DNA of 64,000 nucleotides from Treponema sp. GTDB taxonomy: Bacteria > Spirochaetota > Spirochaetia > Treponematales > Breznakiellaceae. Below the pieces are notes generated by a model that saw only the letters and a list, made by a program, of their open reading frames with translations, had not been told where the DNA came from and searched no databases. A program made the position numbers and the translations under genes. The stretch spans positions 1-64,000 of the forward strand of contig WQXI01000006.1 in NCBI GenBank assembly GCA_009784935.1, given 5' to 3'. Every line of letters starts with the position of its first letter. Within the stretch, counting starts at the first letter, position 1. Positions 1 to 64,000 of the stretch are shown here, piece after piece.

Positions 1-140
1 ATATATCAAACAGCCCAGCGCAAAGCCCTGCCGGCTCCGGACGGCTGTGGCATAAATCGACGCACGCTCTTGGCGTGGCAGGTCTTTCGATCCACACCGT
101 AAGTCGCCGACATGGCTTCGCGCTGCGGCTATAAAATTTT
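1..140. other. GC-rich window edge, no gene assigned
   Basis: The first ~125 bases are visibly richer in G+C than the rest of the window. They hold a reverse-strand ATG frame of only 35 codons (113 down to 6) and no clear ribosome binding site. The segment contains short G/C inverted repeats and could be the edge of a repeat or an RNA-coding region. I see nothing firm enough to call. Confidence 0.3.
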
Positions 141-144
141 TTTT

Positions 145-183
145 CCTCTGTGTTCTTTGTGCCGCTGTGCCTCTGTGTGAACT
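145..183. repeat. Dispersed CTCTGTG-type repeat, half element
   Basis: A stretch rich in CTCTGTG and CTTTGTG words lies just downstream of the coiled-coil gene's stop. It matches the right arm of the larger inverted-repeat element at 27758-27861 almost base for base, and related words occur at 15742-15771 and 38628-38724. Only one arm is present here. It is non-coding and sits where a terminator would be expected. Confidence 0.6.
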
Positions 184-197
184 TCTTTACCGTACGA

Positions 198-1244
198 TCA
201 ATCCTGCAGTAACTGACGTATAATTGCTAATTGGTTCCTCAGGTTTGCAATTTCCTGATCTTTGGCTGTGTTGTCGGCGCGAAGCTGATTAATAGATGAC
301 GCAAAATTCGTGTTTTCGTTTTCTAGCTGCGATATAGCGCTGTCCTTTTCGTTTGTACTTTGCTGCAGAGCAGAAATATTCTGCTCCAGTTCGCTGATCC
401 GCCGCGTAAGACCGGTGCCGCCGCTGCTGAGAGCGTCTATTGTTTTTTGCAGTTCTGTTATATTGTCCTGCAGCTGTGCGTTTCTTGTTACTAAATCAAA
501 TTGTCCGGAATTATCGCTTTCGTTATGCGATCTTTGCGTTTGTTCGTTAACAACGGCATAACCTCCGGAAAAAAGCGCTTCTACAGCGGAAAGCCTTTCT
601 CTTTCGTTTGTCAGCTGATTAAGCTGGCGCATTGCAGAATTAAATTCGTCAGGATTGATATAAGGAGTATTCTGCGCGCGAAGGTTTGTTTCTCTTTGAC
701 GGGAGCTTTCCAGTATTTGAGTTCTTTCTCCCTGCAGTATAGAAAACTCTTCTCTGTAAGAGTTTTGTACAGCGATGAGCCTGTTCTGTGACGCGCGCTG
801 GGCTGCAGTGAGTTCATTGCCGCCGGATTGCAGTAATTGCATTAATTCGTCATCAATATCTTTCATGCGCATTGCGATAGAAGCGATTTGCGCGTCTTTT
901 TCTGCAATTTCTTCTGCAGTATTTTTACGGATTTCGTCTATAAGCGCTCTTTCTGTAATATTTAAAACACTGTTTCCTGTTCTTGCATGCGCGTCGATTC
1001 TGCCGTTAAATAAAAATAAAAATAAAACGCCTAAACCAAGAGCGCAAACGGCTGTAATGTTAAGAATTAACGGAAAAACAGCGCCGTTTTTTTTAGCAGT
1101 AAAGAAACCTTTTTCTGATACAGGATTTCTCGAAAGCTCACTGCGGTTTTTTTCGGCAATTCTGTTAATTTGAGTCATTATTTCTTGTTGTTCTTCTATT
1201 GATATGCCGGATTTTTCGTTTATAAAAGTTTCGTTATTTTTCAT
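198..1244 (-). CDS. Coiled-coil membrane protein of unknown function
   Basis: I do not recognise a named family. The 348-residue protein has a hydrophilic N-terminus, one transmembrane segment at about residues 56-80, then a long charged helix-forming region to the end with heptad-like runs (about 100-140, 205-345) that should form coiled coils. Most of it would project from the membrane, probably into the periplasm. It begins 51 nt after the nucleotide cyclase gene and shares its strand, so the two are probably cotranscribed. An AAGGAG lies upstream but about 15 nt from the ATG, which is long. Function unknown; a cell-envelope scaffold is only a guess. Confidence 0.7.
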   Translation of the reverse strand: MKNNETFINEKSGISIEEQQEIMTQINRIAEKNRSELSRNPVSEKGFFTAKKNGAVFPLILNITAVCALGLGVLFLFLFNGRIDAHARTGNSVLNITERALIDEIRKNTAEEIAEKDAQIASIAMRMKDIDDELMQLLQSGGNELTAAQRASQNRLIAVQNSYREEFSILQGERTQILESSRQRETNLRAQNTPYINPDEFNSAMRQLNQLTNERERLSAVEALFSGGYAVVNEQTQRSHNESDNSGQFDLVTRNAQLQDNITELQKTIDALSSGGTGLTRRISELEQNISALQQSTNEKDSAISQLENENTNFASSINQLRADNTAKDQEIANLRNQLAIIRQLLQD

Positions 1245-1295
1245 TTTTTTTCTATTTAACTCCTTGATAATTCCTTCGGGCTTTACCCGCGTAAA

Positions 1296-2804
1296 TCACT
1301 TGCTCTTCATTATCTCTACGCCGTTCCAGTTTTCCGGCACCGGATTAGAAGCATAATCATTACACCTGTTGTAAAGATTTTCTGCGTTAAAATCGCCGGG
1401 CAAAAGGCTAAGAGCTTCTTTAAATTTTGCGGCAGCTTCTGCAAACGAACGGTTGTAATATAATTTCATGCCCTGATTATGTATGGGCCACGCTTTTTGT
1501 TCGGCTGGAGATAAAGATTTTTTTACAGTAAATATTTTAACGCCGAGGGTTTTGCCTTTTACTGCTACTGTATCAAGAAGCCTGTAATAAAGAGCATTTT
1601 CCGGCGAAGATTTAGAAGCGCCGCCGCGGAGTTCTTGATAAAGGCTTTCGGAAATTAAAATGTCAGAGTGATATGTTTTTGTCAGTCCTTCCATGCGGGA
1701 GGCTAAATTAACAGCGTCTCCTATAACAGTGTAGTCCATTTTACGTTCGCTGCCGATGTTTCCTACGGTTACTTCGCCGTAATTAAGGCCGATACCAATT
1801 TGGAATTCACACTTTCCTAGTTTGCGCTGGTTTTCGTTGAATTTTTTTACGGCTTCTGTCATTTCCAGCGCGGACATCACAGACTGCAGCGCGTCATCTT
1901 CATGTTTTTCCGGCGCGCCCCAAAATGCCATTATGGCATCGCCTATATATTTATCTACGATTCCTTTTCTGTTATAAATAATATCAACCTGACCCGAAAA
2001 ATATCGGTTAAGAGAGTTTACCAAATCATCCGGCGCCATTCCTTCTGATATTGTTGTAAAAGAGCGGATGTCAGAAAAAAGTATAGAAAGACTGCGGTTA
2101 TCGCCTACAAGCATTTTTTCGGGCGATGCAAAGAAACGTTCTATTACATCATTTGGGACATATTTTTGGAAGATATGGCGGATTCGCTCTTCTTTTTTTC
2201 CGGCGAGAACCGCGTCAAAAGCATAACGCTTTATTTGAGAATGCGCTTTGTCAAGTTCTTCTGTCATTCTGTTAAAAGTTGCCGCAAGAACGCCGGTTTC
2301 GTCATTGTATTCCGCTTCTACTCTAGAATCCAAATCCGCTGTTTCTATAATTTTTTCCATTGCAATTACTATTTTACGCAGAGGATTTGTAAAGCGGTTT
2401 GTTATAAGAATAAGTAAAAAAACAGCAAGGGATACCGCCGCGGCTAAAGAAATAAATGTCTGAATTGTTATGTTTTTTGCGTCTCTGTAAAAAACGCTTT
2501 CTTTTTCTGATATTAAAATATGAAAATCAAACGGCGTAAAGAAAAAAGACTGAAAAATATATTTTTCGCCGTTCATAACAAAGACCCTTAATCCGGGATC
2601 TTCTTTTTCTAAAAGGAGCAAAAGGGAGTTTAACTCGTTAGGTGAAAATAAAAGCTCTGATGTTTTAATTTCGCTGCCGGTTTTTCCTGCAGAAAAGATA
2701 ATTTCTGAATCGCTCAAAAGAATGCTGCGGCCGTACAATTCGACGGCTTTTTTTGCCGCCTCTATCATATCCTGCCTTGAGGCAAAGTTGTTATCTACAA
2801 GCAA
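1296..2804 (-). CDS. Class III adenylate/guanylate cyclase, interrupted near its N-terminus
   Basis: This open part encodes the sensor remainder, a membrane segment (about residues 112-135), a HAMP-like linker and a class III cyclase domain. Motifs include LSILFSDIRSFT, the metal-binding YIGDAIMAFWGAPE and YTVIGDAVNLASR. The C-terminal ~80 residues look TPR-like. The expected product is cAMP (or cGMP) made at the inner membrane. The apparent TTG start at 2804 is unlikely to be the natural one. The same frame continues upstream through a single TGA (2838-2840) to an ATG at 2978 that supplies the first membrane helix. Without readthrough the protein would lack its N-terminal anchor. A second cyclase of similar design lies at 18656. 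Confidence 0.85.
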   Translation of the reverse strand: MLVDNNFASRQDMIEAAKKAVELYGRSILLSDSEIIFSAGKTGSEIKTSELLFSPNELNSLLLLLEKEDPGLRVFVMNGEKYIFQSFFFTPFDFHILISEKESVFYRDAKNITIQTFISLAAAVSLAVFLLILITNRFTNPLRKIVIAMEKIIETADLDSRVEAEYNDETGVLAATFNRMTEELDKAHSQIKRYAFDAVLAGKKEERIRHIFQKYVPNDVIERFFASPEKMLVGDNRSLSILFSDIRSFTTISEGMAPDDLVNSLNRYFSGQVDIIYNRKGIVDKYIGDAIMAFWGAPEKHEDDALQSVMSALEMTEAVKKFNENQRKLGKCEFQIGIGLNYGEVTVGNIGSERKMDYTVIGDAVNLASRMEGLTKTYHSDILISESLYQELRGGASKSSPENALYYRLLDTVAVKGKTLGVKIFTVKKSLSPAEQKAWPIHNQGMKLYYNRSFAEAAAKFKEALSLLPGDFNAENLYNRCNDYASNPVPENWNGVEIMKSK

Positions 2805-2978
2805 AGACCACTGGCTGTTTGCGAACTTTTCCAGTTCTCACAGTTTAAAACCCAAAAGCTGGCGGGCAAGGCGGGTAGTTCCGTTTACAGCGTTAAAATA
2901 TGAGGCTGTCTGCGCCAGAATAAGCGGGACAACTATCAGCGGCACAATAACAAGGATCATTTTTAACCGGATTTTCAT
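2805..2978 (-). pseudogene. Detached N-terminus of the nucleotide cyclase (in-frame TGA)
   Basis: Reading from ATG 2978, the frame encodes a typical start: a few basic residues, then a hydrophobic helix (about residues 7-24) and an extracytoplasmic segment. Codon 47 is TGA (2838-2840). After it the frame resumes directly with ELEKFANSQW and runs into the cyclase without any shift. The protein character is continuous across the stop, as expected for one nonsense change (for example CGA or TGG to TGA) or a base-calling error. TGA serves as an ordinary stop in neighbouring genes, including the 3' end of this same gene and ispG, so general recoding is unlikely. Confidence 0.75.
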
Positions 2979-2985
2979 CGTTTAT

Positions 2986-3014
2986 ATTGTAGAAAAAAGG
3001 GTTAAAAATCTCAA
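2986..3014 (-). promoter_or_regulatory. Sigma-70 promoter of the cyclase gene (leaderless geometry)
   Basis: On the reverse strand, TTGAGA (3009-3014) is separated by 17 nt from TACAAT (2986-2991). The ATG at 2978 starts 7 nt after the -10 box. Transcription should therefore begin at or next to the start codon, and there is no Shine-Dalgarno. Confidence 0.65.
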
Positions 3015-3045
3015 GTACCTCGTTAATTATACCGATATCAAGAGT

Positions 3046-3252
3046 ATGAAACGTTATAGTATCAGGTGTTTACCGGGGAATACAGAATACATTGATATTC
3101 TGAAAGAAATGGATAACGAATATCTCGTTCGTTTCACACGCAATAACAATGGATGCATTAAAACTACAGAAGAAACAATCACAAGGCATCTGTTTAATAT
3201 TTGTGTACAGACCGGTTACCTAAATCCAATGACAGAAAGTTCTGTCGCTTAA
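3046..3252 (+). CDS. Small conserved-looking protein, 68 aa
   Basis: Short gene in the gap between the divergent cyclase and the methyltransferase. It starts at ATG 3046 with a weak purine-rich AAGAG upstream and ends 9 nt before the next gene. The protein has no membrane segment or signal. It reads like a small compact domain with the start MKRYSIRCLPGNTEYIDIL and a C-terminal helical half. I recall similar ~70-residue proteins in treponemes but cannot name a family or function. It could be cotranscribed with the methyltransferase. Confidence 0.55.
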   Translation: MKRYSIRCLPGNTEYIDILKEMDNEYLVRFTRNNNGCIKTTEETITRHLFNICVQTGYLNPMTESSVA

Positions 3253-3261
3253 AACTTAGTT

Positions 3262-4059
3262 GTGCAGGCGAAAAACGCACAGTGGTTCCGCGATACCGGC
3301 TTTTGGGAGCAGTTTGCTCCCATTATGTTCGATGATGCCCATTGGGCAGAGGTTCCAGCTGTAGCTGACGCGCTTACGCGTATTTCCCGCTTTAATCTTT
3401 ACGGAGAAACTTCGAGTAAAGACTGGAAGAAACCCTTGGATTCTCCTCCAAGGGTTTTAGACGTTTGCTGCGGTCTTGGGAGAATAAGCAGCGAGCTTGC
3501 CAGAATGGGTTTTGAAGTAACAGGCATTGATATTACAGAAAGTTTCTTAAATGCGGCAAAAGAAGACGCAGAATATGAAAGTTTAAAAATCGAATATATA
3601 AATACTGACGCGAGGGATTTTGTCCGTCAAAATTATTTTGATATGGTCGTTAATCTTTATATTTCTTTTGGGTATTTTTCTGATCAAAAAGATGATTTAA
3701 AAGTTTTGTGCAATGCACAGCAGTCACTAAAAAAAGACGGCGTTTTTATTTTAGAAACGCTGGGAAAGGAAATCAGCGTAAGAGATTTTACCGAAGCTGA
3801 ATGGTTTGAACGCGCAGGCGGTTTTATGCTGACAGAATATGAGCCGCAGGATTCGTGGACATTTTTAAAGAATCGCTGGATATTTATTAAAGACGGTAAA
3901 ATAATAGAAAAAACATTTGTTCAGCGGCTCTATTCGGGATCTGAGTTAAAAGCGATTTGCAAAGAAGCAGGTTTTAAAAATGTCGAAATTTTCGGCGACT
4001 GGGACGAAAGCCCCTATGATCAAAACGCCGCAAAATTAATCGCCGTCTGCAGAAATTAG
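3262..4059 (+). CDS. Class I SAM-dependent methyltransferase
   Basis: The 265-residue protein has the Rossmann-type SAM site: motif [13 protein letters not shown] (about residues 65-76), an acidic end of strand 2 in [11 protein letters not shown], and [13 protein letters not shown] as motif IV. The substrate cannot be read from the sequence. It starts at GTG 3262 without a clear ribosome binding site, 9 nt after the small gene. Its last 4 bases overlap the convergent glpK 3' end. Residues 57-65, just before motif I, are encoded by a perfect 11-bp inverted repeat (3430-3457), which looks like an insertion in a loop. Confidence 0.85.
3430..3457. repeat. Perfect inverted repeat inside the methyltransferase gene
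   Basis: AAACCCTTGGA (3430-3440) and TCCAAGGGTTT (3447-3457) are exact reverse complements around the 6-nt loop TTCTCC. The hairpin is in frame and encodes residues in the variable stretch just ahead of SAM motif I. See also the in-gene palindromes at 45320-45372 and 48748-48768. Confidence 0.8.
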
Positions 4060-5543
4060 TTTTCTGCCCAGCCGCGGCTTCTGCCTACCGCTTTATGCCA
4101 GCCGTTAATAAGTTTTTGGCTTTTTTCGCTTTCCATAACAGGATTAAATACCATGTCCTGCTTCCATCTGCTTTTTACATCATCTAAACCTTTCCAAAAA
4201 CCAATTGTTATTCCCGCAAGACATGCCGCGCCAAGGGCAGTTGTTTCGCGTATCTCCGGGCGTATAATGTTTGTTCTGCAGACATCCGCCTGAAACTGCA
4301 TAAGAAATTTATCTTTGCTCGCGCCGCCGTCAACCTTTAACTCTTTTAGTTCTATGCCAAGATCGCTTTCCATCGCTTTTAAAAGATCCATTACCTGATA
4401 TGCGATTGATTCCTGCGCCGCTCTTATAATGTGCGCGCGTTTTGTTCCTCTTGTAATTCCAACTATGCAGCCGCGGGCGTACATATCCCAATACGGCGCG
4501 CCAAGACCTGTAAACGCGGGAACGAGATATACGCCGCCTGTATCAGAAACTTTATTGGCAAAATATTCGCAGTCCGCGCTGTCAGTGATTATGCGCATTT
4601 CGTCTCTCAGCCATTGAATAACTGCGCCGCCTGTAAAAACAGAGCCTTCCAGCGCGTAATTAACTTTATTATCAAAACCCGCAATAATTGTTGTTAAAAG
4701 TCCGTTTTTGCTTTGTATTGCTTTTGTGCCGGTATTCATTAAAAGGAAACAGCCCGTGCCGTATGTGCATTTAGCATCGCCTTTTTCCAGACAGCATTGG
4801 CCAAAGAGAGCAGCCTGCTGATCGCCTGCGTCACCCGCAATTGGAATTTCTGTTCCGTTTATTACGGCATTTGCAAGTATTGAACCCGACGGTTTTACCT
4901 GCGGAAGCATCGCGCGCGGAATATCGAGAGCATTTAAAAGTTTGTCGTCCCAGTCAAGTTTATTTATATCAAAAATCATTGTACGGCTTGCATTTGTATA
5001 ATCTGTGACATGCGCTTTTCCGCCGGAAAGTTTCCATATAAGCCATGTATCTACAGTGCCAAAAAGTATTTCGCCTCTTTTTGCTTTTTCCCGCGCGCCT
5101 TCGACTTTATCAAGTATCCATTTTATTTTTGTTCCGGAAAAATATGCGTCAGGAATAAGGCCTGTTGTTTTAGAAATATAATCGCCGAGTCCGTCATTTT
5201 TAAGGGAATCGACAATACTGGATGTTCTTCTGCATTGCCATACAATTGCATTGTAAATAGGCAGTCCTGTTTTTGAATCCCAAAGAATCGAAGTTTCGCG
5301 CTGATTGGTAATACCGATACCTGCAATATCCGAAACATTTATTTTTGCTTTTGAGATGAGATCCGTCATTACAGTATACTGCGATGTATAAATTTCCATT
5401 GGGTCGTGTTCTACCCAGCCTTCTTTTGGATAGATCTGGGTATACTCTTTTTGTTCGGTAAAGACAATTTCCATGTCTTTATTAAATAGAATTGCCCGCG
5501 AACTTGTTGTTCCCTGATCAAGGGAAAGTATGAATTTGCTCAT
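4056..5543 (-). CDS. glpK: Glycerol kinase
   Basis: Phosphorylates glycerol to glycerol 3-phosphate with ATP in the cytoplasm, the entry step of glycerol use and a feed into lipid synthesis. The 495 residues match the family length (about 500). The FGGY-kinase hallmarks are present: [13 protein letters not shown] at the N-terminus, [10 protein letters not shown] and AIVWQCRRT, the substrate loop GWVEHDP, and the C-terminal [19 protein letters not shown] with DGGAS contacting ATP. The start ATG 5543 fits the conserved N-terminus and sits 7 nt after a -10 box, with no Shine-Dalgarno. No glpF or glpD is adjacent, so it appears to be a single-gene unit. Confidence 0.97.
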
Positions 5544-5550
5544 TTACAGC

Positions 5551-5579
5551 AGAATAACACAGATTACGGATTTTTTCAA
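5551..5579 (-). promoter_or_regulatory. Promoter of glpK (leaderless geometry)
   Basis: Reverse-strand TTGAAA (5574-5579), 17-nt spacer, TATTCT (5551-5556). The glpK ATG begins 7 nt downstream of the -10 box, which would put the start point of transcription at the start codon. Confidence 0.65.
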
Positions 5580-5595
5580 GAAACTTTTTTCCCTA

Positions 5596-5624
5596 TTGAC
5601 CTTCCTTTTTTTTTATGTTAAAAA
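5596..5624 (+). promoter_or_regulatory. Candidate promoter of the PRPP-synthase-like gene
   Basis: TTGACC (5596-5601), a 17-nt T-rich spacer and TAAAAA (5619-5624). The -35 box is good and the -10 box weak. A short AGG-containing ribosome binding site (TAGGT) lies between this and ATG 5637. Confidence 0.4.
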
Positions 5625-5636
5625 TTAGGTAATACT

Positions 5637-6911
5637 ATGAAGTATTTTAACCCGGCTAATCTTGCTGTTATTGCCTGTCCCGGCGGGGAAATTTTCGCAG
5701 AAGAAGTGATCGAACATCTTCGCAGTAAATACCGTCACAGCCGCAGGCAAACGGTAGAAGAAATATCAAAACGTCATAGTATCAGTATAGAACAAGCAGA
5801 TCTTCATATAGATTTAATAAATAAGATTGTTGCGCGCGGAACAGCTTCGCAGAGCGGCACTCATAAAAACGGCGGAGCTTTTAGAATTCCTGTAAAATTT
5901 ACGCAGTTTCCCAACGGAGAGATAAAATCAGAAATAGAAGAATCTATCCGCGGCAAGGATGTGTATATTTTTCAGGATATCGAAAACCGCTATCCTGTTA
6001 ATTTTTCGGGCGGTATAATCAACAGGCTTTCGCCGAACGATCATCTAATGACAATTTTTGTAACAGTAGACGCTGCGCGGCAGGCGGGAGCGGAACGTAT
6101 CACCCTTGTAATACCCGCTTATCCTTATTCGCGTCAGCATAAGGCAAAGGGCAGGGAAGGGCTTACAGCCTCGCGCATAGGAAAAATATTCGAAAGCCTT
6201 GGAGTAAATCATATAATTACGCTTGATATTCATTCAAGGGATATTATGAATGCATTTACAAATATGCGTTTAGAAAACATGCATGCAAGTTATCAGATTA
6301 TTCAAACCTTAACAAATATGGATGATATTTTAAACGATGACTTTGTTGTTGTTTCTCCGGATACTGGCGCTGTTGACCGCAATAAATTCTATGCGTCTGC
6401 GTTAAAAAAACCGCTTGCTCTTTTATACAAAGAAAGAGATTATTCCAGGCTTTCTAAGGATGCTTCTCAGTCAAATATTTCACAGATTCGCCTGTTAGGA
6501 AGCGTAAAGGATAAAACTGTTTTTATGGCAGACGATATGCTTGGTACAGGCGGCACTTTAATTAAGGGTATGAGGATTCTTAAAGAAAACGGCGCGCGGA
6601 GAATTATCTGCGCCATAAGCCTTCCGCTTTTTTCGGGAAACGCGATCTCTCATTTTGACGAAGCGTATAAAGAAGGTCTTTTTTACCGTATAATCGGCAC
6701 CAATGCAGTATATCAGGAAGAAGTAGCAAAGCGCGAATGGTATGTAAATGTCAGTGTTTCGCGTCTTTTTGCACACGTTATTTCGCGGCTTCATCAAAAT
6801 CAATCTGTTTCGAGCCTTTTGGACAATGCGGGGATCATTAACCGTCTGCTCTCTAAAATATCAAACGAACCGCAGAACGAACTGCCGTTTTCGCATACAA
6901 CAGAAGAATAA
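5637..6911 (+). CDS. prs: Ribose-phosphate pyrophosphokinase-like protein
   Basis: Predicted to make or handle PRPP from ribose 5-phosphate and ATP for nucleotide synthesis. Family marks include the ATP-side motif PNGEI, the VIPAYPYSRQHKAKGREGLT stretch, LDIHS and the PRPP loop TVFMADDMLGTGGTL. At 424 residues it is about 100 longer than usual. The extra is an N-terminal helical segment (about residues 20-75, with VEEISKRHSIS) and a C-terminal tail, a form I associate with spirochetes. The divergence leaves some chance that it is a PRPP-binding relative, not the main synthase. A bidirectional terminator follows directly. Confidence 0.85.
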   Translation: MKYFNPANLAVIACPGGEIFAEEVIEHLRSKYRHSRRQTVEEISKRHSISIEQADLHIDLINKIVARGTASQSGTHKNGGAFRIPVKFTQFPNGEIKSEIEESIRGKDVYIFQDIENRYPVNFSGGIINRLSPNDHLMTIFVTVDAARQAGAERITLVIPAYPYSRQHKAKGREGLTASRIGKIFESLGVNHIITLDIHSRDIMNAFTNMRLENMHASYQIIQTLTNMDDILNDDFVVVSPDTGAVDRNKFYASALKKPLALLYKERDYSRLSKDASQSNISQIRLLGSVKDKTVFMADDMLGTGGTLIKGMRILKENGARRIICAISLPLFSGNAISHFDEAYKEGLFYRIIGTNAVYQEEVAKREWYVNVSVSRLFAHVISRLHQNQSVSSLLDNAGIINRLLSKISNEPQNELPFSHTTEE

Positions 6912-6915
6912 AAAA

Positions 6916-6943
6916 AAAGCCCGGCGCTTTAATGCCGGACTTT
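6916..6943. terminator. Bidirectional intrinsic terminator
   Basis: AAAGCCCGGC (6916-6925), loop of 8, GCCGGACTTT (6934-6943): a 10-bp stem with one mismatch, flanked by eight A on the left and a T-rich stretch on the right. It lies between the converging PRPP-synthase-like and zinc-ribbon genes and can end transcripts from both. The U-tract is strongest for the minus strand. Confidence 0.8.
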
Positions 6944-6981
6944 CTATATTCAATAAAATTATTATTTTCAGCTTTGCCGGA

Positions 6982-7329
6982 TTATTTTTTGGCTTTAGCT
7001 TTTTTTTGCTTTGCTGTTCTTCTCTTTATGGAAGTTTTTACTTTAGGATTAGCTTTCTTTGCAGTACCCGGTTTCTTTTTGGCAGCAGAAGAAGAAGCAG
7101 TTTTCTTTCTTGTTCTGGCATACTTTCGGTTTAAATTGGCTTGATATTCGCAGCACTCTGTGCAAAGAGTATAGCCTTTTTTAACTTTACCCCCGCAGCG
7201 AGGGCACTTTCCCTGTGCAATACGATCATTATACCTTTGTTTACGCTGTTCGTTAATTTCATCTCTGTGCGCTTCGCGATACTTCCTTTGACGCTCCCTG
7301 TTCGCCAAGCGAGTTTTTGCATCAGACAT
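6982..7329 (-). CDS. Zinc-ribbon protein with lysine/alanine-rich basic tail
   Basis: About 115 residues in three parts. First comes a charged helix of the KYREAHRDEINEQRKQRY type, then a four-cysteine zinc ribbon (CPRCGG and CTECC, about residues 42-62), then a long Lys/Ala/Thr tail resembling histone H1 or HU-tail sequences. Such a protein should bind nucleic acid. The basic-helix-plus-ribbon start resembles small proteins seen near phage HNH genes, but no nuclease motif is present. Start: ATG 7329 is best spaced from the strong AAGGAG (an ATG at 7335 is too close). No specific function assigned. Confidence 0.65.
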   Translation of the reverse strand: MSDAKTRLANRERQRKYREAHRDEINEQRKQRYNDRIAQGKCPRCGGKVKKGYTLCTECCEYQANLNRKYARTRKKTASSSAAKKKPGTAKKANPKVKTSIKRRTAKQKKAKAKK

Positions 7330-7432
7330 TAGCATTTTCTCCTTTTTGCATGATATAATATTAAGTATAGCATAATATTAAGATTTTGTATACAGTTTAT
7401 TTATTAAAATTATTTTTTTTAAGGTTTGCATT

Positions 7433-8188
7433 ATGTCCTTTTTTAATAGATTTGATTCTAGGTCAAAGCTTTTTTTTGTTTTTCTATTTGCCGTTCTTGT
7501 ATTTCTGGTTGATAAACTCATTATTGCTGTTTTTATGTTATTCTCGGTGACAATTGTCAGGTTGGCTTCGAATGTGCCTTTAAATATATTTAAATTAATC
7601 AGGAATCTTACATTGTTAGCGGTTTTTGTCATAATCATTCAAGCTCTTTTTGGTCCCGGGGATTCTTACATAGTGAAACCTTTCAAAAAGGAAGGTTTAT
7701 TGTTTGGAATAATGATTGTCTGCCGTCTTGCAGCTCTTTTTATTATTCTGCCGGTTTTTACAGAAACTACCCGCCCAAGTGAATTAACTGCCGGTCTTTG
7801 CGCTCTTGGGCTTAATTACCGTTTTGCTTTTATTATTACTACCGGGTTTAACATGATTCCTTTTTTTAAGAACGAAGCTTATACTATTATAGAAGCTCAG
7901 AAACTGCGCGGAATGCAGGTTTTTGAGCGCGAAATGCATATGTTTAATAAATTGAATAAATTTAAGGCATATATTAACCTGTTAATACCTCTTATGTTAG
8001 GTGCAATGCGAAAGGCGCAGGTTTTATCAATCGCTATGGATTCGCGCTGTTTTGGAATCTATAAAACCAGAACATGGACTGACAAACCAAAAATGAAAGG
8101 AATTGATTATTTGTTTATTGCAGTTTGCGCTGTTTACAGTATTTGTCTGCTGTTTGTAAATTATTATTTAGGGAAGTCAGGTGTCTGA
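7433..8188 (+). CDS. ecfT: ECF transporter T component
   Basis: Transmembrane coupling subunit of an energy-coupling-factor importer, linking the ATPase pair to the substrate-binding S protein. The 251-residue protein has several hydrophobic helices. It carries the two cytoplasmic coupling-helix signatures of the family, AQKLRGMQV (about 160) and MRKAQVLSIAMDSRCFG (about 195), whose Ala-Arg-Gly type patches contact the ATPases. AAGG lies before ATG 7433. It overlaps the next gene by 8 nt and heads a four-gene operon. Confidence 0.9.
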   Translation: MSFFNRFDSRSKLFFVFLFAVLVFLVDKLIIAVFMLFSVTIVRLASNVPLNIFKLIRNLTLLAVFVIIIQALFGPGDSYIVKPFKKEGLLFGIMIVCRLAALFIILPVFTETTRPSELTAGLCALGLNYRFAFIITTGFNMIPFFKNEAYTIIEAQKLRGMQVFEREMHMFNKLNKFKAYINLLIPLMLGAMRKAQVLSIAMDSRCFGIYKTRTWTDKPKMKGIDYLFIAVCAVYSICLLFVNYYLGKSGV

Positions 8189-9632
8189 TACGATTATTAG
8201 TTTTAAAGACGCTTGTTTTTTGTATCCCAAAGCGGAAATATACGCTCTGAATAATATCAATTTATCGGTAAGAGAGGGCGAATTCCTTGCAGTAATGGGT
8301 TCTGAGGGAGCGGGAAAAACGACACTTTGTAAACTTATAAACGGCATTATTCCTCATTTAAGCGGCGGTTCCCTGTCCGGAACCGTCACAGTAGACGGCA
8401 TTTGTACAAAGAGCGCCTCTGTCCCGGAATTGGCACTAAAAGCGGGTATTGTTCTGGATGACCCCGATGCCCAGATTATTACATCGGCTGTTTTTAACGA
8501 AGCGGCTTTTGGTCCCGAGAATGTCCTTTTGCCGGAAGCCGAAGTCAGAGAAAGAGCAGACCTCGCTCTCTGCGCTGCCGGTCTTGATGGTTATAGGGAC
8601 AGGGAACCGGCAACGCTCTCCGGCGGCGAAAAGCAGCGTTTGTCTATCGCGGCGGCGTTAGCGATGAAGAGCAAAATACTGGTTTTGGATGAACCGCTTT
8701 GCCGCCTTGACCCAACGGGAGCTGCGGATGTAATTGCTGTTTTAAAGGACATAAACAAAAGCCAAGGCGTTACTATTATTATGGCTGGTCATAACAGCGC
8801 GGTTTTTGCCGGGTGCGCGGACAGGGTTTGTGTCCTTAAAGACGGGATAATTGCTGCTCTTGATAAGCCGGATGTTATTTTTTCTAATGCTGCTCTTCTC
8901 AAAGAAAACGGGATTCAGCCGCTGGAAAGTTTTGCAAAAAAACCATTTTGCAGTGCAGGTAATTTGATTAAAAAAAACGAAAACGCTGCCATCGAAATAA
9001 AAGATTTTTCGTTTGCATATCCAAACGGCGCATCTTTACAAAAAATTAATTTGTCAATTATGGATAATGACTTTATCGCAATTACCGGAAACAACGGCTG
9101 CGGAAAAACAACTTTGTTAAAAAATATTACAGGGCTTTTACATCCGGACACAGGGGACATTTTTATCCGCGGAAAAAATACAAAAGATTTAAAAATAAGC
9201 GGAATTTCCGAAGAAATCGGCTTTGTTATGCAAAATCCTGACACCCAGATTTTTACCGATTCTGTTTATAAAGAAGTAACATTTGCGCTAAAAAATAAAC
9301 GTCTGCCTAAAGCAGAAATAAAAAAGCGCGCGGAAGACGCATTAAAAACTATGGGTCTTAACGATTATGAAGCATATCCGTTTGTTTTAAGCAGATCGGA
9401 CCGCGCAAAAGTTATAATTGCCTGCGTTATAGCTATGGGCTGCAGGATATTAATATTTGACGAGGTTGATGCCGGCAATGATTATAACGGCAGTAAAAAT
9501 ATAATGAATATTGCCGGAGATTTTCATAAAAAGGGCTTTACTATTATTTTTGTTACGCATAACATGTTTTTGGCGGAAGAATACGCGCATAGGATTGTAA
9601 AAATGGAAAGAGACGGTATTTATGAACTCTAA
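8181..9632 (+). CDS. ecfA: ECF transporter ATPase, two ATP-binding domains fused
   Basis: Powers uptake by ATP hydrolysis. Two ABC domains are fused in 483 residues, replacing the usual separate EcfA and EcfA'. Domain 1 has Walker A GSEGAGKTT, signature LSGGEKQR, Walker B ILVLDEP and H-loop AGHNS. Domain 2 has Walker A GNNGCGKTT, Walker B ILIFDEVDAG and H-loop VTHNM, but its signature is degraded to LSRSDRAK. Because the signature of one domain completes the site of the other, one of the two composite sites is probably weak or inactive. Starts at GTG 8181 inside the ecfT 3' end; the stop overlaps the S gene's start by 11 nt. Confidence 0.92.
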   Translation: MSDTIISFKDACFLYPKAEIYALNNINLSVREGEFLAVMGSEGAGKTTLCKLINGIIPHLSGGSLSGTVTVDGICTKSASVPELALKAGIVLDDPDAQIITSAVFNEAAFGPENVLLPEAEVRERADLALCAAGLDGYRDREPATLSGGEKQRLSIAAALAMKSKILVLDEPLCRLDPTGAADVIAVLKDINKSQGVTIIMAGHNSAVFAGCADRVCVLKDGIIAALDKPDVIFSNAALLKENGIQPLESFAKKPFCSAGNLIKKNENAAIEIKDFSFAYPNGASLQKINLSIMDNDFIAITGNNGCGKTTLLKNITGLLHPDTGDIFIRGKNTKDLKISGISEEIGFVMQNPDTQIFTDSVYKEVTFALKNKRLPKAEIKKRAEDALKTMGLNDYEAYPFVLSRSDRAKVIIACVIAMGCRILIFDEVDAGNDYNGSKNIMNIAGDFHKKGFTIIFVTHNMFLAEEYAHRIVKMERDGIYEL

Positions 9633-10419
9633 AAAATATATTACTGCTCATCCTGCCGTTATTGCGGTATGGGCTGCGGTTGTTGCCGCCGGATATTTAA
9701 TTCCTGCGTTTCCTATTTTAGGAACAGGAGCAAACTTTACATTTGCCAATGTTTTAAATCCATTATCCGGCATTCTTTTTGGTCCTATTGGCGGCGCTCT
9801 TTGTTCTGCGATCGGCGGTTTTATCGGATTTTTTATCGCGCCGATTAAACCGATGATGGGACCTTGGGGATTTATAATCGCTATGACAACGGCGTTTACC
9901 GCGGGCTGTATTGCATGGGGAAGATGGCCTTTAATTTCTGTATCCAATAACGGCAGTTTTATTATTAACGGCGGAATCATCGTTTATATTATTGGAACAA
10001 TTCTCTGGTTTACGCAGGAAATCGGCAGAAGCGTAATTTTTCTTCCTATTATTTTTTATGGTTTAGGTTTTACCGCGATGATAACAGGAATAATATTTTC
10101 TTATAAGATACTTACAGGCAAAAATTATTTTCTTAAAATGGCTGCGGTTTGGCTGTGTTCGTTTGGAGGCCTTATAGGAGGCGCAACTGTCGGTAACTTT
10201 TTTTCTTTGGTATTAATAAGACAACCCAAGGAAGTATGGGCTGTAATCACGGTTCTTGCGCCTATAGAACGCGCTGTTTTTGCGTTAGCTGCAATGCTGA
10301 TAGGCGTTCCGCTTTTAAAAGGACTTAATAAAATGGGTATTACAGCGGGTCCGCAGAGCGAGCTGGCAGAAAATATTCAATCCAATAATTTTCAAGCGGA
10401 AAAAAATCATGAAGATTGA
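9622..10419 (+). CDS. ECF transporter S component, substrate unknown
   Basis: Integral membrane protein of 265 residues with about six hydrophobic segments and Gly-rich turns such as NPLSGILFGPIGGALCSAIGG near the N-terminus, as in ECF substrate-capture proteins. Its place directly after ecfT and ecfA makes it the S subunit. I see no signature of the known biotin, thiamine, riboflavin, folate, cobalt or nickel types. The downstream overlapping amidohydrolase may act on the imported compound. Translation is coupled: ATG 9622 lies inside the ATPase gene. Confidence 0.78.
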   Translation: MNSKKYITAHPAVIAVWAAVVAAGYLIPAFPILGTGANFTFANVLNPLSGILFGPIGGALCSAIGGFIGFFIAPIKPMMGPWGFIIAMTTAFTAGCIAWGRWPLISVSNNGSFIINGGIIVYIIGTILWFTQEIGRSVIFLPIIFYGLGFTAMITGIIFSYKILTGKNYFLKMAAVWLCSFGGLIGGATVGNFFSLVLIRQPKEVWAVITVLAPIERAVFALAAMLIGVPLLKGLNKMGITAGPQSELAENIQSNNFQAEKNHED

Positions 10420-11287
10420 CAGTCATGTTCACGTTACTCCGCCTGATATAAGCGCTGACTGGAAAAGATACGCAAAAAGAGAGCCGCATTTTTCTTTATT
10501 GTCAAACGCCAAGTATAATTTATTTGCTTCTGCAGAGGATGTTTTATCGATAATGAAGATGACGATGACGGAGACGACAACGGAGACGGAACAAAATAAT
10601 TTTGACAAAGCGGTTATTTTTGGCTTTGCGTTCCAAGATCATGGCCTTTGCCGTTATGTAAATGATTATGTAATAGAAAAAATTTCTCAGTATCCGGATA
10701 AATTTATTGGTTTTGCAGTTACGGCGCCCGGCAAAGGCAGAAAGGGAGAAATTGCCGCAAAAGAAATTGAACGCTGTTATAAAGCGGGGCTTAAAGGAGT
10801 TGGAGAACTTTTTCCGCAGGGACAGAACTTTAGTTTAGAAAATAAAAAGGATACAATGGCAGTATGCGGAATCTGCAAAGAACTTAATATACCGCTTTTA
10901 CTGCATACAAACGAAACTGTAGGGCATTACTATGCGGGAAAGTCTAATATAGAACTTAAACAGACCGAAACATTTGTAAAAAATAATCCTGATTTAAAAA
11001 TAATACTTGCGCATTGGGGCGGCGGCATTTTATTTTATGAGACTATGAAAGAAATAAAAGAAAGTTTTAAGAATGTCTATTATGATACAAGTATTTCGCC
11101 GTTTCTTTATGATAAAAGAATCTACAATACGGTAAAAGCGCTGGAACTATGCAGTAAAATTATTTTTGGCAGTGATTTTCCTGTATTGCCGCCGTCGCGG
11201 TATTTAGATGATATTAAAAAAAGCTCATTGTCAGAAAACGAAATTAAAATGATACTCGGCGAAAACGCAAAAAATTTATTATTTTAG
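10409..11287 (+). CDS. Amidohydrolase family TIM-barrel protein
   Basis: Metal-dependent hydrolase or decarboxylase of the amidohydrolase-2 type. Metal ligands visible: DSHVHV at the N-terminus, the strand-5 His in LLHTNE, the strand-6 His in LAHWGGG and the catalytic Asp in FGSDFP. The substrate is unknown. Overlap of 11 nt with the ECF S gene suggests a role in processing what that transporter brings in. Residues about 48-62 are a Met/Thr/Glu-rich insertion encoded by short ACG-type repeats, which interrupts an otherwise normal barrel sequence. The 3' end overlaps the convergent transporter gene by 4 nt. Confidence 0.85.
   Translation: MKIDSHVHVTPPDISADWKRYAKREPHFSLLSNAKYNLFASAEDVLSIMKMTMTETTTETEQNNFDKAVIFGFAFQDHGLCRYVNDYVIEKISQYPDKFIGFAVTAPGKGRKGEIAAKEIERCYKAGLKGVGELFPQGQNFSLENKKDTMAVCGICKELNIPLLLHTNETVGHYYAGKSNIELKQTETFVKNNPDLKIILAHWGGGILFYETMKEIKESFKNVYYDTSISPFLYDKRIYNTVKALELCSKIIFGSDFPVLPPSRYLDDIKKSSLSENEIKMILGENAKNLLF
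10554..10591 (+). repeat. Short GA(C/T)GACG/ACGGAGACG microsatellite in the amidohydrolase
   Basis: Overlapping copies of GATGACG and ACGGAGACG encode a low-complexity Met/Thr/Glu stretch in the amidohydrolase. The composition differs from the flanking codons. It probably arose by slippage and stays in frame. Confidence 0.55.
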
Positions 11288-12222
11288 TTTTTTTTGATAA
11301 GGAGCCTGCCCATTATTGCAGCGACAGTCTGCTGAAAAATTAAGCTTAAAAGCACAGGTAATACAGCAGCCTCCGGGAAAAACGCGACGGCGATAGTCAT
11401 AACCGCGCTGTTGTTTCTGAGTCCTCCTGCAATTACCAAAGAAGCGCTTTTTTGCCTGCCGCAGTTTCCAAAAATACCAAAAACTTTTGCAAGTAAGAAT
11501 CCTATTGTAGTAAGCGCGACACAGAGAGCGGCAACAGACCAGACTAACGGATCATTAAAATGCACGATAGATGATATCGCTGATGAATTAGCGGCTATTA
11601 CAAGTATCAGGCAAATTTTAGCAAAAGGATCCAGAGCAGGGCAGATAACACGGGGGATTTTTCCTTTGCTTGTTTCGTTTAAGGTGACGCCGATTATTGT
11701 CGGGACTACAACCATAAAAAGCAGCGAAATTATTATTCCGCTCATATCCATTTGAATTTTTGCGCCCAAAAATAACAGCATTGTAGCGGGAACAACAAGC
11801 GGCGCAAGCATTGTATCCAAAAGGATTAATGTTAAACCAAGAGCTTTATCCCCTTTAAAAATCGCAACCCAAATAAAACCCGAAACAGCTGTTGGACCTG
11901 CAAACAAAAGAACAAAACCGGTAATTATATCTGTGTTAGTAAAAAAAAACGAAGACGACGAAAGCGCCGCAAGCGGCATTAAGATATGACTTACAATAAA
12001 AAACAGTATAATCGGCAGGGGGCTTCTTACAGACGCGCCAAGTTCGCCGGCTTTTAATTTTAATGCTCCGGAAAAAGTCATAATGCCGAACAATAAAATA
12101 ACCAGCGGGCGCAGATGAATAAAAACCCCGGGAAAAAATAAACCCAGCGCGACAGCCAGCGGAGTTGTAACAGGTATCAGGCGATCTAAAATACGATTTA
12201 ATTTATTAAGTCCAAAAGACAC
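11284..12222 (-). CDS. BASS-family (bile acid:sodium symporter-like) transporter
   Basis: Inner-membrane protein of 312 residues with about nine or ten hydrophobic helices. The Gly/Pro-rich HILMPLAAL and FAGPTAVSGFIW segments and the C-terminal GGLRNNSAVMTIAVAFF helix break are typical of the BASS fold, in which such broken helices bind sodium and an organic anion. Family members carry organic acids such as pyruvate, pantoate or bile acids; the substrate here is unknown. GTG 12222 overlaps the stop of the OmpA-type gene by one base (TAGTG), so it is translated with the envelope operon although its role differs. Confidence 0.82.
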   Translation of the reverse strand: MSFGLNKLNRILDRLIPVTTPLAVALGLFFPGVFIHLRPLVILLFGIMTFSGALKLKAGELGASVRSPLPIILFFIVSHILMPLAALSSSSFFFTNTDIITGFVLLFAGPTAVSGFIWVAIFKGDKALGLTLILLDTMLAPLVVPATMLLFLGAKIQMDMSGIIISLLFMVVVPTIIGVTLNETSKGKIPRVICPALDPFAKICLILVIAANSSAISSIVHFNDPLVWSVAALCVALTTIGFLLAKVFGIFGNCGRQKSASLVIAGGLRNNSAVMTIAVAFFPEAAVLPVLLSLIFQQTVAAIMGRLLIKKN

Positions 12223-13457
12223 TAGTTCTCCAGTATGGTAATTTCTACCCTTCTGTTTCTTCGCATTCCTTCTTCTGTAGTGTTATCTGCAATAGGTCTC
12301 TCCGCGCCGAATCCTCTTATTACCATCCTGTCGGCAGTACGTACCTGCTTAGATAAAAAATAATCAGCTACTGTTCTTGCTCTGTCCTGCGAGAGTCTCA
12401 TTCTTCCCTCTGCAGTGCCTGCAAGCGCAGTGTGTCCGCTTACCAGTATATCTCTGTCTTGATAACGCATTAAAATTTCCGCTATTCTGTCAAGTTTTTC
12501 CTGTTCGCCGGGAAGCATTCTTGCGGAGTCAGGATAAAATCTTATATCTTCTAAACTTATCGCAATGCCTTCTTCTACCGCTCTTACCTGAACATCAGGA
12601 ATCTGCAGGCGGTTAATTTCTTCTGTGATTTCGGAAATTATTCTGTCCCTGTCCATTTGTTCTGACTCTATAAATTCAGCTTCTGCTGTTCCGCGGAATT
12701 CTATAACTTGTCCGTTAGACATTGTAAAAATAATGCGGAAAGTTTCGGTATACGCAACAGGCTGCCCAAGCTGCCTGTCCCAATGTACAAGCTGATTAAA
12801 TGTTCCTGATATTCTAACAGGATAAATTCTTCCCTGTACCGGCTGAGGACGGGATTCTATATTATAATTAACCGAAAATGACGGATAACTTTTATCTTTC
12901 CACTGGCGGTAGCCTACATATTCATAAAACGCGTTAAAAGGAATGCGGTATGGCTCACGTATTCCGAACGCGTCGCGGAAATCATGAACCTCGTGCGCTT
13001 CTGCATGCCATCTTTCACCGACCTGCAAAGCTCTGTCAGGAAAAACAGGAACATTGCGCACAACCGGCATATAGTACTGCGGATCTATTGTAAGGCGTCC
13101 GAGTTTATCGCGTTCAAATACTGAATCATATTCCCTGTTCCATTGAAACGATGTTGACGCATTTTGATCTCTGGACTGTGAATCATAAATTACGCGTTCG
13201 GAAGTCTGAAAAACCGCCCTGTGGAGGCCTTTTCCGTCTCTTACATCAGTAACGTCAACAGCAACCCTGTTAAGTATTTCTGCGCGGTGGCTTAATACAT
13301 TATTAATTAAAACAGCCTGATCTACCTTTGATAAAATTCTGTATTGATCGCCTGTAGTGTGCCTAAATTCAAAAACTTCCGCTGTTAAATTTAAAGAAAC
13401 AAGCGAGAACACTATCGAGAACCCTATTAACTTAAACAAGGATAAAGTTCTTGTCAT
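12222..13457 (-). CDS. Exported protein with C-terminal OmpA/peptidoglycan-binding domain
   Basis: 411 residues with an N-terminal signal peptide (hydrophobic residues about 8-26), a ~260-residue middle region rich in beta strands without a family I can name, and a C-terminal OmpA/MotB-like domain. The domain marks are SGHTALAG, the RARTVADYFL helix, RGFGAERPIADN and NRRVEITIL. This domain holds peptidoglycan through its meso-diamino acid, so the protein should tether the outer membrane or periplasmic machinery to the wall. It lies third from the end in an envelope operon after mltD. Confidence 0.85.
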   Translation of the reverse strand: MTRTLSLFKLIGFSIVFSLVSLNLTAEVFEFRHTTGDQYRILSKVDQAVLINNVLSHRAEILNRVAVDVTDVRDGKGLHRAVFQTSERVIYDSQSRDQNASTSFQWNREYDSVFERDKLGRLTIDPQYYMPVVRNVPVFPDRALQVGERWHAEAHEVHDFRDAFGIREPYRIPFNAFYEYVGYRQWKDKSYPSFSVNYNIESRPQPVQGRIYPVRISGTFNQLVHWDRQLGQPVAYTETFRIIFTMSNGQVIEFRGTAEAEFIESEQMDRDRIISEITEEINRLQIPDVQVRAVEEGIAISLEDIRFYPDSARMLPGEQEKLDRIAEILMRYQDRDILVSGHTALAGTAEGRMRLSQDRARTVADYFLSKQVRTADRMVIRGFGAERPIADNTTEEGMRRNRRVEITILEN

Positions 13458-13459
13458 TT

Positions 13460-14344
13460 TTATTCTCCGTTAAATTCATATCTAAGCACAGAGCTGTCCA
13501 ATATAAATGCAACCCTGCCTTGAGATAAAAGACTGCGGTTTTCTTCCGAAGAAATTATCAATAAAGCGTCGTTTCTGTCAATTATAAGATCTGTCGGAGA
13601 AATACCAAATACTCCGCGCGCAAAAATCCGCAAAGGTCTTTGTCCTACAACTTCCTGCAGTTCCGGCGAAAGACCGGATGGATGGTTACTCTGAAAAATA
13701 CTTTGCATTGCAGAATATTTTACCATTGCAGAATTACGCGGATCGACTGTGTTTCGTTCATAGATAAGGTTCATTTCGCTGTCCCAGATTTTTGGAAAAA
13801 GACAAGGTATAGGAAGCGCTGTGCTTCTCATGCCATGAACCGGAAGATTCTCTGCCGCGATAATTATTATACCTGTGTACTGTGCGGAAGAAACAGGATT
13901 TAATGTTCTTGTTACAGGAGCGGGACGGTTGTGACGCATAAGAGCGGAACTTATATTTAAAAGCGAGATTGTATGAGAAGCGGAAATGCTTCGCATATCA
14001 GGGGAAAGCGCGGGAGCTACAGAAGAAGCGCCGAGAGCGAGGGTTTCTATTTCTGCAAGTGTAAAATCGCCTCTTTCTACAAGATCGCCTATAGTAGAAG
14101 ATGAATCTACCTGTATCGATAAAATACCGGGTCTAATCAGGTTTACATAACTTTCCCTCAAAAGTGATTCTCCCTGAGATCTCCCTGCAGGAAGCCTAAC
14201 CCCTGCCGAAATTAAATCAAGCGAAACCCGGGCGTTTATTTGATTGATGTCCCAATCTACAGCCCCGTTAATGCCGGTTTTTAACTGTCCAAAAGCCGCT
14301 ATTGGGGTAATTATTATCAATAATATGATCAGTTTTTTAAACAT
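13460..14344 (-). CDS. Exported protein of unknown function
   Basis: 294 residues with a clear signal peptide (FKKLIILLIIITPIAAFG) and no further membrane segment, so periplasmic or outer-membrane associated. No known domain is recognised. The middle and C-terminal parts alternate beta-like strands, with PTDLIIDRNDALLIIS and a GRVAFILDSS ending. It sits exactly between mltD and the OmpA-type gene, overlapping mltD's stop by one base and 2 nt from the next gene. It is thus cotranslated with wall-remodelling and wall-binding proteins and probably works with them. Confidence 0.7.
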   Translation of the reverse strand: MFKKLIILLIIITPIAAFGQLKTGINGAVDWDINQINARVSLDLISAGVRLPAGRSQGESLLRESYVNLIRPGILSIQVDSSSTIGDLVERGDFTLAEIETLALGASSVAPALSPDMRSISASHTISLLNISSALMRHNRPAPVTRTLNPVSSAQYTGIIIIAAENLPVHGMRSTALPIPCLFPKIWDSEMNLIYERNTVDPRNSAMVKYSAMQSIFQSNHPSGLSPELQEVVGQRPLRIFARGVFGISPTDLIIDRNDALLIISSEENRSLLSQGRVAFILDSSVLRYEFNGE

Positions 14345-15789
14345 TACTCTATTATCGGCACTCTTAGGGTTCTTCCTGTATTGAGTATATCAGTTAATTG
14401 CATGCCGTTTGCTTCTGCCAAAGCCTGCGGGGTTGTGCCGTACCTTCTGCTTAAAGACCAGAAAGTTTCTCCCCTTTGTACAACATGCATCCCGGGTGTC
14501 CTCTGAACCGAAGGAGCGGCAGCGGCTGACCTTTGCGGCGCGGCTGTCTGAGCAGCCGAACCCGATCCTGCTCCCGTCAAGGCGGGAATAACCACTGTTT
14601 CTCCAAGTCTCAGGTAACGTCTGGAAATCCCCGGATTGTGCTGTTCTATCATAGCGACGGAGGTTCCGTAGTTTCTGGACATTGACCATAATGTATCGCC
14701 TTGTCTTACAACATGGTAATGATACCGGATCAATCTTAAATCTTCGCGTTCCAGTATTTCTGTTACAAGTTCCATATATTCTGCCGGTATTTTCAGCCTG
14801 TGATTGCTGTCCAGAGGAGTAATACCGTGTATAAGTTCCGCGTTTAGGCGGCGCATTAAAGCGCGGTCAATGCCTGCTTCGTCAGCGATAATATCGATAG
14901 AAACCTGACGCTGAAGCGGAATGTCTATCCATTCGAATCTTTCATGCCAGACATTTAAGCCAAATCTTCTCGGCTGCGAAACGACATACGAAACGGCGAT
15001 TAATCTCGGCACAAAATTTATTGTTTCCGGCCTTAAATCCCTTCTGCTGCTTAATTCCCAATAATCGTTTCTACCTGTTCTCTGAATCGCGCGGGTCACT
15101 GCTCCAAGACCGCTGTTGTAGGCGGCAAGCGTCAGTTTCCAGCAGCCGAGCCTTCTGTGTTCGTCTTCGAGCTTTTGCAAAGCGCCTTTTGTTGATTTAA
15201 TAAAATCACGTCTCTCATCGACAAGATCAGAAACCTTCATGCCATAAGGCGAAATACTGTTCATCATAAACTGCCAAAGCCCCATAGCTCCCGAGCGGCT
15301 TCTGGCTGTTATTTGAAAGCCGGATTCAATAATCGGCAGATAGATGAGTTCCGGCGGTAAACCCCTTTGTGTAACTTCTTCTCTGATAAAGGGCATATAA
15401 ATACTTGCGCGGTCTAATACCGCGTTTAGCATAGCAATGCCGCTCGGGCTTGAGTACTGAGCAATATAGTGCTGTGTAAGCGGCTGTTCCAGCGCTTTTT
15501 GCGTTAATAGAGAATTATGGGCAGGTTCAAATTGAAAAGAAGATGAAAGCGATTGAACGGGAAGAGAAGCGTCGGGTCTTGATGAACGAAGAGGTCTTTC
15601 GAAAACTTCCGTTTCAGCTTCGGCTTCGAACGCCCATGATAAATTTGCGCACAATATTAATATTAAGAGAATTACCACGGATTTCTGCTGTCTTGCGGGC
15701 AGCTTGGAGTAACACTGAGAAAAAAAGGGTTTTTGAATTATAACTCTGCGAAACTCTGTGTCCTCTGTGGTAAAAAATCTTTGCTTCAA
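14344..15789 (-). CDS. mltD: Membrane-bound lytic transglycosylase D with two LysM domains
   Basis: Cleaves peptidoglycan glycan strands in the periplasm. Order: signal-type helix (LLILILCANLSWA), SLT domain with catalytic Glu in LPIIESGFQ and support motifs SGAMGLWQFM and AAYNSGLGAV, then two LysM wall-binding repeats (about 350-395 and 440-485; VVRQGDTLWSMS and VVQRGETFWSLS). Start: TTG 15789 has a well-spaced GGAG and overlaps the upstream stop; an ATG at 15819 has no Shine-Dalgarno. The first ~20 codons run through a dispersed repeat (15742-15771), giving an unusually long, odd pre-signal segment. The native start may have been displaced by the repeat. Confidence 0.9.
   Translation of the reverse strand: MKQRFFTTEDTEFRRVIIQKPFFSQCYSKLPARQQKSVVILLILILCANLSWAFEAEAETEVFERPLRSSRPDASLPVQSLSSSFQFEPAHNSLLTQKALEQPLTQHYIAQYSSPSGIAMLNAVLDRASIYMPFIREEVTQRGLPPELIYLPIIESGFQITARSRSGAMGLWQFMMNSISPYGMKVSDLVDERRDFIKSTKGALQKLEDEHRRLGCWKLTLAAYNSGLGAVTRAIQRTGRNDYWELSSRRDLRPETINFVPRLIAVSYVVSQPRRFGLNVWHERFEWIDIPLQRQVSIDIIADEAGIDRALMRRLNAELIHGITPLDSNHRLKIPAEYMELVTEILEREDLRLIRYHYHVVRQGDTLWSMSRNYGTSVAMIEQHNPGISRRYLRLGETVVIPALTGAGSGSAAQTAAPQRSAAAAPSVQRTPGMHVVQRGETFWSLSRRYGTTPQALAEANGMQLTDILNTGRTLRVPIIE
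15742..15771. repeat. Dispersed CTCTGTG-type repeat inside the mltD 5' end
   Basis: The plus strand carries CTCTGCGAAACTCTGTG followed by CCTCTGTGGT, the same word family as at 145-183, 27758-27861 and 38628-38724. It lies in the first codons of mltD and is translated in that frame as part of the pre-signal region. Confidence 0.6.
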
Positions 15790-16880
15790 AATTTTTCTCC
15801 GTAATAAATACCTGCCCATTCCCAGCGTCCGTGTATATCCGGATCCTGCGGGAAACTTATCTTTCTAAAATACAGATACCATGTATTTAATGATATAGAC
15901 CAGCCTGTTGTTCTAAGAAATGCTTCATTTGCATTGGATGATGCGTCAAGAGTAGGCGCGTATCTGATATTGTTGCCGTACATAAACTGCGCAAGGTTAA
16001 AGGCAGTCATTCTTACATTGTCGGCTTCTGTCTGCTCCCATGACCTTGCAAAAAAGTTCACTTTTGCCTGATAACGCATAAGTGTCCATGGATTATTTTC
16101 GTCTATCGCTTCTTCTACAGATCTTCTTAAAGCGGGCAGGCTTTCGAAAGTCCAGTCTTTGGCAGACCTGCTAAAGTCTACCTGATGTCTTGCGTACTGG
16201 TCGGCGTTCTGAAAACCCGGTACAACAGTCCCTGTAAACGGAAGATAAGCCGCATATGCCGCAATCGCGCCGTTCCAGTCGCCCACCCGTTCGCAGGCCT
16301 GGCCAAGCATAAAATAAGCGACGCCTAAATCAATTTTATCCGGAAACCTTGTAATTAATTCATTGTAATACCAGACTTGGTGCTGTGGATTATCGTTTAG
16401 ATTAATTAGATATCTTAAACAGACAAGATGAATTGATTCGTCATTTATATATAAATCCGGATAATTTTTTACAATAAGGTCAAAATACAATGCAGCTATA
16501 GGTTCAGAATTCTGCTGAAGAAAAGCGTACGCAATCATCAGGTAATAATAGCTGTTATACGGATTTGCAGGGTCATTAATGATTACCGCGCTTAAATAGT
16601 GCGTAAGCCTTTCATAGTCCCCAAGACGGGCAAAACTGGCTGCAATTTCCCTGTTTACAGCGAATTCGCCTTCGCTTCCGGGCTCTTCCAAACTTAAAAG
16701 GGTGAATAATTCTATGAATTTTTCTCTATTTTCACTGTTACCTGTGATATAGTATGGATCAACACCTGACAAATTTCCTTTGCCCGACATGCCGCACGAT
16801 ACAATTGATACAATTATTATTAAAACCGGGAAAAAAACAGCAAAATATATAAAAAGTGCGGGTTTTCTTCTTGTATCCAT
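15786..16880 (-). CDS. TPR-like lipoprotein
   Basis: 364 residues with a signal peptide ending in a spirochete-style lipobox (SIVSC, Cys about residue 29), so the mature protein should be lipid-anchored. The body is helical, with repeated Tyr/Ala-rich motifs such as YYYLMIAYAFLQQNSEPIA and AYFMLGQACERVGDWNGAI that resemble tetratricopeptide repeats. It is first in the envelope operon with mltD and overlaps mltD's start. It probably acts as a scaffold for wall synthesis or remodelling, by analogy with other TPR lipoproteins. It is divergently oriented to another TPR lipoprotein at 16943, with a 62-nt gap between them. Confidence 0.75.
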   Translation of the reverse strand: MDTRRKPALFIYFAVFFPVLIIIVSIVSCGMSGKGNLSGVDPYYITGNSENREKFIELFTLLSLEEPGSEGEFAVNREIAASFARLGDYERLTHYLSAVIINDPANPYNSYYYLMIAYAFLQQNSEPIAALYFDLIVKNYPDLYINDESIHLVCLRYLINLNDNPQHQVWYYNELITRFPDKIDLGVAYFMLGQACERVGDWNGAIAAYAAYLPFTGTVVPGFQNADQYARHQVDFSRSAKDWTFESLPALRRSVEEAIDENNPWTLMRYQAKVNFFARSWEQTEADNVRMTAFNLAQFMYGNNIRYAPTLDASSNANEAFLRTTGWSISLNTWYLYFRKISFPQDPDIHGRWEWAGIYYGEKF

Positions 16881-16942
16881 TGTTTATAATACTATCATTA
16901 TGTTATGATTTTGTATATATCTATTCATTCGGATAATAAAAA

Positions 16943-18631
16943 GTGGTAATAAATTTCTGCAAAATTGCATTTATATATGTATTTTTTTCCCTTATTATTC
17001 TGTCCTGTGGAACAGGCGGCGCGGTTGTCCCTGATGATACTGCTGATGTTGTCCAGCAGGGAGGCGGTCTTGCCGATGAAATTCGAGGTTTAACAGAGTC
17101 CGGCGTTTTATCTTCTATGCTTAACGCTTTGGAGCTTATCCGCAGCAGAAATTTAAGCGGCAATGAATTCGGCAGAACAATGAGCGGGATTAATGTGCTT
17201 TTTATAAGGCTTGTTTATCCCGATACTCTCGCAAGGCTTCCTTCGCTCGATCTTCCGCAGACTTCTGTCTACACAAGGATAATAAGAGAAGGTGAAAGGG
17301 GCGTTTATACCCGTCCTTCCGAGGCTTCGGTCGATTTTTTTGAACATATTCTGCCTTTTTTATCGATAAACGCGCAAACTTCGCAGGAAACGCTTCAATT
17401 TGCTTTAAGAGATCTCGAAAAAGCCGCCGGTTTGCGTCAAAATTCGATCTTACCTCCCTATTTAACAGGTTTAATTCACGAGAGAGCGAGAAGGTTTCCG
17501 CAGGCGGAGGCTGCTTACAGAAGAGCATATGAAATTTCCAGCGAATGTTACCCTGCGCTGGCTGGTATTGCCAGAATAAGAAGGCTTACAGGAAATACGC
17601 GCGAAGCTATTACAATGTTCTCCGATTTAGCTATTCGTTATCCTGACAGTATAGAAATCAGGCGGCAGCTTGCGATTACTTATTTCGAAAACCGTGACTG
17701 GTCAAGAGCGTTATCCGCTGTTGATGAAATTTTAAGAATAGAACCGAGAAACGGCGATTTTTTGCTTTTAAAAGCGGCAATTCTTATCGAACAGGGTCAG
17801 TTTTCGCAGGCAAACTCGTCTTTGGATACGTTTGTTTCGATAGATCCAAATAACAGATCGTATTTGTTTATGCGGGCAAGGGTTCAGGCCGAAGGAAACC
17901 GCAACCGCGATTCTGCCTTGAATTATCTTCGTTCAATTTTGCGCGCAAATCCTGATGATACAGAAGCGCTTGTTTATGCCGCGACTCTTTTAATGGAATC
18001 ATCAAGACCTGCAGATCAAGCCGAAGGCAGGGAGCTTTTGGACCGTTTAAGAAGGGTGTCAGGCTCTTCTGTAGAGGTTTTGAGTTTAAGCCTTAGAGAT
18101 GCGGTACGCCGTGAAAACTGGAACGAAGCTCAGGGTTTGTTAACCCGAATTCTTACAATGAGGCGTACTGTTCAGGATTTGACCGACGGCTACTATGTCG
18201 AACGCGGTTTGGGCAACAATACGAGGGCTTTGAGTTTTGCCCGTGAATTGTATGAACGGGATACTAACAATAATGATTTTATAATTATCTATATATCTGC
18301 GTTGATCGATAACGGCAGAAGAGACGAAGCAGGCCGTCTTTTAGAAGCCAGATTGGCTTCTACTCCGGGCGGACCTGTAAAAAGCCGTTTTTTCTTCCTT
18401 AGAAGCCGTTTGCAGACAACGCAGGAAGCCGCTCTGGGTGATTTGCGCTCAAGCCTTTTCGAAGACCCAAGAAACCTTGATTCGCTCATTGCGACCTTTC
18501 TTATTTACCATAACAGGAGGGAAGAGCGCCGGGCGGTTCATTACCTAAGGCAGGCTCTCGCTATTTCTCCCGACCATCCTCAGCTTAGGCCTTATGAGAG
18601 GGAATATGCCTCTCTTCTTGGAAGAAATTAG
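16943..18631 (+). CDS. TPR-repeat lipoprotein
   Basis: 562 residues with a short signal peptide ending in LIILSC, a lipobox with Cys about residue 22. Many tetratricopeptide-type helical repeats run from about residue 150 to the end (for example PLYLTGLIHERARRFPQAEAAYRR-like units, LAITYFENRDWSRALSAVDEI and ALVYAATLLMESS). It should be a protein-interaction scaffold at the membrane. It starts at GTG 16943 without a Shine-Dalgarno; a GATAAT 5 nt upstream could be a -10 box. It is followed after 24 nt by the nucleotide cyclase, which has its own promoter. Confidence 0.8.
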   Translation: MVINFCKIAFIYVFFSLIILSCGTGGAVVPDDTADVVQQGGGLADEIRGLTESGVLSSMLNALELIRSRNLSGNEFGRTMSGINVLFIRLVYPDTLARLPSLDLPQTSVYTRIIREGERGVYTRPSEASVDFFEHILPFLSINAQTSQETLQFALRDLEKAAGLRQNSILPPYLTGLIHERARRFPQAEAAYRRAYEISSECYPALAGIARIRRLTGNTREAITMFSDLAIRYPDSIEIRRQLAITYFENRDWSRALSAVDEILRIEPRNGDFLLLKAAILIEQGQFSQANSSLDTFVSIDPNNRSYLFMRARVQAEGNRNRDSALNYLRSILRANPDDTEALVYAATLLMESSRPADQAEGRELLDRLRRVSGSSVEVLSLSLRDAVRRENWNEAQGLLTRILTMRRTVQDLTDGYYVERGLGNNTRALSFARELYERDTNNNDFIIIYISALIDNGRRDEAGRLLEARLASTPGGPVKSRFFFLRSRLQTTQEAALGDLRSSLFEDPRNLDSLIATFLIYHNRREERRAVHYLRQALAISPDHPQLRPYEREYASLLGRN

Positions 18632-18647
18632 GAAAATAGCTTATAAT
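18618..18647 (+). promoter_or_regulatory. Promoter of the second nucleotide cyclase (leaderless geometry)
   Basis: TTGGAA (18618-18623), 18-nt spacer, perfect TATAAT (18642-18647). ATG 18656 starts 8 nt after the -10 box and has no Shine-Dalgarno. The promoter begins inside the last codons of the TPR gene. Confidence 0.7.
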
Positions 18648-18655
18648 TAGAATAT

Positions 18656-20518
18656 ATGCCCAGTAAAAGAAACAGGCTAAGCGACAAATTTATCAAATTC
18701 TCGATAGGCGCAAAGCTGGTAACGATTATTACGATTTTGATTCTTATATCTCTTGGGGCGACTACCGCTGTTATTACATACGATGTAGGGAGTAAATACG
18801 AACATAACATTCTGATAAATCTTGGAGAAACTCACCGGCTTGTATCTAGGGAAGTTGAATCTATCTTTACAAATATTAGATCTAATTCTCAGATGGTAAT
18901 AAATATTATCAACGAAGCGGGAGCAGACTCAAGGCTTGCAGAAAATACATTATCGTTTTTCTTTAATCAAAATGAACAAATAGCAGCTATTACTTTTCTT
19001 GCAGAAGATAATCGACCACGTATTATTCCCAATAAAGATTTTTTTAGCAAATTAGAAAGAAGAGCAAATATTTCTTTTGTTGAATCGTATTATGAAAAAA
19101 ATAAAAATTATTTTTTAGCCAATGAATCTTTTCTTTTAAATGCTTCGGAGGATTTAAAAGAAGACATGCTGGCGATGTTTTTTTATATGGACGGAGTCGG
19201 CACAGTTTCTGTGCTTTATGCTCCGGAGAATATAAACAAAAATTTTGCTTCCAGTTTAAATCCTTCGCTTCTTATAAACAATGAAGATAGGGTAATTATA
19301 TCTGCAGCTGATTGGGATTTGGGAAAAAATTATTATCACAAGAAGTATGTCCGTGATTTTCGTACGTTAGGTTCTACAGAGCCTTTATATTATGATGAAG
19401 ATGATGATATTAAATATTTCATTCGTTGTAGTAAGCTGAGTTTTGGTGATTCTGTTATTATTACCAGAATGGAATTTGGTAAAATTGCCGAACTTATCAA
19501 CGATATTATGCTTTTTAATATTTACACAGCATCTATTGTTGTTTTTCTTGCCATAATGTTTATTTGGTTTTTCTCCAAAACTATTTCTTCTGCCTTAAAA
19601 ATTCTGTCTAATGCAGCGCGTCAGATAGAAGGCGGTTCTTTTGAACTTAATTTAAAACCAAAAAGCAGGGATGAAATCGGATTTTTAACGACAAGTTTTC
19701 AGCGGATGAGCAAAGCGCTTAGTATTTTTGGAAGATTTGTAAACCGTGAGATTGCAATAAAAGCTATGCGCGGCGAAATTAAACCGGGCGGGCTGCCTAA
19801 GCATGCCACAGTATTTTTCTCTGACATACGCGGCTTTACAGAAAAATCCGAAAACTTTACAAAAGAGTTTGGCGGGGAAGCCCCTGATAAAATAGTTTTT
19901 TGGCTTAATAATTATTTAACCCAAATGGTTGACTGCGTAGAAAAAACAAACGGCGTAGTAGACAAATTTATCGGAGATGCTGTAATGGCGCATTGGGGTA
20001 CTGCCTATACAGCGGGCAGTCCTGCAAAGGACGCGTTTAACGGCGTTAAAGCCGCTCTAATGATGCGCAAAGCTCTTATTGAATTAAATAAAATGCGCCG
20101 CCCCGGTGATCCTGCAGATCCGCCGATTTGTATCGGCTGCGGGTTAAACACAGGGATCGTAACTGCAGGGCAAATAGGTTCTGACCTACGCATGGAATAT
20201 ACAGTTATCGGAGATCCTGTTAATCTTGCTTCGAGAATAGAAGCGTTAAATAAACCGCTAGGGACAGATATATTAATTTCTGAGAGTACATGGAATCTTG
20301 TTAAATACTTTTTTATATGCGAAGAAATGCCTTCTGTTACAGTAAAAGGAAAAGAAAAACCGGTAAGAATATTTGCAGTCGTAAATCATGTTTCTGTAAC
20401 ATCGGGTCCAAAAACGCTTGCAGAAGTAAGAGAACTTTTAGGAATCGAAGCGCCGGATGTTTCTAAAGCGGATTTAGACAGTGATGAAAAAAAATATAAA
20501 ATTGGAACAGACAATTAA
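18656..20518 (+). CDS. Membrane sensor class III adenylate/guanylate cyclase
   Basis: 620 residues. TM1 at about 20-44, an extracytoplasmic sensor region to about 285, TM2 at about 292-315, HAMP (RQIEGGSFELNLKPKSRDEIGFLTT region, about 325-360), then the cyclase domain from about 375. Catalytic-site motifs: VFFSDIRGFT (first metal Asp), VDKFIGDAVMAHWG (second metal Asp) and YTVIGDPVNLASRIEAL. The product is cAMP or cGMP; the sensor ligand is unknown. It shares architecture with the interrupted cyclase at 1296-2978, so this copy could cover its function. It is followed after 12 nt by the FecR-like gene. Confidence 0.92.
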   Translation: MPSKRNRLSDKFIKFSIGAKLVTIITILILISLGATTAVITYDVGSKYEHNILINLGETHRLVSREVESIFTNIRSNSQMVINIINEAGADSRLAENTLSFFFNQNEQIAAITFLAEDNRPRIIPNKDFFSKLERRANISFVESYYEKNKNYFLANESFLLNASEDLKEDMLAMFFYMDGVGTVSVLYAPENINKNFASSLNPSLLINNEDRVIISAADWDLGKNYYHKKYVRDFRTLGSTEPLYYDEDDDIKYFIRCSKLSFGDSVIITRMEFGKIAELINDIMLFNIYTASIVVFLAIMFIWFFSKTISSALKILSNAARQIEGGSFELNLKPKSRDEIGFLTTSFQRMSKALSIFGRFVNREIAIKAMRGEIKPGGLPKHATVFFSDIRGFTEKSENFTKEFGGEAPDKIVFWLNNYLTQMVDCVEKTNGVVDKFIGDAVMAHWGTAYTAGSPAKDAFNGVKAALMMRKALIELNKMRRPGDPADPPICIGCGLNTGIVTAGQIGSDLRMEYTVIGDPVNLASRIEALNKPLGTDILISESTWNLVKYFFICEEMPSVTVKGKEKPVRIFAVVNHVSVTSGPKTLAEVRELLGIEAPDVSKADLDSDEKKYKIGTDN

Positions 20519-20530
20519 CGGAGTTGTTTA

Positions 20531-22231
20531 ATGAGTGACACGGTAATTGTTGAACGGCGGAAAATCTCACGTACACCTTTAGATATGTTTGTAATAGTGT
20601 TTTGCCTTTCCGGGGCTTTGTCAGGTGCTGCTTTATTATATAGTAATATTAATAAAACGCTTACTTCTTCATCAGAAGAAGCAGGTGAAATTTTAAGTTC
20701 AGAAAAAGAAGTAATTCGCATGCTCGGCGGAAGTTTTCTTACTGACAGATTATCCAAAGGTTCTACTTTTTATTATGGAGACATAATTAGTGTAGCATCT
20801 ATGTCTTCTGCAAGACTGGATATGTTTAATAAGGGTATTTCGCTGAATCTAAAGGAATATGCAGTTTATCTTGTAGAAAAGGATAAAATCGAAATTACCG
20901 GAAATTTTACTATTTTGAGTAACAGTAAAACTGTTTTGAATATTAATGGCAGAGATGTGATTGTAAATCCTGGAGACGAAATATTAGGTGTTTACGAAGA
21001 AGATAAAGACAACGAAGATGTTAAAATAGTTTTTCTTGCCTTAACTGGTAATCCGCAGATAATAATTGACGGAGAGGAAAGAGAGATGTCCAAAGAAATA
21101 CCTATTGTCTTTGATTCATCAAACAATATTGTTTTAAAACCAAGTTTAATAATGCGTGAGCCGCAAAACAATGCGCGTTTTTTAAAAAGACCACGAGCGC
21201 TAGGAGAAATTGAGTTTATATGGGCAAGCAGTAACTTGCAGCCGGAAGAGCTTATATTAGAAATAGCAAGCGATCAAAACTTTTCTGTAAATCATAGACG
21301 CATACGTGATCCGCAGTCCGGCTTGCGTGAACCGCTGGATTCTGGAATATGGTTCTGGCAGATGGTATACAATGACACCGTGCTTTCATCGGGGCGTTTG
21401 TCCGTAACTGAACCTTCGCCGCCTAATTTAATAAGACCATTGCAGAGACAGATCTTTACTGCCGAGGAAGATCTTGATGAAGTGCGGTTCAGCTGGTCAA
21501 GAATAGGAGACGCTGATTATTATGTTTTACAAATTTCGAGCACAGAGGATTTTAGCGGGCAAATAATTAAACGTGAACCGTCGACAACATCACTATCATT
21601 ATCAATTTCTGAAATCGGTGTTGGGACATGGTACTGGCGCGTAAGAGCAGAATATCCTTCTGTATTTAGAGGTTCTGCCGGTTTTTCACAAATTTATTCG
21701 TTCTTTATAGAAAGACCAGCGTCTGCTGCAGAAAGGCAGCCGCAGGAAACAGCGCAGGCAGAAGAGTCTGTTATTAGAGAAGAACAGCAAGCCGCCGAAG
21801 AACAACAGGTTAGAGAACCGCCGCCTGCACAGCCGGTAGAACTGTCGCCTCTGCCGCCTCCGGGAAACAGGCAGCCTGCTTCCGGTTATTATGCAGGTAT
21901 AGAACAGTTTAGGCAGAGACCAAACATTATCTTTAGCTGGAACGCGGTCAGCGGCGCTAACGGATATATAATTACATTTTATAGGGATGTTTATCCGCGG
22001 CCTCAGCAGATATTCCAGGATGTAGTTAGAAACAGATTAACCTATACGTTAGAGGATTTTAGTTTATTCGAAAGCGGCAGTTATATCTGGGAGATAGAAG
22101 CTGTTCAGTTTGATAATATGGGAAGAATTATCCGCGGGGGAAGAAGAGAACGAAATACATTTACTTTCGATGTTCCGCGCCCTGGACGTGTGCAGACAAG
22201 AGATGTGGGGACTTTATATGGCACCGAATAA
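20531..22231 (+). CDS. FecR-like protein with fibronectin-type repeats
   Basis: 566 residues. One membrane segment near the N-terminus (about 18-40), then a FecR-like beta domain (VIRMLGGSFLTDRLSKGSTFYYGDII, read in parts, about 60-140). Two or three Fn3-like units follow with the recurrent pattern of an FSW-type strand, YVLQISSTEDF and GTWYWRVRA (about 230-400). A Glu/Gln/Pro-rich linker (about 400-450) leads to a final similar unit. It probably spans the periplasm and interacts with envelope partners. It overlaps the next gene by 14 nt, and the cyclase, this gene and the barrel form one operon. Confidence 0.8.
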   Translation: MSDTVIVERRKISRTPLDMFVIVFCLSGALSGAALLYSNINKTLTSSSEEAGEILSSEKEVIRMLGGSFLTDRLSKGSTFYYGDIISVASMSSARLDMFNKGISLNLKEYAVYLVEKDKIEITGNFTILSNSKTVLNINGRDVIVNPGDEILGVYEEDKDNEDVKIVFLALTGNPQIIIDGEEREMSKEIPIVFDSSNNIVLKPSLIMREPQNNARFLKRPRALGEIEFIWASSNLQPEELILEIASDQNFSVNHRRIRDPQSGLREPLDSGIWFWQMVYNDTVLSSGRLSVTEPSPPNLIRPLQRQIFTAEEDLDEVRFSWSRIGDADYYVLQISSTEDFSGQIIKREPSTTSLSLSISEIGVGTWYWRVRAEYPSVFRGSAGFSQIYSFFIERPASAAERQPQETAQAEESVIREEQQAAEEQQVREPPPAQPVELSPLPPPGNRQPASGYYAGIEQFRQRPNIIFSWNAVSGANGYIITFYRDVYPRPQQIFQDVVRNRLTYTLEDFSLFESGSYIWEIEAVQFDNMGRIIRGGRRERNTFTFDVPRPGRVQTRDVGTLYGTE

Positions 22232-23357
22232 TATTAATAAACATATTTTTTTAACAGTTTTAATTCTCCTGTTCGCTTCATTAATGCTGTATGCAGAGGA
22301 TGAGCTGCCTGTCTCTGGATATGAAATCAGAGATGACGGTACGCAAATACGCATTTTTCAGCATCTTGTATGGGAAAAAGAAGAACATGCCGTTCGTTAT
22401 GAAGTTGAAATTCAGGTTTATCGCAATAATGAGTATGTTCGTTTTGACAGAATTGAAACAACAGATCAAATTTATACTGTTTCATTGCCGCCGGGCAGAT
22501 ACCGTTATAGAGTAACTCCGATTGATTTACTTAGGCGCAGAGGAGAAACATCCGAATGGAGAGAACTCCCGATTCTCACGGCTTTTCAGCCGGTTATAAA
22601 CAGGGTTTCTCCTGTCGAATTTTTTCTGGATTTACGCGCAGAGAGAATTATAACCATAACAGGCGAAAACTTTATAGAAGGCGAAACTTCGGAGATTTAT
22701 TTATTTAAGGGGGATGTAAGGATAAACCCCGAAAAAATTACTTTTGTTGATACACAGACTATCGTTGTTGTATTTAATGACAGAGAATTAATAGAGGGAA
22801 CATTTGATCTATATGTTCAAAATCCCGGCGGTCTTGCAGCTGTATTTAACGGCTTTTATATCACTTACCGTAAACCTTTTGATTTTTTCTTAAAGGCGGC
22901 ATTTATGCCGGTGTATCCTATTTATGGTGAGATGTATAATTATTTTGGTTTTAATCCGTTTTTGCGGGGCGGGTTTATTAGTCTGGAAGTTACTTCTTCC
23001 AAACAGGGCTATTTAAACAGCGGGGTGGAATTTCATGTTTCTTCTGCCTATTTAAATGATATTGGAGACGGGGTTTTAATTACAGATATCCTCATAAATC
23101 TGGTATTGCAATTTAGGTTTAATCATAGGCGTAATGCGTTTACATTTCGTTTTGGCTGCGGAGTGTCTTTCATAGATGGTTTTGGAAATTATGAGATGAA
23201 CGATGCTACTATAAATATGGGTCTTGGCGCTTCGTTTTTATTCCTTTTTTACGGCAATTTTTACCTCGAAATGGGCGTAAATTACTCTCATTATCTAACA
23301 ATAAACGACCCATTTGGGCTGTTAAAGCCCTGGGTAGGCATTGTTCTTCAATTTTGA
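22218..23357 (+). CDS. Exported IPT/TIG-domain protein with C-terminal beta-barrel-like region
   Basis: About 379 residues from ATG 22218, chosen because a signal peptide (FLTVLILLFASLMLYA) follows immediately and a GGGG lies 8-9 nt upstream. Order: a short Fn3-like unit with RYEVEIQVYRNNEYVRF, an IPT/TIG domain (about 125-205, with TITGENFIEGETSEIYLF), then amphipathic Gly/Phe-rich strands to a terminal Phe (PWVGIVLQF), a beta-signal typical of outer-membrane proteins. Likely outer membrane. It overlaps the FecR-like gene, suggesting partner proteins. The substrate or ligand is unknown. Confidence 0.78.
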   Translation: MAPNNINKHIFLTVLILLFASLMLYAEDELPVSGYEIRDDGTQIRIFQHLVWEKEEHAVRYEVEIQVYRNNEYVRFDRIETTDQIYTVSLPPGRYRYRVTPIDLLRRRGETSEWRELPILTAFQPVINRVSPVEFFLDLRAERIITITGENFIEGETSEIYLFKGDVRINPEKITFVDTQTIVVVFNDRELIEGTFDLYVQNPGGLAAVFNGFYITYRKPFDFFLKAAFMPVYPIYGEMYNYFGFNPFLRGGFISLEVTSSKQGYLNSGVEFHVSSAYLNDIGDGVLITDILINLVLQFRFNHRRNAFTFRFGCGVSFIDGFGNYEMNDATINMGLGASFLFLFYGNFYLEMGVNYSHYLTINDPFGLLKPWVGIVLQF

Positions 23358-23365
23358 TTACCCCC

Positions 23366-23395
23366 TTGAATAATATCCTCTATTTGTGCTATAGT
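23366..23395 (+). promoter_or_regulatory. Promoter of the yajC-secDF-ispH operon
   Basis: TTGAAT (23366-23371), 18-nt spacer, TATAGT (23390-23395). Unlike several other promoters here it is followed by a normal leader of about 25 nt with AAGGA before ATG 23427. Confidence 0.7.
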
Positions 23396-23426
23396 GCTGT
23401 AAATTCACTATTTAAGGATGTTTTTC

Positions 23427-23813
23427 ATGATTGATGCATTTACTTTTCCGTTACTTATGGGTGCGCCTGCAGGAGCAGAAGCTACGCAAGGAGACGCTAT
23501 AATGGCTTTTCTCCCCTTTATCGCTATAATCTTTATTTTTTACTTTCTTATGATCAGGCCGCAGAACAAAAAACGCAAAGAAACCGAGAAAATGATTGCC
23601 GCTCTTAAAAAAGGCGATAAAATTGTTACTATTGGCGGACTCTACGGAACAATTCAGAGTGTTAAAGAAACAACTGTAATTATTAAAGCCGACGATAATG
23701 TAAAACTAGAGTTTCTGCGAAGCGCGATTTCCAGTGTAATATCACAAGGAAGAGACGATAGAAACGAAGACAGAGACGAATCCGAAAAACAATCCTCTGA
23801 TTCCGGAGAATAA
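23427..23813 (+). CDS. yajC: Preprotein translocase subunit YajC
   Basis: Small membrane partner of SecDF. About 128 residues with one transmembrane helix (AFLPFIAIIFIFYFLMIRPQ) and the diagnostic RPQNKKRKE and GDKIVTIGGLYGTI motifs. A charged, acidic C-terminal tail follows. ATG 23427 is preferred over ATG 23418 because AAGGA lies 8 nt before it. Two bases separate it from secD. Confidence 0.93.
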   Translation: MIDAFTFPLLMGAPAGAEATQGDAIMAFLPFIAIIFIFYFLMIRPQNKKRKETEKMIAALKKGDKIVTIGGLYGTIQSVKETTVIIKADDNVKLEFLRSAISSVISQGRDDRNEDRDESEKQSSDSGE

Positions 23814-23814
23814 A

Positions 23815-25632
23815 ATGAGTAAACGCTATAGATTAATCATCTTAATGATTGTGCTGGGGGTCAGCTTTCTTTTTCTCTGGCCTTCGGTTCGCTGGTATTT
23901 TTTTACCCCCATCGATAAACAGGCGTTGGCGCAGAATACCAGACAGCAGATAAAAGTAAACGCTAATCAGGCAGCTCAGGCTGACTGGCGGCGTTTGATA
24001 GTTCTCGCTGATGAAAAACTTTCTGACGCCGAGGGTATTCTTCCCGAAGATATGGAATTTTTAATTCCTATTGCAAAGAGAAGATACCAAAGACTTAAAA
24101 TGCCTATCCCTGATGTATGGACTGCAAGAAACACGCTCTTGGCTTTTGATACCAGAAGACAGGCGTTCGAAGCCATAGAACAAAGATACGCAGAAGAAGT
24201 ATTCGGCTTAAAGGATTTGCAGAGAAACGCTGTTAAGCTTGGATTGGATCTTTCCGGCGGTTTAAGCATTGTGCTGCAGGCAAATATGGAAGCGCTTGCA
24301 CGAAGGCTTGATCGTCAGTTAACCGAAGATGATCGAGTTGACGCAATGAACCGCGCTTTAGAAGTTTTAAACAGCCGAATCGATCAATTTGGTCTTACAG
24401 AACCGATTATCCGCCGCCAAGGGCCGGATCAAATATATGTAGAAATTCCCGGAACAGCAGACCCGGAGAGAATTAATGATATTATTATGGGCAAAGGAAG
24501 CCTTACCTTCCATTTAATGGACGAAGAAGCAAACGCGGCATTTGCCCGCTATTACAGAAGCAATCCTGCAGAAACATTTGACGCAAACGGCAATCTTCGC
24601 GAACCTTGGGTGATTCCTCCCGATACGATGGTTCTTGGTATTTTCGAAAAAGATAGGTTCGGGCTTGATGAGCAAAAAGTCGATGCATTCGGCAACTTGG
24701 AATATATCGTTGTAAAAAGAGAAATTGGACTTGACGGCAACTATATAGAAGACGCATCGGTAGAACGAAACAGCATGTCAGGCAAACCGGAAATTTCTTT
24801 TAGATTAAACAGCGAAGGCGGCAATATTTTCTATAGCCTTACATCAGCTAACATAGGAAGGCCTTTGGCTATTGTATTGGACAACAAAGTTAAATCCAGT
24901 CCTAATATTAATGCCGCTATCCGCGAAAGAGGGAGTATCTCCGGCGATTTTACTCAGGAAGAAGCTGACAGCCTCGCTCTTGTTTTAAGAACAGCGGCTC
25001 TGCCTGTAGAACTTGATGTAGTAAGTCAGCAGAGTATCGGAGCTTCGCTCGGTGCAGATAAAATTCAGCAGGGTTTATATGCGCTGCTCGGCGGTATCGC
25101 TCTTGTCTTCTGTTTTATGCTTATTTATTACAAAGCTGCAGGCATTAACGCGATTATTGCGCAGTTATTAAACTTTTACATTATGTTCAGCGTGCTTTCT
25201 GCTCTTGGATTTACATTAACATTACCGGCTATTGCAGGTTTTATTTTAACGATTGGTATGGCGACAGACGCAAACGTAATTATCTTTGAACGTATGAAAG
25301 AAGAAATGCGGCTTGGCAAGTCAAGAAGAGCAGTTGTAGAAGCCGGCTTTGGCAAGGCATTCTGGGCGATTATGGACTCTAACATTACAACATTTATCGC
25401 GGCGCTTTTCCTTTCTCAGCTTGGATCGGGTCCTATCAGAGGGTTCGCAGTCAGCCTTTCTATCGGGGTATTCTCGTCTGTCTTTACAGCCCTTTTTGTT
25501 TCGCGCCTCATCTTTGACTTTGGCACCGATGTTCTGCGAAGCAAAAATCTTTCTGTAAGCTGGACAACCCGCATACAAGACACCTCTGATTTTCGTTCGG
25601 CGCCCAGCCGCACAAAGGCGGTAACATTATGA
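23815..25632 (+). CDS. secD: Protein translocase subunit SecD
   Basis: Proton-driven accessory subunit that helps pull exported proteins through SecYEG. 605 residues: TM1 at about 8-25, a large periplasmic region with the family mark GLDLSGGLSIVLQ (about 143-155) and EIPGTADPERI, then five C-terminal helices with GFILTIGMATDANVIIFERM. The latter ends in a conserved Asp used in proton transfer. Length is normal for a bacterial SecD. GGAG precedes ATG 23815, and the stop overlaps secF by 4 nt. Confidence 0.97.
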   Translation: MSKRYRLIILMIVLGVSFLFLWPSVRWYFFTPIDKQALAQNTRQQIKVNANQAAQADWRRLIVLADEKLSDAEGILPEDMEFLIPIAKRRYQRLKMPIPDVWTARNTLLAFDTRRQAFEAIEQRYAEEVFGLKDLQRNAVKLGLDLSGGLSIVLQANMEALARRLDRQLTEDDRVDAMNRALEVLNSRIDQFGLTEPIIRRQGPDQIYVEIPGTADPERINDIIMGKGSLTFHLMDEEANAAFARYYRSNPAETFDANGNLREPWVIPPDTMVLGIFEKDRFGLDEQKVDAFGNLEYIVVKREIGLDGNYIEDASVERNSMSGKPEISFRLNSEGGNIFYSLTSANIGRPLAIVLDNKVKSSPNINAAIRERGSISGDFTQEEADSLALVLRTAALPVELDVVSQQSIGASLGADKIQQGLYALLGGIALVFCFMLIYYKAAGINAIIAQLLNFYIMFSVLSALGFTLTLPAIAGFILTIGMATDANVIIFERMKEEMRLGKSRRAVVEAGFGKAFWAIMDSNITTFIAALFLSQLGSGPIRGFAVSLSIGVFSSVFTALFVSRLIFDFGTDVLRSKNLSVSWTTRIQDTSDFRSAPSRTKAVTL

Positions 25633-26834
25633 AAAAACTAATTCGTTTTTCTAAATTTTTTATTCCTGCAGCGGTTATTTCATGTTTTCTTGCCGCCTTT
25701 AGTATTTTTGGTTTTATTTACAATAACGGGTTTTCGCTTGGCGTAGATTTTCAGGCTGGTCTTATTCAGGAAGTGCAAGTTGCGCCGACCGCTCTTAGCC
25801 TTCGCTGGCATGGCGCTTCTAACGCGACTTTGCGGCATAACCGCGGCGGTATCGAAATTCTTATTTCCGGCGCCGGCGCAGATAATAGACACTCGTTTTC
25901 TTACGGCGACTACACAACAATCGGCTCTCTTTCCAATGCAATAAAAGAACAGCTCGAAGAAATGGAAATATTTATGCCGGCAAATCAGGGAGTTAATACC
26001 CAATGGCTTGTTTTTAGTTCGCAGAGTAATCCGTATTTAAGCAGTACGCCTTTTGTTATTCATTATCTCGAACCTAACAGCGTTCCAATAGATATTTCTG
26101 ATGTCAGAACAGCTATGGCAGGTTTTAGTCAGGGTGTTTCTGTGCAGAATCTCGGCGTTCCTTCTGACAAGCAGTTTATGATTCGTGTAGAAGATAAAGA
26201 AGAAGGACGCGTAACCTCAAACGAAATTGTTCAGATACTGGAATCATATTTTGGCGCTGGTAATATTGCTGTGCTTCGTTCTGATTATGTAGGTTCGCGC
26301 TTTTCTAAGGATTTGACGGATCAAGCAGGCGTATTAATTTCTCTTACGCTGTTAATAATTTTAATTTATTGTTCTATTCGCTTTAGGCTGCAGTATGCGG
26401 TCGGCGCTGTAATTGCGATTATTTACGATGGTCTTGTTATGATTGCTTTTATGGTATGGACACGCATGGAATTTACTACGCTTAGTATTGCCGCGATTCT
26501 TACGATACTTGGGTATTCTACCAATAACACAATTATTTTCTTTGACCGTGTCAGGGAAAACCTTCGTATGAATCCCGATACTTCATTTAATGATATAATT
26601 GATATGTCGCTTACTGGAATTTTGGGACGTACAATTATTACTACAGCTTCTACAATGCTTGCAGTATTGGCGCTGTTTATCTTTACAGCAGGCTCGATGA
26701 AAGACTTTGCTCTTGCTCTGCTTGTTGGTATGACTTCTGGCGTTTACACTACATTGTTTATAGTTTCCGGTTTTGTTTTGATGTGGGAAAAACAAAAGAT
26801 TAAACGGGAGAAAAAGAAACTGGCTGTAGGATAG
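25629..26834 (+). CDS. secF: Protein translocase subunit SecF
   Basis: Partner of SecD in the Sec export machinery. 401 residues: TM1 at about 10-30, the periplasmic domain entry GVDFQAGLIQEVQV (family GxDFxGG-type), and five C-terminal helices with AAILTILGYSTNNTIIFFDRVRE-type sequence split around the conserved Asp. The periplasmic loop (about 45-200) is longer than in E. coli. ATG 25629 overlaps the secD stop (ATGA), and the TAG stop overlaps the GTG of ispH. Confidence 0.96.
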   Translation: MKKLIRFSKFFIPAAVISCFLAAFSIFGFIYNNGFSLGVDFQAGLIQEVQVAPTALSLRWHGASNATLRHNRGGIEILISGAGADNRHSFSYGDYTTIGSLSNAIKEQLEEMEIFMPANQGVNTQWLVFSSQSNPYLSSTPFVIHYLEPNSVPIDISDVRTAMAGFSQGVSVQNLGVPSDKQFMIRVEDKEEGRVTSNEIVQILESYFGAGNIAVLRSDYVGSRFSKDLTDQAGVLISLTLLIILIYCSIRFRLQYAVGAVIAIIYDGLVMIAFMVWTRMEFTTLSIAAILTILGYSTNNTIIFFDRVRENLRMNPDTSFNDIIDMSLTGILGRTIITTASTMLAVLALFIFTAGSMKDFALALLVGMTSGVYTTLFIVSGFVLMWEKQKIKREKKKLAVG

Positions 26835-27742
26835 TGAATGTAGTCCGTGCAAAAGTTCTTGGTTTCTGTATGGGTGTGCGCCGCGCCGTAGATTTAACGT
26901 CTATGGAGGCGCGCAAAGGTACAGGCAAAGTTTATACCCTTGGTCCTTTAATTCATAACCCAAGGGTATTAGCCGAGCTAAAAGAAATCGGAGCGCCTTC
27001 TGTTAATTCTCTCGATGAAATAAAAAAATTAAACAAAAACTGTTCTGTAGTTATCCGCGCGCATGGAGTTAAACCGTCAACAGAGATCGAACTGCATAAT
27101 ATAGGAGCGTATGTAGTTGACGCTACATGTCCAAATGTTAAAGCAAGTCAGTTAAAAGCAGAAGAGTTAGCGCGCGCGGGGTATTGCCTTTTTCTTGCAG
27201 GAGAAGCAAACCACGCAGAAATAGAAGGAATTATCGGTTATGCGCATTCGGGCGGCTTATCGGCTGATTTGTATAGCTGTTTTTGCGAAGCTGTATCCAA
27301 TGCGGCAGAAGCGGGAAAAGCTGCAAAAAAACTCTATGGTATTAATAGTAATGCAAAAACAGCTTTAATCGGACAGACTACGATTTCTGAAAAAGAATAT
27401 CTTGCAATCAGCGAAGCGGTTAGAATGTTTTTTCCTAATCTGGAAGTTATTAATGCAATCTGTTTGGCAACAAAAGAGAGGCAGGATGCTCTTCGCGATT
27501 TATTGGATCTGGTTGACGGCGTGATCATAGCGGGCGGAAAAGAATCCGCAAATACGCGCAGGTTGTTTGCAATTGCAAAAGAGAGCGGCAAACCTTCTGT
27601 TTTAATCGAAGACGCGTCAGAAATTTCTATAGAATTATCAAAAGAATTTTTAAAACTAAAAACAATTGGTCTTTGCGCCGGCGCCTCTACGCCTGATTCT
27701 GTAATTGACGAGATAGAAACAAAACTGGCTGCAATAGGTTAG
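26834..27742 (+). CDS. ispH: 4-hydroxy-3-methylbut-2-enyl diphosphate reductase
   Basis: Last step of the MEP isoprenoid pathway, reducing HMBPP to IPP and DMAPP with a [4Fe-4S] cluster. 302 residues. The three cluster cysteines are visible in GFCMGVRRAV (Cys12), VDATCPNV and NAICLATKERQ. Other marks: GPLIHNPRVL, RAHGV, GQTT and the C-terminal GASTPDSVI. The partner gene ispG lies elsewhere in the window (44183). Starts at GTG 26834, fused to the secF stop as TAGTG. Confidence 0.96.
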   Translation: MNVVRAKVLGFCMGVRRAVDLTSMEARKGTGKVYTLGPLIHNPRVLAELKEIGAPSVNSLDEIKKLNKNCSVVIRAHGVKPSTEIELHNIGAYVVDATCPNVKASQLKAEELARAGYCLFLAGEANHAEIEGIIGYAHSGGLSADLYSCFCEAVSNAAEAGKAAKKLYGINSNAKTALIGQTTISEKEYLAISEAVRMFFPNLEVINAICLATKERQDALRDLLDLVDGVIIAGGKESANTRRLFAIAKESGKPSVLIEDASEISIELSKEFLKLKTIGLCAGASTPDSVIDEIETKLAAIG

Positions 27743-27757
27743 CAGATACGGCTAAGA

Positions 27758-27861
27758 GGTTCACGCAGAGACACAGCGACACAGAGAAGCACGGAGTCTG
27801 CTAGAAGCTTCGCTGCACAAGATTCTCTGTGTTCTTTGTGCCTTGGTGCCTCTGTGTGAGG
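27758..27861. repeat. Dispersed inverted-repeat element, full copy
   Basis: The left arm starts near TTCACGCAGAGACACAG and the right arm runs from TTCTCTGTG to CTCTGTGTGAG. They are imperfect reverse complements around a ~35-nt centre containing AGAAGCTTCG. The element fills the gap between ispH and the convergent metA gene and could fold as a long hairpin. The right arm recurs almost exactly at 145-183. No reading frame is present. Confidence 0.65.
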
Positions 27862-27877
27862 TCTTCCTCTTTGCTCC

Positions 27878-28798
27878 TCAGTCTAGATCTTCAAGATTAT
27901 ACGGAGTTTCCTGATACACATAATTAAGCCAGTTATCAAAAAATAAATTTGCGTGCGCTCTCCAGCGGACAACCGGCGTCTTAGACGGATCATTATCAGG
28001 ATAATAATTTTTTGGCATTTCTATCGGTAAGCCTTTTGATATATCGCGGCGGTATTCTTTATCTAAAGTAAGAGGATCGTATTCCAGATGTCCGCTGACA
28101 TAGATTTCCCTGCCTTCGCGCGCGGTTATAATAAATACGCCGGCTTCGTCAGTTTCTGATTGAATCGTAAGCCGCGGCTCTTTTGCAGCAGCGTCTCTAA
28201 AACTTGCCGTGTACCTTGACTGAGGAGCAAAAAACTCATCATCAAATCCGCGGAATAGCATATTGTTATGATCATTAATTGTATGCGGAAAAACGCCGGA
28301 GAGTTTTTTTTCGAGGGCATATTTACCAATACCGTAAAGATGATAAAGACCAGCCTGCGCGCCCCAGCAGATATGAAGGCTGGAAAAAACATTTTTTTGA
28401 GAATAATCGATAACAGCAGTAAGTTCGTCCCAATAATCTACTTCTTCAAAAGGAAGAGTTTCTACCGGCGCGCCTGTAATAATTAATCCGTCAAAACGCA
28501 CTTTCATAGCAATAATATCTTTTGCGCTGATGTAGAATCTTTCAAGGTGTCCGGGCGGAGCGTTTTTTGACGTATGGCTCCCCATTCTTAAAAAAGTAAT
28601 ATCCACTTGCAGAGGACTGTTTCCAAGAAGCCTTAAAAGCTGAATTTCTGTATCGATGGTCGTAGGCATAAGATTAACAATGCCGACCCTCAAAGGCCTT
28701 ATATCCTGTTTTTCTGCGCGATCGGCAGTCATAACAAAAACCCTCTCTTTCGAAAGAGCGTCATAAGCGGGCAGTTCTCTGGGTATTTTTATTGGCAT
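27878..28798 (-). CDS. metA: Homoserine O-acyltransferase, predicted acetyl-specific
   Basis: First committed step of methionine synthesis, acylating homoserine in the cytoplasm. Catalytic Cys in HICWGAQAG, catalytic His in SGHLEYD, NLMP and SPLQVDITFLR typical of MetA; about 306 residues. Start ATG 28798 is chosen because MPIKIPRELPA is the family N-terminus and GAGG lies 7-8 nt upstream. The codon corresponding to E. coli Gly111 is Glu (GAPVE). In studied MetA proteins Glu here goes with acetyl-CoA and Gly with succinyl-CoA, so this enzyme is probably an acetyltransferase despite the succinyl name usually attached. Confidence 0.93.
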   Translation of the reverse strand: MPIKIPRELPAYDALSKERVFVMTADRAEKQDIRPLRVGIVNLMPTTIDTEIQLLRLLGNSPLQVDITFLRMGSHTSKNAPPGHLERFYISAKDIIAMKVRFDGLIITGAPVETLPFEEVDYWDELTAVIDYSQKNVFSSLHICWGAQAGLYHLYGIGKYALEKKLSGVFPHTINDHNNMLFRGFDDEFFAPQSRYTASFRDAAAKEPRLTIQSETDEAGVFIITAREGREIYVSGHLEYDPLTLDKEYRRDISKGLPIEMPKNYYPDNDPSKTPVVRWRAHANLFFDNWLNYVYQETPYNLEDLD

Positions 28799-28829
28799 AA
28801 TAACCTCTGTTTCATGCCTTATTTCTATC

Positions 28830-28847
28830 ATATTTCTTAAGAAATAT
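28830..28847. promoter_or_regulatory. Perfect 18-bp palindrome between metA and the HD-GYP gene
   Basis: ATATTTCTTAAGAAATAT is its own reverse complement. It sits about 32 nt upstream of the metA ATG and just upstream of the -35 box of the divergent HD-GYP gene. It is suitable as an operator for a dimeric regulator; which one cannot be said. Confidence 0.45.
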
Positions 28848-28858
28848 CCACATTAAAC

Positions 28859-28888
28859 TTGACAGTTTAAAATGAAGAGCAATATAAT
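28859..28888 (+). promoter_or_regulatory. Consensus promoter of the HD-GYP/kinase operon (leaderless geometry)
   Basis: Perfect TTGACA (28859-28864), 18-nt spacer, perfect TATAAT (28883-28888). ATG 28897 begins 8 nt later with no Shine-Dalgarno in between, so the mRNA should start at or one or two bases before the start codon. Confidence 0.8.
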
Positions 28889-28896
28889 GAATCTAA

Positions 28897-29916
28897 ATGA
28901 AAACAATATTTGTCGTTGACGATAGTGATACAAATTTATCCATGGCTGAGGCTGTATTAGAAGATAACTATCGGGTAATGACAATGCCGTCCGCGTCAAA
29001 AATGTTTACTCTTTTAGAGAAAGTAACGCCGGATTTAATACTTTTAGACATCGAAATGCCCGAAATGGATGGTTTTGAAACCATTCAAAAGTTAAAAAAC
29101 GGCAGCTTATGGGCAGAAATCCCGGTAGTTTTTTTGACCGGCCGCGATGACTCAGAAGTCGAAGCCCGCGGGCTCGAGTATGGCGCTGTAGATTTTGTAA
29201 CAAAACCGTTTTCCGCTCCTGTTCTTTTAAACCGCATAAAGACCCATCTTAATATCGACGAAATTATCCGCGAACGGACTTTTCAGCTTCATAGGCTGCA
29301 GAACAGCATTGTCGCAGTTTTAGCGGATATGGTAGAAAATAGGGATAAGGGAACCGGCGGTCATATCGAACGTACTTCGGTTTATATAAAAATATTAATA
29401 GAAGAGATGAAAAACAGAGGCGTATATGCCGAAGAAATCCGCGGATGGGATGTTGATAAAATAATCTCTTCCGCGCGAATGCACGACCTTGGTAAAATTT
29501 CCATTACGGATGTTATTGTCAATAAGCCGGGCAAACTAACAGATGATGAATATGATGTAATGAAAAGCCATGCAATGGAAGGCGAAAGAATAATTGACGA
29601 AATTATTGCAAGAACAGGCGAGGGTGACTTTTTGCGTAATGCAAAATTATTTGCAGGCACTCATCACGAAAGATGGGACGGCAAAGGTTATCCGCGCGGA
29701 CTTAAAGAACAGGAAATTCCCCTGCAGGGAAGAATAATGGCGATTGTTGATGTTTATGATGCGCTCGTGAGCGAGAGACCGTATAAGAAAGCGTTTACTG
29801 ACGATGAAGCTGTAGATATAATAATGCAAAATTCTGGCACGCATTTTGATCCCGTCATTGTCGAAATATTTTATAATTCAAGGGAACTTATAAAAACGGT
29901 TAAGGCAGGTCTTTAG
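28897..29916 (+). CDS. Response regulator with HD-GYP c-di-GMP phosphodiesterase domain
   Basis: 339 residues. Receiver domain 1-120 with phospho-acceptor Asp51 (LILLDIEMPEMDG) and switch Lys103 (TKPFS). The HD-GYP domain runs about 135-330 with the metal pair HD at 196-197 (RMHDLGK) and the HHERWDGKGYP signature (256-266). It should degrade cyclic di-GMP when phosphorylated, so it links a kinase signal to second-messenger level. The adjacent hybrid kinase, whose GTG overlaps this stop, is the likely partner. Confidence 0.93.
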   Translation: MKTIFVVDDSDTNLSMAEAVLEDNYRVMTMPSASKMFTLLEKVTPDLILLDIEMPEMDGFETIQKLKNGSLWAEIPVVFLTGRDDSEVEARGLEYGAVDFVTKPFSAPVLLNRIKTHLNIDEIIRERTFQLHRLQNSIVAVLADMVENRDKGTGGHIERTSVYIKILIEEMKNRGVYAEEIRGWDVDKIISSARMHDLGKISITDVIVNKPGKLTDDEYDVMKSHAMEGERIIDEIIARTGEGDFLRNAKLFAGTHHERWDGKGYPRGLKEQEIPLQGRIMAIVDVYDALVSERPYKKAFTDDEAVDIIMQNSGTHFDPVIVEIFYNSRELIKTVKAGL

Positions 29917-32900
29917 TGCCTTCTATAATTAAAAAAATGATAAATATTATAACTCACGCGCAGGTTTTGCTTGTTTTTATAGTATTTGCGCTTATGGTAT
30001 TTTTTAGCTACAATTTTATGAGCGATATTGAACGCAAGCATTTAATTAAAAATGTAAATAATGCAATTAATAATGTCCAGACATATATAGAAACTGATCT
30101 ATTAGAACCCGAAACAACGCTTGGCGTTATTGCAGAAAATGTCCGCAATATGATAATCAAAGGTTCGACGTCAGATGAAATATACAATTATCTTTTACAG
30201 ACAACCGATTATTTATCATCCAATGAGCAGTTCATGTCAAAGACAATAGGTCTTTACGGATACTTTAATATTTATCAAAACAAATTTATTTCCAGTATTG
30301 GATGGACTCCGCCCGATGATTATGTTCCGGAATCACGTCCATGGCACAGGGCTGCAATTGACGCTAACGGAAAAGTCGGGCACACAGAACCTTATACAGA
30401 CTTAGCGACAGGACAAACTACAATTGCTTTTGCGCGCGCGATTTTTGATAACGCAGGAAGGCTGCTGGGTATTGTATGCATGGATGTTGTGTTGGATAGA
30501 ATCTGGGACTTTGCGGTTAATATAAGCGTAACAGATGACAGTTACGGGATACTTTTAGACAGGGATTTTAAAGTACTTGCTCATCCTCATCCTGCGTTTA
30601 AAGGAAGAGCTCTAAGCCAAATGAATGACGGACCTGCGATTCAGAGCGAATTATATATGGGAGTGGAAATTTCCGAGAGGCCTGCTACAGATTATAACGG
30701 AAAACCTTCTGTACTATTTGTAAGAAAATTAAAAAACGGCTGGTATATGGCTGTAATTGCATATTCAAAAAGTTATTATAAAAGCGTTAACGAAATTGGT
30801 TTTATTTTAATTGTGCTTGGAATTTCTTTTGCTGTTGTGTTAAGTATAATTCTTTTAAGCATGATTTACGGAAAAAGAAAAGCAGAAGAAAGAACCCAGA
30901 TAATGCTTGACGCTATGCCGTTATGTGCAAACTTTTGGGATAAAAAATTCAATATTATCGACTGCAACAGCGAAGCGATGAAGCTCTTTGCGCTTTCCAG
31001 CAAAAACGAATATCTAGAAAAGTTTTTGGATCTTTCGCCTGAGTATCAGCCAGACGGAAAATTATCAATAGAGAAAGCGCAAGCGCTCGTAAAAAAAGCA
31101 TTTGACGAAGGTCTATGCCGTTTTGAATGGATGCACCGCAAATTAAACGGCGAACTTATTCCGTGCGAAATTACACTTGTGCGCGTTAAATACAGAAACA
31201 GCTTTATGGTGTGCGGTTATACGCGTGATCTTAGAGAAATCAAAGTCATCATGGCAAAAATGCGCGAAGCGGATGAATGTACGCAGGTTTTATTTGACGC
31301 GACTCCTTTAAGCTGTTTAATGATAGATAATAAGTCAAATATTGTTGAATGTAATCAGGAAATTTTAAGGCTGTTTGGAATAACAGATAAAAGTGATTTT
31401 ATAGAAAAACCGTACAGTTATTGGCCGGGGTATCAGCCGACAGGCGTTGAATCTAAAGATCAGATGAACAGGAATATTGACGAAGCGTTCGAAGAAGGAT
31501 ACTGCCGTTTTGAATGGATGCATCAAAAAAAAGACGGAGAGCAGATACCAACCGAAGTTTCTCTAGTACGGGTTAAGTTTAGAGGTGAATACGCAGTTGC
31601 CGCATATATAAGAGATTTACGCGAAGTAAAAGCGATGATAGCCGAAATGCGCAGGGCAGAAATTGCCGAGGAGAGCAGTAAGGCAAAGAGCGACTTCCTC
31701 GCAAAAATGAGCCATGAGATCCGCACGCCTATGAATGCTATTCTTGGTATAACAGAAATTCAGCTTCAGGATAATACGCTGCCGCTTGTAACAAGAGAAG
31801 CACTGGAAAGAATTTATAACTCAGGTGATCTTCTTTTGGGCATTATAAACGATATACTTGACTTGTCAAAAATAGAAGCCGGAAAACTCGAACTCTTCCC
31901 TGTAAATTATGAAATCGCAAGTCTTATTCATGATACTGTTAAGTTAAATATAATGCGTTACGAAAGCAAACCGATAGATTTTAAGCTTTCTGTAAACGAA
32001 AATGTACCTTCTACGCTTTTTGGAGACGAATTAAGAATAAAACAGATTTTAAATAATCTTTTGTCAAACGCGTTTAAATATACGCAGGAAGGTCAAATCG
32101 AATTACTGCTTTCTGCCGAAAAACAAGACGGTGAATCCGCCGCTAATCTTATTATCCGCGTAAGCGATACAGGTCAGGGGATGACGGCAGAACAAGTTAA
32201 AAAACTCGGCGATAAATTCAGCCGCTTTAACATGGAAGCAAACCGCAAAACAGAAGGCACCGGTCTTGGCATGAATATTACCCGCAACTTGATTCAGCTG
32301 ATGAACGGAGAAATTTTTATAGAAAGCACTCCGGGAATGGGTTCTGCGTTTATGGTTCGCCTTCCGCAGGGCTGCATAGGCGCAGAATTGATAGGCAAAG
32401 AACTTGCAGATAACCTAATGAAGCTTAATTTAAAAAACACGATAAAGATGAGAAACGCGCAGATAAAACAGGAATTTATGCCTTACGGACGCGTTCTTGT
32501 TGTTGATGATGTTGAAACAAACCTGTATGTTGCCCGTGGATTGATGGCACCTTACGGAATATCGATAGATTCTGCAATGAGCGGTTTTGAAGCAGTAGAT
32601 AAAATAAGAGAAGGTTCGATATACGATATTGTATTTATGGATCATATGATGCCGAGAATGGACGGTATCGAAGCGACAAAACTTATAAGAAGCTTGGGAT
32701 ACAATGAGCCGATCGTAGCGCTTACAGCAAACGCGCTTGCAGGACAGGCAGAAATGTTCCTTAGCAATGGTTTTGACGATTTTATTTCTAAACCCATAGA
32801 TGTCAGACAATTAAACGGTATATTAAATAAACTTATTAGAGACAAGCAGCCTCCTAATGTACTAGAAGAAGCGCGCAAACAAAAGAACACTCTTTATGCG

Positions 32901-33470
32901 GCAGGCGGCCATAAAATAGCGATTGATCCTCAGCTGGCAGAATTCTTTGTCCGCGATGCAAGAAAAGCGGCAGCTTTTCTTCAGGCTATTTGCGATAATA
33001 ATTGCCGCAGGGGCGACGATCTTTCGTCGTTTATTATTAACATCCATGCCATGAAGAGCGCGCTTGTCAATGTCGGAGAAAGCGACTTATCAAACAGAGC
33101 TTCGGAACTGGAACAGGCGGGAAGGGATCAGAATGCCGGCTTGATTTTATCATCGCTTCCGGGTTTTATGGAAGATTTAAATAAAATAATTGACAAGTTA
33201 AAGCCTCAAGATGAAGACGAGGCAGAAAAAGAACAGCACTATGATGATAACGATCGCGCTGTAATAAAGGAAAGATTACAGGCTATTCAGGATGCCTGCG
33301 CGTCTTTAAACAAAAAATCCGCAAAAGAAGCGCTTGCCGCTCTTAAAGAAAAGAACTGGTCCCGCAGTAATAAGGACAAACTCAGCGCCATTGCCGAGCA
33401 CCTCTTACACAGCGAATTTGATGAAGCCGCCTCAATCGCCGCAAGCGTAGCTGAGGCGATAAATATATAA
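29916..33470 (+). CDS. Large hybrid sensor histidine kinase (dCACHE-PAS-PAS-HisKA-HATPase-REC-HPt)
   Basis: 1184 residues. TM1 about 14-34, dCACHE sensor about 40-290, TM2 about 295-317, two PAS domains about 325-445 and 453-572 that are internal duplicates (both end FEWMHxK...GYxRDLRExK-like). Then HisKA with His600 (KMSHEIRTP), HATPase with N-box NNLLSNAFKY, G1 DTGQGM and G2 GTGLGM, a receiver domain (VFMDHMMPRMDG), and a C-terminal HPt domain with IHAMKSAL. A full phosphorelay in one chain, probably feeding the HD-GYP protein. The GTG start overlaps that gene's stop. Its last ~46 nt are included in a tandem duplication. Confidence 0.93.
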   Translation: MPSIIKKMINIITHAQVLLVFIVFALMVFFSYNFMSDIERKHLIKNVNNAINNVQTYIETDLLEPETTLGVIAENVRNMIIKGSTSDEIYNYLLQTTDYLSSNEQFMSKTIGLYGYFNIYQNKFISSIGWTPPDDYVPESRPWHRAAIDANGKVGHTEPYTDLATGQTTIAFARAIFDNAGRLLGIVCMDVVLDRIWDFAVNISVTDDSYGILLDRDFKVLAHPHPAFKGRALSQMNDGPAIQSELYMGVEISERPATDYNGKPSVLFVRKLKNGWYMAVIAYSKSYYKSVNEIGFILIVLGISFAVVLSIILLSMIYGKRKAEERTQIMLDAMPLCANFWDKKFNIIDCNSEAMKLFALSSKNEYLEKFLDLSPEYQPDGKLSIEKAQALVKKAFDEGLCRFEWMHRKLNGELIPCEITLVRVKYRNSFMVCGYTRDLREIKVIMAKMREADECTQVLFDATPLSCLMIDNKSNIVECNQEILRLFGITDKSDFIEKPYSYWPGYQPTGVESKDQMNRNIDEAFEEGYCRFEWMHQKKDGEQIPTEVSLVRVKFRGEYAVAAYIRDLREVKAMIAEMRRAEIAEESSKAKSDFLAKMSHEIRTPMNAILGITEIQLQDNTLPLVTREALERIYNSGDLLLGIINDILDLSKIEAGKLELFPVNYEIASLIHDTVKLNIMRYESKPIDFKLSVNENVPSTLFGDELRIKQILNNLLSNAFKYTQEGQIELLLSAEKQDGESAANLIIRVSDTGQGMTAEQVKKLGDKFSRFNMEANRKTEGTGLGMNITRNLIQLMNGEIFIESTPGMGSAFMVRLPQGCIGAELIGKELADNLMKLNLKNTIKMRNAQIKQEFMPYGRVLVVDDVETNLYVARGLMAPYGISIDSAMSGFEAVDKIREGSIYDIVFMDHMMPRMDGIEATKLIRSLGYNEPIVALTANALAGQAEMFLSNGFDDFISKPIDVRQLNGILNKLIRDKQPPNVLEEARKQKNTLYAAGGHKIAIDPQLAEFFVRDARKAAAFLQAICDNNCRRGDDLSSFIINIHAMKSALVNVGESDLSNRASELEQAGRDQNAGLILSSLPGFMEDLNKIIDKLKPQDEDEAEKEQHYDDNDRAVIKERLQAIQDACASLNKKSAKEALAALKEKNWSRSNKDKLSAIAEHLLHSEFDEAASIAASVAEAINI

Positions 33471-33586
33471 ATACCTATCGGCTCGAGACTGCGAAGTCAG
33501 TCTCCAGCCGCCTCAATCGCCGCAAGCGTAGCTGAGGCGATAAATAAATAAATACCTATCGGCTCGAGATCGGCGAAGCCGGTCTT
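33425..33586 (+). repeat. 81-bp tandem duplication spanning the kinase 3' end, with hairpins
   Basis: Two units of about 81 bp (33425-33505 and 33506-33586) share the kinase's last codons, the TAA region and ATACCTATCGGCTCGAGA. Each unit ends in a hairpin, GAGACTG/CAGTCTC around CGAAGT in the first and GATCGGC-GAA-GCCGGTC in the second. The stem bases differ but pairing is kept. The first hairpin extends to CGGCT/AGCCG (33479-33510). It may end transcription or stabilise the mRNA; there is no U-tract. Confidence 0.75.
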
Positions 33587-33643
33587 CTACCGTAAAAATA
33601 GTTGAAAATTATCGTAAATTCCAGCAAAAATTCAAAAACCCTA

Positions 33644-33672
33644 TTGACAAAAATCCCAAAAAACAGTATTTT
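33644..33672 (+). promoter_or_regulatory. Promoter of the rimP-nusA-infB-rbfA-truB operon
   Basis: Perfect TTGACA (33644-33649), 17-nt spacer, TATTTT (33667-33672). A leader of roughly 85 nt follows before rimP. Confidence 0.75.
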
Positions 33673-33714
33673 GTAGTCAGTATAGTTTTTCATTTAAAAA
33701 GAAGGGCTCAAAGT

Positions 33715-33747
33715 AACCCCTTAAGGGTTGCGGAGACCTTTTTTTTA
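33715..33747 (+). promoter_or_regulatory. rimP leader with palindrome and T-run, possible attenuator
   Basis: AACCCCTTAAGGGTT forms a short stem. It is followed after GCGGAGACC by eight T, all between the promoter and rimP. The layout resembles a weak intrinsic terminator in a 5' leader. NusA, encoded in this operon, affects termination, so feedback is conceivable. This is inference from shape only. Confidence 0.35.
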
Positions 33748-33763
33748 TAGTCAGGGGTTGAAT

Positions 33764-34231
33764 ATGCGGTATGCCGGTAATGATACGCAGGAAATTGTAT
33801 CTATACGCGAACCGTTAGAGGCTGTTTTAAAGGGGTTGGGATTTGCTCTTTTAGAGCTGGTCGTCTCCAGACACCGCGGCAGCGTACAAGTCAGGATTGT
33901 TATTTATAACGGTTCAAGTATTGGTACGGATGACTGCTCTAAAGTGCACCGCGCTGTTATACCTCGCCTTGAGCTGGCATTTGAAGGTCAAGAGATAGTT
34001 CTGGAGGTTTCTTCTCCCGGAATTGACCGGCTTATTAAAGCCGCTGATGAGTTTGTCCATTATACGGGCAAGGGAGTACGGTGTTACCGTACCGATATTT
34101 CAGATTGGACGGCAGGAATTTTAGAAGCTGCCGATGAAGAAGGAATTTATATAAAAACAAAAGAAGGAAAAGTCAGTTTAAAGTTTGATATTATTGCAAA
34201 AGCAAGACTTGACAGCACAATAGCTGACTGA
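33764..34231 (+). CDS. rimP: Ribosome maturation factor RimP
   Basis: Needed for 30S subunit maturation. 155 residues, normal for the family, in the classical place before nusA. Motifs: LEAVLKGLGFALLELVVSR, GTDDCSKVHRAV (the conserved serine/aspartate-rich turn) and LEVSSPGIDRLI. ATG 33764 is chosen because AGGGG lies 6 nt upstream; the in-frame TTG at 33728 would put the leader palindrome and T-run into the coding region. Confidence 0.92.
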   Translation: MRYAGNDTQEIVSIREPLEAVLKGLGFALLELVVSRHRGSVQVRIVIYNGSSIGTDDCSKVHRAVIPRLELAFEGQEIVLEVSSPGIDRLIKAADEFVHYTGKGVRCYRTDISDWTAGILEAADEEGIYIKTKEGKVSLKFDIIAKARLDSTIAD

Positions 34232-34276
34232 AAGTCTACTTGAAGCAAGTCTACTTGAGGCAAGTTTACTTGCAGT
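34232..34276 (+). repeat. Three 15-bp tandem repeats between rimP and nusA
   Basis: Units AAGTCTACTTGAAGC, AAGTCTACTTGAGGC and AAGTTTACTTGCAGT follow the rimP stop directly. Each contains the small palindrome CAAGT-nn-ACTTG, so several alternative hairpins (for example ACTTG-AAG-CAAGT) can form in the mRNA before the nusA ribosome binding site at 34296. Confidence 0.8.
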
Positions 34277-34307
34277 AAACAGGCTTACCCTTAATAGGAG
34301 GTGTAAA

Positions 34308-35789
34308 TTGGGAACAGATATGTCGCAGGCAATTCGTCAGTTAAACCAGGATCGCGGTATTCCTGAAGAATTGATTCTGCGTACCATAGAAGATACTTTA
34401 ATTGCCGCATATAAACATCGTTTTGGCAACGCAGATAATGCAGTTGTACAGTTTGATGAAGAAAATCTGGTAGTCTCAATATTTGCAAAGAAAAAAGTTG
34501 TAGAACAGGATGGAGTATATGATCCTGTAACAGAAATTGATTTAGAAGAAGCAAGGGAATTAAATCCTGATGCAGATATTGGCGATGAAATTTTGGTAGA
34601 TGTAGATCCAAAAATGTTTGACCGCATTGCTGTTCAAAGCGCAAAGCAAAAAGCTCATCAGACAATAAGAGATATTCAAAAGGACAGTCTCTTTTCTGAA
34701 TTTAAAGATAAAGAAGGCGAAATTATAATTGGTTATTACCAGAGAGAACGCAACGGCACCATTTATGTAGATCTTGGAAAAATGGAAGGTATTCTTCCTA
34801 AAAAATTCCAGTCTCCGCGCGAAATATATCATGTAAATGACAGAATTAAAGCGCTTATCGCAGAGGTAAAAAAAGATTCGTCAGGGCTTCAGATTGTGCT
34901 TTCCAGAACCCACACGGATTTTGTCCGCGCAATTTTTGAAATAGAAGTTCCGGAAATTTATGACAAAACCGTTGAGATCCATAAAATTGTACGCGAGCCG
35001 GGTTTTAGGACAAAACTTGCGGTTTATTCTAACCGTGAAGATGTAGATCCTGTCGGCGCATGCGTCGGGCTTAAGGGTATTCGCATTCAAGCTGTAATAA
35101 AAGAGCTGGAAGGCGAAAAGATCGATATATTAAAATACGATCCTGATCCGAGAAAATTTATCAAGAATGCGCTTTCTCCGGCAGAAGTCCGCGAAGTAAT
35201 TATTCTTGACGAAGGAAAACATCAGGCGCTTGCAATTGTAAATGATTCGATGTTGTCGCTTGCAATCGGCAAACAGGGTTTAAATGTGCGCCTTGCAAAC
35301 AGGCTTGTTGACTGGAATATCGATGTCAAAACAGAATCGCAGTTTGCAGAAATGGATATTACCGCAGAATCAAGGCGCGCTGTTTCTGAATTGTTCGGGG
35401 ATACCGATTCGTATGATGACGAAATTTCTCGTATTATCGAGCTTCCGAATGTTGACAGCCGTGCGGCTCAGATACTTCTTGATAACGGCATTGATTTGAT
35501 CGAAGACTTCTTAGCTTTAAGCCAGGAAGAGCTTGAATCAAAGGGATTAAATTCTTCTGAACTTGCGCAAATGCGAAAACTCATAGAAGAATATGTAGAA
35601 ATTATAGAAGAAGAAACAATCGAAGACGAACAAGATTCAAAATCCTCAAGTGACGAAGGTGAAGAACCTGCAGAGGGCGAAGAATACGAATGTCCTGAAT
35701 GCGGAGCCAAAATAACTGTAGACATGGCAACATGTCCTAGCTGCGGTATTGGCTTGAGTTTTGAATACGAAGAGGAGGAGGGACAATAG
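34308..35789 (+). CDS. nusA: Transcription termination/antitermination factor NusA with C-terminal zinc ribbon
   Basis: RNA-polymerase-associated elongation factor. 493 residues: N-terminal RNAP-binding domain (1-125), S1 domain (about 135-200, GTIYVDLGKMEGILP), tandem KH domains (about 230-345, GACVGLKGIRIQAV and LAIGKQGLNVRLANRL), helix-hairpin-helix (about 370-430), an acidic linker, and a four-cysteine ribbon CPEC...CPSC (about 461-477). The ribbon is not part of E. coli NusA. TTG 34308 is the start because a perfect AGGAGG lies 6 nt upstream. Confidence 0.96.
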   Translation: MGTDMSQAIRQLNQDRGIPEELILRTIEDTLIAAYKHRFGNADNAVVQFDEENLVVSIFAKKKVVEQDGVYDPVTEIDLEEARELNPDADIGDEILVDVDPKMFDRIAVQSAKQKAHQTIRDIQKDSLFSEFKDKEGEIIIGYYQRERNGTIYVDLGKMEGILPKKFQSPREIYHVNDRIKALIAEVKKDSSGLQIVLSRTHTDFVRAIFEIEVPEIYDKTVEIHKIVREPGFRTKLAVYSNREDVDPVGACVGLKGIRIQAVIKELEGEKIDILKYDPDPRKFIKNALSPAEVREVIILDEGKHQALAIVNDSMLSLAIGKQGLNVRLANRLVDWNIDVKTESQFAEMDITAESRRAVSELFGDTDSYDDEISRIIELPNVDSRAAQILLDNGIDLIEDFLALSQEELESKGLNSSELAQMRKLIEEYVEIIEEETIEDEQDSKSSSDEGEEPAEGEEYECPECGAKITVDMATCPSCGIGLSFEYEEEEGQ

Positions 35790-35794
35790 GATTT

Positions 35795-38254
35795 ATGGCA
35801 GAAGACACTGACAAAACAAAAAAACCAAAAGCCCAGCTGATCAAACATTCTCCCGGAGAAGCGGATAATTCTGCAGGGAAAAATTCATCGGAACAGGGTG
35901 AGCGCCGCAAGGTTAAGGTAGTGGTAAAAAAACCGTCTCCTTCTGCGTCGAAAAAAACTCCGTCAAAAGTAGTTGTCAGTTCTCCTTCTGCAAAGTCACC
36001 TCACTCAAAAAAACAAAGTTCTGCATCTGATGATGCTTCTCGTGTAAGCGCGTTTCCGCAGGCAACACGTCCTGCCGCTGCAGCGGGAAGAGTAGGCGGT
36101 AAACTTGTAGGAAACTATGGTCATTCACAGCGTCCGCCGCGTCCTTCTCAGCCGCCAAGAAATAAAACAAACGACAGCGGTCCTCCAAACAGAGGAGGCT
36201 TTGGACAGCGTCAGGGCGGCGGTCAAGGTCAGGGACCAAGAACCGGATTCCAGCCCAGACAAGGTCATAGCGGCGGTAAACCGGGATTTGGCGGCGGATT
36301 TAACCGTCCGGCAGGCGGCGGAGGTCAACGCGGAGGAATGGGAGCGGCTCCGTCAGGACCAATCCCCGAAGGAAAGGGACCTGCAAAACGAAAATTTATT
36401 GCAAAAAAACCTGCATATAACAGAAAAGAAAAAGAACTCGAAATGGAGGAAAAGCTCCTTCAGACAAAAAAGAAGATCACGCATATTGCAAATCCTGTTC
36501 CAAAATCAATAGACATAATGGAAGTTATTTCTGTTTCGGAACTTGCGCGTAAAATGAATTTAAAAGCGTCTGACTTAATTCAAAAACTAATGAGTATGGG
36601 TCAGATGGTTACAATAAACCAGCAGATTGACGCTGACACTGCTACGATTTTGGCTGCTGAGTTCGGCGCTGATGTTAAAATTGTAAGTCTCTATGACGAA
36701 ACAGTAATCGAAACATCATCTGACACAGATGCGATTTTACTTCCGCGTCCTCCGGTTGTTACAGTTATGGGACATGTCGATCACGGTAAGACAAAGCTGC
36801 TCGATGCTATTCGCAAAGCCGATGTTGTTTCGGGCGAGTTCGGCGGCATTACTCAGCATATCGGCGCATACATGGTAGAAACTCCGCATGGCGCGCTTAC
36901 ATTATTGGACACACCGGGTCACGAAGCTTTTACGCGTATGAGAGCAAGGGGCGCTCAGGTAACAGATATTGTTATACTTGTAGTTGCGGCTGATGACGGA
37001 GTTATGCCTCAGACAATAGAAGCTATCAATCATGCCAAAGACGCAAAAGTTCCTATCATTGTCGCTGTTAATAAAATTGACAAACCGGAAGCAAACCCCG
37101 ATAAAGTTAAAAGTCAGCTCTCTGATCTTGGGCTCATGCCGGAAGACTGGGGCGGACAGACAATGTTTGTCGAATTAAGCGCGCTCCAAAAAACTGGTAT
37201 TGATAAACTTATAGAAGGTATTTTGTTAGAATCTGAACTTTTAGATCTTAAGTCAAATTTCCAATGCAGTGCAGAAGGAAAAATTCTTGAATCAAAAGTA
37301 GATCATGGCAGAGGTATTGTAGCTACGGTAATGGTAGAAAGAGGAACTCTTGCGATAGGCGACGCTTTTGTCGCGGGTATTTGGCCCGGGAAAGTACGCG
37401 CTATCTTTAATGATAAGGGAGAAAAAATAAATAAAGCAACGCCTTCTATGCCCGTAGAAGTTCTTGGGTTTGAGGGTATTCCAAATGCAGGGGATCCTCT
37501 GCAGGTTGTAAGCGACGAAAAAGTTGCGAGAGAATTTTCTTCTAAACGGCAGGAACTAAGGCGATTTGAAGACGCAAAGATCTTAAGAAAAGTAACCATG
37601 GATAATCTACATGACATGATCAGCGACGGTACTATTCAGGAATTAAAAGTAATTATTAAAGCAGACGTTCAGGGTTCTGCAGAAGCGCTAAAATCCAGCT
37701 TAGAAAAACTTTCTACAAAAGAAATACGCCTTCATGTCATTCAGGCGCTTCCCGGTCCTGTTAACGAAGGAGACGTTGATCTCGCTATTGCGTCAAAAGC
37801 GATTATTATCAGCTTTAACGTACGTCCGCTTCCTAAGGCAAAAATACTCGCGGAGCAGGAAAAGGTAGACGTCAGAAAGTACAATGTAATCTATAAGGCA
37901 GTTGAAGAAATTAAGCAGGCAATGGAAGGCATGCTAAAACCTGATACAAAAGAAGAAGTTGTCGCTACAGTAGAAGTACGCGATACATTTAAAGTTCCAA
38001 AAATCGGAACAATTGCCGGCTGTTATGTATTAACAGGAATGGTAAAACGAAACTGCATTATAAATGTTATAAGAGATCAGGTAGTAATTCATTCGGGAAA
38101 AATGGCTTCTTTAAAGCGGTTTAAAGACGATGCGCGCGAAGTAGCCGCAGGTTATGAATGCGGTATCGGGCTTGAAGGTTTTGATGATATCAAAGTAGGC
38201 GATACTTTAGAAGTAATTGAAACTATAGAAATCGCAAGAAAGCTCAGCTCATAA
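35795..38254 (+). CDS. infB: Translation initiation factor IF-2
   Basis: GTPase that places initiator tRNA on the ribosome. 819 residues. The N-terminal ~200 residues are basic and disordered, with a Gly/Arg/Gln-rich block (about 110-190) typical of some IF-2 proteins. The IF2_N module lies about 240-290 and the G domain starts about 318: GHVDHGKT (G1), GGITQHIGAY (G2), DTPGHEAF (G3), NKIDKP (G4). The C-terminal domains II-IV follow, ending in GFDDIKVGDTLEVIE. Five bases after nusA. Confidence 0.97.
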   Translation: MAEDTDKTKKPKAQLIKHSPGEADNSAGKNSSEQGERRKVKVVVKKPSPSASKKTPSKVVVSSPSAKSPHSKKQSSASDDASRVSAFPQATRPAAAAGRVGGKLVGNYGHSQRPPRPSQPPRNKTNDSGPPNRGGFGQRQGGGQGQGPRTGFQPRQGHSGGKPGFGGGFNRPAGGGGQRGGMGAAPSGPIPEGKGPAKRKFIAKKPAYNRKEKELEMEEKLLQTKKKITHIANPVPKSIDIMEVISVSELARKMNLKASDLIQKLMSMGQMVTINQQIDADTATILAAEFGADVKIVSLYDETVIETSSDTDAILLPRPPVVTVMGHVDHGKTKLLDAIRKADVVSGEFGGITQHIGAYMVETPHGALTLLDTPGHEAFTRMRARGAQVTDIVILVVAADDGVMPQTIEAINHAKDAKVPIIVAVNKIDKPEANPDKVKSQLSDLGLMPEDWGGQTMFVELSALQKTGIDKLIEGILLESELLDLKSNFQCSAEGKILESKVDHGRGIVATVMVERGTLAIGDAFVAGIWPGKVRAIFNDKGEKINKATPSMPVEVLGFEGIPNAGDPLQVVSDEKVAREFSSKRQELRRFEDAKILRKVTMDNLHDMISDGTIQELKVIIKADVQGSAEALKSSLEKLSTKEIRLHVIQALPGPVNEGDVDLAIASKAIIISFNVRPLPKAKILAEQEKVDVRKYNVIYKAVEEIKQAMEGMLKPDTKEEVVATVEVRDTFKVPKIGTIAGCYVLTGMVKRNCIINVIRDQVVIHSGKMASLKRFKDDAREVAAGYECGIGLEGFDDIKVGDTLEVIETIEIARKLSS

Positions 38255-38262
38255 GGTATTAA

Positions 38263-38628
38263 ATGCCGGGATTTAGGACAGAAAGGCTTGGTCAGGCAAT
38301 TCAAGAAAAAATAGGTTCTCTGATATTAGAAGGTAAAATAAAGGATTCGCGGGTAAATTCGTTTATTTCGATTACAAAAGTCGATGTTTCGCGCGATCTC
38401 TCTTATGCAGATGTTTACGTATCAGACATTCGCGGTAAAATAAAAGAAAAAGAAGTTGATGGATTAAGGAGCGCGGCGGGTTTTATTCAATCGCAGCTTG
38501 GCTCTGTAATGCATATAAAGAAAATCCCGCGTCTGCGTTTTCATGCAGATACATCAATCGGCGACGCTTTTGATTTAATAAAGAAAATTGAACAACTTGT
38601 TGAACCAAAAGTAAATGAAGAAATTTAA
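38263..38628 (+). CDS. rbfA: Ribosome-binding factor A
   Basis: 30S maturation and cold-adaptation factor with a single KH-type domain. 121 residues beginning PGFRTERLGQAIQEKIG, with SITKVDVSRDLSYADVYVS and the C-terminal IPRLRFHADTSI, all typical. Classical position after infB. Its stop codon is the first part of a dispersed inverted-repeat element. Confidence 0.93.
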   Translation: MPGFRTERLGQAIQEKIGSLILEGKIKDSRVNSFISITKVDVSRDLSYADVYVSDIRGKIKEKEVDGLRSAAGFIQSQLGSVMHIKKIPRLRFHADTSIGDAFDLIKKIEQLVEPKVNEEI

Positions 38629-38724
38629 CCACGGAGGTCACGGAGTTTCACAGAGTTAATTGTTCGAAATCTTTTCCTTACTCCGTGTAACTTGCGAACC
38701 AAAGGTTCGAGTGTACTCCGTGGT
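38628..38724. repeat. Dispersed inverted-repeat element between rbfA and truB
   Basis: 97 bp bounded by ACCACGGAG (38628-38636) and CTCCGTGGT (38716-38724), with inner CACGGAG/CTCCGTG pairs and a small CGAACC-AAA-GGTTCG hairpin (38695-38709). It belongs with the CTCTGTG-type elements at 145, 15742 and 27758. It abuts the rbfA stop, and its right end overlaps the likely truB start. Confidence 0.7.
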
Positions 38725-39586
38725 AAAAATATTGAAATCAGGAATAATTTTTTTTAACAAAAAGCCGGGAGTAACATCTTTTGACGCATTGCGGGATATT
38801 AAACGTTTTCTTGGGACAAAAAAAGTAGGGCATACAGGCACTCTTGATAAATTTGCATCAGGGCTTTTAATTGTACTTGCTGGAAAAGCTTTAAAACTAA
38901 GCCAGTGGTTTACAAATTGTGATAAAAAATATATTGGCAAAATTCGTTTTGGGATCGAAACAGATACCCTCGATCCGGAAGGCGTAGTAATAGCAGAAGC
39001 AGATCTGCCTTCCCGCGAAAAAACCGAGCAGGTTCTAGCGCAGTTTACCGGAGAAATTTTGCAGGCTCCCCCTGCTTATTCCGCGATTCATATAAACGGA
39101 AAACGGGCATCTGATCTTGCGCGTTCTGGGATTCAGCCGGAAATGAAAAAAAGACCTGTAACAATTTATGAACTTAAACTGCTCTCTTTTGAGAGCCCAT
39201 TTGCAGAAATATTTGTCCATTGTTCCAGCGGGACATATATCCGCTCTCTGGCGCGGGATATTGCCCTCGCTGCGGGAAGCAGAGCGCATTTAACAGCTTT
39301 AAAAAGAACCAATGTAGGCAATTTTAATAATATAGAAGAAAACGTTCCAGCCGGTGAGTATAAATTAAATCCAATAAATGAATCTATAATTTCTGCCTTG
39401 GGAATGAAGTGTATTAATGTTGAGCCGCAAATGGCTCTGCATGTTTTTAACGGAAAGCCTCTTTCTCAGATATTGGATGAAAAAGGCAAGGGAATATATG
39501 GATTATTTTCTGATGGAGCCCTTATCGCTGTTGTAAAGAATGATGACAGCGGCTGGAAATACGAATGTGTGCTGAATAATACATAA
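38720..39586 (+). CDS. truB: tRNA pseudouridine(55) synthase TruB
   Basis: Makes pseudouridine 55 in the T loop of tRNA. Catalytic Asp in GHTGTLDKFASGLL, plus QAPPAYSAIHINGKRA, SGTYIRSLARDIA and the start region SGIIFFNKKPGVTSFD. About 288 residues. The start is uncertain: GTG 38720 and TTG 38732 are the nearest codons to the family N-terminus; neither has a good ribosome binding site and GTG lies in the repeat element. A longer frame from TTG 38660 would translate much of the element. Translation may depend on coupling or on a GGAGG within the repeat. Confidence 0.93.
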   Translation: MVKILKSGIIFFNKKPGVTSFDALRDIKRFLGTKKVGHTGTLDKFASGLLIVLAGKALKLSQWFTNCDKKYIGKIRFGIETDTLDPEGVVIAEADLPSREKTEQVLAQFTGEILQAPPAYSAIHINGKRASDLARSGIQPEMKKRPVTIYELKLLSFESPFAEIFVHCSSGTYIRSLARDIALAAGSRAHLTALKRTNVGNFNNIEENVPAGEYKLNPINESIISALGMKCINVEPQMALHVFNGKPLSQILDEKGKGIYGLFSDGALIAVVKNDDSGWKYECVLNNT

Positions 39587-39605
39587 ATTTGTATTAAATA
39601 AGTCC

Positions 39606-39634
39606 TTGCAAAAAAACGGTTTTTCTGTTATTTT
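39606..39634 (+). promoter_or_regulatory. Promoter of the GH43 gene (leaderless geometry)
   Basis: TTGCAA (39606-39611), 17-nt spacer, TATTTT (39629-39634). ATG 39641 follows after 6 nt, leaving no room for a Shine-Dalgarno. Confidence 0.6.
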
Positions 39635-39640
39635 ATTAAA

Positions 39641-40606
39641 ATGAGATATTTAGTACCAAACGACTATATGGCAGACCCTTCTGTGCATGTATTTAACGGA
39701 AAACTCTACATTTATCCCTCTCACGACTGGGAAGAACCCGGTACTGTAGAGAACGATAACGGCGATCACTTCAATATGAAAGACTATCATGTCTTTTCTT
39801 TGGATGATGTGGAAAACGGCGAAGTAACTGATCATGGTGTTGCCCTTGATGTTAAGGATATTCCATGGGCAGGCCGTCAATTATGGGACGGCGATGTCGC
39901 TCATAAAAACGGCAAATATTATATGTATTTTCCGCTTAAGGACAAAAATGATATATTTCGTTTTGGCGTAGCAATTGCAGATAAACCCGAAGGTCCTTTT
40001 ATTCCTCAGCCGGATCCAATGCGCGGCAGTTACAGCATAGATTCCTGTATTTTCGAAGAAAACGGTAATTATTATATGTACTTCGGCGGTATTTGGGGCG
40101 GTCAGCTTCAGCGTTACAAGGACAACAAAGCGCTCGAAAGCGGCGCTACATATCCTGCCGATAACGAACCTGCGATTTGTCCGCGCGTTGCAAAATTAAG
40201 CGATGATATGCTTCAGTTTGGAGAGGAGCCAAAAGCAGTAGTTATTTTGGACAAGGACGGGAAACCATTAACGCAAGGCGATACCCAAAGGCGTTTTTTC
40301 GAAGCTTCGTGGGTGCACAAATATAACGGCAAGTATTATTTTTCGTATTCTACAGGGGATACTCATCTTTTATGTTATGCGACAGGCGATAATCCTTACG
40401 GTCCGTTTACATATCAAGGCGTAATTCTAACTCCTGTTGTCGGCTGGACAACTCATCATTGTATCGCTGAGTTTAAAGGCAAGTGGTATCTTTTTCATCA
40501 CGACTGTGTTCCGTCAAAAGGCAAAACATGGCTTCGCAGTTTAAAAGTAACAGAAATTACCTATAATGCTGACGGTACTATTAATAAGATCAAAGGCGGG
40601 GGCTGA
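39641..40606 (+). CDS. Glycoside hydrolase family 43 enzyme
   Basis: Five-bladed propeller hydrolase expected to release arabinose or xylose from plant side chains. 321 residues, no signal peptide, so cytoplasmic and likely acting on imported oligosaccharides. Catalytic residues: base Asp in YMADPSVHV (about 12), pKa-tuning Asp in YSIDSCIF, acid Glu in FFEASWVHKYNGKYY. Repeated NGKYYMYF-type blade strands are visible. It has its own promoter; a small RNA-binding-domain gene follows after 2 nt. Confidence 0.88.
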   Translation: MRYLVPNDYMADPSVHVFNGKLYIYPSHDWEEPGTVENDNGDHFNMKDYHVFSLDDVENGEVTDHGVALDVKDIPWAGRQLWDGDVAHKNGKYYMYFPLKDKNDIFRFGVAIADKPEGPFIPQPDPMRGSYSIDSCIFEENGNYYMYFGGIWGGQLQRYKDNKALESGATYPADNEPAICPRVAKLSDDMLQFGEEPKAVVILDKDGKPLTQGDTQRRFFEASWVHKYNGKYYFSYSTGDTHLLCYATGDNPYGPFTYQGVILTPVVGWTTHHCIAEFKGKWYLFHHDCVPSKGKTWLRSLKVTEITYNADGTINKIKGGG

Positions 40607-40608
40607 GT

Positions 40609-41142
40609 TTGGATAAAGAAAAAGCCAAAAGAAACATTAGCGCAATTCTGGAAAAAATGCATGCAGGCACCGATATAACAGAAATGCACGAATACCACAA
40701 GCTATATAAAAAAGAGGTTTCTTTATTTAAGCGCTCGTGGGCAGCCGCATGGCTTTTTATGTATTATGACAAACGTGAGGCGCCGCCTACACAAACTGCA
40801 TTTAATAAAGAAAAAACAAAAAGTATTAATAAAAAGGCTTCTGATAAATCCGAAAGAGTAGAAATAAACTTGAGCGAAGATGAATCAAAACGCCTTTTTA
40901 TTAGCATAGGCAAAAACCGCCGTCTTTTTCCGCGGGAAGTTATAACTCTTATCATGACAAAAACATCGTCAGCAAGGGAAGATATCGGCTCTATAAGAAT
41001 TCTCGATAATTATTCGTTTGTACAGGTAAGAGATACCAAAGCAGACGAAATAATCGAAAAGCTCACAGGCCACAGATTCCGCGGCAGAACACTGACAGTT
41101 AACTACGCCAAACCAAAAATATCAGAATCAGAAACAGAGTAG
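40609..41142 (+). CDS. Free-standing DbpA-type RNA-binding domain protein
   Basis: 177 residues. The N-terminal half is a charged helix; the C-terminal ~75 residues match the RRM-like domain normally at the end of DEAD-box helicases DbpA/CsdA, with RLFISIGKNRRLFPREVI, a central DIGSIRILDNYSFVQV and the closing FRGRTLTVNYAK. Here no helicase is attached. The domain in DbpA binds hairpin 92 of 23S rRNA, so a ribosome-assembly or RNA-chaperone role is possible. Starts at TTG 40609 behind a G-rich stretch; 2 nt after GH43. Confidence 0.78.
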   Translation: MDKEKAKRNISAILEKMHAGTDITEMHEYHKLYKKEVSLFKRSWAAAWLFMYYDKREAPPTQTAFNKEKTKSINKKASDKSERVEINLSEDESKRLFISIGKNRRLFPREVITLIMTKTSSAREDIGSIRILDNYSFVQVRDTKADEIIEKLTGHRFRGRTLTVNYAKPKISESETE

Positions 41143-41232
41143 TGTTTAGTGTAAAATGTGTGTGGCTTGGAATACCCTCACACAGCAGTACAAAGACATG
41201 GAGTTTCTCAAATTAATATACTCTATGGAGTG

Positions 41233-41910
41233 CTATCGGGGAGGGTTTATAGGAATAGTATAATTAATACCATTTAACTCAAAATTAAAAGGATAGTTTT
41301 GAGTTGAGTATTCTTTAACTAAATTTCCTGTAAGAGTATCATATATCATTATTTGATTCCATTCATAACGTACAGACCCCGGACGCCTAGGTGTTTCGCC
41401 CGGATTTAATAACCGAGTCCTCTCAAAAGAAAGCCAGAAATATTTATGGTCTTCTGTTACACCAACTTGTCTTGCACTACTAGGATTATTATGAGTTAAA
41501 GTATTAATAAGATTGCCGTTTAAATCATACAAAAAACTTGGACCGCCGGACGTCAATACTGCTTTTTGTCCTGCAAAGATTCTTTCAATATCTTCCAAGA
41601 AGATAAATTGTAATTCTCCGCCGCGCACAATTGGATCTGCAATTGTTCTGCCGTAAAAATCGAAGAATTTTATGGTATATACACCTAAATTTGGAATTAT
41701 CTCAACTGTAATAAAAACAACAAGGTTTTTTTCATTAAAAATATGATAACTGTCATATCTATTTATCTGTATTGTAGTTTCGCCGTCAAGAAATACAATT
41801 GTGTTATTAACAACTTGCGGTATTTCTTGGGAAAAGAGAAATTTTGTAATTATTAAGAATATTAGCATGATTAAAACAAACATTCTTATTTTTTTTTGCT
41901 GGTTATACAT
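41233..41910 (-). CDS. Exported or anchored protein of unknown function
   Basis: About 225 residues from ATG 41910 with an N-terminal hydrophobic segment (MFVLIMLIFLIITKFLFS) followed by a mostly beta-strand body with several aromatic strands (YDSYHIFNEKNLVVFITVEI). It reads like a propeller or periplasmic sensor fragment, but no family is recognised. ATG 41910 is favoured because the longer frame's TTG at 41949 is the -35 box of the gene's own promoter. The last ~90 nt before the converging gene hold no clear terminator. Confidence 0.65.
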   Translation of the reverse strand: MYNQQKKIRMFVLIMLIFLIITKFLFSQEIPQVVNNTIVFLDGETTIQINRYDSYHIFNEKNLVVFITVEIIPNLGVYTIKFFDFYGRTIADPIVRGGELQFIFLEDIERIFAGQKAVLTSGGPSFLYDLNGNLINTLTHNNPSSARQVGVTEDHKYFWLSFERTRLLNPGETPRRPGSVRYEWNQIMIYDTLTGNLVKEYSTQNYPFNFELNGINYTIPINPPR

Positions 41911-41920
41911 AATTAATTCT

Positions 41921-41949
41921 ATTATATCACGCAATTTATTAAATTTCAA
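41921..41949 (-). promoter_or_regulatory. Promoter of the 41233-41910 gene (very short leader)
   Basis: Reverse-strand TTGAAA (41944-41949), 17-nt spacer, perfect TATAAT (41921-41926). ATG 41910 starts 10 nt downstream, giving a leader of only about 3 nt. Confidence 0.7.
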
Positions 41950-42011
41950 GTTTTATTCCAGTTAAAAGTTCGCTGCAAGGTCCTGCGTGAGGCTCTTTTC
42001 AATAAATTTCG

Positions 42012-43583
42012 TTAATTAAAACCAATCTCTGCGAGAGCTTTTTCCGCTTCTGCGATTTCATCATAAGGCATTGTATTGTCAGCATATATAATAGAATTTT
42101 CGTGTCCTTTTCCCAAAAATAAAACAATATCGCCTTTTTGCGCAAGCGACAAAGCCTTGCGTACTGCAGAAGGTCTGTCCGGAATAAGAAAAAGATTTTC
42201 GTCACGTTTTTGTGTTACGCCTTTTGCGATTTCTTCTATGATACTCATAGAATCTTCGCCGCGGGGGTCTTCGTCAGTAAGTACTATATAATCCGAGTAC
42301 ATAGAAGAAACCTCTCCTTGTTCGGCTCTTTTTTTTGTGTCGCGTTCTCCTGCAGATCCAAAAACACTGATTATCTTTCCGCCGGTTTTGATCTGTCTTG
42401 CATGTAATGGCGGAAAAATTGCAGTAAACGAAGAAGGCGTATGCGCATAATCTACGATGACCTCAAAAGGCTGTCCCTTATCTATGCTTGTCATTCTTCC
42501 TTTGACTGGTTTAAGGAATCTTACAAAAGGAGCTATTTCACGTAACGGCATCTTTAAAAGACCAGAAACAACAAGCAAAGAAGCCATTACATTGGCAGAA
42601 TTAAACGCGCCGGGGAGTTTGTCTCTTATATTAATATGTTCTTTTAACGCAGGGATAAAAAGTGAATACCAGCTGCCCCATGCGCTGTTTTCTATTATTT
42701 CCAGAATGACGTCTCCATCTCTTCCCGCAGGGCTGTATGTAAAAGTTTTATGATGAGTCGCTTTAATAAAATACCGCGAATTTTTATCGTCAGCGTTAAC
42801 TACGCCGAAAGGACCCGTAAAAGAGCCGCCGAATTTATTTAAAAGTTCCGGGGTTGGAGAAAATTTATCAAGCGCGCGGAATAGATTTGCCTTGTCATCC
42901 CTGTATTGTTCAAAGGTGCCATGAAACTCTAGATGTTCATGCGTAAGATTGGTGAGCACGCCGGAACAAAAGTCTACGTCGCCGAGACGGTTTGTTTTTG
43001 GAGAAAGTCCGTGCGAACTCGCTTCCAATACAGCGTATTCACAGCCGTTATCTGCCATTTCTCTTAAAAGGCGCTGGACTACAGGAGCTTCGGGCGTAGT
43101 TTGATGTTCGCTGTTCCAGTAAACATCATTGCCGAGGCAGCTTTGGACTGTAGAAAAAAAGCCTGCCTTTTTTTTAAGCAAAGATAAAAGCTGCCAGATA
43201 AGATAGACTGTTGTGCTTTTTCCTTCTGTTCCTGTAACGCCTGTTACAAGCATACGGCTCGAAGGAAAATCATAAAAAGACGAAGAAATCGGAGACATTG
43301 CAAATCTGGAATTTTTAACTCTTAAATATACAACATTGGGATTAATTTTTCTTATTTCGTTTTCGTGTACAATTACTGCGGCTCCGCGGTTAATTGCGTC
43401 AATAATATAGAGGCTTCCGTCTGTGTGCAGTCCCGGCAGCGCAAAAAAAAGATTGCCCGGTTTTACCTGACGCGAGTCATATTCAAGTCCTGTAACAAGC
43501 GGATTCATAACTCCGTTTAAAGATATAAAGCCGGATTTTTCTGAGATTTCTTTTGTAAAAAACTGCGACAGGTTCTTTTCCAT
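42012..43583 (-). CDS. murE: UDP-MurNAc-tripeptide synthetase
   Basis: Adds the third stem residue (diamino acid) to UDP-MurNAc-L-Ala-D-Glu in the cytoplasm. 523 residues: N-terminal domain with YDSRQVKPGNLFFA, ATP loop VTGVTGTEGKSTT, EASSHGL, LTNLTHEHLEFHGTFEQYRDDK (read in parts) and VIVDYAHTPSS. The substrate loop that is DNPR in DAP-adding enzymes reads DEDPRGED here. Treponemes use ornithine at this position, so an ornithine-adding enzyme is plausible; sequence alone does not prove it. Follows AMMECR1 by 7 nt; AGGAAAG precedes the ATG. Confidence 0.94.
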   Translation of the reverse strand: MEKNLSQFFTKEISEKSGFISLNGVMNPLVTGLEYDSRQVKPGNLFFALPGLHTDGSLYIIDAINRGAAVIVHENEIRKINPNVVYLRVKNSRFAMSPISSSFYDFPSSRMLVTGVTGTEGKSTTVYLIWQLLSLLKKKAGFFSTVQSCLGNDVYWNSEHQTTPEAPVVQRLLREMADNGCEYAVLEASSHGLSPKTNRLGDVDFCSGVLTNLTHEHLEFHGTFEQYRDDKANLFRALDKFSPTPELLNKFGGSFTGPFGVVNADDKNSRYFIKATHHKTFTYSPAGRDGDVILEIIENSAWGSWYSLFIPALKEHINIRDKLPGAFNSANVMASLLVVSGLLKMPLREIAPFVRFLKPVKGRMTSIDKGQPFEVIVDYAHTPSSFTAIFPPLHARQIKTGGKIISVFGSAGERDTKKRAEQGEVSSMYSDYIVLTDEDPRGEDSMSIIEEIAKGVTQKRDENLFLIPDRPSAVRKALSLAQKGDIVLFLGKGHENSIIYADNTMPYDEIAEAEKALAEIGFN

Positions 43584-43590
43584 ATCTTTC

Positions 43591-44151
43591 CTATGCTTCC
43601 GAAAAAACTATTGCCGTAAATGTCTGTAATTGCGTATCAGGAGCATTATGTGATCCCTGAGGCAGTCCGGCTTTTACGCAGATATAATCCAAGTATTCTT
43701 TTAAATCCCATCCTTGTTCAACAGGAACCTGCGGCAAGAGAACGCCGGAACGTCCCCGCCCTGTTAATAAAAGTCCATGTACTCCTACTTCTATTGTTTT
43801 AGGATCAGTGCAAATCTCCATCGGAGAAAGCGCCGAAATTTCGATTTGAAGCCTGTCCAGCTCATTCATTGATAATGCCGGAAAGCGCGGATCTCCAAAA
43901 GCTGCTTCCCTTGCCATAAGCCGGACAGTTTCGATTAAAGGAAGGTTAGCGATCATCCTGCCGATACATCCGCGTAAACTGTGAGCAGGGCGCATGTGCA
44001 GCGAAACAAACGCCCCGCAGGGCTTTTGCAGATTTGAGTTATCTTCAACCTGTTTAAATGAAGGTTTTCGCCCTTCGAGCTCGGCAGTAATTGACTCCCG
44101 CGCCTGAGAAAGCAGGATGTTCTGTTCTTCTTTAGTTAGGGTGAATTTCAT
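43591..44151 (-). CDS. AMMECR1 / AmmeMemoRadiSam protein A family
   Basis: 186 residues with the family signature LRGCIGRM (about 59-66), followed by MAREAAFGDPRFPAL and EISALSPMEI. Members are widespread but their reaction is not settled. The usual companions (a Memo protein and a radical SAM enzyme) are not next to it here. It is first in a two-gene unit with murE. The start region lies within a 24-bp palindrome shared with the divergent ispG. Confidence 0.85.
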   Translation of the reverse strand: MKFTLTKEEQNILLSQARESITAELEGRKPSFKQVEDNSNLQKPCGAFVSLHMRPAHSLRGCIGRMIANLPLIETVRLMAREAAFGDPRFPALSMNELDRLQIEISALSPMEICTDPKTIEVGVHGLLLTGRGRSGVLLPQVPVEQGWDLKEYLDYICVKAGLPQGSHNAPDTQLQTFTAIVFSEA

Positions 44152-44175
44152 ACCTATATATATTATAATATAGGT
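44152..44175. promoter_or_regulatory. Divergent promoter palindrome between AMMECR1 and ispG
   Basis: ACCTATAT (44152-44159) and ATATAGGT (44168-44175) are exact reverse complements around ATATTATA. The palindrome contains a TATAAT on each strand: 44164-44169 for ispG, and 44162-44167 reverse for AMMECR1. The 31-nt gap must hold both starts, so both mRNAs have very short leaders. -35 boxes are weak on both sides. Confidence 0.5.
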
Positions 44176-44182
44176 ACTTTTA

Positions 44183-45280
44183 ATGAAACAAGGAAAAAAT
44201 ACTAAAGCTGTTAAAATAGGCGGTTTTTCTCATGTTCGTACGGTTTATATCGGGGGGGAGAACCGCATTGCTGTTCAAACAATGTGGAAGGACAGTCTTA
44301 ATGACGCAAATATAGAAAGCGCTGTTCAGAAAATTGAATCATTGCAGTCCATCGGCTGCGAGCTGCTTAGGTTTGCTGTTCCTACAATTAAATCTGCTGA
44401 GGTTCTGGGACGCCTTGCAGAGATCACGTCGATGCCGCTTGTCGCGGATATTCATTTTGATTATAAGATTGCGCTTAGATGTATGGATTTTCCTGTATCA
44501 AAAATCCGGATAAATCCCGGCAATATCGGCGTAAAAGAACATGTTAAAAAAGTGCTGGAAAAAGCCGGAAAGAGCGGTATTCCTATTCGTATTGGGGTGA
44601 ATGCGGGAAGCCTTCCTGCCGATTTAAGAGCCAAAAAGGGTGAGGACTGCGCTCCAGCTATGGTTCAAGCGGCTCTGAGAGAAATTGATGTATTTAAGGA
44701 ATTCGGTTTTACGGACTATCTGGTGTCAATGAAGGCAAGCAAAATTGCCGATAATATACATGCTAACCGAATTTTGTCAGAATTGACCGATGCGCCCCTT
44801 CATATAGGGGTAACAGAAGCCGGTCCCCTTGCAGCCGGAGTTGCAAGGAATACTGTCGCTATTGTGACGCTTATTAACGAAGGGATCGGCGACACGATAA
44901 GGGTTTCGCTTTCTGACACTATGGAAAATGAGATTATTGCAGGAAGGGAAATTCTTGCGGCTGCCGCTGAGATTTCCGGCTATCCGAGGCTTAAATGCGG
45001 GGGCGTTAATATTATTTCCTGTCCTCGCTGCGGCAGACATAGTTTTGACACTTTGGGGTTTACAAACCGCTGGATGTCAAGGTTTTATGCTATGGACAAG
45101 GATATTACCATAGCAGTCATGGGGTGCGAAGTAAACGGCCCCGAAGAAGCAAGGCATGCCGACATCGGCATAACTGGCGCAGGAGATAAAGTGCTGATAT
45201 TTAAGCATGGAAAAGTTGTTAAGACAATTACAGCCGCAGAAGCAGACGCGGCAATAAAAGAGGAAATAGATAAATTATGA
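44183..45280 (+). CDS. ispG: 4-hydroxy-3-methylbut-2-en-1-yl diphosphate synthase
   Basis: Penultimate step of the MEP isoprenoid pathway, a [4Fe-4S] enzyme. 365 residues: TIM-barrel part with VADIHFDYKIAL and RINPGNIG, KASKIADNI, then the cluster domain with NIISCPRCGR (two Cys) and MGCEVNGPEEARHADIGI (third Cys). The usual VNGPGEA reads VNGPEEA. Together with ispH at 26834 it shows that the organism uses the MEP route. The stop overlaps the next gene's ATG (ATGA). Confidence 0.96.
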   Translation: MKQGKNTKAVKIGGFSHVRTVYIGGENRIAVQTMWKDSLNDANIESAVQKIESLQSIGCELLRFAVPTIKSAEVLGRLAEITSMPLVADIHFDYKIALRCMDFPVSKIRINPGNIGVKEHVKKVLEKAGKSGIPIRIGVNAGSLPADLRAKKGEDCAPAMVQAALREIDVFKEFGFTDYLVSMKASKIADNIHANRILSELTDAPLHIGVTEAGPLAAGVARNTVAIVTLINEGIGDTIRVSLSDTMENEIIAGREILAAAAEISGYPRLKCGGVNIISCPRCGRHSFDTLGFTNRWMSRFYAMDKDITIAVMGCEVNGPEEARHADIGITGAGDKVLIFKHGKVVKTITAAEADAAIKEEIDKL

Positions 45281-46542
45281 GAAATAAAAACGTATGCCTA
45301 AAAATTTTATTTGGGGTCCTGTCGGCCGGTCAAGTGCGCCTTGGCGCAGCAAGGCACACTTACACGCCGACACCCTTCAAGTATTTTATTGGGCATACAT
45401 TTCTTGTTCTATTATTATTTATATCTGTTCCGCTCTTTGCGCAGCAGCCGGTTCAGCCTTGGTGGCTTTCCCTTGAACAAGGCAAGCAAAGGTTCCGCTC
45501 AGGCGATTTTAGCGGCGCTTTAATGCTTTTTGAGGACTCACGCCGCAACAGGCGCGCTTCTTACGAACAGATGGAACGCGATCTAATTCATTTTCTTTCT
45601 ATGAATGAAGTGCGCCGTATCGGTGATTCACTCGAAAGAGTGGAGCATTTTTCGATCGAACGCCGCTATACTGCCGCAACTGCAGCTTTTAATGAACTCT
45701 TTTACAGGATTCCAAAAGCCAGCTTTAATAATTCTGCAAGCGCGGCTCTGGCGGCTTTTGATAAATTAAAAAATTACCCCGAAGCAGAATTCTGGATTGG
45801 CGAAGTTTACAGGATAGAAGGCGAACTGCCTCTTGCTCTAATTCAATACAGAAGAGCGCTTGCAATGCGCGATGTTTTTGAAGATCCCGGTTTTACAGTT
45901 ACAATTCAATATGCGATTGCAAGCGCTTTAAGAACCAGACAGGAATACACAGAGATGGAAAGAACTCTGCATGCTATAATTACAGAAAATGATACATTGT
46001 GGTCAAATGCCGGCAGAGCAGAAAATAATACTACAGGCGTAATTCCGTTTGAACAAGCATCAGCTTCTTTTGCAAGGTCTGCGATGACAAGAACATTAAC
46101 AGATCAAGGAATTAATCGTTTTATGGAATTATACAGATACAATAACAATACTGTAGAACAGGCGCACAGGCTTTTGGGATATCACTATACAGCGCAGGGA
46201 CGTCCGTCAGGCGAACACCATCTTATGTTTGCGTTTCTTATTCAGAATACTATAATTATAGAAGAAGTCCGCCGCCAGCAGTATAATTTTGTGTTTACAA
46301 ATCTGGAAGCGCTTTCGCGCGAATTAAACAGAAATCATCTTTTAAGATCATATATAAATGATGTTGAATATTTTAAAACAACTTATTATTTTGCAGCCAG
46401 TCTTTTTAGAAACGGAAAAACTACAGTTGCGCGCAGTTTGTGGAGCTTTTTAGCTTCTCAGCCGCAGGCAGGAGAATGGCACAATAGAGCTGTAAGCCAG
46501 CTGCAAAATCCACGGTTAGAACCAATCGTAGAAATGCCTTAA
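45277..46542 (+). CDS. Exported TPR-like protein with palindromic insertion near its signal peptide
   Basis: 421 residues. The hydrophobic signal core (FLVLLLFISVPLFAQQ) begins only at about residue 41, preceded by a Gly/Ala/Arg-rich stretch encoded by a 53-bp inverted repeat (45320-45372). Behind it lies a helical repeat protein with TPR-like units (WIGEVYRIEGELPLALIQYRRALAM, read in parts). Probably periplasmic, of unknown partner. ATG 45277 overlaps the ispG stop; an in-frame GTG within the repeat (45334) would give a more normal signal peptide. Confidence 0.72.
   Translation: MRNKNVCLKILFGVLSAGQVRLGAARHTYTPTPFKYFIGHTFLVLLLFISVPLFAQQPVQPWWLSLEQGKQRFRSGDFSGALMLFEDSRRNRRASYEQMERDLIHFLSMNEVRRIGDSLERVEHFSIERRYTAATAAFNELFYRIPKASFNNSASAALAAFDKLKNYPEAEFWIGEVYRIEGELPLALIQYRRALAMRDVFEDPGFTVTIQYAIASALRTRQEYTEMERTLHAIITENDTLWSNAGRAENNTTGVIPFEQASASFARSAMTRTLTDQGINRFMELYRYNNNTVEQAHRLLGYHYTAQGRPSGEHHLMFAFLIQNTIIIEEVRRQQYNFVFTNLEALSRELNRNHLLRSYINDVEYFKTTYYFAASLFRNGKTTVARSLWSFLASQPQAGEWHNRAVSQLQNPRLEPIVEMP
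45320..45372. repeat. 53-bp inverted repeat inside the TPR gene
   Basis: Outer arms TGTCGGC (45320-45326) and GCCGACA (45366-45372), inner arms AAGTGCGCCTTG (45332-45343) and CAAGGCACACTT (45350-45361) with one mismatch, loop GCGCAG. It is more G+C rich than the flanks and stays in frame, adding roughly 18 residues ahead of the signal peptide core. Confidence 0.75.
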
Positions 46543-46574
46543 ATAATTCAATTTTGGGGTATACTATATTGAAC

Positions 46575-47261
46575 ATGCTTATTGTATCCGGTATAACTGT
46601 TGAAGTTTGCAGAAAAAATGTAAAAAATATGCTTCTCTATGTCAAACCGCCCGATGGTAAAGTGCTTGTAACAGCTCCGCTTTCTTTTCCTTATGATCAA
46701 ATCGAACGTTTTGTTCGTTCTAAGGCTGATTGGATTACTGCCAATGTCGAAAAATATAAAATCCAGCAGCTTGAGTCAAAACAAAAGTATATATCGGGAG
46801 AAAGTTTTTTTGTCTGGGGCGAAAAATACAATCTGCAGATTAAATACGGCAGTAAAAATTCGATAGTACTTTCCGGAGAAAAAGCTGTATTCACAATCAA
46901 AAAAGGTTTAACTACAGAGAAGCGCGAAAAATTTGTCCGCGAATGGTACAGAAAACTTTTAATAGCCGAGGTCGAAGAAACCCTGCCAAAGTGGGAAAAG
47001 AAAACCGGTTTAAAAGCCGACATCTGGCAGACAAAATATATGAAGACCCGCTGGGGGTCCTGCAGACCAAAACTAAAAAAGATATGTCTCAATGTACAGC
47101 TTGCAAAATATTTTCCGCAGGGATTAGAATATATTATCCTGCACGAACTTATTCATTTTAAAGAAAGAGGACATAACGCGCGGTTTAAATCACAGTTGGA
47201 CAGATACATGCCGGATTGGAAAGAAGTTAAAAAAATGCTGAATAAGCAGGGTTTGGATTGA
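46575..47261 (+). CDS. YgjP-like (DUF45) M48-type metallopeptidase
   Basis: About 228 residues. The zinc site is YIILHELIHFKERGHNARF (two His in HELIH, third in GHNARF), preceded by MKTRWGSCRPKLKKICLN, both hallmarks of the DUF45/WLM-like group. No signal peptide, so cytoplasmic. Family members are common near restriction-modification and tRNA genes but their substrate is unknown. ATG 46575 is chosen over TTG 46554 because the family N-terminus starts there; a TATACT lies 9 nt upstream and there is no Shine-Dalgarno. Confidence 0.85.
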   Translation: MLIVSGITVEVCRKNVKNMLLYVKPPDGKVLVTAPLSFPYDQIERFVRSKADWITANVEKYKIQQLESKQKYISGESFFVWGEKYNLQIKYGSKNSIVLSGEKAVFTIKKGLTTEKREKFVREWYRKLLIAEVEETLPKWEKKTGLKADIWQTKYMKTRWGSCRPKLKKICLNVQLAKYFPQGLEYIILHELIHFKERGHNARFKSQLDRYMPDWKEVKKMLNKQGLD

Positions 47262-47286
47262 CGGGAGAAAAAAACAAATTCTCCTG

Positions 47287-47361
47287 TCGGGCAACCCGGA
47301 TTTGAACCGGGGACCCCAAGTCCCCCAGACTTGTACGCTAAACCAACTGCGCTATTGCCCG
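47287..47361 (-). tRNA. tRNA-Pro (GGG anticodon)
   Basis: Reverse-strand cloverleaf. The acceptor stem CGGGCAA/TTGCCCG starts with C and ends with G, as usual for proline tRNA. The anticodon stem is CAAGT/ACTTG with loop CTGGGGG (anticodon GGG), a 5-nt variable loop follows, and the T arm is CCCGG-TTCAAAT-CCGGG. The 3' CCA is not encoded (ACA follows). A hairpin at 47260-47288 with a T-run in its loop lies immediately downstream and may assist termination. It overlaps the discriminator base. Confidence 0.95.
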
Positions 47362-47427
47362 TCAGGAAAATCTGTTATATATATTCACAATAACAAAACA
47401 ATAAGTTTATGTCAATAAAAGCTGCTC

Positions 47428-49137
47428 TTACATCTTTAACACAGACTTGTCGTAATCCGCCGGCGGAATAAAACCTAATAACTGCATTGATGTTGCGGCG
47501 ATAGAGCTTATTCCCAAACCTTCGTTTAAGCAATTATCTTTTGGTTCATTGGGGTATTCGCCTTTGTGTTCCGGATCGTAAACAATGCAGGGCACAGGAT
47601 TTAAACTGTGGCTTGTTTTTGCTTTTGGAGTGCCGTCTTCTTTTAAGCTGACAGCGCCCGTTTTTTTCTCGTGCTCAAACATATCGTCGCTGTTGCCGTG
47701 GTCTGCGGTAATGAGCATTACGGCTCCCGCTTGATCAGCCGCAGTTTTTAATCTGCCGAGATGAACATCCATGCCTTCCATTGATTCGATAACTGCTTTA
47801 TATACGCCTGTGTGTCCTACCATGTCGCCGTTTGGAAAATTAAGTCTTATAAAATCATATTTACCGCTGCCGATTGCTTCGATAACTTTGTCTGTAATTT
47901 CTTTGCACTTCATTAACGGTTTTTGTTCAAAGGGAATTACATCGCTTTTTATTTCGATATAGTCTTCCAGTTTTTCATCAAACTTGCCTGTACGGTTACC
48001 GTTAAAAAAGTAAGTTACATGCCCAAACTTTTGCGTTTCGGAAATCGCGAGAGTGCGCACTCCGCTTGCCGCAAGGTATTCACCCATTGTCTTATCGATA
48101 GAAGGAGGGCTTACAAGATAACGTGACGGTACATGCAAGTCGCCGTCGTATTCCATCATTCCTGCATAACAGACTTTTGGCCTGCGTTTGCGATCGAACT
48201 TATCAAAATTATCATCTTCGAAAGCGGCTGTCATTTCCAACGCGCGATCACCGCGGAAGTTAAAATATACGACAGAGTCGCCGTCTTCTATTGTACCTAT
48301 GGGTTTACCGGCTTCGGCTATTACAAATTCTTTTAAATCCTGATCGATAATGCCGGGAATTTCTTTACGGTAAGTCTCAACGGCTTCGCGCGCTGATGAA
48401 AACTGGCGGGCTGTTCCCAGCACATGAGTCTGCCAGCCGCGGTCTACCATAGACCAGTCTGCGCCGTAACGATCCATCGTGATCCACATACGCCCACCGC
48501 CCGAAGCAATCTTTGCGTCAAAGTTATTATTATTTAATTCTTTTAAGAAACTTTCGAAAGGGTCAACATATTCCAGCGCGCTTGTTTCACCTACATCGCG
48601 TCCGTCAAAAAGTATATGAATACGCACGCATTTTACGCTGTCTTTTTTTGCCTGTGCGATCATTGCTTTTAAATGATCCATGTGGCTGTGAACATTGCCG
48701 TCAGAAAAAAGCCCAATAAAGTGTAAAACGCTCTCGCGTTTTACTTGGGAGTTTCCTTCGGAAACTCCACGATTAGTTTGCCCGCGAACAACGTTTTCTA
48801 TAATTTCTTTCCATGCAGAACCTTGGAACATCGCGTTTTTTTCGATAGATTTTGAAACAAGCGCCGCGCCTTGATTAAAAACCCGTCCGCAGCCCATTGC
48901 ATTATGGCCGACTTCGCTGTTACCCATATCTTCGTCGGAAGGAAGCCCAACGGCTGTTCCGTGCGCTTTAAGTTTTGTATGAGGTGCAATACTAGTAAGC
49001 AAATTCAAATTGTCCATTTTAGAACCGGCGACAGCATCGCCTTCTTTATATTTACCGTAACCAACGCCGTCCATTATAACTAAAACAACAGGACCTCTTC
49101 TGCCTTTCCATGCAGGGTTTTTCTTTAAAGCTTCCAT
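47428..49137 (-). CDS. gpmI: 2,3-bisphosphoglycerate-independent phosphoglycerate mutase
   Basis: Interconverts 3- and 2-phosphoglycerate in glycolysis, a manganese enzyme of the alkaline-phosphatase fold. 569 residues. Metal and catalytic motifs: IMDGVG, DMGNSEVGHNA with the catalytic Ser (74), HIHILFDGRDVGETSA-like region, and C-terminal GDMVGHTG and ITADHGNSDDM. Residues about 119-133 form an extra loop encoded by a 9-bp perfect palindrome (48748-48768). AAGGAG lies before ATG 49137. Follows the beta-barrel gene by 19 nt. Confidence 0.95.
   Translation of the reverse strand: MEALKKNPAWKGRRGPVVLVIMDGVGYGKYKEGDAVAGSKMDNLNLLTSIAPHTKLKAHGTAVGLPSDEDMGNSEVGHNAMGCGRVFNQGAALVSKSIEKNAMFQGSAWKEIIENVVRGQTNRGVSEGNSQVKRESVLHFIGLFSDGNVHSHMDHLKAMIAQAKKDSVKCVRIHILFDGRDVGETSALEYVDPFESFLKELNNNNFDAKIASGGGRMWITMDRYGADWSMVDRGWQTHVLGTARQFSSAREAVETYRKEIPGIIDQDLKEFVIAEAGKPIGTIEDGDSVVYFNFRGDRALEMTAAFEDDNFDKFDRKRRPKVCYAGMMEYDGDLHVPSRYLVSPPSIDKTMGEYLAASGVRTLAISETQKFGHVTYFFNGNRTGKFDEKLEDYIEIKSDVIPFEQKPLMKCKEITDKVIEAIGSGKYDFIRLNFPNGDMVGHTGVYKAVIESMEGMDVHLGRLKTAADQAGAVMLITADHGNSDDMFEHEKKTGAVSLKEDGTPKAKTSHSLNPVPCIVYDPEHKGEYPNEPKDNCLNEGLGISSIAATSMQLLGFIPPADYDKSVLKM
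48748..48768. repeat. Perfect palindrome inside gpmI
   Basis: GGAGTTTCC and GGAAACTCC flank TTC (GAA on the coding strand), a 9-bp perfect stem with a 3-nt loop. It encodes GVSEGNS in an extra surface loop of the mutase. The same C-GAA-G style of tip occurs in the hairpin of the second unit at 33506-33586. Confidence 0.8.
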
Positions 49138-49155
49138 TCGTTTCTCCTTAATTGC

Positions 49156-49743
49156 TTATAAATACATTCTCCAGCCAAATTGTAAGACAATACCGCTGGT
49201 AATAAAGTTTGAAGATAATGTTTGAGCCAGATAGCCGGCTTCAAAATAAACAGAACCGTATTCAAAATCGCCGAATTCAAAACCTCCGCCGAAGCCGAAA
49301 GAAAAAGTTAAAGTATCTCCAGAAAATCCTTTTTGAGAATTGCCGTAGAAACCTATCCCGCCTTCGAGGTAGATATATGTTGAATAAAAATCTTCATCAT
49401 CGCGTCCAAAAACCAGTTTTTCTGAGATTGTAATAACAGTGCTGTCCAAACCGTCTATATTAAGACCTCCGGCTCGTAACATTATTCTATTGTCTACATA
49501 GATCATTCTTTGGAGTAAAGGGAAACTAAATTCAAAATGCCCGCCGTTAAGATCAGAGTTAGTTACACGGGTGTAACCTGCGCTAATACCGATAGCTCTT
49601 CTATCATCATTAAAACTAGTATTACGAGTATTGCTGTTATGCGTATTGTCATCATTCTTGTCATTGCTTGTTCTTTCTGCAAACAAATTTGCGCTGACAA
49701 TTAATAAAATCGAAAATATAAAAATAGTTTTTAGGAATTTCAT
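49156..49743 (-). CDS. Small outer-membrane beta-barrel-like protein
   Basis: 195 residues from ATG 49743 (AAGGAG 7 nt upstream). Signal peptide TIFIFSILLIVSANLFA, an Asn/Asp/Thr-rich low-complexity linker, then eight or so amphipathic strands rich in Gly, Tyr and Phe (ISAGYTRVTNSD, YIYLEGGIGFYG, SFGFGGGFEFG, SVYFEAGYLAQ), ending in an aromatic strand FGWRMYL. This fits a small outer-membrane barrel. No family name is assigned. It has its own promoter and is followed by gpmI. Confidence 0.75.
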   Translation of the reverse strand: MKFLKTIFIFSILLIVSANLFAERTSNDKNDDNTHNSNTRNTSFNDDRRAIGISAGYTRVTNSDLNGGHFEFSFPLLQRMIYVDNRIMLRAGGLNIDGLDSTVITISEKLVFGRDDEDFYSTYIYLEGGIGFYGNSQKGFSGDTLTFSFGFGGGFEFGDFEYGSVYFEAGYLAQTLSSNFITSGIVLQFGWRMYL

Positions 49744-49763
49744 TGTTTTCTCCTTAGAAAGTA

Positions 49764-49792
49764 ATTGTAGCAATAAGGAGAGAAAATTACAA
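49764..49792 (-). promoter_or_regulatory. Promoter of the beta-barrel/gpmI unit
   Basis: Reverse-strand TTGTAA (49787-49792), 17-nt spacer, TACAAT (49764-49769). A 20-nt leader with AAGGAG precedes ATG 49743. The -35 box lies in the last codons of the radical SAM gene. Confidence 0.6.
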
Positions 49793-50605
49793 GTATACTT
49801 CTACCGGCGTTGTTATGCTTTTTTTTGCGAATATATTACGAAGAGAATCTGCCCGCTGTTCAAGATATTCGGCGGGGAGCTCTGACGCTAACGGGTCTTC
49901 CGGAGCGGCGCGCGCTTTGCCGTAAATCTGCACTTTGCGGATGGTGGCTGCGGCTAATCCGCAGACTAGTTCTTCCCATGCTTTTTTTTCTTTTTCCGGC
50001 GGCGGCTCGTTATTAATTGCGCATAGCATTGTTTGTATTGTAACAGTCGTGCAGGAAACAAAGCTTTTTATTTTTTCTATTAATTTATCATGAGGTATTT
50101 GACACCGGTTAATTTTTTTGTACCAGTCAGAAGTACCCGCATCCAGCTTGAGCCAAATGTTAAGTAAAGGATTTGCAGCAAATTCATTCAATAATGAATA
50201 TATATGCGGATGTAAAAGTCCTGTGCCGTTTGTAATTACAACAAGCTGAGATGACGGAGCTGATTTTTTACGTATATCTTCTGCAAGGTTTAATGCGCCG
50301 CTAAAAGCAGGGGAGAGTGTCGGCTCTCCATTGCCGGAAAAACAAATATCCATAATAGGGATATCCTGCTTTTGCGCATTTAAAATACAGGATTGCAAAT
50401 CATCTTCCATTTGTTCTAATAAAAACTCTGTATTACTTTGAAAGGGAAACACTTCGCAGTAAGGGCAGTCAAATTGGCAGGCTTTTTTTTCCGGAAAAAG
50501 ATTAATCCCAATAGAAAGCCCTTTGCTGCGTCGTGAATAAACCGGATATACAATTATGCCTTTCTCCCTCTCGCGGTGATTGGCAACAGGAGTAATATTC
50601 AACAC
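49787..50605 (-). CDS. Radical SAM protein
   Basis: 272 residues with the cluster motif CQFDCPYC (CxxxCxxC, about residues 43-50) and the downstream radical-SAM glycine motif SGNGEPTLSP. This is the layout of the MoaA/PflA-like AdoMet radical fold; VVITNGT and WLKLDAGT also fit. The substrate is unknown, and no target gene is obvious beside it. GTG 50605 follows immediately after the TM2-like gene's stop, so the two are in one operon. Confidence 0.85.
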   Translation of the reverse strand: MLNITPVANHREREKGIIVYPVYSRRSKGLSIGINLFPEKKACQFDCPYCEVFPFQSNTEFLLEQMEDDLQSCILNAQKQDIPIMDICFSGNGEPTLSPAFSGALNLAEDIRKKSAPSSQLVVITNGTGLLHPHIYSLLNEFAANPLLNIWLKLDAGTSDWYKKINRCQIPHDKLIEKIKSFVSCTTVTIQTMLCAINNEPPPEKEKKAWEELVCGLAAATIRKVQIYGKARAAPEDPLASELPAEYLEQRADSLRNIFAKKSITTPVEVYL

Positions 50606-50818
50606 TTAAGCAAGGAATGTGATGTCTTTGTTTATCAGCATTGTAATAATATCAATTATCCAGCCGATTCCGAAAAGTCCGCCAGAAAATATCCAGATAA
50701 GTCCGATAATTATCCTGCCTCTAAGAATACGGTTGATTCCCTGAACAATCGGATCAAAAAAGATTGTCAGAATAAGGTTGATAAACCATCCAAGTTTATC
50801 GATTATTGTCTTTGCCAT
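50606..50818 (-). CDS. TM2-domain-like small membrane protein
   Basis: 70 residues with two hydrophobic helices separated by a short turn. The second helix, FGIGWIIDIITMLINKDI, matches the TM2-domain pattern with its conserved Asp. AAAAGGAG before ATG 50818. Function unknown. It heads the two-gene unit with the radical SAM protein. Confidence 0.75.
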   Translation of the reverse strand: MAKTIIDKLGWFINLILTIFFDPIVQGINRILRGRIIIGLIWIFSGGLFGIGWIIDIITMLINKDITFLA

Positions 50819-50845
50819 AGAAACTCCTTTTAATTTAATTTAGTG

Positions 50846-50874
50846 ATTGTATACGATATTTTGTAAATTTTCAA
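50846..50874 (-). promoter_or_regulatory. Promoter of the TM2/radical SAM unit
   Basis: Reverse-strand TTGAAA (50869-50874), 17-nt spacer, TACAAT (50846-50851), followed by a ~20-nt leader carrying AAGGAG. Confidence 0.65.
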
Positions 50875-50923
50875 GATAAGTTGTTTCCATATTTATGATT
50901 TTTATGTTATTTTAAATATATAA

Positions 50924-51958
50924 ATGAAATTTCTTGCTGTAACAAATGAATCCCTCGAACAGGGTGCAAAGATTCTCAAAAGCGGAGGGCTTGTTGCGTT
51001 TCCTACGGAGACAGTTTACGGGCTTGGCGCTGATGCGTTTAATGCACAGGCTCTCGCAAAAGTTTTTCAGGTTAAAAACCGTCCGTCATTTGACCCTCTG
51101 ATAATTCATATTGCCCAAATTGAAACTTTGGAGAAGGTTTCGGATTTATCATTACTGGATGAAGAAACACGAAAAAAACTTTTTATTCTTACAGAAAATC
51201 TTTGGCCGGGACCGCTTTCGATCATTCTGCCTAAACATAAAAATATACCCGGCATTGCAACTGCAGGTTTGCAGACTGCCGCCATTCGCTTTCCGGATAA
51301 CGAAGCTGCGCAGAAGTTAATCTCGCTTTCTACAGGAGCGGTTGCAGCCCCGAGCGCTAACCTGTTCGGCGGTCTTAGTCCTACAAGAGCAGAGCATGTT
51401 AAAAACGGGCTTGGAGAAAAGGTCGACATGATCCTTGACGGAGGGTCTTCGCGGATTGGGCTTGAATCTACTGTGCTTGATATTACAGGCGATTGTTTTA
51501 AAATACTGCGGCTGGGCGGAACGCCGAAAGAAGCGATAGAAAGATTAATAGGTAATGTTGAAGTTGTTTCTCCTGCCGGCGAATCTTCTGCCGAAGATAA
51601 CAGCGCGCTTGCTTCCCCAGGTCTGTTAAAAAGTCATTATGCTCCGCGAACGCCTCTTTATGTATTAAAACGGGAAGAAATTATTAATAAGACTTATGAA
51701 CAAAACAGCGTATTTTTATTTTATAACAATTCTGCAAGAGACGAATGGATAAAAGCAAAAAAAATAAACGAAACCGCTATTATCAGAGTCCTGTCCGAAG
51801 CCGGCAACTCGTTGGAAGCCGCTTCCCGCTTTTTTGAAACCCTTCATGAGCTTGATAACCTTAATGTTTCTCAAATATACGCCCAGTTGGCTCCCAACGA
51901 AGGACTTGGAGATGCAATAAACGACAGGTTAAAACGCGGCTCTGCTAAAAATAAATAA
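50924..51958 (+). CDS. tsaC: L-threonylcarbamoyladenylate synthase (Sua5 type)
   Basis: Makes threonylcarbamoyl-AMP for the t6A modification of ANN-decoding tRNAs. 344 residues: YrdC domain with FPTETVYGLGADA, KVFQVKNRPSFDPLI, WPGPLSIIL and PSANLFGGLSPT, then a linker SPGLLKSHYAPRTPLY and a C-terminal Sua5 domain (about 230-340). The two-domain form is normally the active synthase. A one-domain relative lies at 61031. No clear Shine-Dalgarno; A/T-rich bases precede the ATG. Confidence 0.92.
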   Translation: MKFLAVTNESLEQGAKILKSGGLVAFPTETVYGLGADAFNAQALAKVFQVKNRPSFDPLIIHIAQIETLEKVSDLSLLDEETRKKLFILTENLWPGPLSIILPKHKNIPGIATAGLQTAAIRFPDNEAAQKLISLSTGAVAAPSANLFGGLSPTRAEHVKNGLGEKVDMILDGGSSRIGLESTVLDITGDCFKILRLGGTPKEAIERLIGNVEVVSPAGESSAEDNSALASPGLLKSHYAPRTPLYVLKREEIINKTYEQNSVFLFYNNSARDEWIKAKKINETAIIRVLSEAGNSLEAASRFFETLHELDNLNVSQIYAQLAPNEGLGDAINDRLKRGSAKNK

Positions 51959-51974
51959 TTATTTTTATTCTCTA

Positions 51975-52003
51975 TTGACAAATTAATTTTCTTGCGCTAT
52001 ATT
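51975..52003 (+). promoter_or_regulatory. Promoter of the padR operon
   Basis: Perfect TTGACA (51975-51980), 17-nt spacer, TATATT (51998-52003), directly ahead of the operator palindrome. Confidence 0.75.
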
Positions 52004-52011
52004 TATGATAC

Positions 52012-52036
52012 CAATGCATAGGTAACCTATGCATTG
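52012..52036. promoter_or_regulatory. PadR operator palindrome
   Basis: CAATGCATAGG (52012-52022) and CCTATGCATTG (52026-52036) are exact reverse complements around TAA. The element lies just after the -10 box and around the expected transcription start, where a bound dimer would block initiation. PadR proteins commonly repress their own operon, so self-repression is the simplest reading. Confidence 0.7.
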
Positions 52037-52388
52037 TCAAAGGAGGCTTATTATAGACTTTCAAATGATTAAGGGAAGCGTTTCGATGATGCTGCTTGGG
52101 CTGTTGGGCACATCCGATATGTACGGGTATCAGATGATTCAGGAGATTACAAAACGCTCAAAGGGAACTTTTGAGTTTAAAGAAGGCAGTTTGTACCCTG
52201 TTTTACATGAACTCGAAAAAAAACAGCTGATAGAATCCTATTGGGAAAATACTGCGCTTAAGCGTAAACGAAAGTACTATCACATAACCAAAAAAGGCCG
52301 TGTTAAGTTTACAGAAAAACTAAAAGACTGGCAGAGTGTCATGCGATCCGTAGGTTATGTAGTAAAAAGTTTAAAATTGGAGGAATAA
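52029..52388 (+). CDS. PadR-family transcriptional regulator
   Basis: Winged-helix repressor of about 107-119 residues. Marks: SVSMMLLGLLGTSDMYGYQM, EFKEGSLYPVLHELEKKQLI and KRKYYHITKKG. The start is uncertain. ATG 52029 lies in the operator. A perfect AGGAGG (52041-52046) points to ATT 52050 or ATA 52053, which is also where the family N-terminus (DFQMIKGS) begins. ATG 52065 is 18 nt from that site. Followed by a HAAS-domain gene after 2 nt, a pairing known for PadR repressors. Confidence 0.88.
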   Translation: MHCQRRLIIDFQMIKGSVSMMLLGLLGTSDMYGYQMIQEITKRSKGTFEFKEGSLYPVLHELEKKQLIESYWENTALKRKRKYYHITKKGRVKFTEKLKDWQSVMRSVGYVVKSLKLEE

Positions 52389-52390
52389 AA

Positions 52391-53029
52391 ATGAAGAATA
52401 AAATAACAGAATATTTGGATATTGTTTGTGATCAAATTAAATCAAACCAAACAAGGCTTTCTGCAAGAGCAGAATTAATGAGTCATATTCAATCTGTAAT
52501 TTTCGAATTAAAACAAACAGGCTTAAACGATGAAGAAGCAGAAAAAAAATCATTGGAACGAATGGGCAATCCAAACGATATAGGAAAGCAAATTTCTTCT
52601 TACAATACGGTGTGGCAAAATGTAATTACTGCTGCAGCAGGGTTCATACTTCTTGCAGGCGTACTATTGTTTAACATGTATGAGTTTAGCTCATTTTTCC
52701 TATTTAATTTTAAAGCGTTTGCATTTGTTGTGTTATTAACAATTGCTTTTGTTTTAATCGGCGGGTTATCAAGACTGACACGTTTATCAGCGCTTACGAG
52801 GGGACGTACTGCGGCATTGTATGCCGGCGCAATAGGTATGATAAAAGGAGCTATAACTACTATGGGATACTTAGGAGACCCGGAAAAATTCGGGATAGGA
52901 CTCGGTTTTTGCATTACATGTATTCTTTATGGTCTAATTGTAAGCGCTGTTTTAACAAGTATAGCTCATCTAATGCGTCCTTTAGAAAGCAAAGAAATAC
53001 GCAGAATCCTTGGATGGGATGATATATGA
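52391..53029 (+). CDS. HAAS-domain membrane protein, PadR partner
   Basis: 212 residues. The cytoplasmic N-terminal ~75 residues form the HAAS/DUF1700-type helical domain (LSARAELMSHIQSVIFEL, LERMGNPNDIGKQI). Four hydrophobic helices follow (about 78-100, 105-125, 140-160, 168-192). Such proteins are thought to be signal-transducing partners of PadR repressors. GGAGG precedes ATG 52391; the stop overlaps the flavodoxin gene by 4 nt. Confidence 0.8.
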   Translation: MKNKITEYLDIVCDQIKSNQTRLSARAELMSHIQSVIFELKQTGLNDEEAEKKSLERMGNPNDIGKQISSYNTVWQNVITAAAGFILLAGVLLFNMYEFSSFFLFNFKAFAFVVLLTIAFVLIGGLSRLTRLSALTRGRTAALYAGAIGMIKGAITTMGYLGDPEKFGIGLGFCITCILYGLIVSAVLTSIAHLMRPLESKEIRRILGWDDI

Positions 53030-53721
53030 GAATTGTTATTATTAACGGCAGCCCCAGAAAAAACGGCGCTTGCGGTAAAATATTAAAATACTTAAATGAT
53101 TATCTGGAAAAAGATAATCCGGAAACTAAAATCAACTTAATCAATTTGATTGATTTTAATATTAAGTATTGCACAGGCTGCCAAAATTGTTACAAAACAG
53201 GTAAATGCGTAATAATAGATGATAATGTAGAAAATATTCACGATTTAATTAAATCTGCTGACGGTATTATCCTAAGCAGTCCTGTTTATGCAAGCAATGT
53301 TTCCGGGCTTTTAAAATCGTTCCATGACAGGGTTCACATGACAATGGAGCAATTATTGTACCGTAAGCCCTGCGTTGCTATTGTTACTTACGAAAACTTA
53401 ATGGGGCATAAAACAACAAATATATTAAAAGAAATGGTCAGAAATGCAGGCGGGTATACGGTATCCTCGTTAACAATAAAAAACACTTTTAACAATGACC
53501 CTTTAATAAGTAAAAACAGGGCAAAAATAGAAAGAGCTGGCAGTAACCTTGTAAGAAAAATAGTAAGAAACAAGCCGCCTTTGTTTTCTTTATTGTATTC
53601 AATCATTGCTATTAATTTCTTTCTAAAACCATTTGTATTCAAAAATAAAGAGAATTATAAAGGTATAATCGACAGCTGGGTAGAGAAAAAACTGATAAAG
53701 TGTGATATAGTTAAGGAATGA
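53026..53721 (+). CDS. Flavodoxin-family NAD(P)H-dependent oxidoreductase
   Basis: 231 residues with an FMN phosphate loop IINGSPRKNGACGK at the N-terminus, a two-cysteine segment YCTGCQNCYKTGKC (about 48-61) that could hold a redox or metal site, and SPVYASNVSGLLKSFHDR, the usual flavin-contacting loop. Related iron-sulfur flavoproteins share this cysteine cluster. The C-terminus has a hydrophobic stretch (about 180-205). Third gene of the PadR operon. Confidence 0.8.
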   Translation: MRIVIINGSPRKNGACGKILKYLNDYLEKDNPETKINLINLIDFNIKYCTGCQNCYKTGKCVIIDDNVENIHDLIKSADGIILSSPVYASNVSGLLKSFHDRVHMTMEQLLYRKPCVAIVTYENLMGHKTTNILKEMVRNAGGYTVSSLTIKNTFNNDPLISKNRAKIERAGSNLVRKIVRNKPPLFSLLYSIIAINFFLKPFVFKNKENYKGIIDSWVEKKLIKCDIVKE

Positions 53722-54182
53722 AAACAATTATTTTATACGCGACCAAGTACGGAGCTGCAGAAGAAACCGCGGGGCGTATTGCAGAAAAAATTAACGGCGC
53801 TGCTGCATTTAATCTAAAAAAGGGCAGCATTCCTTCGCTTGCGGATTTTGAATGTGTTATAGTCGGAAGCGGCGTTTATGCAGGTAATATCCTCAAAGAG
53901 GCAAAGACGTTTTTGGCGCAGAACGAAAAAATCTTATCAGAAAAAAAACTTGGACTTTTTTTATGCGGCATGGGTACAGAAGGTGAAACTTACTTTAATA
54001 GCAATTTTCCCGCAAGCTTGCTGGAATCAGCAAAGGCAAAAAGTTTATTGGGCGGAATCTTTGATCCTAAAAAAGCAAATGCATTTGAACGTTTTATAAT
54101 TAAAATTGTCACTAAGAGTTCTGCTTATATTAATACGATTAGTGAAAGAAGAATAGAACAATTTGCCAAGGCAATGCAGTAA
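53718..54182 (+). CDS. Flavodoxin-domain protein
   Basis: 154 residues beginning IILYATKYGAAEETA, an FMN-binding flavodoxin loop, with VIVGSGVYAGNILKEAKTF as second flavin loop and LFLCGMG. It resembles the flavodoxin-like HemG/menaquinone-dependent protoporphyrinogen oxidase group in layout, but no haem genes are near. ATG 53718 overlaps the upstream stop. Last gene of the PadR operon. Confidence 0.8.
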   Translation: MKTIILYATKYGAAEETAGRIAEKINGAAAFNLKKGSIPSLADFECVIVGSGVYAGNILKEAKTFLAQNEKILSEKKLGLFLCGMGTEGETYFNSNFPASLLESAKAKSLLGGIFDPKKANAFERFIIKIVTKSSAYINTISERRIEQFAKAMQ

Positions 54183-54199
54183 AAATTTTGATATGCTGG

Positions 54200-54220
54200 A
54201 CCCTGAGCCTGTCGAAGGGT
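54200..54220. repeat. CCTTCGACAGGCTCAGG-type repeat
   Basis: CCTGAGCCTGTCGAAGG bounded by A-C and G-T, so that ACCCT/AGGGT can pair at the ends. It lies between the convergent flavodoxin and rnhB genes. I recall near-identical strings as dispersed intergenic repeats in many unrelated bacteria. Only this copy is seen in the window. Confidence 0.55.
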
Positions 54221-54231
54221 GCAAGGTTACT

Positions 54232-54855
54232 TTATTTTACTTTGAATGTTAACCGTTGTATTGGAGAGGGACCATACTTTAGAACAGCTTCGCGGTGCGC
54301 TTTTGTCGGGTAGCCCTTGTGTGTTTCATATCCATACTGCGGATAGAGTTTTGCCATTTCGTTCATATATGTATCCCGTTCTGTTTTTGCAAGAATAGAA
54401 GCCGCCATAACTTCTGGGATTTTTGCGTCAGCTTTTACAATTGCTTTACAGGGCATGTTTATTTTTGGCGTATAAAGACCGTCAACAATTGCTGTTATAT
54501 TTACACCTAACGGAAGAAGCCGCCTTTCGCTTGCTTTATTTATCATTTCGTCAAATGCCCGCTTCATTGCCAAAAGGCTTGCCTGCAAAATATTAATGCT
54601 GTCTATTTCTGTGTGCGATGCCCAGCCAAGACCCCAAGCAAGCGCTTCTGCGCAGATAATGTGCTGCAATTCATCTCGCTTTACAGGAGTCAGTTTTTTA
54701 GAATCATTTAATAAATGACGCTTAAACTTGCCGCCTAGTACAACTGCTGCCGCGCAAACGGGTCCTGCAAGCGGACCTCTTCCTGCTTCGTCAATTCCGC
54801 AGATTAGAGAGACATCTTTTGTTTCTCTAATAAAATCCCGGCTAAGAGTTATCAT
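54232..54855 (-). CDS. rnhB: Ribonuclease HII
   Basis: Removes RNA from RNA-DNA hybrids, including single ribonucleotides. 207 residues with the metal-binding set GIDEAGRGPLAGPV (Asp, Glu), later DG in AIVDGLY and KADAKIPEVMAASILAK, and the C-terminal YPQYGYETHKGY. Overlaps the phosphoribosyltransferase gene by 14 nt as last gene of a four-gene operon. Confidence 0.95.
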   Translation of the reverse strand: MITLSRDFIRETKDVSLICGIDEAGRGPLAGPVCAAAVVLGGKFKRHLLNDSKKLTPVKRDELQHIICAEALAWGLGWASHTEIDSINILQASLLAMKRAFDEMINKASERRLLPLGVNITAIVDGLYTPKINMPCKAIVKADAKIPEVMAASILAKTERDTYMNEMAKLYPQYGYETHKGYPTKAHREAVLKYGPSPIQRLTFKVK

Positions 54856-55462
54856 TTTTTTCCGTTATTACATGTAATGCAGACTTTAAATCCGGATCAC
54901 GGCTATAGTAGTTTTCTTTTAATTCATTCTCTGTAAGACCTGTAAGTTCATGACTCATATAATGAATCCAAGAACTTTCGTCATTGACTGATGCTTCGTG
55001 CTTTCTGCACCAGTAATCCGGCTGAAACGTCAGCTGCTCTTTTTTATCATAAAAGTATTTATAGTCATGAACCGCTATTTTTAAATCTCTGCGCGGAACT
55101 CCCTTGTCAAGAATAATCTGCGCAAGATGATTTATTGTTCTTCCTGTATCAAAAATATCGTCAATTAAAAGAACCTTATCTCCAACGCGCAGATAATCCG
55201 GCGAATATGTCCAGCCGTCAACTATAACTTTTCCTGATTTGCCGACATCGGTATAAGAGCGCGCAACAACTGCCGCATAATAGACAGGACGCGCGCCTGT
55301 GTGAACAATTTTAAAATATTCGCTTATTATATTGCCGAGATATGCTCCGCCGCGCAGAGATACATAAATTACATCAGGGATAAAACCGTCATTATAAATG
55401 CGGCTTGCAAGTTTTAAAGAATTATCTCTAACTGTGTCAAACTGTAAAAATTCTTTTTTCAT
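54842..55462 (-). CDS. Purine-type phosphoribosyltransferase
   Basis: 206 residues with a PRPP loop VLLIDDIFDTGRTI (about 97-110) and an RGGAYLGN loop, as in hypoxanthine/xanthine phosphoribosyltransferases that salvage purine bases. The C-terminal third is longer than in E. coli Hpt/Gpt and rich in Tyr/Trp. Base specificity cannot be read here. Overlaps rnhB downstream and the rhomboid gene upstream by one base. Confidence 0.85.
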   Translation of the reverse strand: MKKEFLQFDTVRDNSLKLASRIYNDGFIPDVIYVSLRGGAYLGNIISEYFKIVHTGARPVYYAAVVARSYTDVGKSGKVIVDGWTYSPDYLRVGDKVLLIDDIFDTGRTINHLAQIILDKGVPRRDLKIAVHDYKYFYDKKEQLTFQPDYWCRKHEASVNDESSWIHYMSHELTGLTENELKENYYSRDPDLKSALHVITEKNDNS

Positions 55463-56046
55463 TAGTTTCTCCCTTGGTTTCTGTGTCCATGATTTTTAAA
55501 AAATCCAAAAAAGCTTCCGCATAAACCGCCTATTATATGCGCAAAATGAGAAATATTTGTATTTTCGGAATTTAATAGTCTTAGGATTTGCTCTCCCATA
55601 AATATTATTAATACAAAAATAAAAGTCAAAGGGATTTCTCCTCTCGAAAAATTTGTAAATGAGGAAAGAAGAATCATCATAAATACAACACCTGATGCTC
55701 CCAATAATGCATTTGGAAAAAAGAGGATATTTAAAACTCCGGTAACAAGCGCGGTAATAATTATCATTATAAATAAAGGTTTTGAACCGTAATTTTCTTC
55801 CAGCATAGGGCCTATTACAAGGATAAATATCATGTTACTGATTAAATGCCCCCAGTCTCCGTGCCCCATTGCATGCGTAATAATTGTAATCCAGTGAATA
55901 AGATAAGCCGGGTTAAAACTTTCTTTTCCCGGAACCATAAATAGATTTTCTATAAGACCCGGAAATATTGTTCTTGATAAGTAAAGAATCAATACACATA
56001 ACAGAGAAAATGTTAATACTGTCGGCGAGTTGTATTTAATTCTCAT
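55462..56046 (-). CDS. Rhomboid-family intramembrane protease
   Basis: 194 residues with six hydrophobic helices. Catalytic Ser in LLGASGVVFM and catalytic His in FAHIIGGLCGS; HLISNMIFIL matches the conserved HxxxN helix. Would cleave membrane proteins within the bilayer; the targets are unknown. Overlaps xth by 4 nt upstream. Confidence 0.87.
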   Translation of the reverse strand: MRIKYNSPTVLTFSLLCVLILYLSRTIFPGLIENLFMVPGKESFNPAYLIHWITIITHAMGHGDWGHLISNMIFILVIGPMLEENYGSKPLFIMIIITALVTGVLNILFFPNALLGASGVVFMMILLSSFTNFSRGEIPLTFIFVLIIFMGEQILRLLNSENTNISHFAHIIGGLCGSFFGFFKNHGHRNQGRN

Positions 56047-56825
56047 AGGTTTACTTCTATCTCCACAGGGCAGTGATCAGAGCCTTTTACTTCCGGCCGT
56101 ATTATAGAAGATTTTACCTTTGGCAGGAATTCTTTGTTTACGCAGTGATAGTCGATTCTCCATCCTACATTTTTTTCGCGCGCCTGACCCATATATGACC
56201 ACCAAGTATAATGACTTGGTTCGTCAGGATGAAAGTGACGGAATGTATCGATAAAACCTGCATCTAAAAATGAGGTCATCCATGCTCTTTCTTCCGGCAG
56301 GTAACCTGCGCTGTTTTCGTTTTGTTTTGGACGTGCGATATCGATTGGCGTATGCGCGACATTATAATCGCCGCAGAGTATAAAATGCCGTCCCTTTTTT
56401 ACAATGGATTTACAGAGTTTTAACATTGCGTTATTAAATGCTAGTTTATAAGGAAGACGTTTCCGTTCATCCTGCGAATTGGGGAAATATGCCGCAATTA
56501 ATGTAAAGTCATTGTAATCTGCTATTAAAACGCGGCCTTCGTCATCAAACTCCGGTATTCCAAGAAAGCGCACATCATTAGGCTGTATTTTTGTATAAAT
56601 TGCAACGCCGGAATAACCTCTTTTTTTTGCGCTTGCCCAATGTGAAAAATAAGATGTGCCTGCCTTATTGCTCTGAGGGCTGATAAAAACCGGAGAGAGC
56701 TGCCCCGGTTCGGCTTTGGTTTCGTTGAGACACATAATATCGGGATTCTCTTTTTTTAGCCACTCAAAGAAACCGCGTTTTTCTACAGCGCGGATACCGT
56801 TTACATTCCATGAGATTATTCGCAT
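56043..56825 (-). CDS. xth: Exodeoxyribonuclease III (AP endonuclease)
   Basis: Base-excision repair enzyme that cuts at abasic sites. 260 residues: MRIISWNVNGIRA start, LNETK (metal Glu), AIYTKI, CGDYNVAH (Asp/Asn), RIDYHCVN and GSDHCPVEI (catalytic Asp-His). First gene of the xth-rhomboid-phosphoribosyltransferase-rnhB operon. ATG 56825 is 7 nt from a perfect -10 box, with no Shine-Dalgarno. Confidence 0.95.
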   Translation of the reverse strand: MRIISWNVNGIRAVEKRGFFEWLKKENPDIMCLNETKAEPGQLSPVFISPQSNKAGTSYFSHWASAKKRGYSGVAIYTKIQPNDVRFLGIPEFDDEGRVLIADYNDFTLIAAYFPNSQDERKRLPYKLAFNNAMLKLCKSIVKKGRHFILCGDYNVAHTPIDIARPKQNENSAGYLPEERAWMTSFLDAGFIDTFRHFHPDEPSHYTWWSYMGQAREKNVGWRIDYHCVNKEFLPKVKSSIIRPEVKGSDHCPVEIEVNL

Positions 56826-56832
56826 AAACTGT

Positions 56833-56861
56833 ATTATATAATATTTTATAAATAACGTCCA
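56833..56861 (-). promoter_or_regulatory. Promoter of the xth operon (leaderless geometry)
   Basis: Reverse-strand TGGACG (56856-56861), 17-nt spacer, perfect TATAAT (56833-56838). ATG 56825 starts 7 nt downstream of the -10 box. Confidence 0.65.
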
Positions 56862-56871
56862 CGAACAAAAA

Positions 56872-58281
56872 CTATATTACTTTCTTTTCTTTCCATTTAT
56901 TGCTCAGCCATCGTTTGGTAAAAAAGATACCCCTAAAAAGAAAATCTGCGCCCATAGCAAGATATACAGCCACAGGTCCAAGGCCGAATGTAAACGCCAG
57001 CAGAAAAGCAAGGCAAACCCTAATAATCCACATTGTACATCCGGCGACAATCATTACATATTTTGCATCTCCCGCCGCTTTTAATGCATTAGGAAGAACA
57101 AAAGACGGACACCAAAAAAGGGTCGAAGTTACACAGTGTACCCTGAGGAATAATATGCATAATTCACCTGCTTCTGCAGATAAGTTAAAGATACTTATTA
57201 TCGGTTTCATAAATATAAAGATATTTATGTTTATAAAAAGATAAGTTAAATAAGAGAGAATCATTATTTTTTTTGTATATCGTTTTGCCGCAGAATAATC
57301 TCCTGCTCCTATACATTGTCCCGCTACTATTAAAAGCCCCATGCCAAAGCCGCTTCCCGGCATGAATGCAATGGAATTAATTGTAGCTCCTACTGCGTTG
57401 GCGGCGATAGCTGCCGTTCCAAAAGCGGTAAAAATCCTTGTTATTAATATTTTTCCAATCTGAAACATAGAAGATTCCAGTCCGCTTGGAATGCCGATGT
57501 TTAAGATTCGTTTTATCATTTCTTTATCCAGCTTTATCTTGAATAAACCGCTTAGATTGATAATTCTTGTTTTATCTTTTACCAGCAGGTATATTAATAA
57601 AACAGCTGTCAAAAACCTGCCTGCAAAAGTAGAAATAGCGGCTCCTGCTACGCCTAATTTTAAACCGTAAATAAGCAGGGCGTTTGCGCCAATATTAAAA
57701 ATATTCAGTATGATTACTGCGCGCATTGGAACTTTAGAATTTCCCATACTTCTAAACATTGCTGCAGCGGTTGTATAAAGCGCAAGGAAGGGATAAGAGA
57801 GAGCTATAAATAAAAAGTATGTATCTGCGGCATTCATTACATCGTCTGCTATATTGCCAAATATGCTTTTTAGCATGATACGCTTTGTAATTAATGTAAT
57901 AATCATTAATGCGATAGAAATTATCAAACTTATATATACAAGCTGCCTTGCAGAGCCGCTGGCTTTTTTTTCTTCTCTGCGTCCCAGATATTGGCTTGCT
58001 ACAACAGAGCCGCCTGTCGCGATAGCATTAAAGGCTGTAATTATAAGAAAGTTAATGGTCTCAACAAGAGAAATCCCCGAAACTGCATGTTCGCCGACAG
58101 AACTGACCATAACCATATCGACAATTCCAATCATAACGACAAGGAGCTGTTCGATAATTAACGGCCAAAATAACGTAAAAAGCCGTTTGTTGTTCCAATC
58201 TACAGGAGTGAATGTTACCGGGGTATCTATCGGGGAACTGCGTACTGCCGGTTCAATTGGGGCTAGCGGTTTTTGATTCAA
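56872..58281 (-). CDS. MATE-family efflux transporter
   Basis: Cation/drug antiporter of the inner membrane. About 469 residues with 12 hydrophobic helices in two similar halves. Family marks: FWPLIIEQLLVVMIGIVDMVMVS-like first helix, IATGGSVVASQYLG and its counterpart GMGLLIVAGQCIGAGDY. The substrate is unknown. Start: TTG 58281 has AGGAG 7 nt upstream; a GTG at 58308 would place that site inside the coding region. Confidence 0.9.
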   Translation of the reverse strand: MNQKPLAPIEPAVRSSPIDTPVTFTPVDWNNKRLFTLFWPLIIEQLLVVMIGIVDMVMVSSVGEHAVSGISLVETINFLIITAFNAIATGGSVVASQYLGRREEKKASGSARQLVYISLIISIALMIITLITKRIMLKSIFGNIADDVMNAADTYFLFIALSYPFLALYTTAAAMFRSMGNSKVPMRAVIILNIFNIGANALLIYGLKLGVAGAAISTFAGRFLTAVLLIYLLVKDKTRIINLSGLFKIKLDKEMIKRILNIGIPSGLESSMFQIGKILITRIFTAFGTAAIAANAVGATINSIAFMPGSGFGMGLLIVAGQCIGAGDYSAAKRYTKKIMILSYLTYLFININIFIFMKPIISIFNLSAEAGELCILFLRVHCVTSTLFWCPSFVLPNALKAAGDAKYVMIVAGCTMWIIRVCLAFLLAFTFGLGPVAVYLAMGADFLFRGIFFTKRWLSNKWKEKKVI

Positions 58282-58294
58282 ACATTTTCTCCTG

Positions 58295-58323
58295 TTTATT
58301 CTGTACACAATTTATGTTATATT
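58295..58323 (+). promoter_or_regulatory. Weak candidate promoter (leaderless geometry)
   Basis: TTTATT (58295-58300), 17-nt spacer, TATATT (58318-58323), then ATG 58331 after 7 nt with no Shine-Dalgarno. The -35 box is poor, so this is a tentative call supported mainly by the same spacing seen at other genes here. Confidence 0.35.
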
Positions 58324-58330
58324 TACAAGT

Positions 58331-59290
58331 ATGGCATGTTTGTTTGACTATATAAAATGGAGAGGCGATCTCGATTTTTCCGAATCCCCGTTTAACCCTG
58401 TGGATAATATTATATTGTCGCAGTTGTCCTATCTTACGCTTGACGGCATAGTTCCGGGACCGGAAGGAAAAACAGGAATAAGCATCGCGCTTGCAGTCAG
58501 AGTTTTTAAAGAAAGACTAAAAGAAGGAAGCATAAAATTAACTTCTGTCTTTAAAGAAGACCCCGAGTTAATCAAGGCTCTTGGCGCGTCCCGGCGGTTC
58601 GGCAATTGCCAGCTATTCGGTTATGTTAATTTTATCGATACCATAAGAGAAATTCAATTTTCTGCGGTTTGTATTACTACAGGCAAAGGATGTTTTGTTG
58701 TATTCCGCGGGACAGATTCTTCTTTAGTAGGGTGGAAGGAAGATTTTAACATGTGTTTTAGGGATGTAATTCCTTCTCAGCTGGAAGCTGTTAAGTATCT
58801 AGAAAATATGTCTCCAATGATCAAAGGAAAATTCCGGATCGGCGGACATTCCAAGGGAGGAAACCTTGCTATTTTTGCCGCTTCTAAATGCCGCAGAAAA
58901 ATTCAAAAACGTATAATAGAAATTTACAGTAATGACGCGCCGGGCTTTAACGAAAAATTTATTTCAAGCGCGGGGTTTTTGGCAATAAAAGACAGACTTC
59001 GTATTTATGTGCCGCAGTCGTCAATCATTGGAATGTTTATGGAACATGGAAGCAGTCTTAATATAATAAAAAGCAGCGAAAGCGGTCTTATGCAGCATTG
59101 CCTTTATTCGTGGGAAGTAACTCATAACAGTCTTGTTTCTGCAGATAAAGCTACAGTGAGCAGCATTTTTATTAACAAAACTATCCGTGAATGGGTAAAC
59201 AATAATGATTATGAACACCGCGAACAATTTATAGAAGCTCTTTACTATATTTTTAACGCGGCAGAAGTAAAATCGATATCCGAGTTGTAA
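58331..59290 (+). CDS. Mbeg1-like (DUF2974) alpha/beta-hydrolase-fold protein, C-terminally truncated
   Basis: 319 residues up to a TAA. The hydrolase core shows the nucleophile elbow IGGHSKGGNLA (Ser in GHSKG), preceded by FVVFRGTDSSLVGWKEDFNM and followed by SNDAPGFN. Members of this lipase-like group are common in Firmicutes; their substrate is not established. The frame stays open after the stop for 45 further codons that look like the family's C-terminal helix pair (next entry). The protein as encoded is probably shortened. ATG 58331, no Shine-Dalgarno. Confidence 0.82.
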   Translation: MACLFDYIKWRGDLDFSESPFNPVDNIILSQLSYLTLDGIVPGPEGKTGISIALAVRVFKERLKEGSIKLTSVFKEDPELIKALGASRRFGNCQLFGYVNFIDTIREIQFSAVCITTGKGCFVVFRGTDSSLVGWKEDFNMCFRDVIPSQLEAVKYLENMSPMIKGKFRIGGHSKGGNLAIFAASKCRRKIQKRIIEIYSNDAPGFNEKFISSAGFLAIKDRLRIYVPQSSIIGMFMEHGSSLNIIKSSESGLMQHCLYSWEVTHNSLVSADKATVSSIFINKTIREWVNNNDYEHREQFIEALYYIFNAAEVKSISEL

Positions 59291-59428
59291 AACTCATGGT
59301 TTTCTACAGCGGGACGTGTTCTTAAATCATTAAACAACATCGATGAGTCAACAAGAAAATTTATTAGTAAGACAATAATAGAACTTTTCCGCACTGCCGG
59401 ACGCAATATAAATACTTTATTACATTAG
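59291..59428 (+). pseudogene. C-terminal remainder of the DUF2974 gene after an in-frame TAA
   Basis: Directly after TAA (59288-59290) the same frame runs 45 codons to TAG 59426-59428. It reads as an amphipathic helical tail with RVLKSLNNIDESTRKFI and IIELFRTAGRNI, in keeping with the ends of full-length family members as I remember them. No shift is needed, so one nonsense change or sequencing error explains it. The end overlaps the convergent cls gene by 9 nt. Confidence 0.65.
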
Positions 59429-60994
59429 CGGAGCAAAGACGCGGAGTATATCCGATACAATTCTCATAAACGCATTTTTTGCGCAGTCTTTTAATGTGAT
59501 TGCCTGTGATGCAGATAATGTCCGCAAAAAGTCTTCTTTTATTACTGCAATTGTTTCGCTTGCGTATAACAAAACACCGCATTCAAAATGAAGATAAAGG
59601 CTGCGAAAGTCAAGATTTGTAGTGCCGACAGTCGCTATTTTATCATCAGAAACAAATGTTTTACCGTGGTTAAAACCTGATGTGTATTCGTACAATTTAA
59701 CGCCAGCCTGAATAAGTCTGCGGTAATATGAACGCGATGTAATCGCTACGATCCATTTGTCCCATCGGTGAGGAGTAATTATCCGTACATCCAAACCGCT
59801 TTTTGCCGCGAGCGTAAGCGCTGATAAAAGATTGTCATCTACAATTAAATAAGGCGTATTAATATAAACATAATTTTTTGCCTGATTAATTATTTTAATA
59901 TAAACATGCTCTCCTACATTTTCCGGATCCATGGGACTGTCTGCATACGGCTGAACAAATCCCCAGTTTTCAAAGCCTTCTGCTACGCCTTTTGCCGTAT
60001 AATCTATAATATTTTCTCTTACAGGAAAAAAGTTAGAATAAATCTCTTTTTCTTTTTGGCTTAAATTCCACATTTGCAAAAAGATAAGCGTTAATGACCA
60101 AGCGGCGTCACCTTCTATCATTATTGCGGCATCTTTCCAGTGTCCGAATCGTTCGACCGCATTAATATATTCATCTCCGATATTTAATCCGCCCGTAAAC
60201 GCAGTCTTGCCGTCAATAGAAATAATTTTTCGGTGGTCGCGGTTATTCTGCAGCGAAGAAATAATCGGCCTGAATCTATTAAAGACATATGTTTTAATGC
60301 CTTTTTCTTTGAGTGTTTTCTGAAAATGAACAGGTAATGTAAGAAAACATCCCATGTCATCATAAATTATTCTTACATCAAGACCGGCAGCGGCTTTTCG
60401 TTCCAGTATTGTTAATATCGAACTAAGCATCAGCCCTTCTTTAATTATAAAAAATTCAAAAAAGATATATTTTTCTGCTTTTTCTAATTCTTCCAGTACC
60501 CTGTAAAAAAAAGCTTCGCCGGAAGGAAAATATTCCTGCCTTGTATTACCGTATACAGGAAACCCTGCGTATTCCTGCAGATAGTGAGCATGAGTTTTAA
60601 ATTCAGGATAAGTGTCGATTAATTCGTCAAGTCTGTTTCCCGGAAGATAAAAAGCATCTTGGCTGTCGTTTATATTTTTTTGCAGAGCTCTTCTGAATTT
60701 TTTTGGATTAGACCAAAAGTTTAACATAATATAAAGTGAACCGCCAAAAAGAGGAAACAGAAGTATCAAAAAAATCCATGTCAGTTTAAAACCGGCTTTT
60801 TCGTGTTTATTAATTATAAAGATACTTACAATGACGCTTAATACAGTAAGAACCCAATATGAATATTTTAAATTTAAACTCGTTCCCGCTATCAAAAGGA
60901 GAACAAGGGCTATCTGGGCAAGCAGTGATAATATTATCAATACCCTTCGTCTAAAGAGAAATATAAATGTATTCTTTAGCCTTTTTCCGATCAT
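59420..60994 (-). CDS. cls: Cardiolipin synthase
   Basis: Joins two phosphatidylglycerol molecules into cardiolipin at the inner membrane. 524 residues: two N-terminal helices (about 15-35 and 40-60), then two phospholipase-D HKD sites, RDHRKIISIDGKTAFTGG (about 225) and NHGKTFVSDDKIATVGTTN (about 440). This is the ClsA-type layout of normal length. No Shine-Dalgarno is visible before ATG 60994; the upstream bases are A/T rich. Confidence 0.93.
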   Translation of the reverse strand: MIGKRLKNTFIFLFRRRVLIILSLLAQIALVLLLIAGTSLNLKYSYWVLTVLSVIVSIFIINKHEKAGFKLTWIFLILLFPLFGGSLYIMLNFWSNPKKFRRALQKNINDSQDAFYLPGNRLDELIDTYPEFKTHAHYLQEYAGFPVYGNTRQEYFPSGEAFFYRVLEELEKAEKYIFFEFFIIKEGLMLSSILTILERKAAAGLDVRIIYDDMGCFLTLPVHFQKTLKEKGIKTYVFNRFRPIISSLQNNRDHRKIISIDGKTAFTGGLNIGDEYINAVERFGHWKDAAIMIEGDAAWSLTLIFLQMWNLSQKEKEIYSNFFPVRENIIDYTAKGVAEGFENWGFVQPYADSPMDPENVGEHVYIKIINQAKNYVYINTPYLIVDDNLLSALTLAAKSGLDVRIITPHRWDKWIVAITSRSYYRRLIQAGVKLYEYTSGFNHGKTFVSDDKIATVGTTNLDFRSLYLHFECGVLLYASETIAVIKEDFLRTLSASQAITLKDCAKNAFMRIVSDILRVFAPLM

Positions 60995-61030
60995 TATATT
61001 CTTAAATATATATAAAAAAGCCGGGATTTG

Positions 61031-61702
61031 CTATATAGGCCAAGCTCCGGCTCCTTGGCGCAGCACCTTTATCTCGTCAGAACACATATCAAGAATCGTA
61101 GAAAAAATTCGCTCTCTTTCTTCGCCGCTGTCCAAAATCATATCAAGCCCGTTTATATCTTCTAGTTCCCAGCCGCTTTCAAAAAGCTCGTCTTCCGGGA
61201 TACCGCCTAGTTCCATATCGGAGGAATCATCGCCTTGCGGCTCTATATCTTCGTCTTTGCCGGCCATGCTTTTTTTTGCCGTTATAGAATACAACGGGTG
61301 GTTCAATGTTTCTATTAGGCGTATAGGAACGGAATAATCCGGAATCCTTACCCCTAATTCCTTTCTCCGGATATCAAGAAATTTTTCGGTGCCGGAAAGC
61401 GTCTTTAATATAAAAACATACGGTCCCGGACTTAGGCGGTTAATCAGCCTAAAACGGGTATTATCTACGCTGCACACTTCTCCAAATTGAGAAATACTTG
61501 AACAAAGAAGGGTAAAATGCCTTTCATCCCTTTCTCCGGAAATTTTCCTTAATTTTTTTATTGCAACAGGAGATTTAATTGAACATACAATACTCCAGCT
61601 TGTGTCGGTCGGCAGGGCTAAAAGCGCTCCGTCCTCAAGCATTCGTACTGCGCGTCTTAAAATTCTGTCATCAATATTAGAAGGGACTATGTATTCCAGC
61701 AT
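61031..61702 (-). CDS. YrdC/YciO-like domain protein with acidic insertion
   Basis: 223 residues. The N-terminal ~160 match the YrdC fold (LLALPTDTSWSIVCSIKS, RHFTLLCSSISQFGE, LSPGPYVFILK, GVRIPDY) in the version usually called YciO. An acidic stretch with EDIEPQGDDSSDMELGG (about 145-185) is inserted near the end. It is one-domain, unlike the Sua5-type gene at 50924, and may bind RNA or ATP without making t6A. Three nt after the upstream gene. Confidence 0.82.
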   Translation of the reverse strand: MLEYIVPSNIDDRILRRAVRMLEDGALLALPTDTSWSIVCSIKSPVAIKKLRKISGERDERHFTLLCSSISQFGEVCSVDNTRFRLINRLSPGPYVFILKTLSGTEKFLDIRRKELGVRIPDYSVPIRLIETLNHPLYSITAKKSMAGKDEDIEPQGDDSSDMELGGIPEDELFESGWELEDINGLDMILDSGEERERIFSTILDMCSDEIKVLRQGAGAWPI

Positions 61703-61705
61703 GCC

Positions 61706-62191
61706 TCAAGGTACCCACATTAATTTGTCGGGAGCCGATTCCTTTAAAAATATATTTTCATAGCGTCCTGAATGCTTAAGATTTGTTTTTTCAGGAAAAT
61801 ATTGCTGCATATAAAACCAGAGCACATCAGCCATAATATTAGAAGAATCTGTCGGGGTATACCGATACCAAATTTCTTTTTCTTCAAGGATTTTTCTCGC
61901 TTTTTCGTTATCTTTGCATAACTCCGGGTCTGTGATCCGCCGAATTTCGCTTCTTAATCCGCCGTAATCAGTTTTTCCAACTACAAACAACCGTAAACGG
62001 TTCTTTTCGTCCATCCAGTAGATTTCAAATACTCCCGCCAACGCAGGGACTTTGGTGATAATATCATAACGAATTGCTTTTGAAAGCGGAGACCATTGAA
62101 CAAAGTAATAAATGTCCCCATGTTTTTCTGTAGCTGTAATGCCGTACTTCATACCCAATTCTATCATAAAACAATTACTATTTCTATACAT
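61706..62191 (-). CDS. Unknown protein upstream of the YrdC-like gene
   Basis: Up to 161 residues, soluble, no signal. The start is uncertain: ATG 62191, 62167 or 62152 (GMKYGI) are all in frame and none has a clear ribosome binding site; a TATGAT 10 nt before ATG 62152 would suit the short-leader pattern of the window. The body mixes strands and helices (DIYYFVQWSPLSKAIRYDI, EIYWMDEKNRLRLFVVGKTD). I recall similar treponemal proteins but no function. Confidence 0.6.
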   Translation of the reverse strand: MYRNSNCFMIELGMKYGITATEKHGDIYYFVQWSPLSKAIRYDIITKVPALAGVFEIYWMDEKNRLRLFVVGKTDYGGLRSEIRRITDPELCKDNEKARKILEEKEIWYRYTPTDSSNIMADVLWFYMQQYFPEKTNLKHSGRYENIFLKESAPDKLMWVP

Positions 62192-62277
62192 AAAATATAA
62201 TCGCTGTATGAAAAATTATACATTTTAGCGGTTTAGTATAATTCAATTTTTTTGGTATTTTCTCCTAACTCCTTATG

Positions 62278-62302
62278 TAACAAAGAGTTATAATAGTTGT
62301 TA
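62278..62302. promoter_or_regulatory. Inverted repeat upstream of the sigma-54 promoter
   Basis: TAACAA (62278-62283) and TTGTTA (62297-62302) flank 13 nt, about 20-45 nt upstream of the -24 box. A second pair, TGTAT/ATACA, lies at 62205-62222. Either might bind an activator of the sigma-54 promoter; the first is closer than enhancers usually are. Confidence 0.3.
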
Positions 62303-62318
62303 TTAAGTAAAAGGGGAC

Positions 62319-62336
62319 TTGGCACACTTGTTGCTA
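62319..62336 (+). promoter_or_regulatory. Sigma-54 (-24/-12) promoter of the alternative sigma factor gene
   Basis: TTGGCACACTTGTTGCTA matches the sigma-54 consensus TGGCAC-N5-TTGCW exactly in its core: GG at 62321-62322 and GC at 62333-62334, 12 nt apart. Transcription would start near 62346, leaving a ~29-nt leader with AGGGGG before ATG 62375. Initiation should need an ATP-driven activator protein, not seen in this window. Confidence 0.8.
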
Positions 62337-62374
62337 TATAATTATTGCCGTTTAAGTGATGGCAGGGGGCTTAT

Positions 62375-63208
62375 ATGCAAAAGAAAGCGTCTAGAACCAG
62401 CGAAGATTTGCTAGAAACGTACATAAAGCAGATTAAAGCATTTCCTCTTTTATCATTTGATGATGAAATCGAATTATCAAAACAGATTCAGCAAAAAACT
62501 GATTTGATAAAACATCAGGCAGCATTGAATAAACTTATAAACTCGAATCTAAGGCTTGTAGTTAAAATAGCCGGATTATTCAATGTTCCCGGCATACCGC
62601 TTTTGGACATGATTCAAGAGGGGAATATAGGACTTATTAATGCCGCGAGAAAATATGATTATAAAAAAAATGTGCGTTTTTGCACTTATTCAAGCTGGTG
62701 GATTCGTCAGTTTATAAGCAGGTACATTGCCAGTAAACGGAGGCTTGTCCGCCTGCCTCAGCGCAAAGAAGAAACTATGCGTAGAATTAATCACGCATAT
62801 CATGTTCTTTGCCAGAGTCTTATGCAGCAGCCGAAAAGTTCTGATATTGCAAATGAACTTGGCCTTCCTGTAAAAGTAGTTGATTCATTCATTAATATGG
62901 ACAATTACAGCGATGACGTAAACATTGTAGATATTCACGAAGATTATACCTACAGCCCGGAACTCAATTATATGAAGCAGATATCTCATGACGATACAAT
63001 GTTCCTTCTTAATAATTTGAAAGACAGGGAAAAGAGAATTATAAATTACCGTTTTCAGCTTAATGGCTGTGAATATCATACATTAAGAGAAATTGGCTGC
63101 AAGATGGATATTTCGCCGGAGACTGTCCGCCAGATCGAACAAAAGGCTCTTAAAAAAATCAGAAGCCGCGCGGATGAAATACGGGAAATTTATGTAGAAG
63201 CGATTTAG
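62375..63208 (+). CDS. Alternative sigma-70-family sigma factor (RpoS/RpoH-like)
   Basis: 277 residues, no region 1.1, so not the housekeeping sigma. Region 1.2 at about 10-40 (ETYIKQIKAFPLLSFDDEIEL), region 2 at about 50-125 with LRLVVKIAGLF, DMIQEGNIGLINAARKYDY and CTYSSWWIRQFI (-10 recognition and melting), region 3 about 130-170, region 4 about 205-270 with a helix-turn-helix LREIGCKMDISPETVRQIE (-35 recognition). It directs RNA polymerase to its own regulon. Its sigma-54 promoter makes it a second-tier factor, as for RpoS of Borrelia. Confidence 0.9.
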   Translation: MQKKASRTSEDLLETYIKQIKAFPLLSFDDEIELSKQIQQKTDLIKHQAALNKLINSNLRLVVKIAGLFNVPGIPLLDMIQEGNIGLINAARKYDYKKNVRFCTYSSWWIRQFISRYIASKRRLVRLPQRKEETMRRINHAYHVLCQSLMQQPKSSDIANELGLPVKVVDSFINMDNYSDDVNIVDIHEDYTYSPELNYMKQISHDDTMFLLNNLKDREKRIINYRFQLNGCEYHTLREIGCKMDISPETVRQIEQKALKKIRSRADEIREIYVEAI

Positions 63209-63229
63209 AAGCAATTTAGCTTTTAGCTA

Positions 63230-63258
63230 GTGACTAATTGCTGATGTCTAACTATACT
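63230..63258 (+). promoter_or_regulatory. Promoter of the RNase II-like gene (leaderless geometry)
   Basis: GTGACT (63230-63235, 4 of 6 consensus), 17-nt spacer, TATACT (63253-63258). ATG 63265 follows after 6 nt. There is no Shine-Dalgarno. Confidence 0.5.
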
Positions 63259-63264
63259 TAATGA

Positions 63265-64000
63265 ATGACAGAAAACTCGCTGGTTATTTATAAAGAAAAA
63301 CCTGCTCTTGTAAAAAATTACAGCGAAGGTAAATTTACGATAGCGCTGTCAGACGGTTCACAGATAAAAGTTCGTGATAAAGATATTGAACTGCTTCATC
63401 CCGGTCCATTAAAAGATTTAAACGGAATCGCTGACTATAATATTGACCATGCTTCTATAAAAGAAGCATGGGAGTATCTCACAGAAGAAGACAGTCCTGT
63501 TTCTGTAAAAGATTTCTGTGCACTTGCTTTTAATGAATATACTCCTTTTACTGCTTATGCCGCGTATTCTCTTTTAAAAGACGGTCTTTATTTTTGCGGA
63601 AAAATTGACGCTATTTTGCCTAGAAGCAAAGATGATGTAGCTGCAGACGAGATAAAAAGGGGCGATAAACAGCGCGAGACAGATGAACGCATTAAATTTT
63701 TAGAACGGTTAAAGTTATGCTATAAAAAACCGGAAGAAAATAAAATGCTTCCTGATGATACGCGTTTTATTCAGGATGCCGAAGCTCTTGCATTCGGAAA
63801 ATCTGCAAAGAGCCGTACGATGAAAGAGCTGGGCTTTAGTGAAACGCCGGAAGACGCGCATGCGCTTCTTTTAAAAACAGGTTTTTGGACAAATAAAATT
63901 AATCCGCACCCGGCGCGTTTTGGCCTTTCGCTGTCTGATTCTGTTATACGCCCTGATGAGCCGCCTAATGAAGACAGAAAAGATCTTTGCCGTCTTGATG
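63265..64000 (+). CDS. RNase II/R-family exoribonuclease, partial
   Basis: The frame is open from ATG 63265 to the window edge (245 codons seen). It carries an N-terminal S1/SH3-like part (VKNYSEGKFTIALSDGSQI), helical linkers, and then RPDEPPNEDRKDLCRLD, the entry to the RNB catalytic domain where the metal aspartates lie. The layout resembles the shorter RNase II forms of cyanobacteria and spirochetes. Degrades RNA 3' to 5'. The catalytic core lies beyond the window. ATG 63265 is preferred to ATG 63261, whose frame closes quickly. Confidence 0.8.
   Translation, partial: MTENSLVIYKEKPALVKNYSEGKFTIALSDGSQIKVRDKDIELLHPGPLKDLNGIADYNIDHASIKEAWEYLTEEDSPVSVKDFCALAFNEYTPFTAYAAYSLLKDGLYFCGKIDAILPRSKDDVAADEIKRGDKQRETDERIKFLERLKLCYKKPEENKMLPDDTRFIQDAEALAFGKSAKSRTMKELGFSETPEDAHALLLKTGFWTNKINPHPARFGLSLSDSVIRPDEPPNEDRKDLCRLD

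Follow-up and report, generated by a model that had tools for sequence, protein, structure and literature searches.

A conserved sigma-54-type promoter ahead of an alternative sigma factor gene in Treponema sp. points to a probably ancestral Rrp2-RpoN-RpoS-type relay in spirochetes

The closest described counterpart of the locus studied here is the Rrp2-RpoN-RpoS pathway of Borrelia burgdorferi (PMC2940757, PMC1976401, PMC3037356), and in the Lyme spirochete this sigma-54-to-RpoS relay is a central switch for virulence, in which the sigma factor controls host-adaptation genes. Direct control by RpoN has been called a 'unique feature' of Borrelia rpoS (PMC2940757), and Rrp2 is reported to work without an enhancer (PMC1976401). 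Another spirochete, Leptospira interrogans, resembles our case in that it combines sigma-54 with a dedicated activator, EbpA; Leptospira reportedly lacks RpoS and uses its sigma-54 regulon for survival in the environment and for nitrogen metabolism (PMC12655853). No earlier report of such a relay in treponemes was found in the open-access literature, the only literature searched, and this is weak evidence of absence. With the B. burgdorferi pathway, the present locus shares a -24/-12 promoter before the gene of an alternative sigma factor of the sigma-70 family, the presence of RpoN, an activator of the response-regulator type that resembles Rrp2 and has a histidine kinase as its neighbor, and a sigma factor that falls in the clade of the inferred Borrelia RpoS. 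It differs by a conserved enhancer-like repeat (motif A) and a second repeat (motif B) upstream, by three activators instead of one, and by a second sigma gene (clade C) that also has a sigma-54 promoter. For comparison we used the genomes of family f7, which we take to be Borreliaceae (an inferred identity). They are 0.9-1.9 Mb in size, their main contig is ∼0.9 Mb long, and they encode a sigma factor of ∼276-281 aa (gene near 810-840 kb) as well as just one activator (near 802-805 kb). A sigma-54 element precedes the sigma gene in 9 of 10 cases, as is known for rpoS.

The window (that is, the whole stretch of 64,000 nucleotides that was analyzed) belongs to a genome of 2.37 Mb that is 95% complete. 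At 62375..63208 on the + strand it encodes an alternative sigma factor of the sigma-70 family (277 aa, clade W), in which a Pfam search recognized regions 1.2, 2, 3 and 4 and did not find region 1.1. The protein resembles proteobacterial RpoS (TIGR02394) in its group-2-like domain content and similar size; its score of 173.8 bits against this model did not meet the cut-off of 378.7. This NCBIfam cut-off is non-discriminating here because the inferred Borrelia RpoS likewise fails it (214.7 bits). In front of the gene, at 62320..62335 on the + strand, lies the -24/-12 sigma-54 promoter TGGCACACTTGTTGCT (GG-N10-GC), with GG at 62321-62322 and GC at 62333-62334, that is, 12 nt from GG to GC. With 10 nt between the two dinucleotides and a TGGCAC...TTGCW context it meets the criterion for a sigma-54 promoter, and it agrees with the consensus at all conserved positions except for the weak G after TGGCAC. 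Its weighted consensus score was 19 of 19.5; when its own upstream region was dinucleotide-shuffled 5,000 times, only 0.06% of the shuffles attained this value (P=0.0006). Thus, the original prediction, made from sequence alone, of a sigma-54 core match with 12-nt GG-to-GC spacing ahead of a sigma-70-family gene without region 1.1 held. Transcription would be expected to start near 62346 on the + strand, a position inferred from the -24/-12 geometry, unmapped and without RNA data; in the absence of transcription data, the activity of the promoter at 62320-62335 is likewise an inference.

An obvious objection is that the match arose by chance, or that the element belongs to a sigma-70 promoter (TTGGCA ... 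TATATAAT), and the downstream TATATAAT does look like a -10 hexamer. However, TTGGCA and TATATA are only 10 nt apart, less than sigma-70 requires, and a scan of the + strand of the gap found no competing consensus sigma-70 promoter. The chance reading is opposed by the shuffle probability given above and by the finding that GG-N10-GC is kept across families while the flanks diverge. We therefore consider this explanation virtually ruled out and treat the element as a sigma-54 promoter. The accompanying claim that it stands alone in the gap was only partly correct: no rival + strand sigma-70 promoter is present, but the gap also holds two conserved inverted repeats, upstream elements which the original prediction had missed, as it had the second sigma-54-driven sigma gene. 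Genome-wide pattern searches with the strict pattern TGGCAYRNNNNNTGCT returned 9 matches in the 2.37-Mb genome, compared with 3 for the control; four of the nine precede genes, and two of these four precede sigma-70-family genes. Matches L120, L121, L124 and L126 lie within coding sequence and were dismissed as chance, as was L123, which overlaps an ORF too.

Conservation of the promoter could be demonstrated at several depths. The -24/-12 element is kept at all genus loci read (33 of 33) and at nearly all family- and order-level orthologs. Across the phylum, 96 of 114 sigma loci scored at least 17, which was reached by 1.7% of dinucleotide shuffles, and 57 scored at least 19, which was reached by none of 11,400. 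Loci without the element were mainly those of RpoD and of the clade of the genome's own sigma factor on contig C29, which serve as built-in negative controls. It should be noted that a clear element is wanting in a few clade members (L225 and L227). The nearest named relatives are Treponema sp. metagenome-assembled genomes, which we take to be of termite-gut origin, judging from their isolate codes.

The surroundings of the sigma gene were also examined. An RNase II-type protein is encoded 56 nt downstream (63265..63999, + strand, 3' end outside the window), and this neighbor is kept on the same strand at 18 of 29 other same-genus loci; it is probably an operon partner that is co-transcribed with the sigma gene. 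Upstream, a divergent gene of unknown function without a Pfam match (61706..62191, - strand, start at 62191) shares with the sigma gene the intergenic region that contains motifs A and B.

Motif A, TGTATGAAAAATTATACA (TGTAT-N8-ATACA), is an inverted repeat at 62205..62222 on the + strand that starts 115 nt 5' of the -24 element and is centered at ∼-132. Exact half-sites were present at 23 of 33 genus loci, 15 of 49 other clade-W loci and 3 of 11 Treponema F3 loci, and the motif starts at a median distance of 114 nt upstream of the -24 element in the genus, as against 111 nt for the other clade-W loci. Motif A was not found at the inferred Borrelia or clade C loci examined, and therefore there is no one-to-one link between activator and enhancer. 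A combined pattern of motif A plus sigma-54 element gave 39 matches in 60 genomes (none with the reversed control), and 29 of 30 loci drawn from these matches carry either the sigma gene or a 209-aa membrane protein; the pair marks essentially two gene families, the clade-W sigma factor and this small membrane protein. Most other TGTAT-N8-ATACA sites, several of them beside toxin-antitoxin-like genes, had no sigma-54 partner and were set aside. While the presence of the motif is shown, its role is inferred: we propose that it is an upstream activating sequence, or enhancer, for a sigma-54 activator, at the classical enhancer distance, and the activator that binds it remains unidentified. Judged from sequence alone, a conserved enhancer-like repeat would suggest the opposite of the enhancer-independent activation of Borrelia.

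Motif B, TAACTCCTTATGTAACAAAGAGTTA, is an inverted repeat (TAANTCCTTAT-N5-ANRGANTTA) at 62266..62290 on the + strand (∼-68), whose binder is unknown. It starts 51-54 nt 5' of the -24 element in most genus loci, a near-fixed distance, and our first idea was that it represented the activator site. This idea was rejected: the motif occurs at many loci without sigma-54 sites and is therefore not sigma-54-specific. Its palindromes were seen at nine dnaA, gyrB, fusA-like and tRNA loci in the genus, with none for the reversed-pattern control. In addition, a short mobile-element-like inverted repeat (CTAGTGTCCTGTAATATTC...) at four loci has a similar palindrome mid-way. We infer that motif B is the site of a second regulator.

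A variant of the rejected idea deserves mention, in which the relay stands, motif B is the activator site and motif A belongs to the divergent gene. The near-fixed distance of B from the -24 element and the position of A next to the divergent gene speak for it. On the other hand, A lies at the enhancer distance, persists in more distant relatives than B does and is met again 116-126 nt ahead of the other sigma-54 gene, that of the 209-aa membrane protein, whereas B is found at the many places listed above; moreover, the divergent neighbor was undetected at those distant clade-W loci where A has been retained. This variant thus appears improbable, and motif A remains our candidate enhancer.

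The remaining components of a relay were found in the same genome. It has one rpoN (one Sigma54_DBD match, E=2.3e-52), and rpoN was present in 57 of 60 relatives, including all 32 good assemblies. Three genuine sigma-54 activators were identified, each with the AAA+ domain (PF00158) and a Fis-type HTH. Two of them, L002 and L003, have a receiver-AAA+-Fis HTH architecture and are each adjoined by a histidine kinase, and the third, L004, is without a receiver. Sigma-54 activators were present in all 60 relatives. Compared with the only activator found in the inferred Borrelia genomes (the inferred Rrp2), L002 was 53-54% identical over its full length (448 aa), and L003 41-44% identical; the recognition segment IGRKTL is common to L002 and the inferred Rrp2. 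L002 is thus clearly the nearest to the inferred Borrelia Rrp2 and meets the criterion for an Rrp2 ortholog by identity, without an activator tree. A T. pallidum-like genome holds a 59% counterpart.

In careful trees rooted with RpoD, clade W, Treponema F3 and the inferred Borrelia RpoS form one clade (support 100/99) that is almost uniformly sigma-54-positive, with the inferred Borrelia RpoS on a long branch inside it. A larger quick tree had the better likelihood when Borrelia was held with W (p-AU 0.89), and a tree in which Borrelia was held with clade C was worse but could not be rejected (p-AU 0.087). Those checks and refuting conditions of the original prediction that are open to computation came out in its favor: rpoN and AAA+ activators are both in the genome, the promoter is kept in close and distant relatives, and the sigma factor groups with the inferred Borrelia RpoS and not with RpoD or other group-2-like factors. 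The RpoN-RpoS-type cascade is supported by rpoN, the activators, the conserved promoter and the tree. Of its two suggestions that the cascade is 'older or recurrent' in spirochetes, the former fits better because the sigma factor groups with the inferred Borrelia RpoS and the activator is nearest to the inferred Rrp2.

A second sigma-70-family gene of this genome, on contig C38 (18876-19718), has the sigma-54 promoter TGGCACGAATTATGCT in front. Its product belongs to the paralogous clade C, which was sigma-54-positive in 16 of 18 rows from several families; thus, sigma genes under sigma-54 control are not confined to a single orthologous group. The 1.1-Mb single-contig genome G046, which is inferred to be T. 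pallidum-like from its size and kinship, contains a clade C sigma gene on a long branch (C1:1104726-1105532), and a sigma-54 element, TGGCATGATATTTGCT, lies upstream of it. The same genome also has the Rrp2-like activator.

It could be argued that the relay is real but not homologous to that of Borrelia, sigma-54 control having been gained separately before clade W, clade C and Borrelia rpoS. At least two sigma clades are under sigma-54 control, Borrelia lacks motif A and, in the quick tree, the grouping of Borrelia with clade C was not rejected at the 5% level, all of which would agree with separate gains. However, the strongly supported and nearly uniformly sigma-54-positive clade that includes the inferred Borrelia RpoS argues against them, as does the activator being nearest to Rrp2, and sigma-54 control could also predate the split of W and C. 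Separate gains therefore seem unlikely to us, but a single ancestral origin as opposed to repeated gain remains an inference. The preferred reading is an ancestral relay of the Rrp2-RpoN-RpoS type, in which the DNA enhancer was probably kept here and lost in Borrelia. The same wiring recurs phylum-wide and looks like an old spirochete inheritance and not a Borrelia invention; our data point to a relay that has long existed in spirochetes and to an enhancer-like site that most lineages have kept.

In this proposed relay, a sensor kinase would phosphorylate an NtrC-type activator, for which the Rrp2-like protein encoded on contig C22 is the most likely candidate, and this activator would then bind motif A at ∼-132. 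Looping and ATP hydrolysis would open the RpoN-polymerase complex held at 62320-62335, and the sigma factor, probably made together with the co-transcribed RNase II-type protein, would steer polymerase to its own regulon. Both the signal and the regulon are inferred only. A bolder reading, which may just as well prove wrong as right, is that sigma-54 gating of alternative sigma factors was ancestral in the spirochete phylum and acted on the paralogs W and C, with W served from a dedicated enhancer, TGTAT-N8-ATACA. Borrelia would then retain a pared-down form from which the enhancer has been lost, and the reduced T. pallidum-like genome would keep only the clade C arm. If the relay truly operates in treponemes, those of termite guts and others alike, and in further spirochete families, then it is older than parasitism, and free-living or culturable gut spirochetes are where one can look for its original signal. 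With a conserved enhancer, the activator would be open to testing by footprinting, and the lack of this enhancer in Borrelia would identify the enhancer-independent behavior of that pathway as a loss.

Two further sites in this genome were noted. The 209-aa membrane protein, noted at a site on contig C56 (1606-1745), shares the layout of motif A, motif B and sigma-54 element. The pair of motif A and sigma-54 element was found ahead of its relatives in at least 9 genomes, one from another family, and in nearly all cases a B-like repeat is present too. No Pfam or NCBIfam model matches the protein; by eye, it possibly resembles a polyprenol/diacylglycerol kinase. In addition, a strict sigma-54 element on contig C14 (43419-43434) is located 144 nt 5' of an hsp20 gene.
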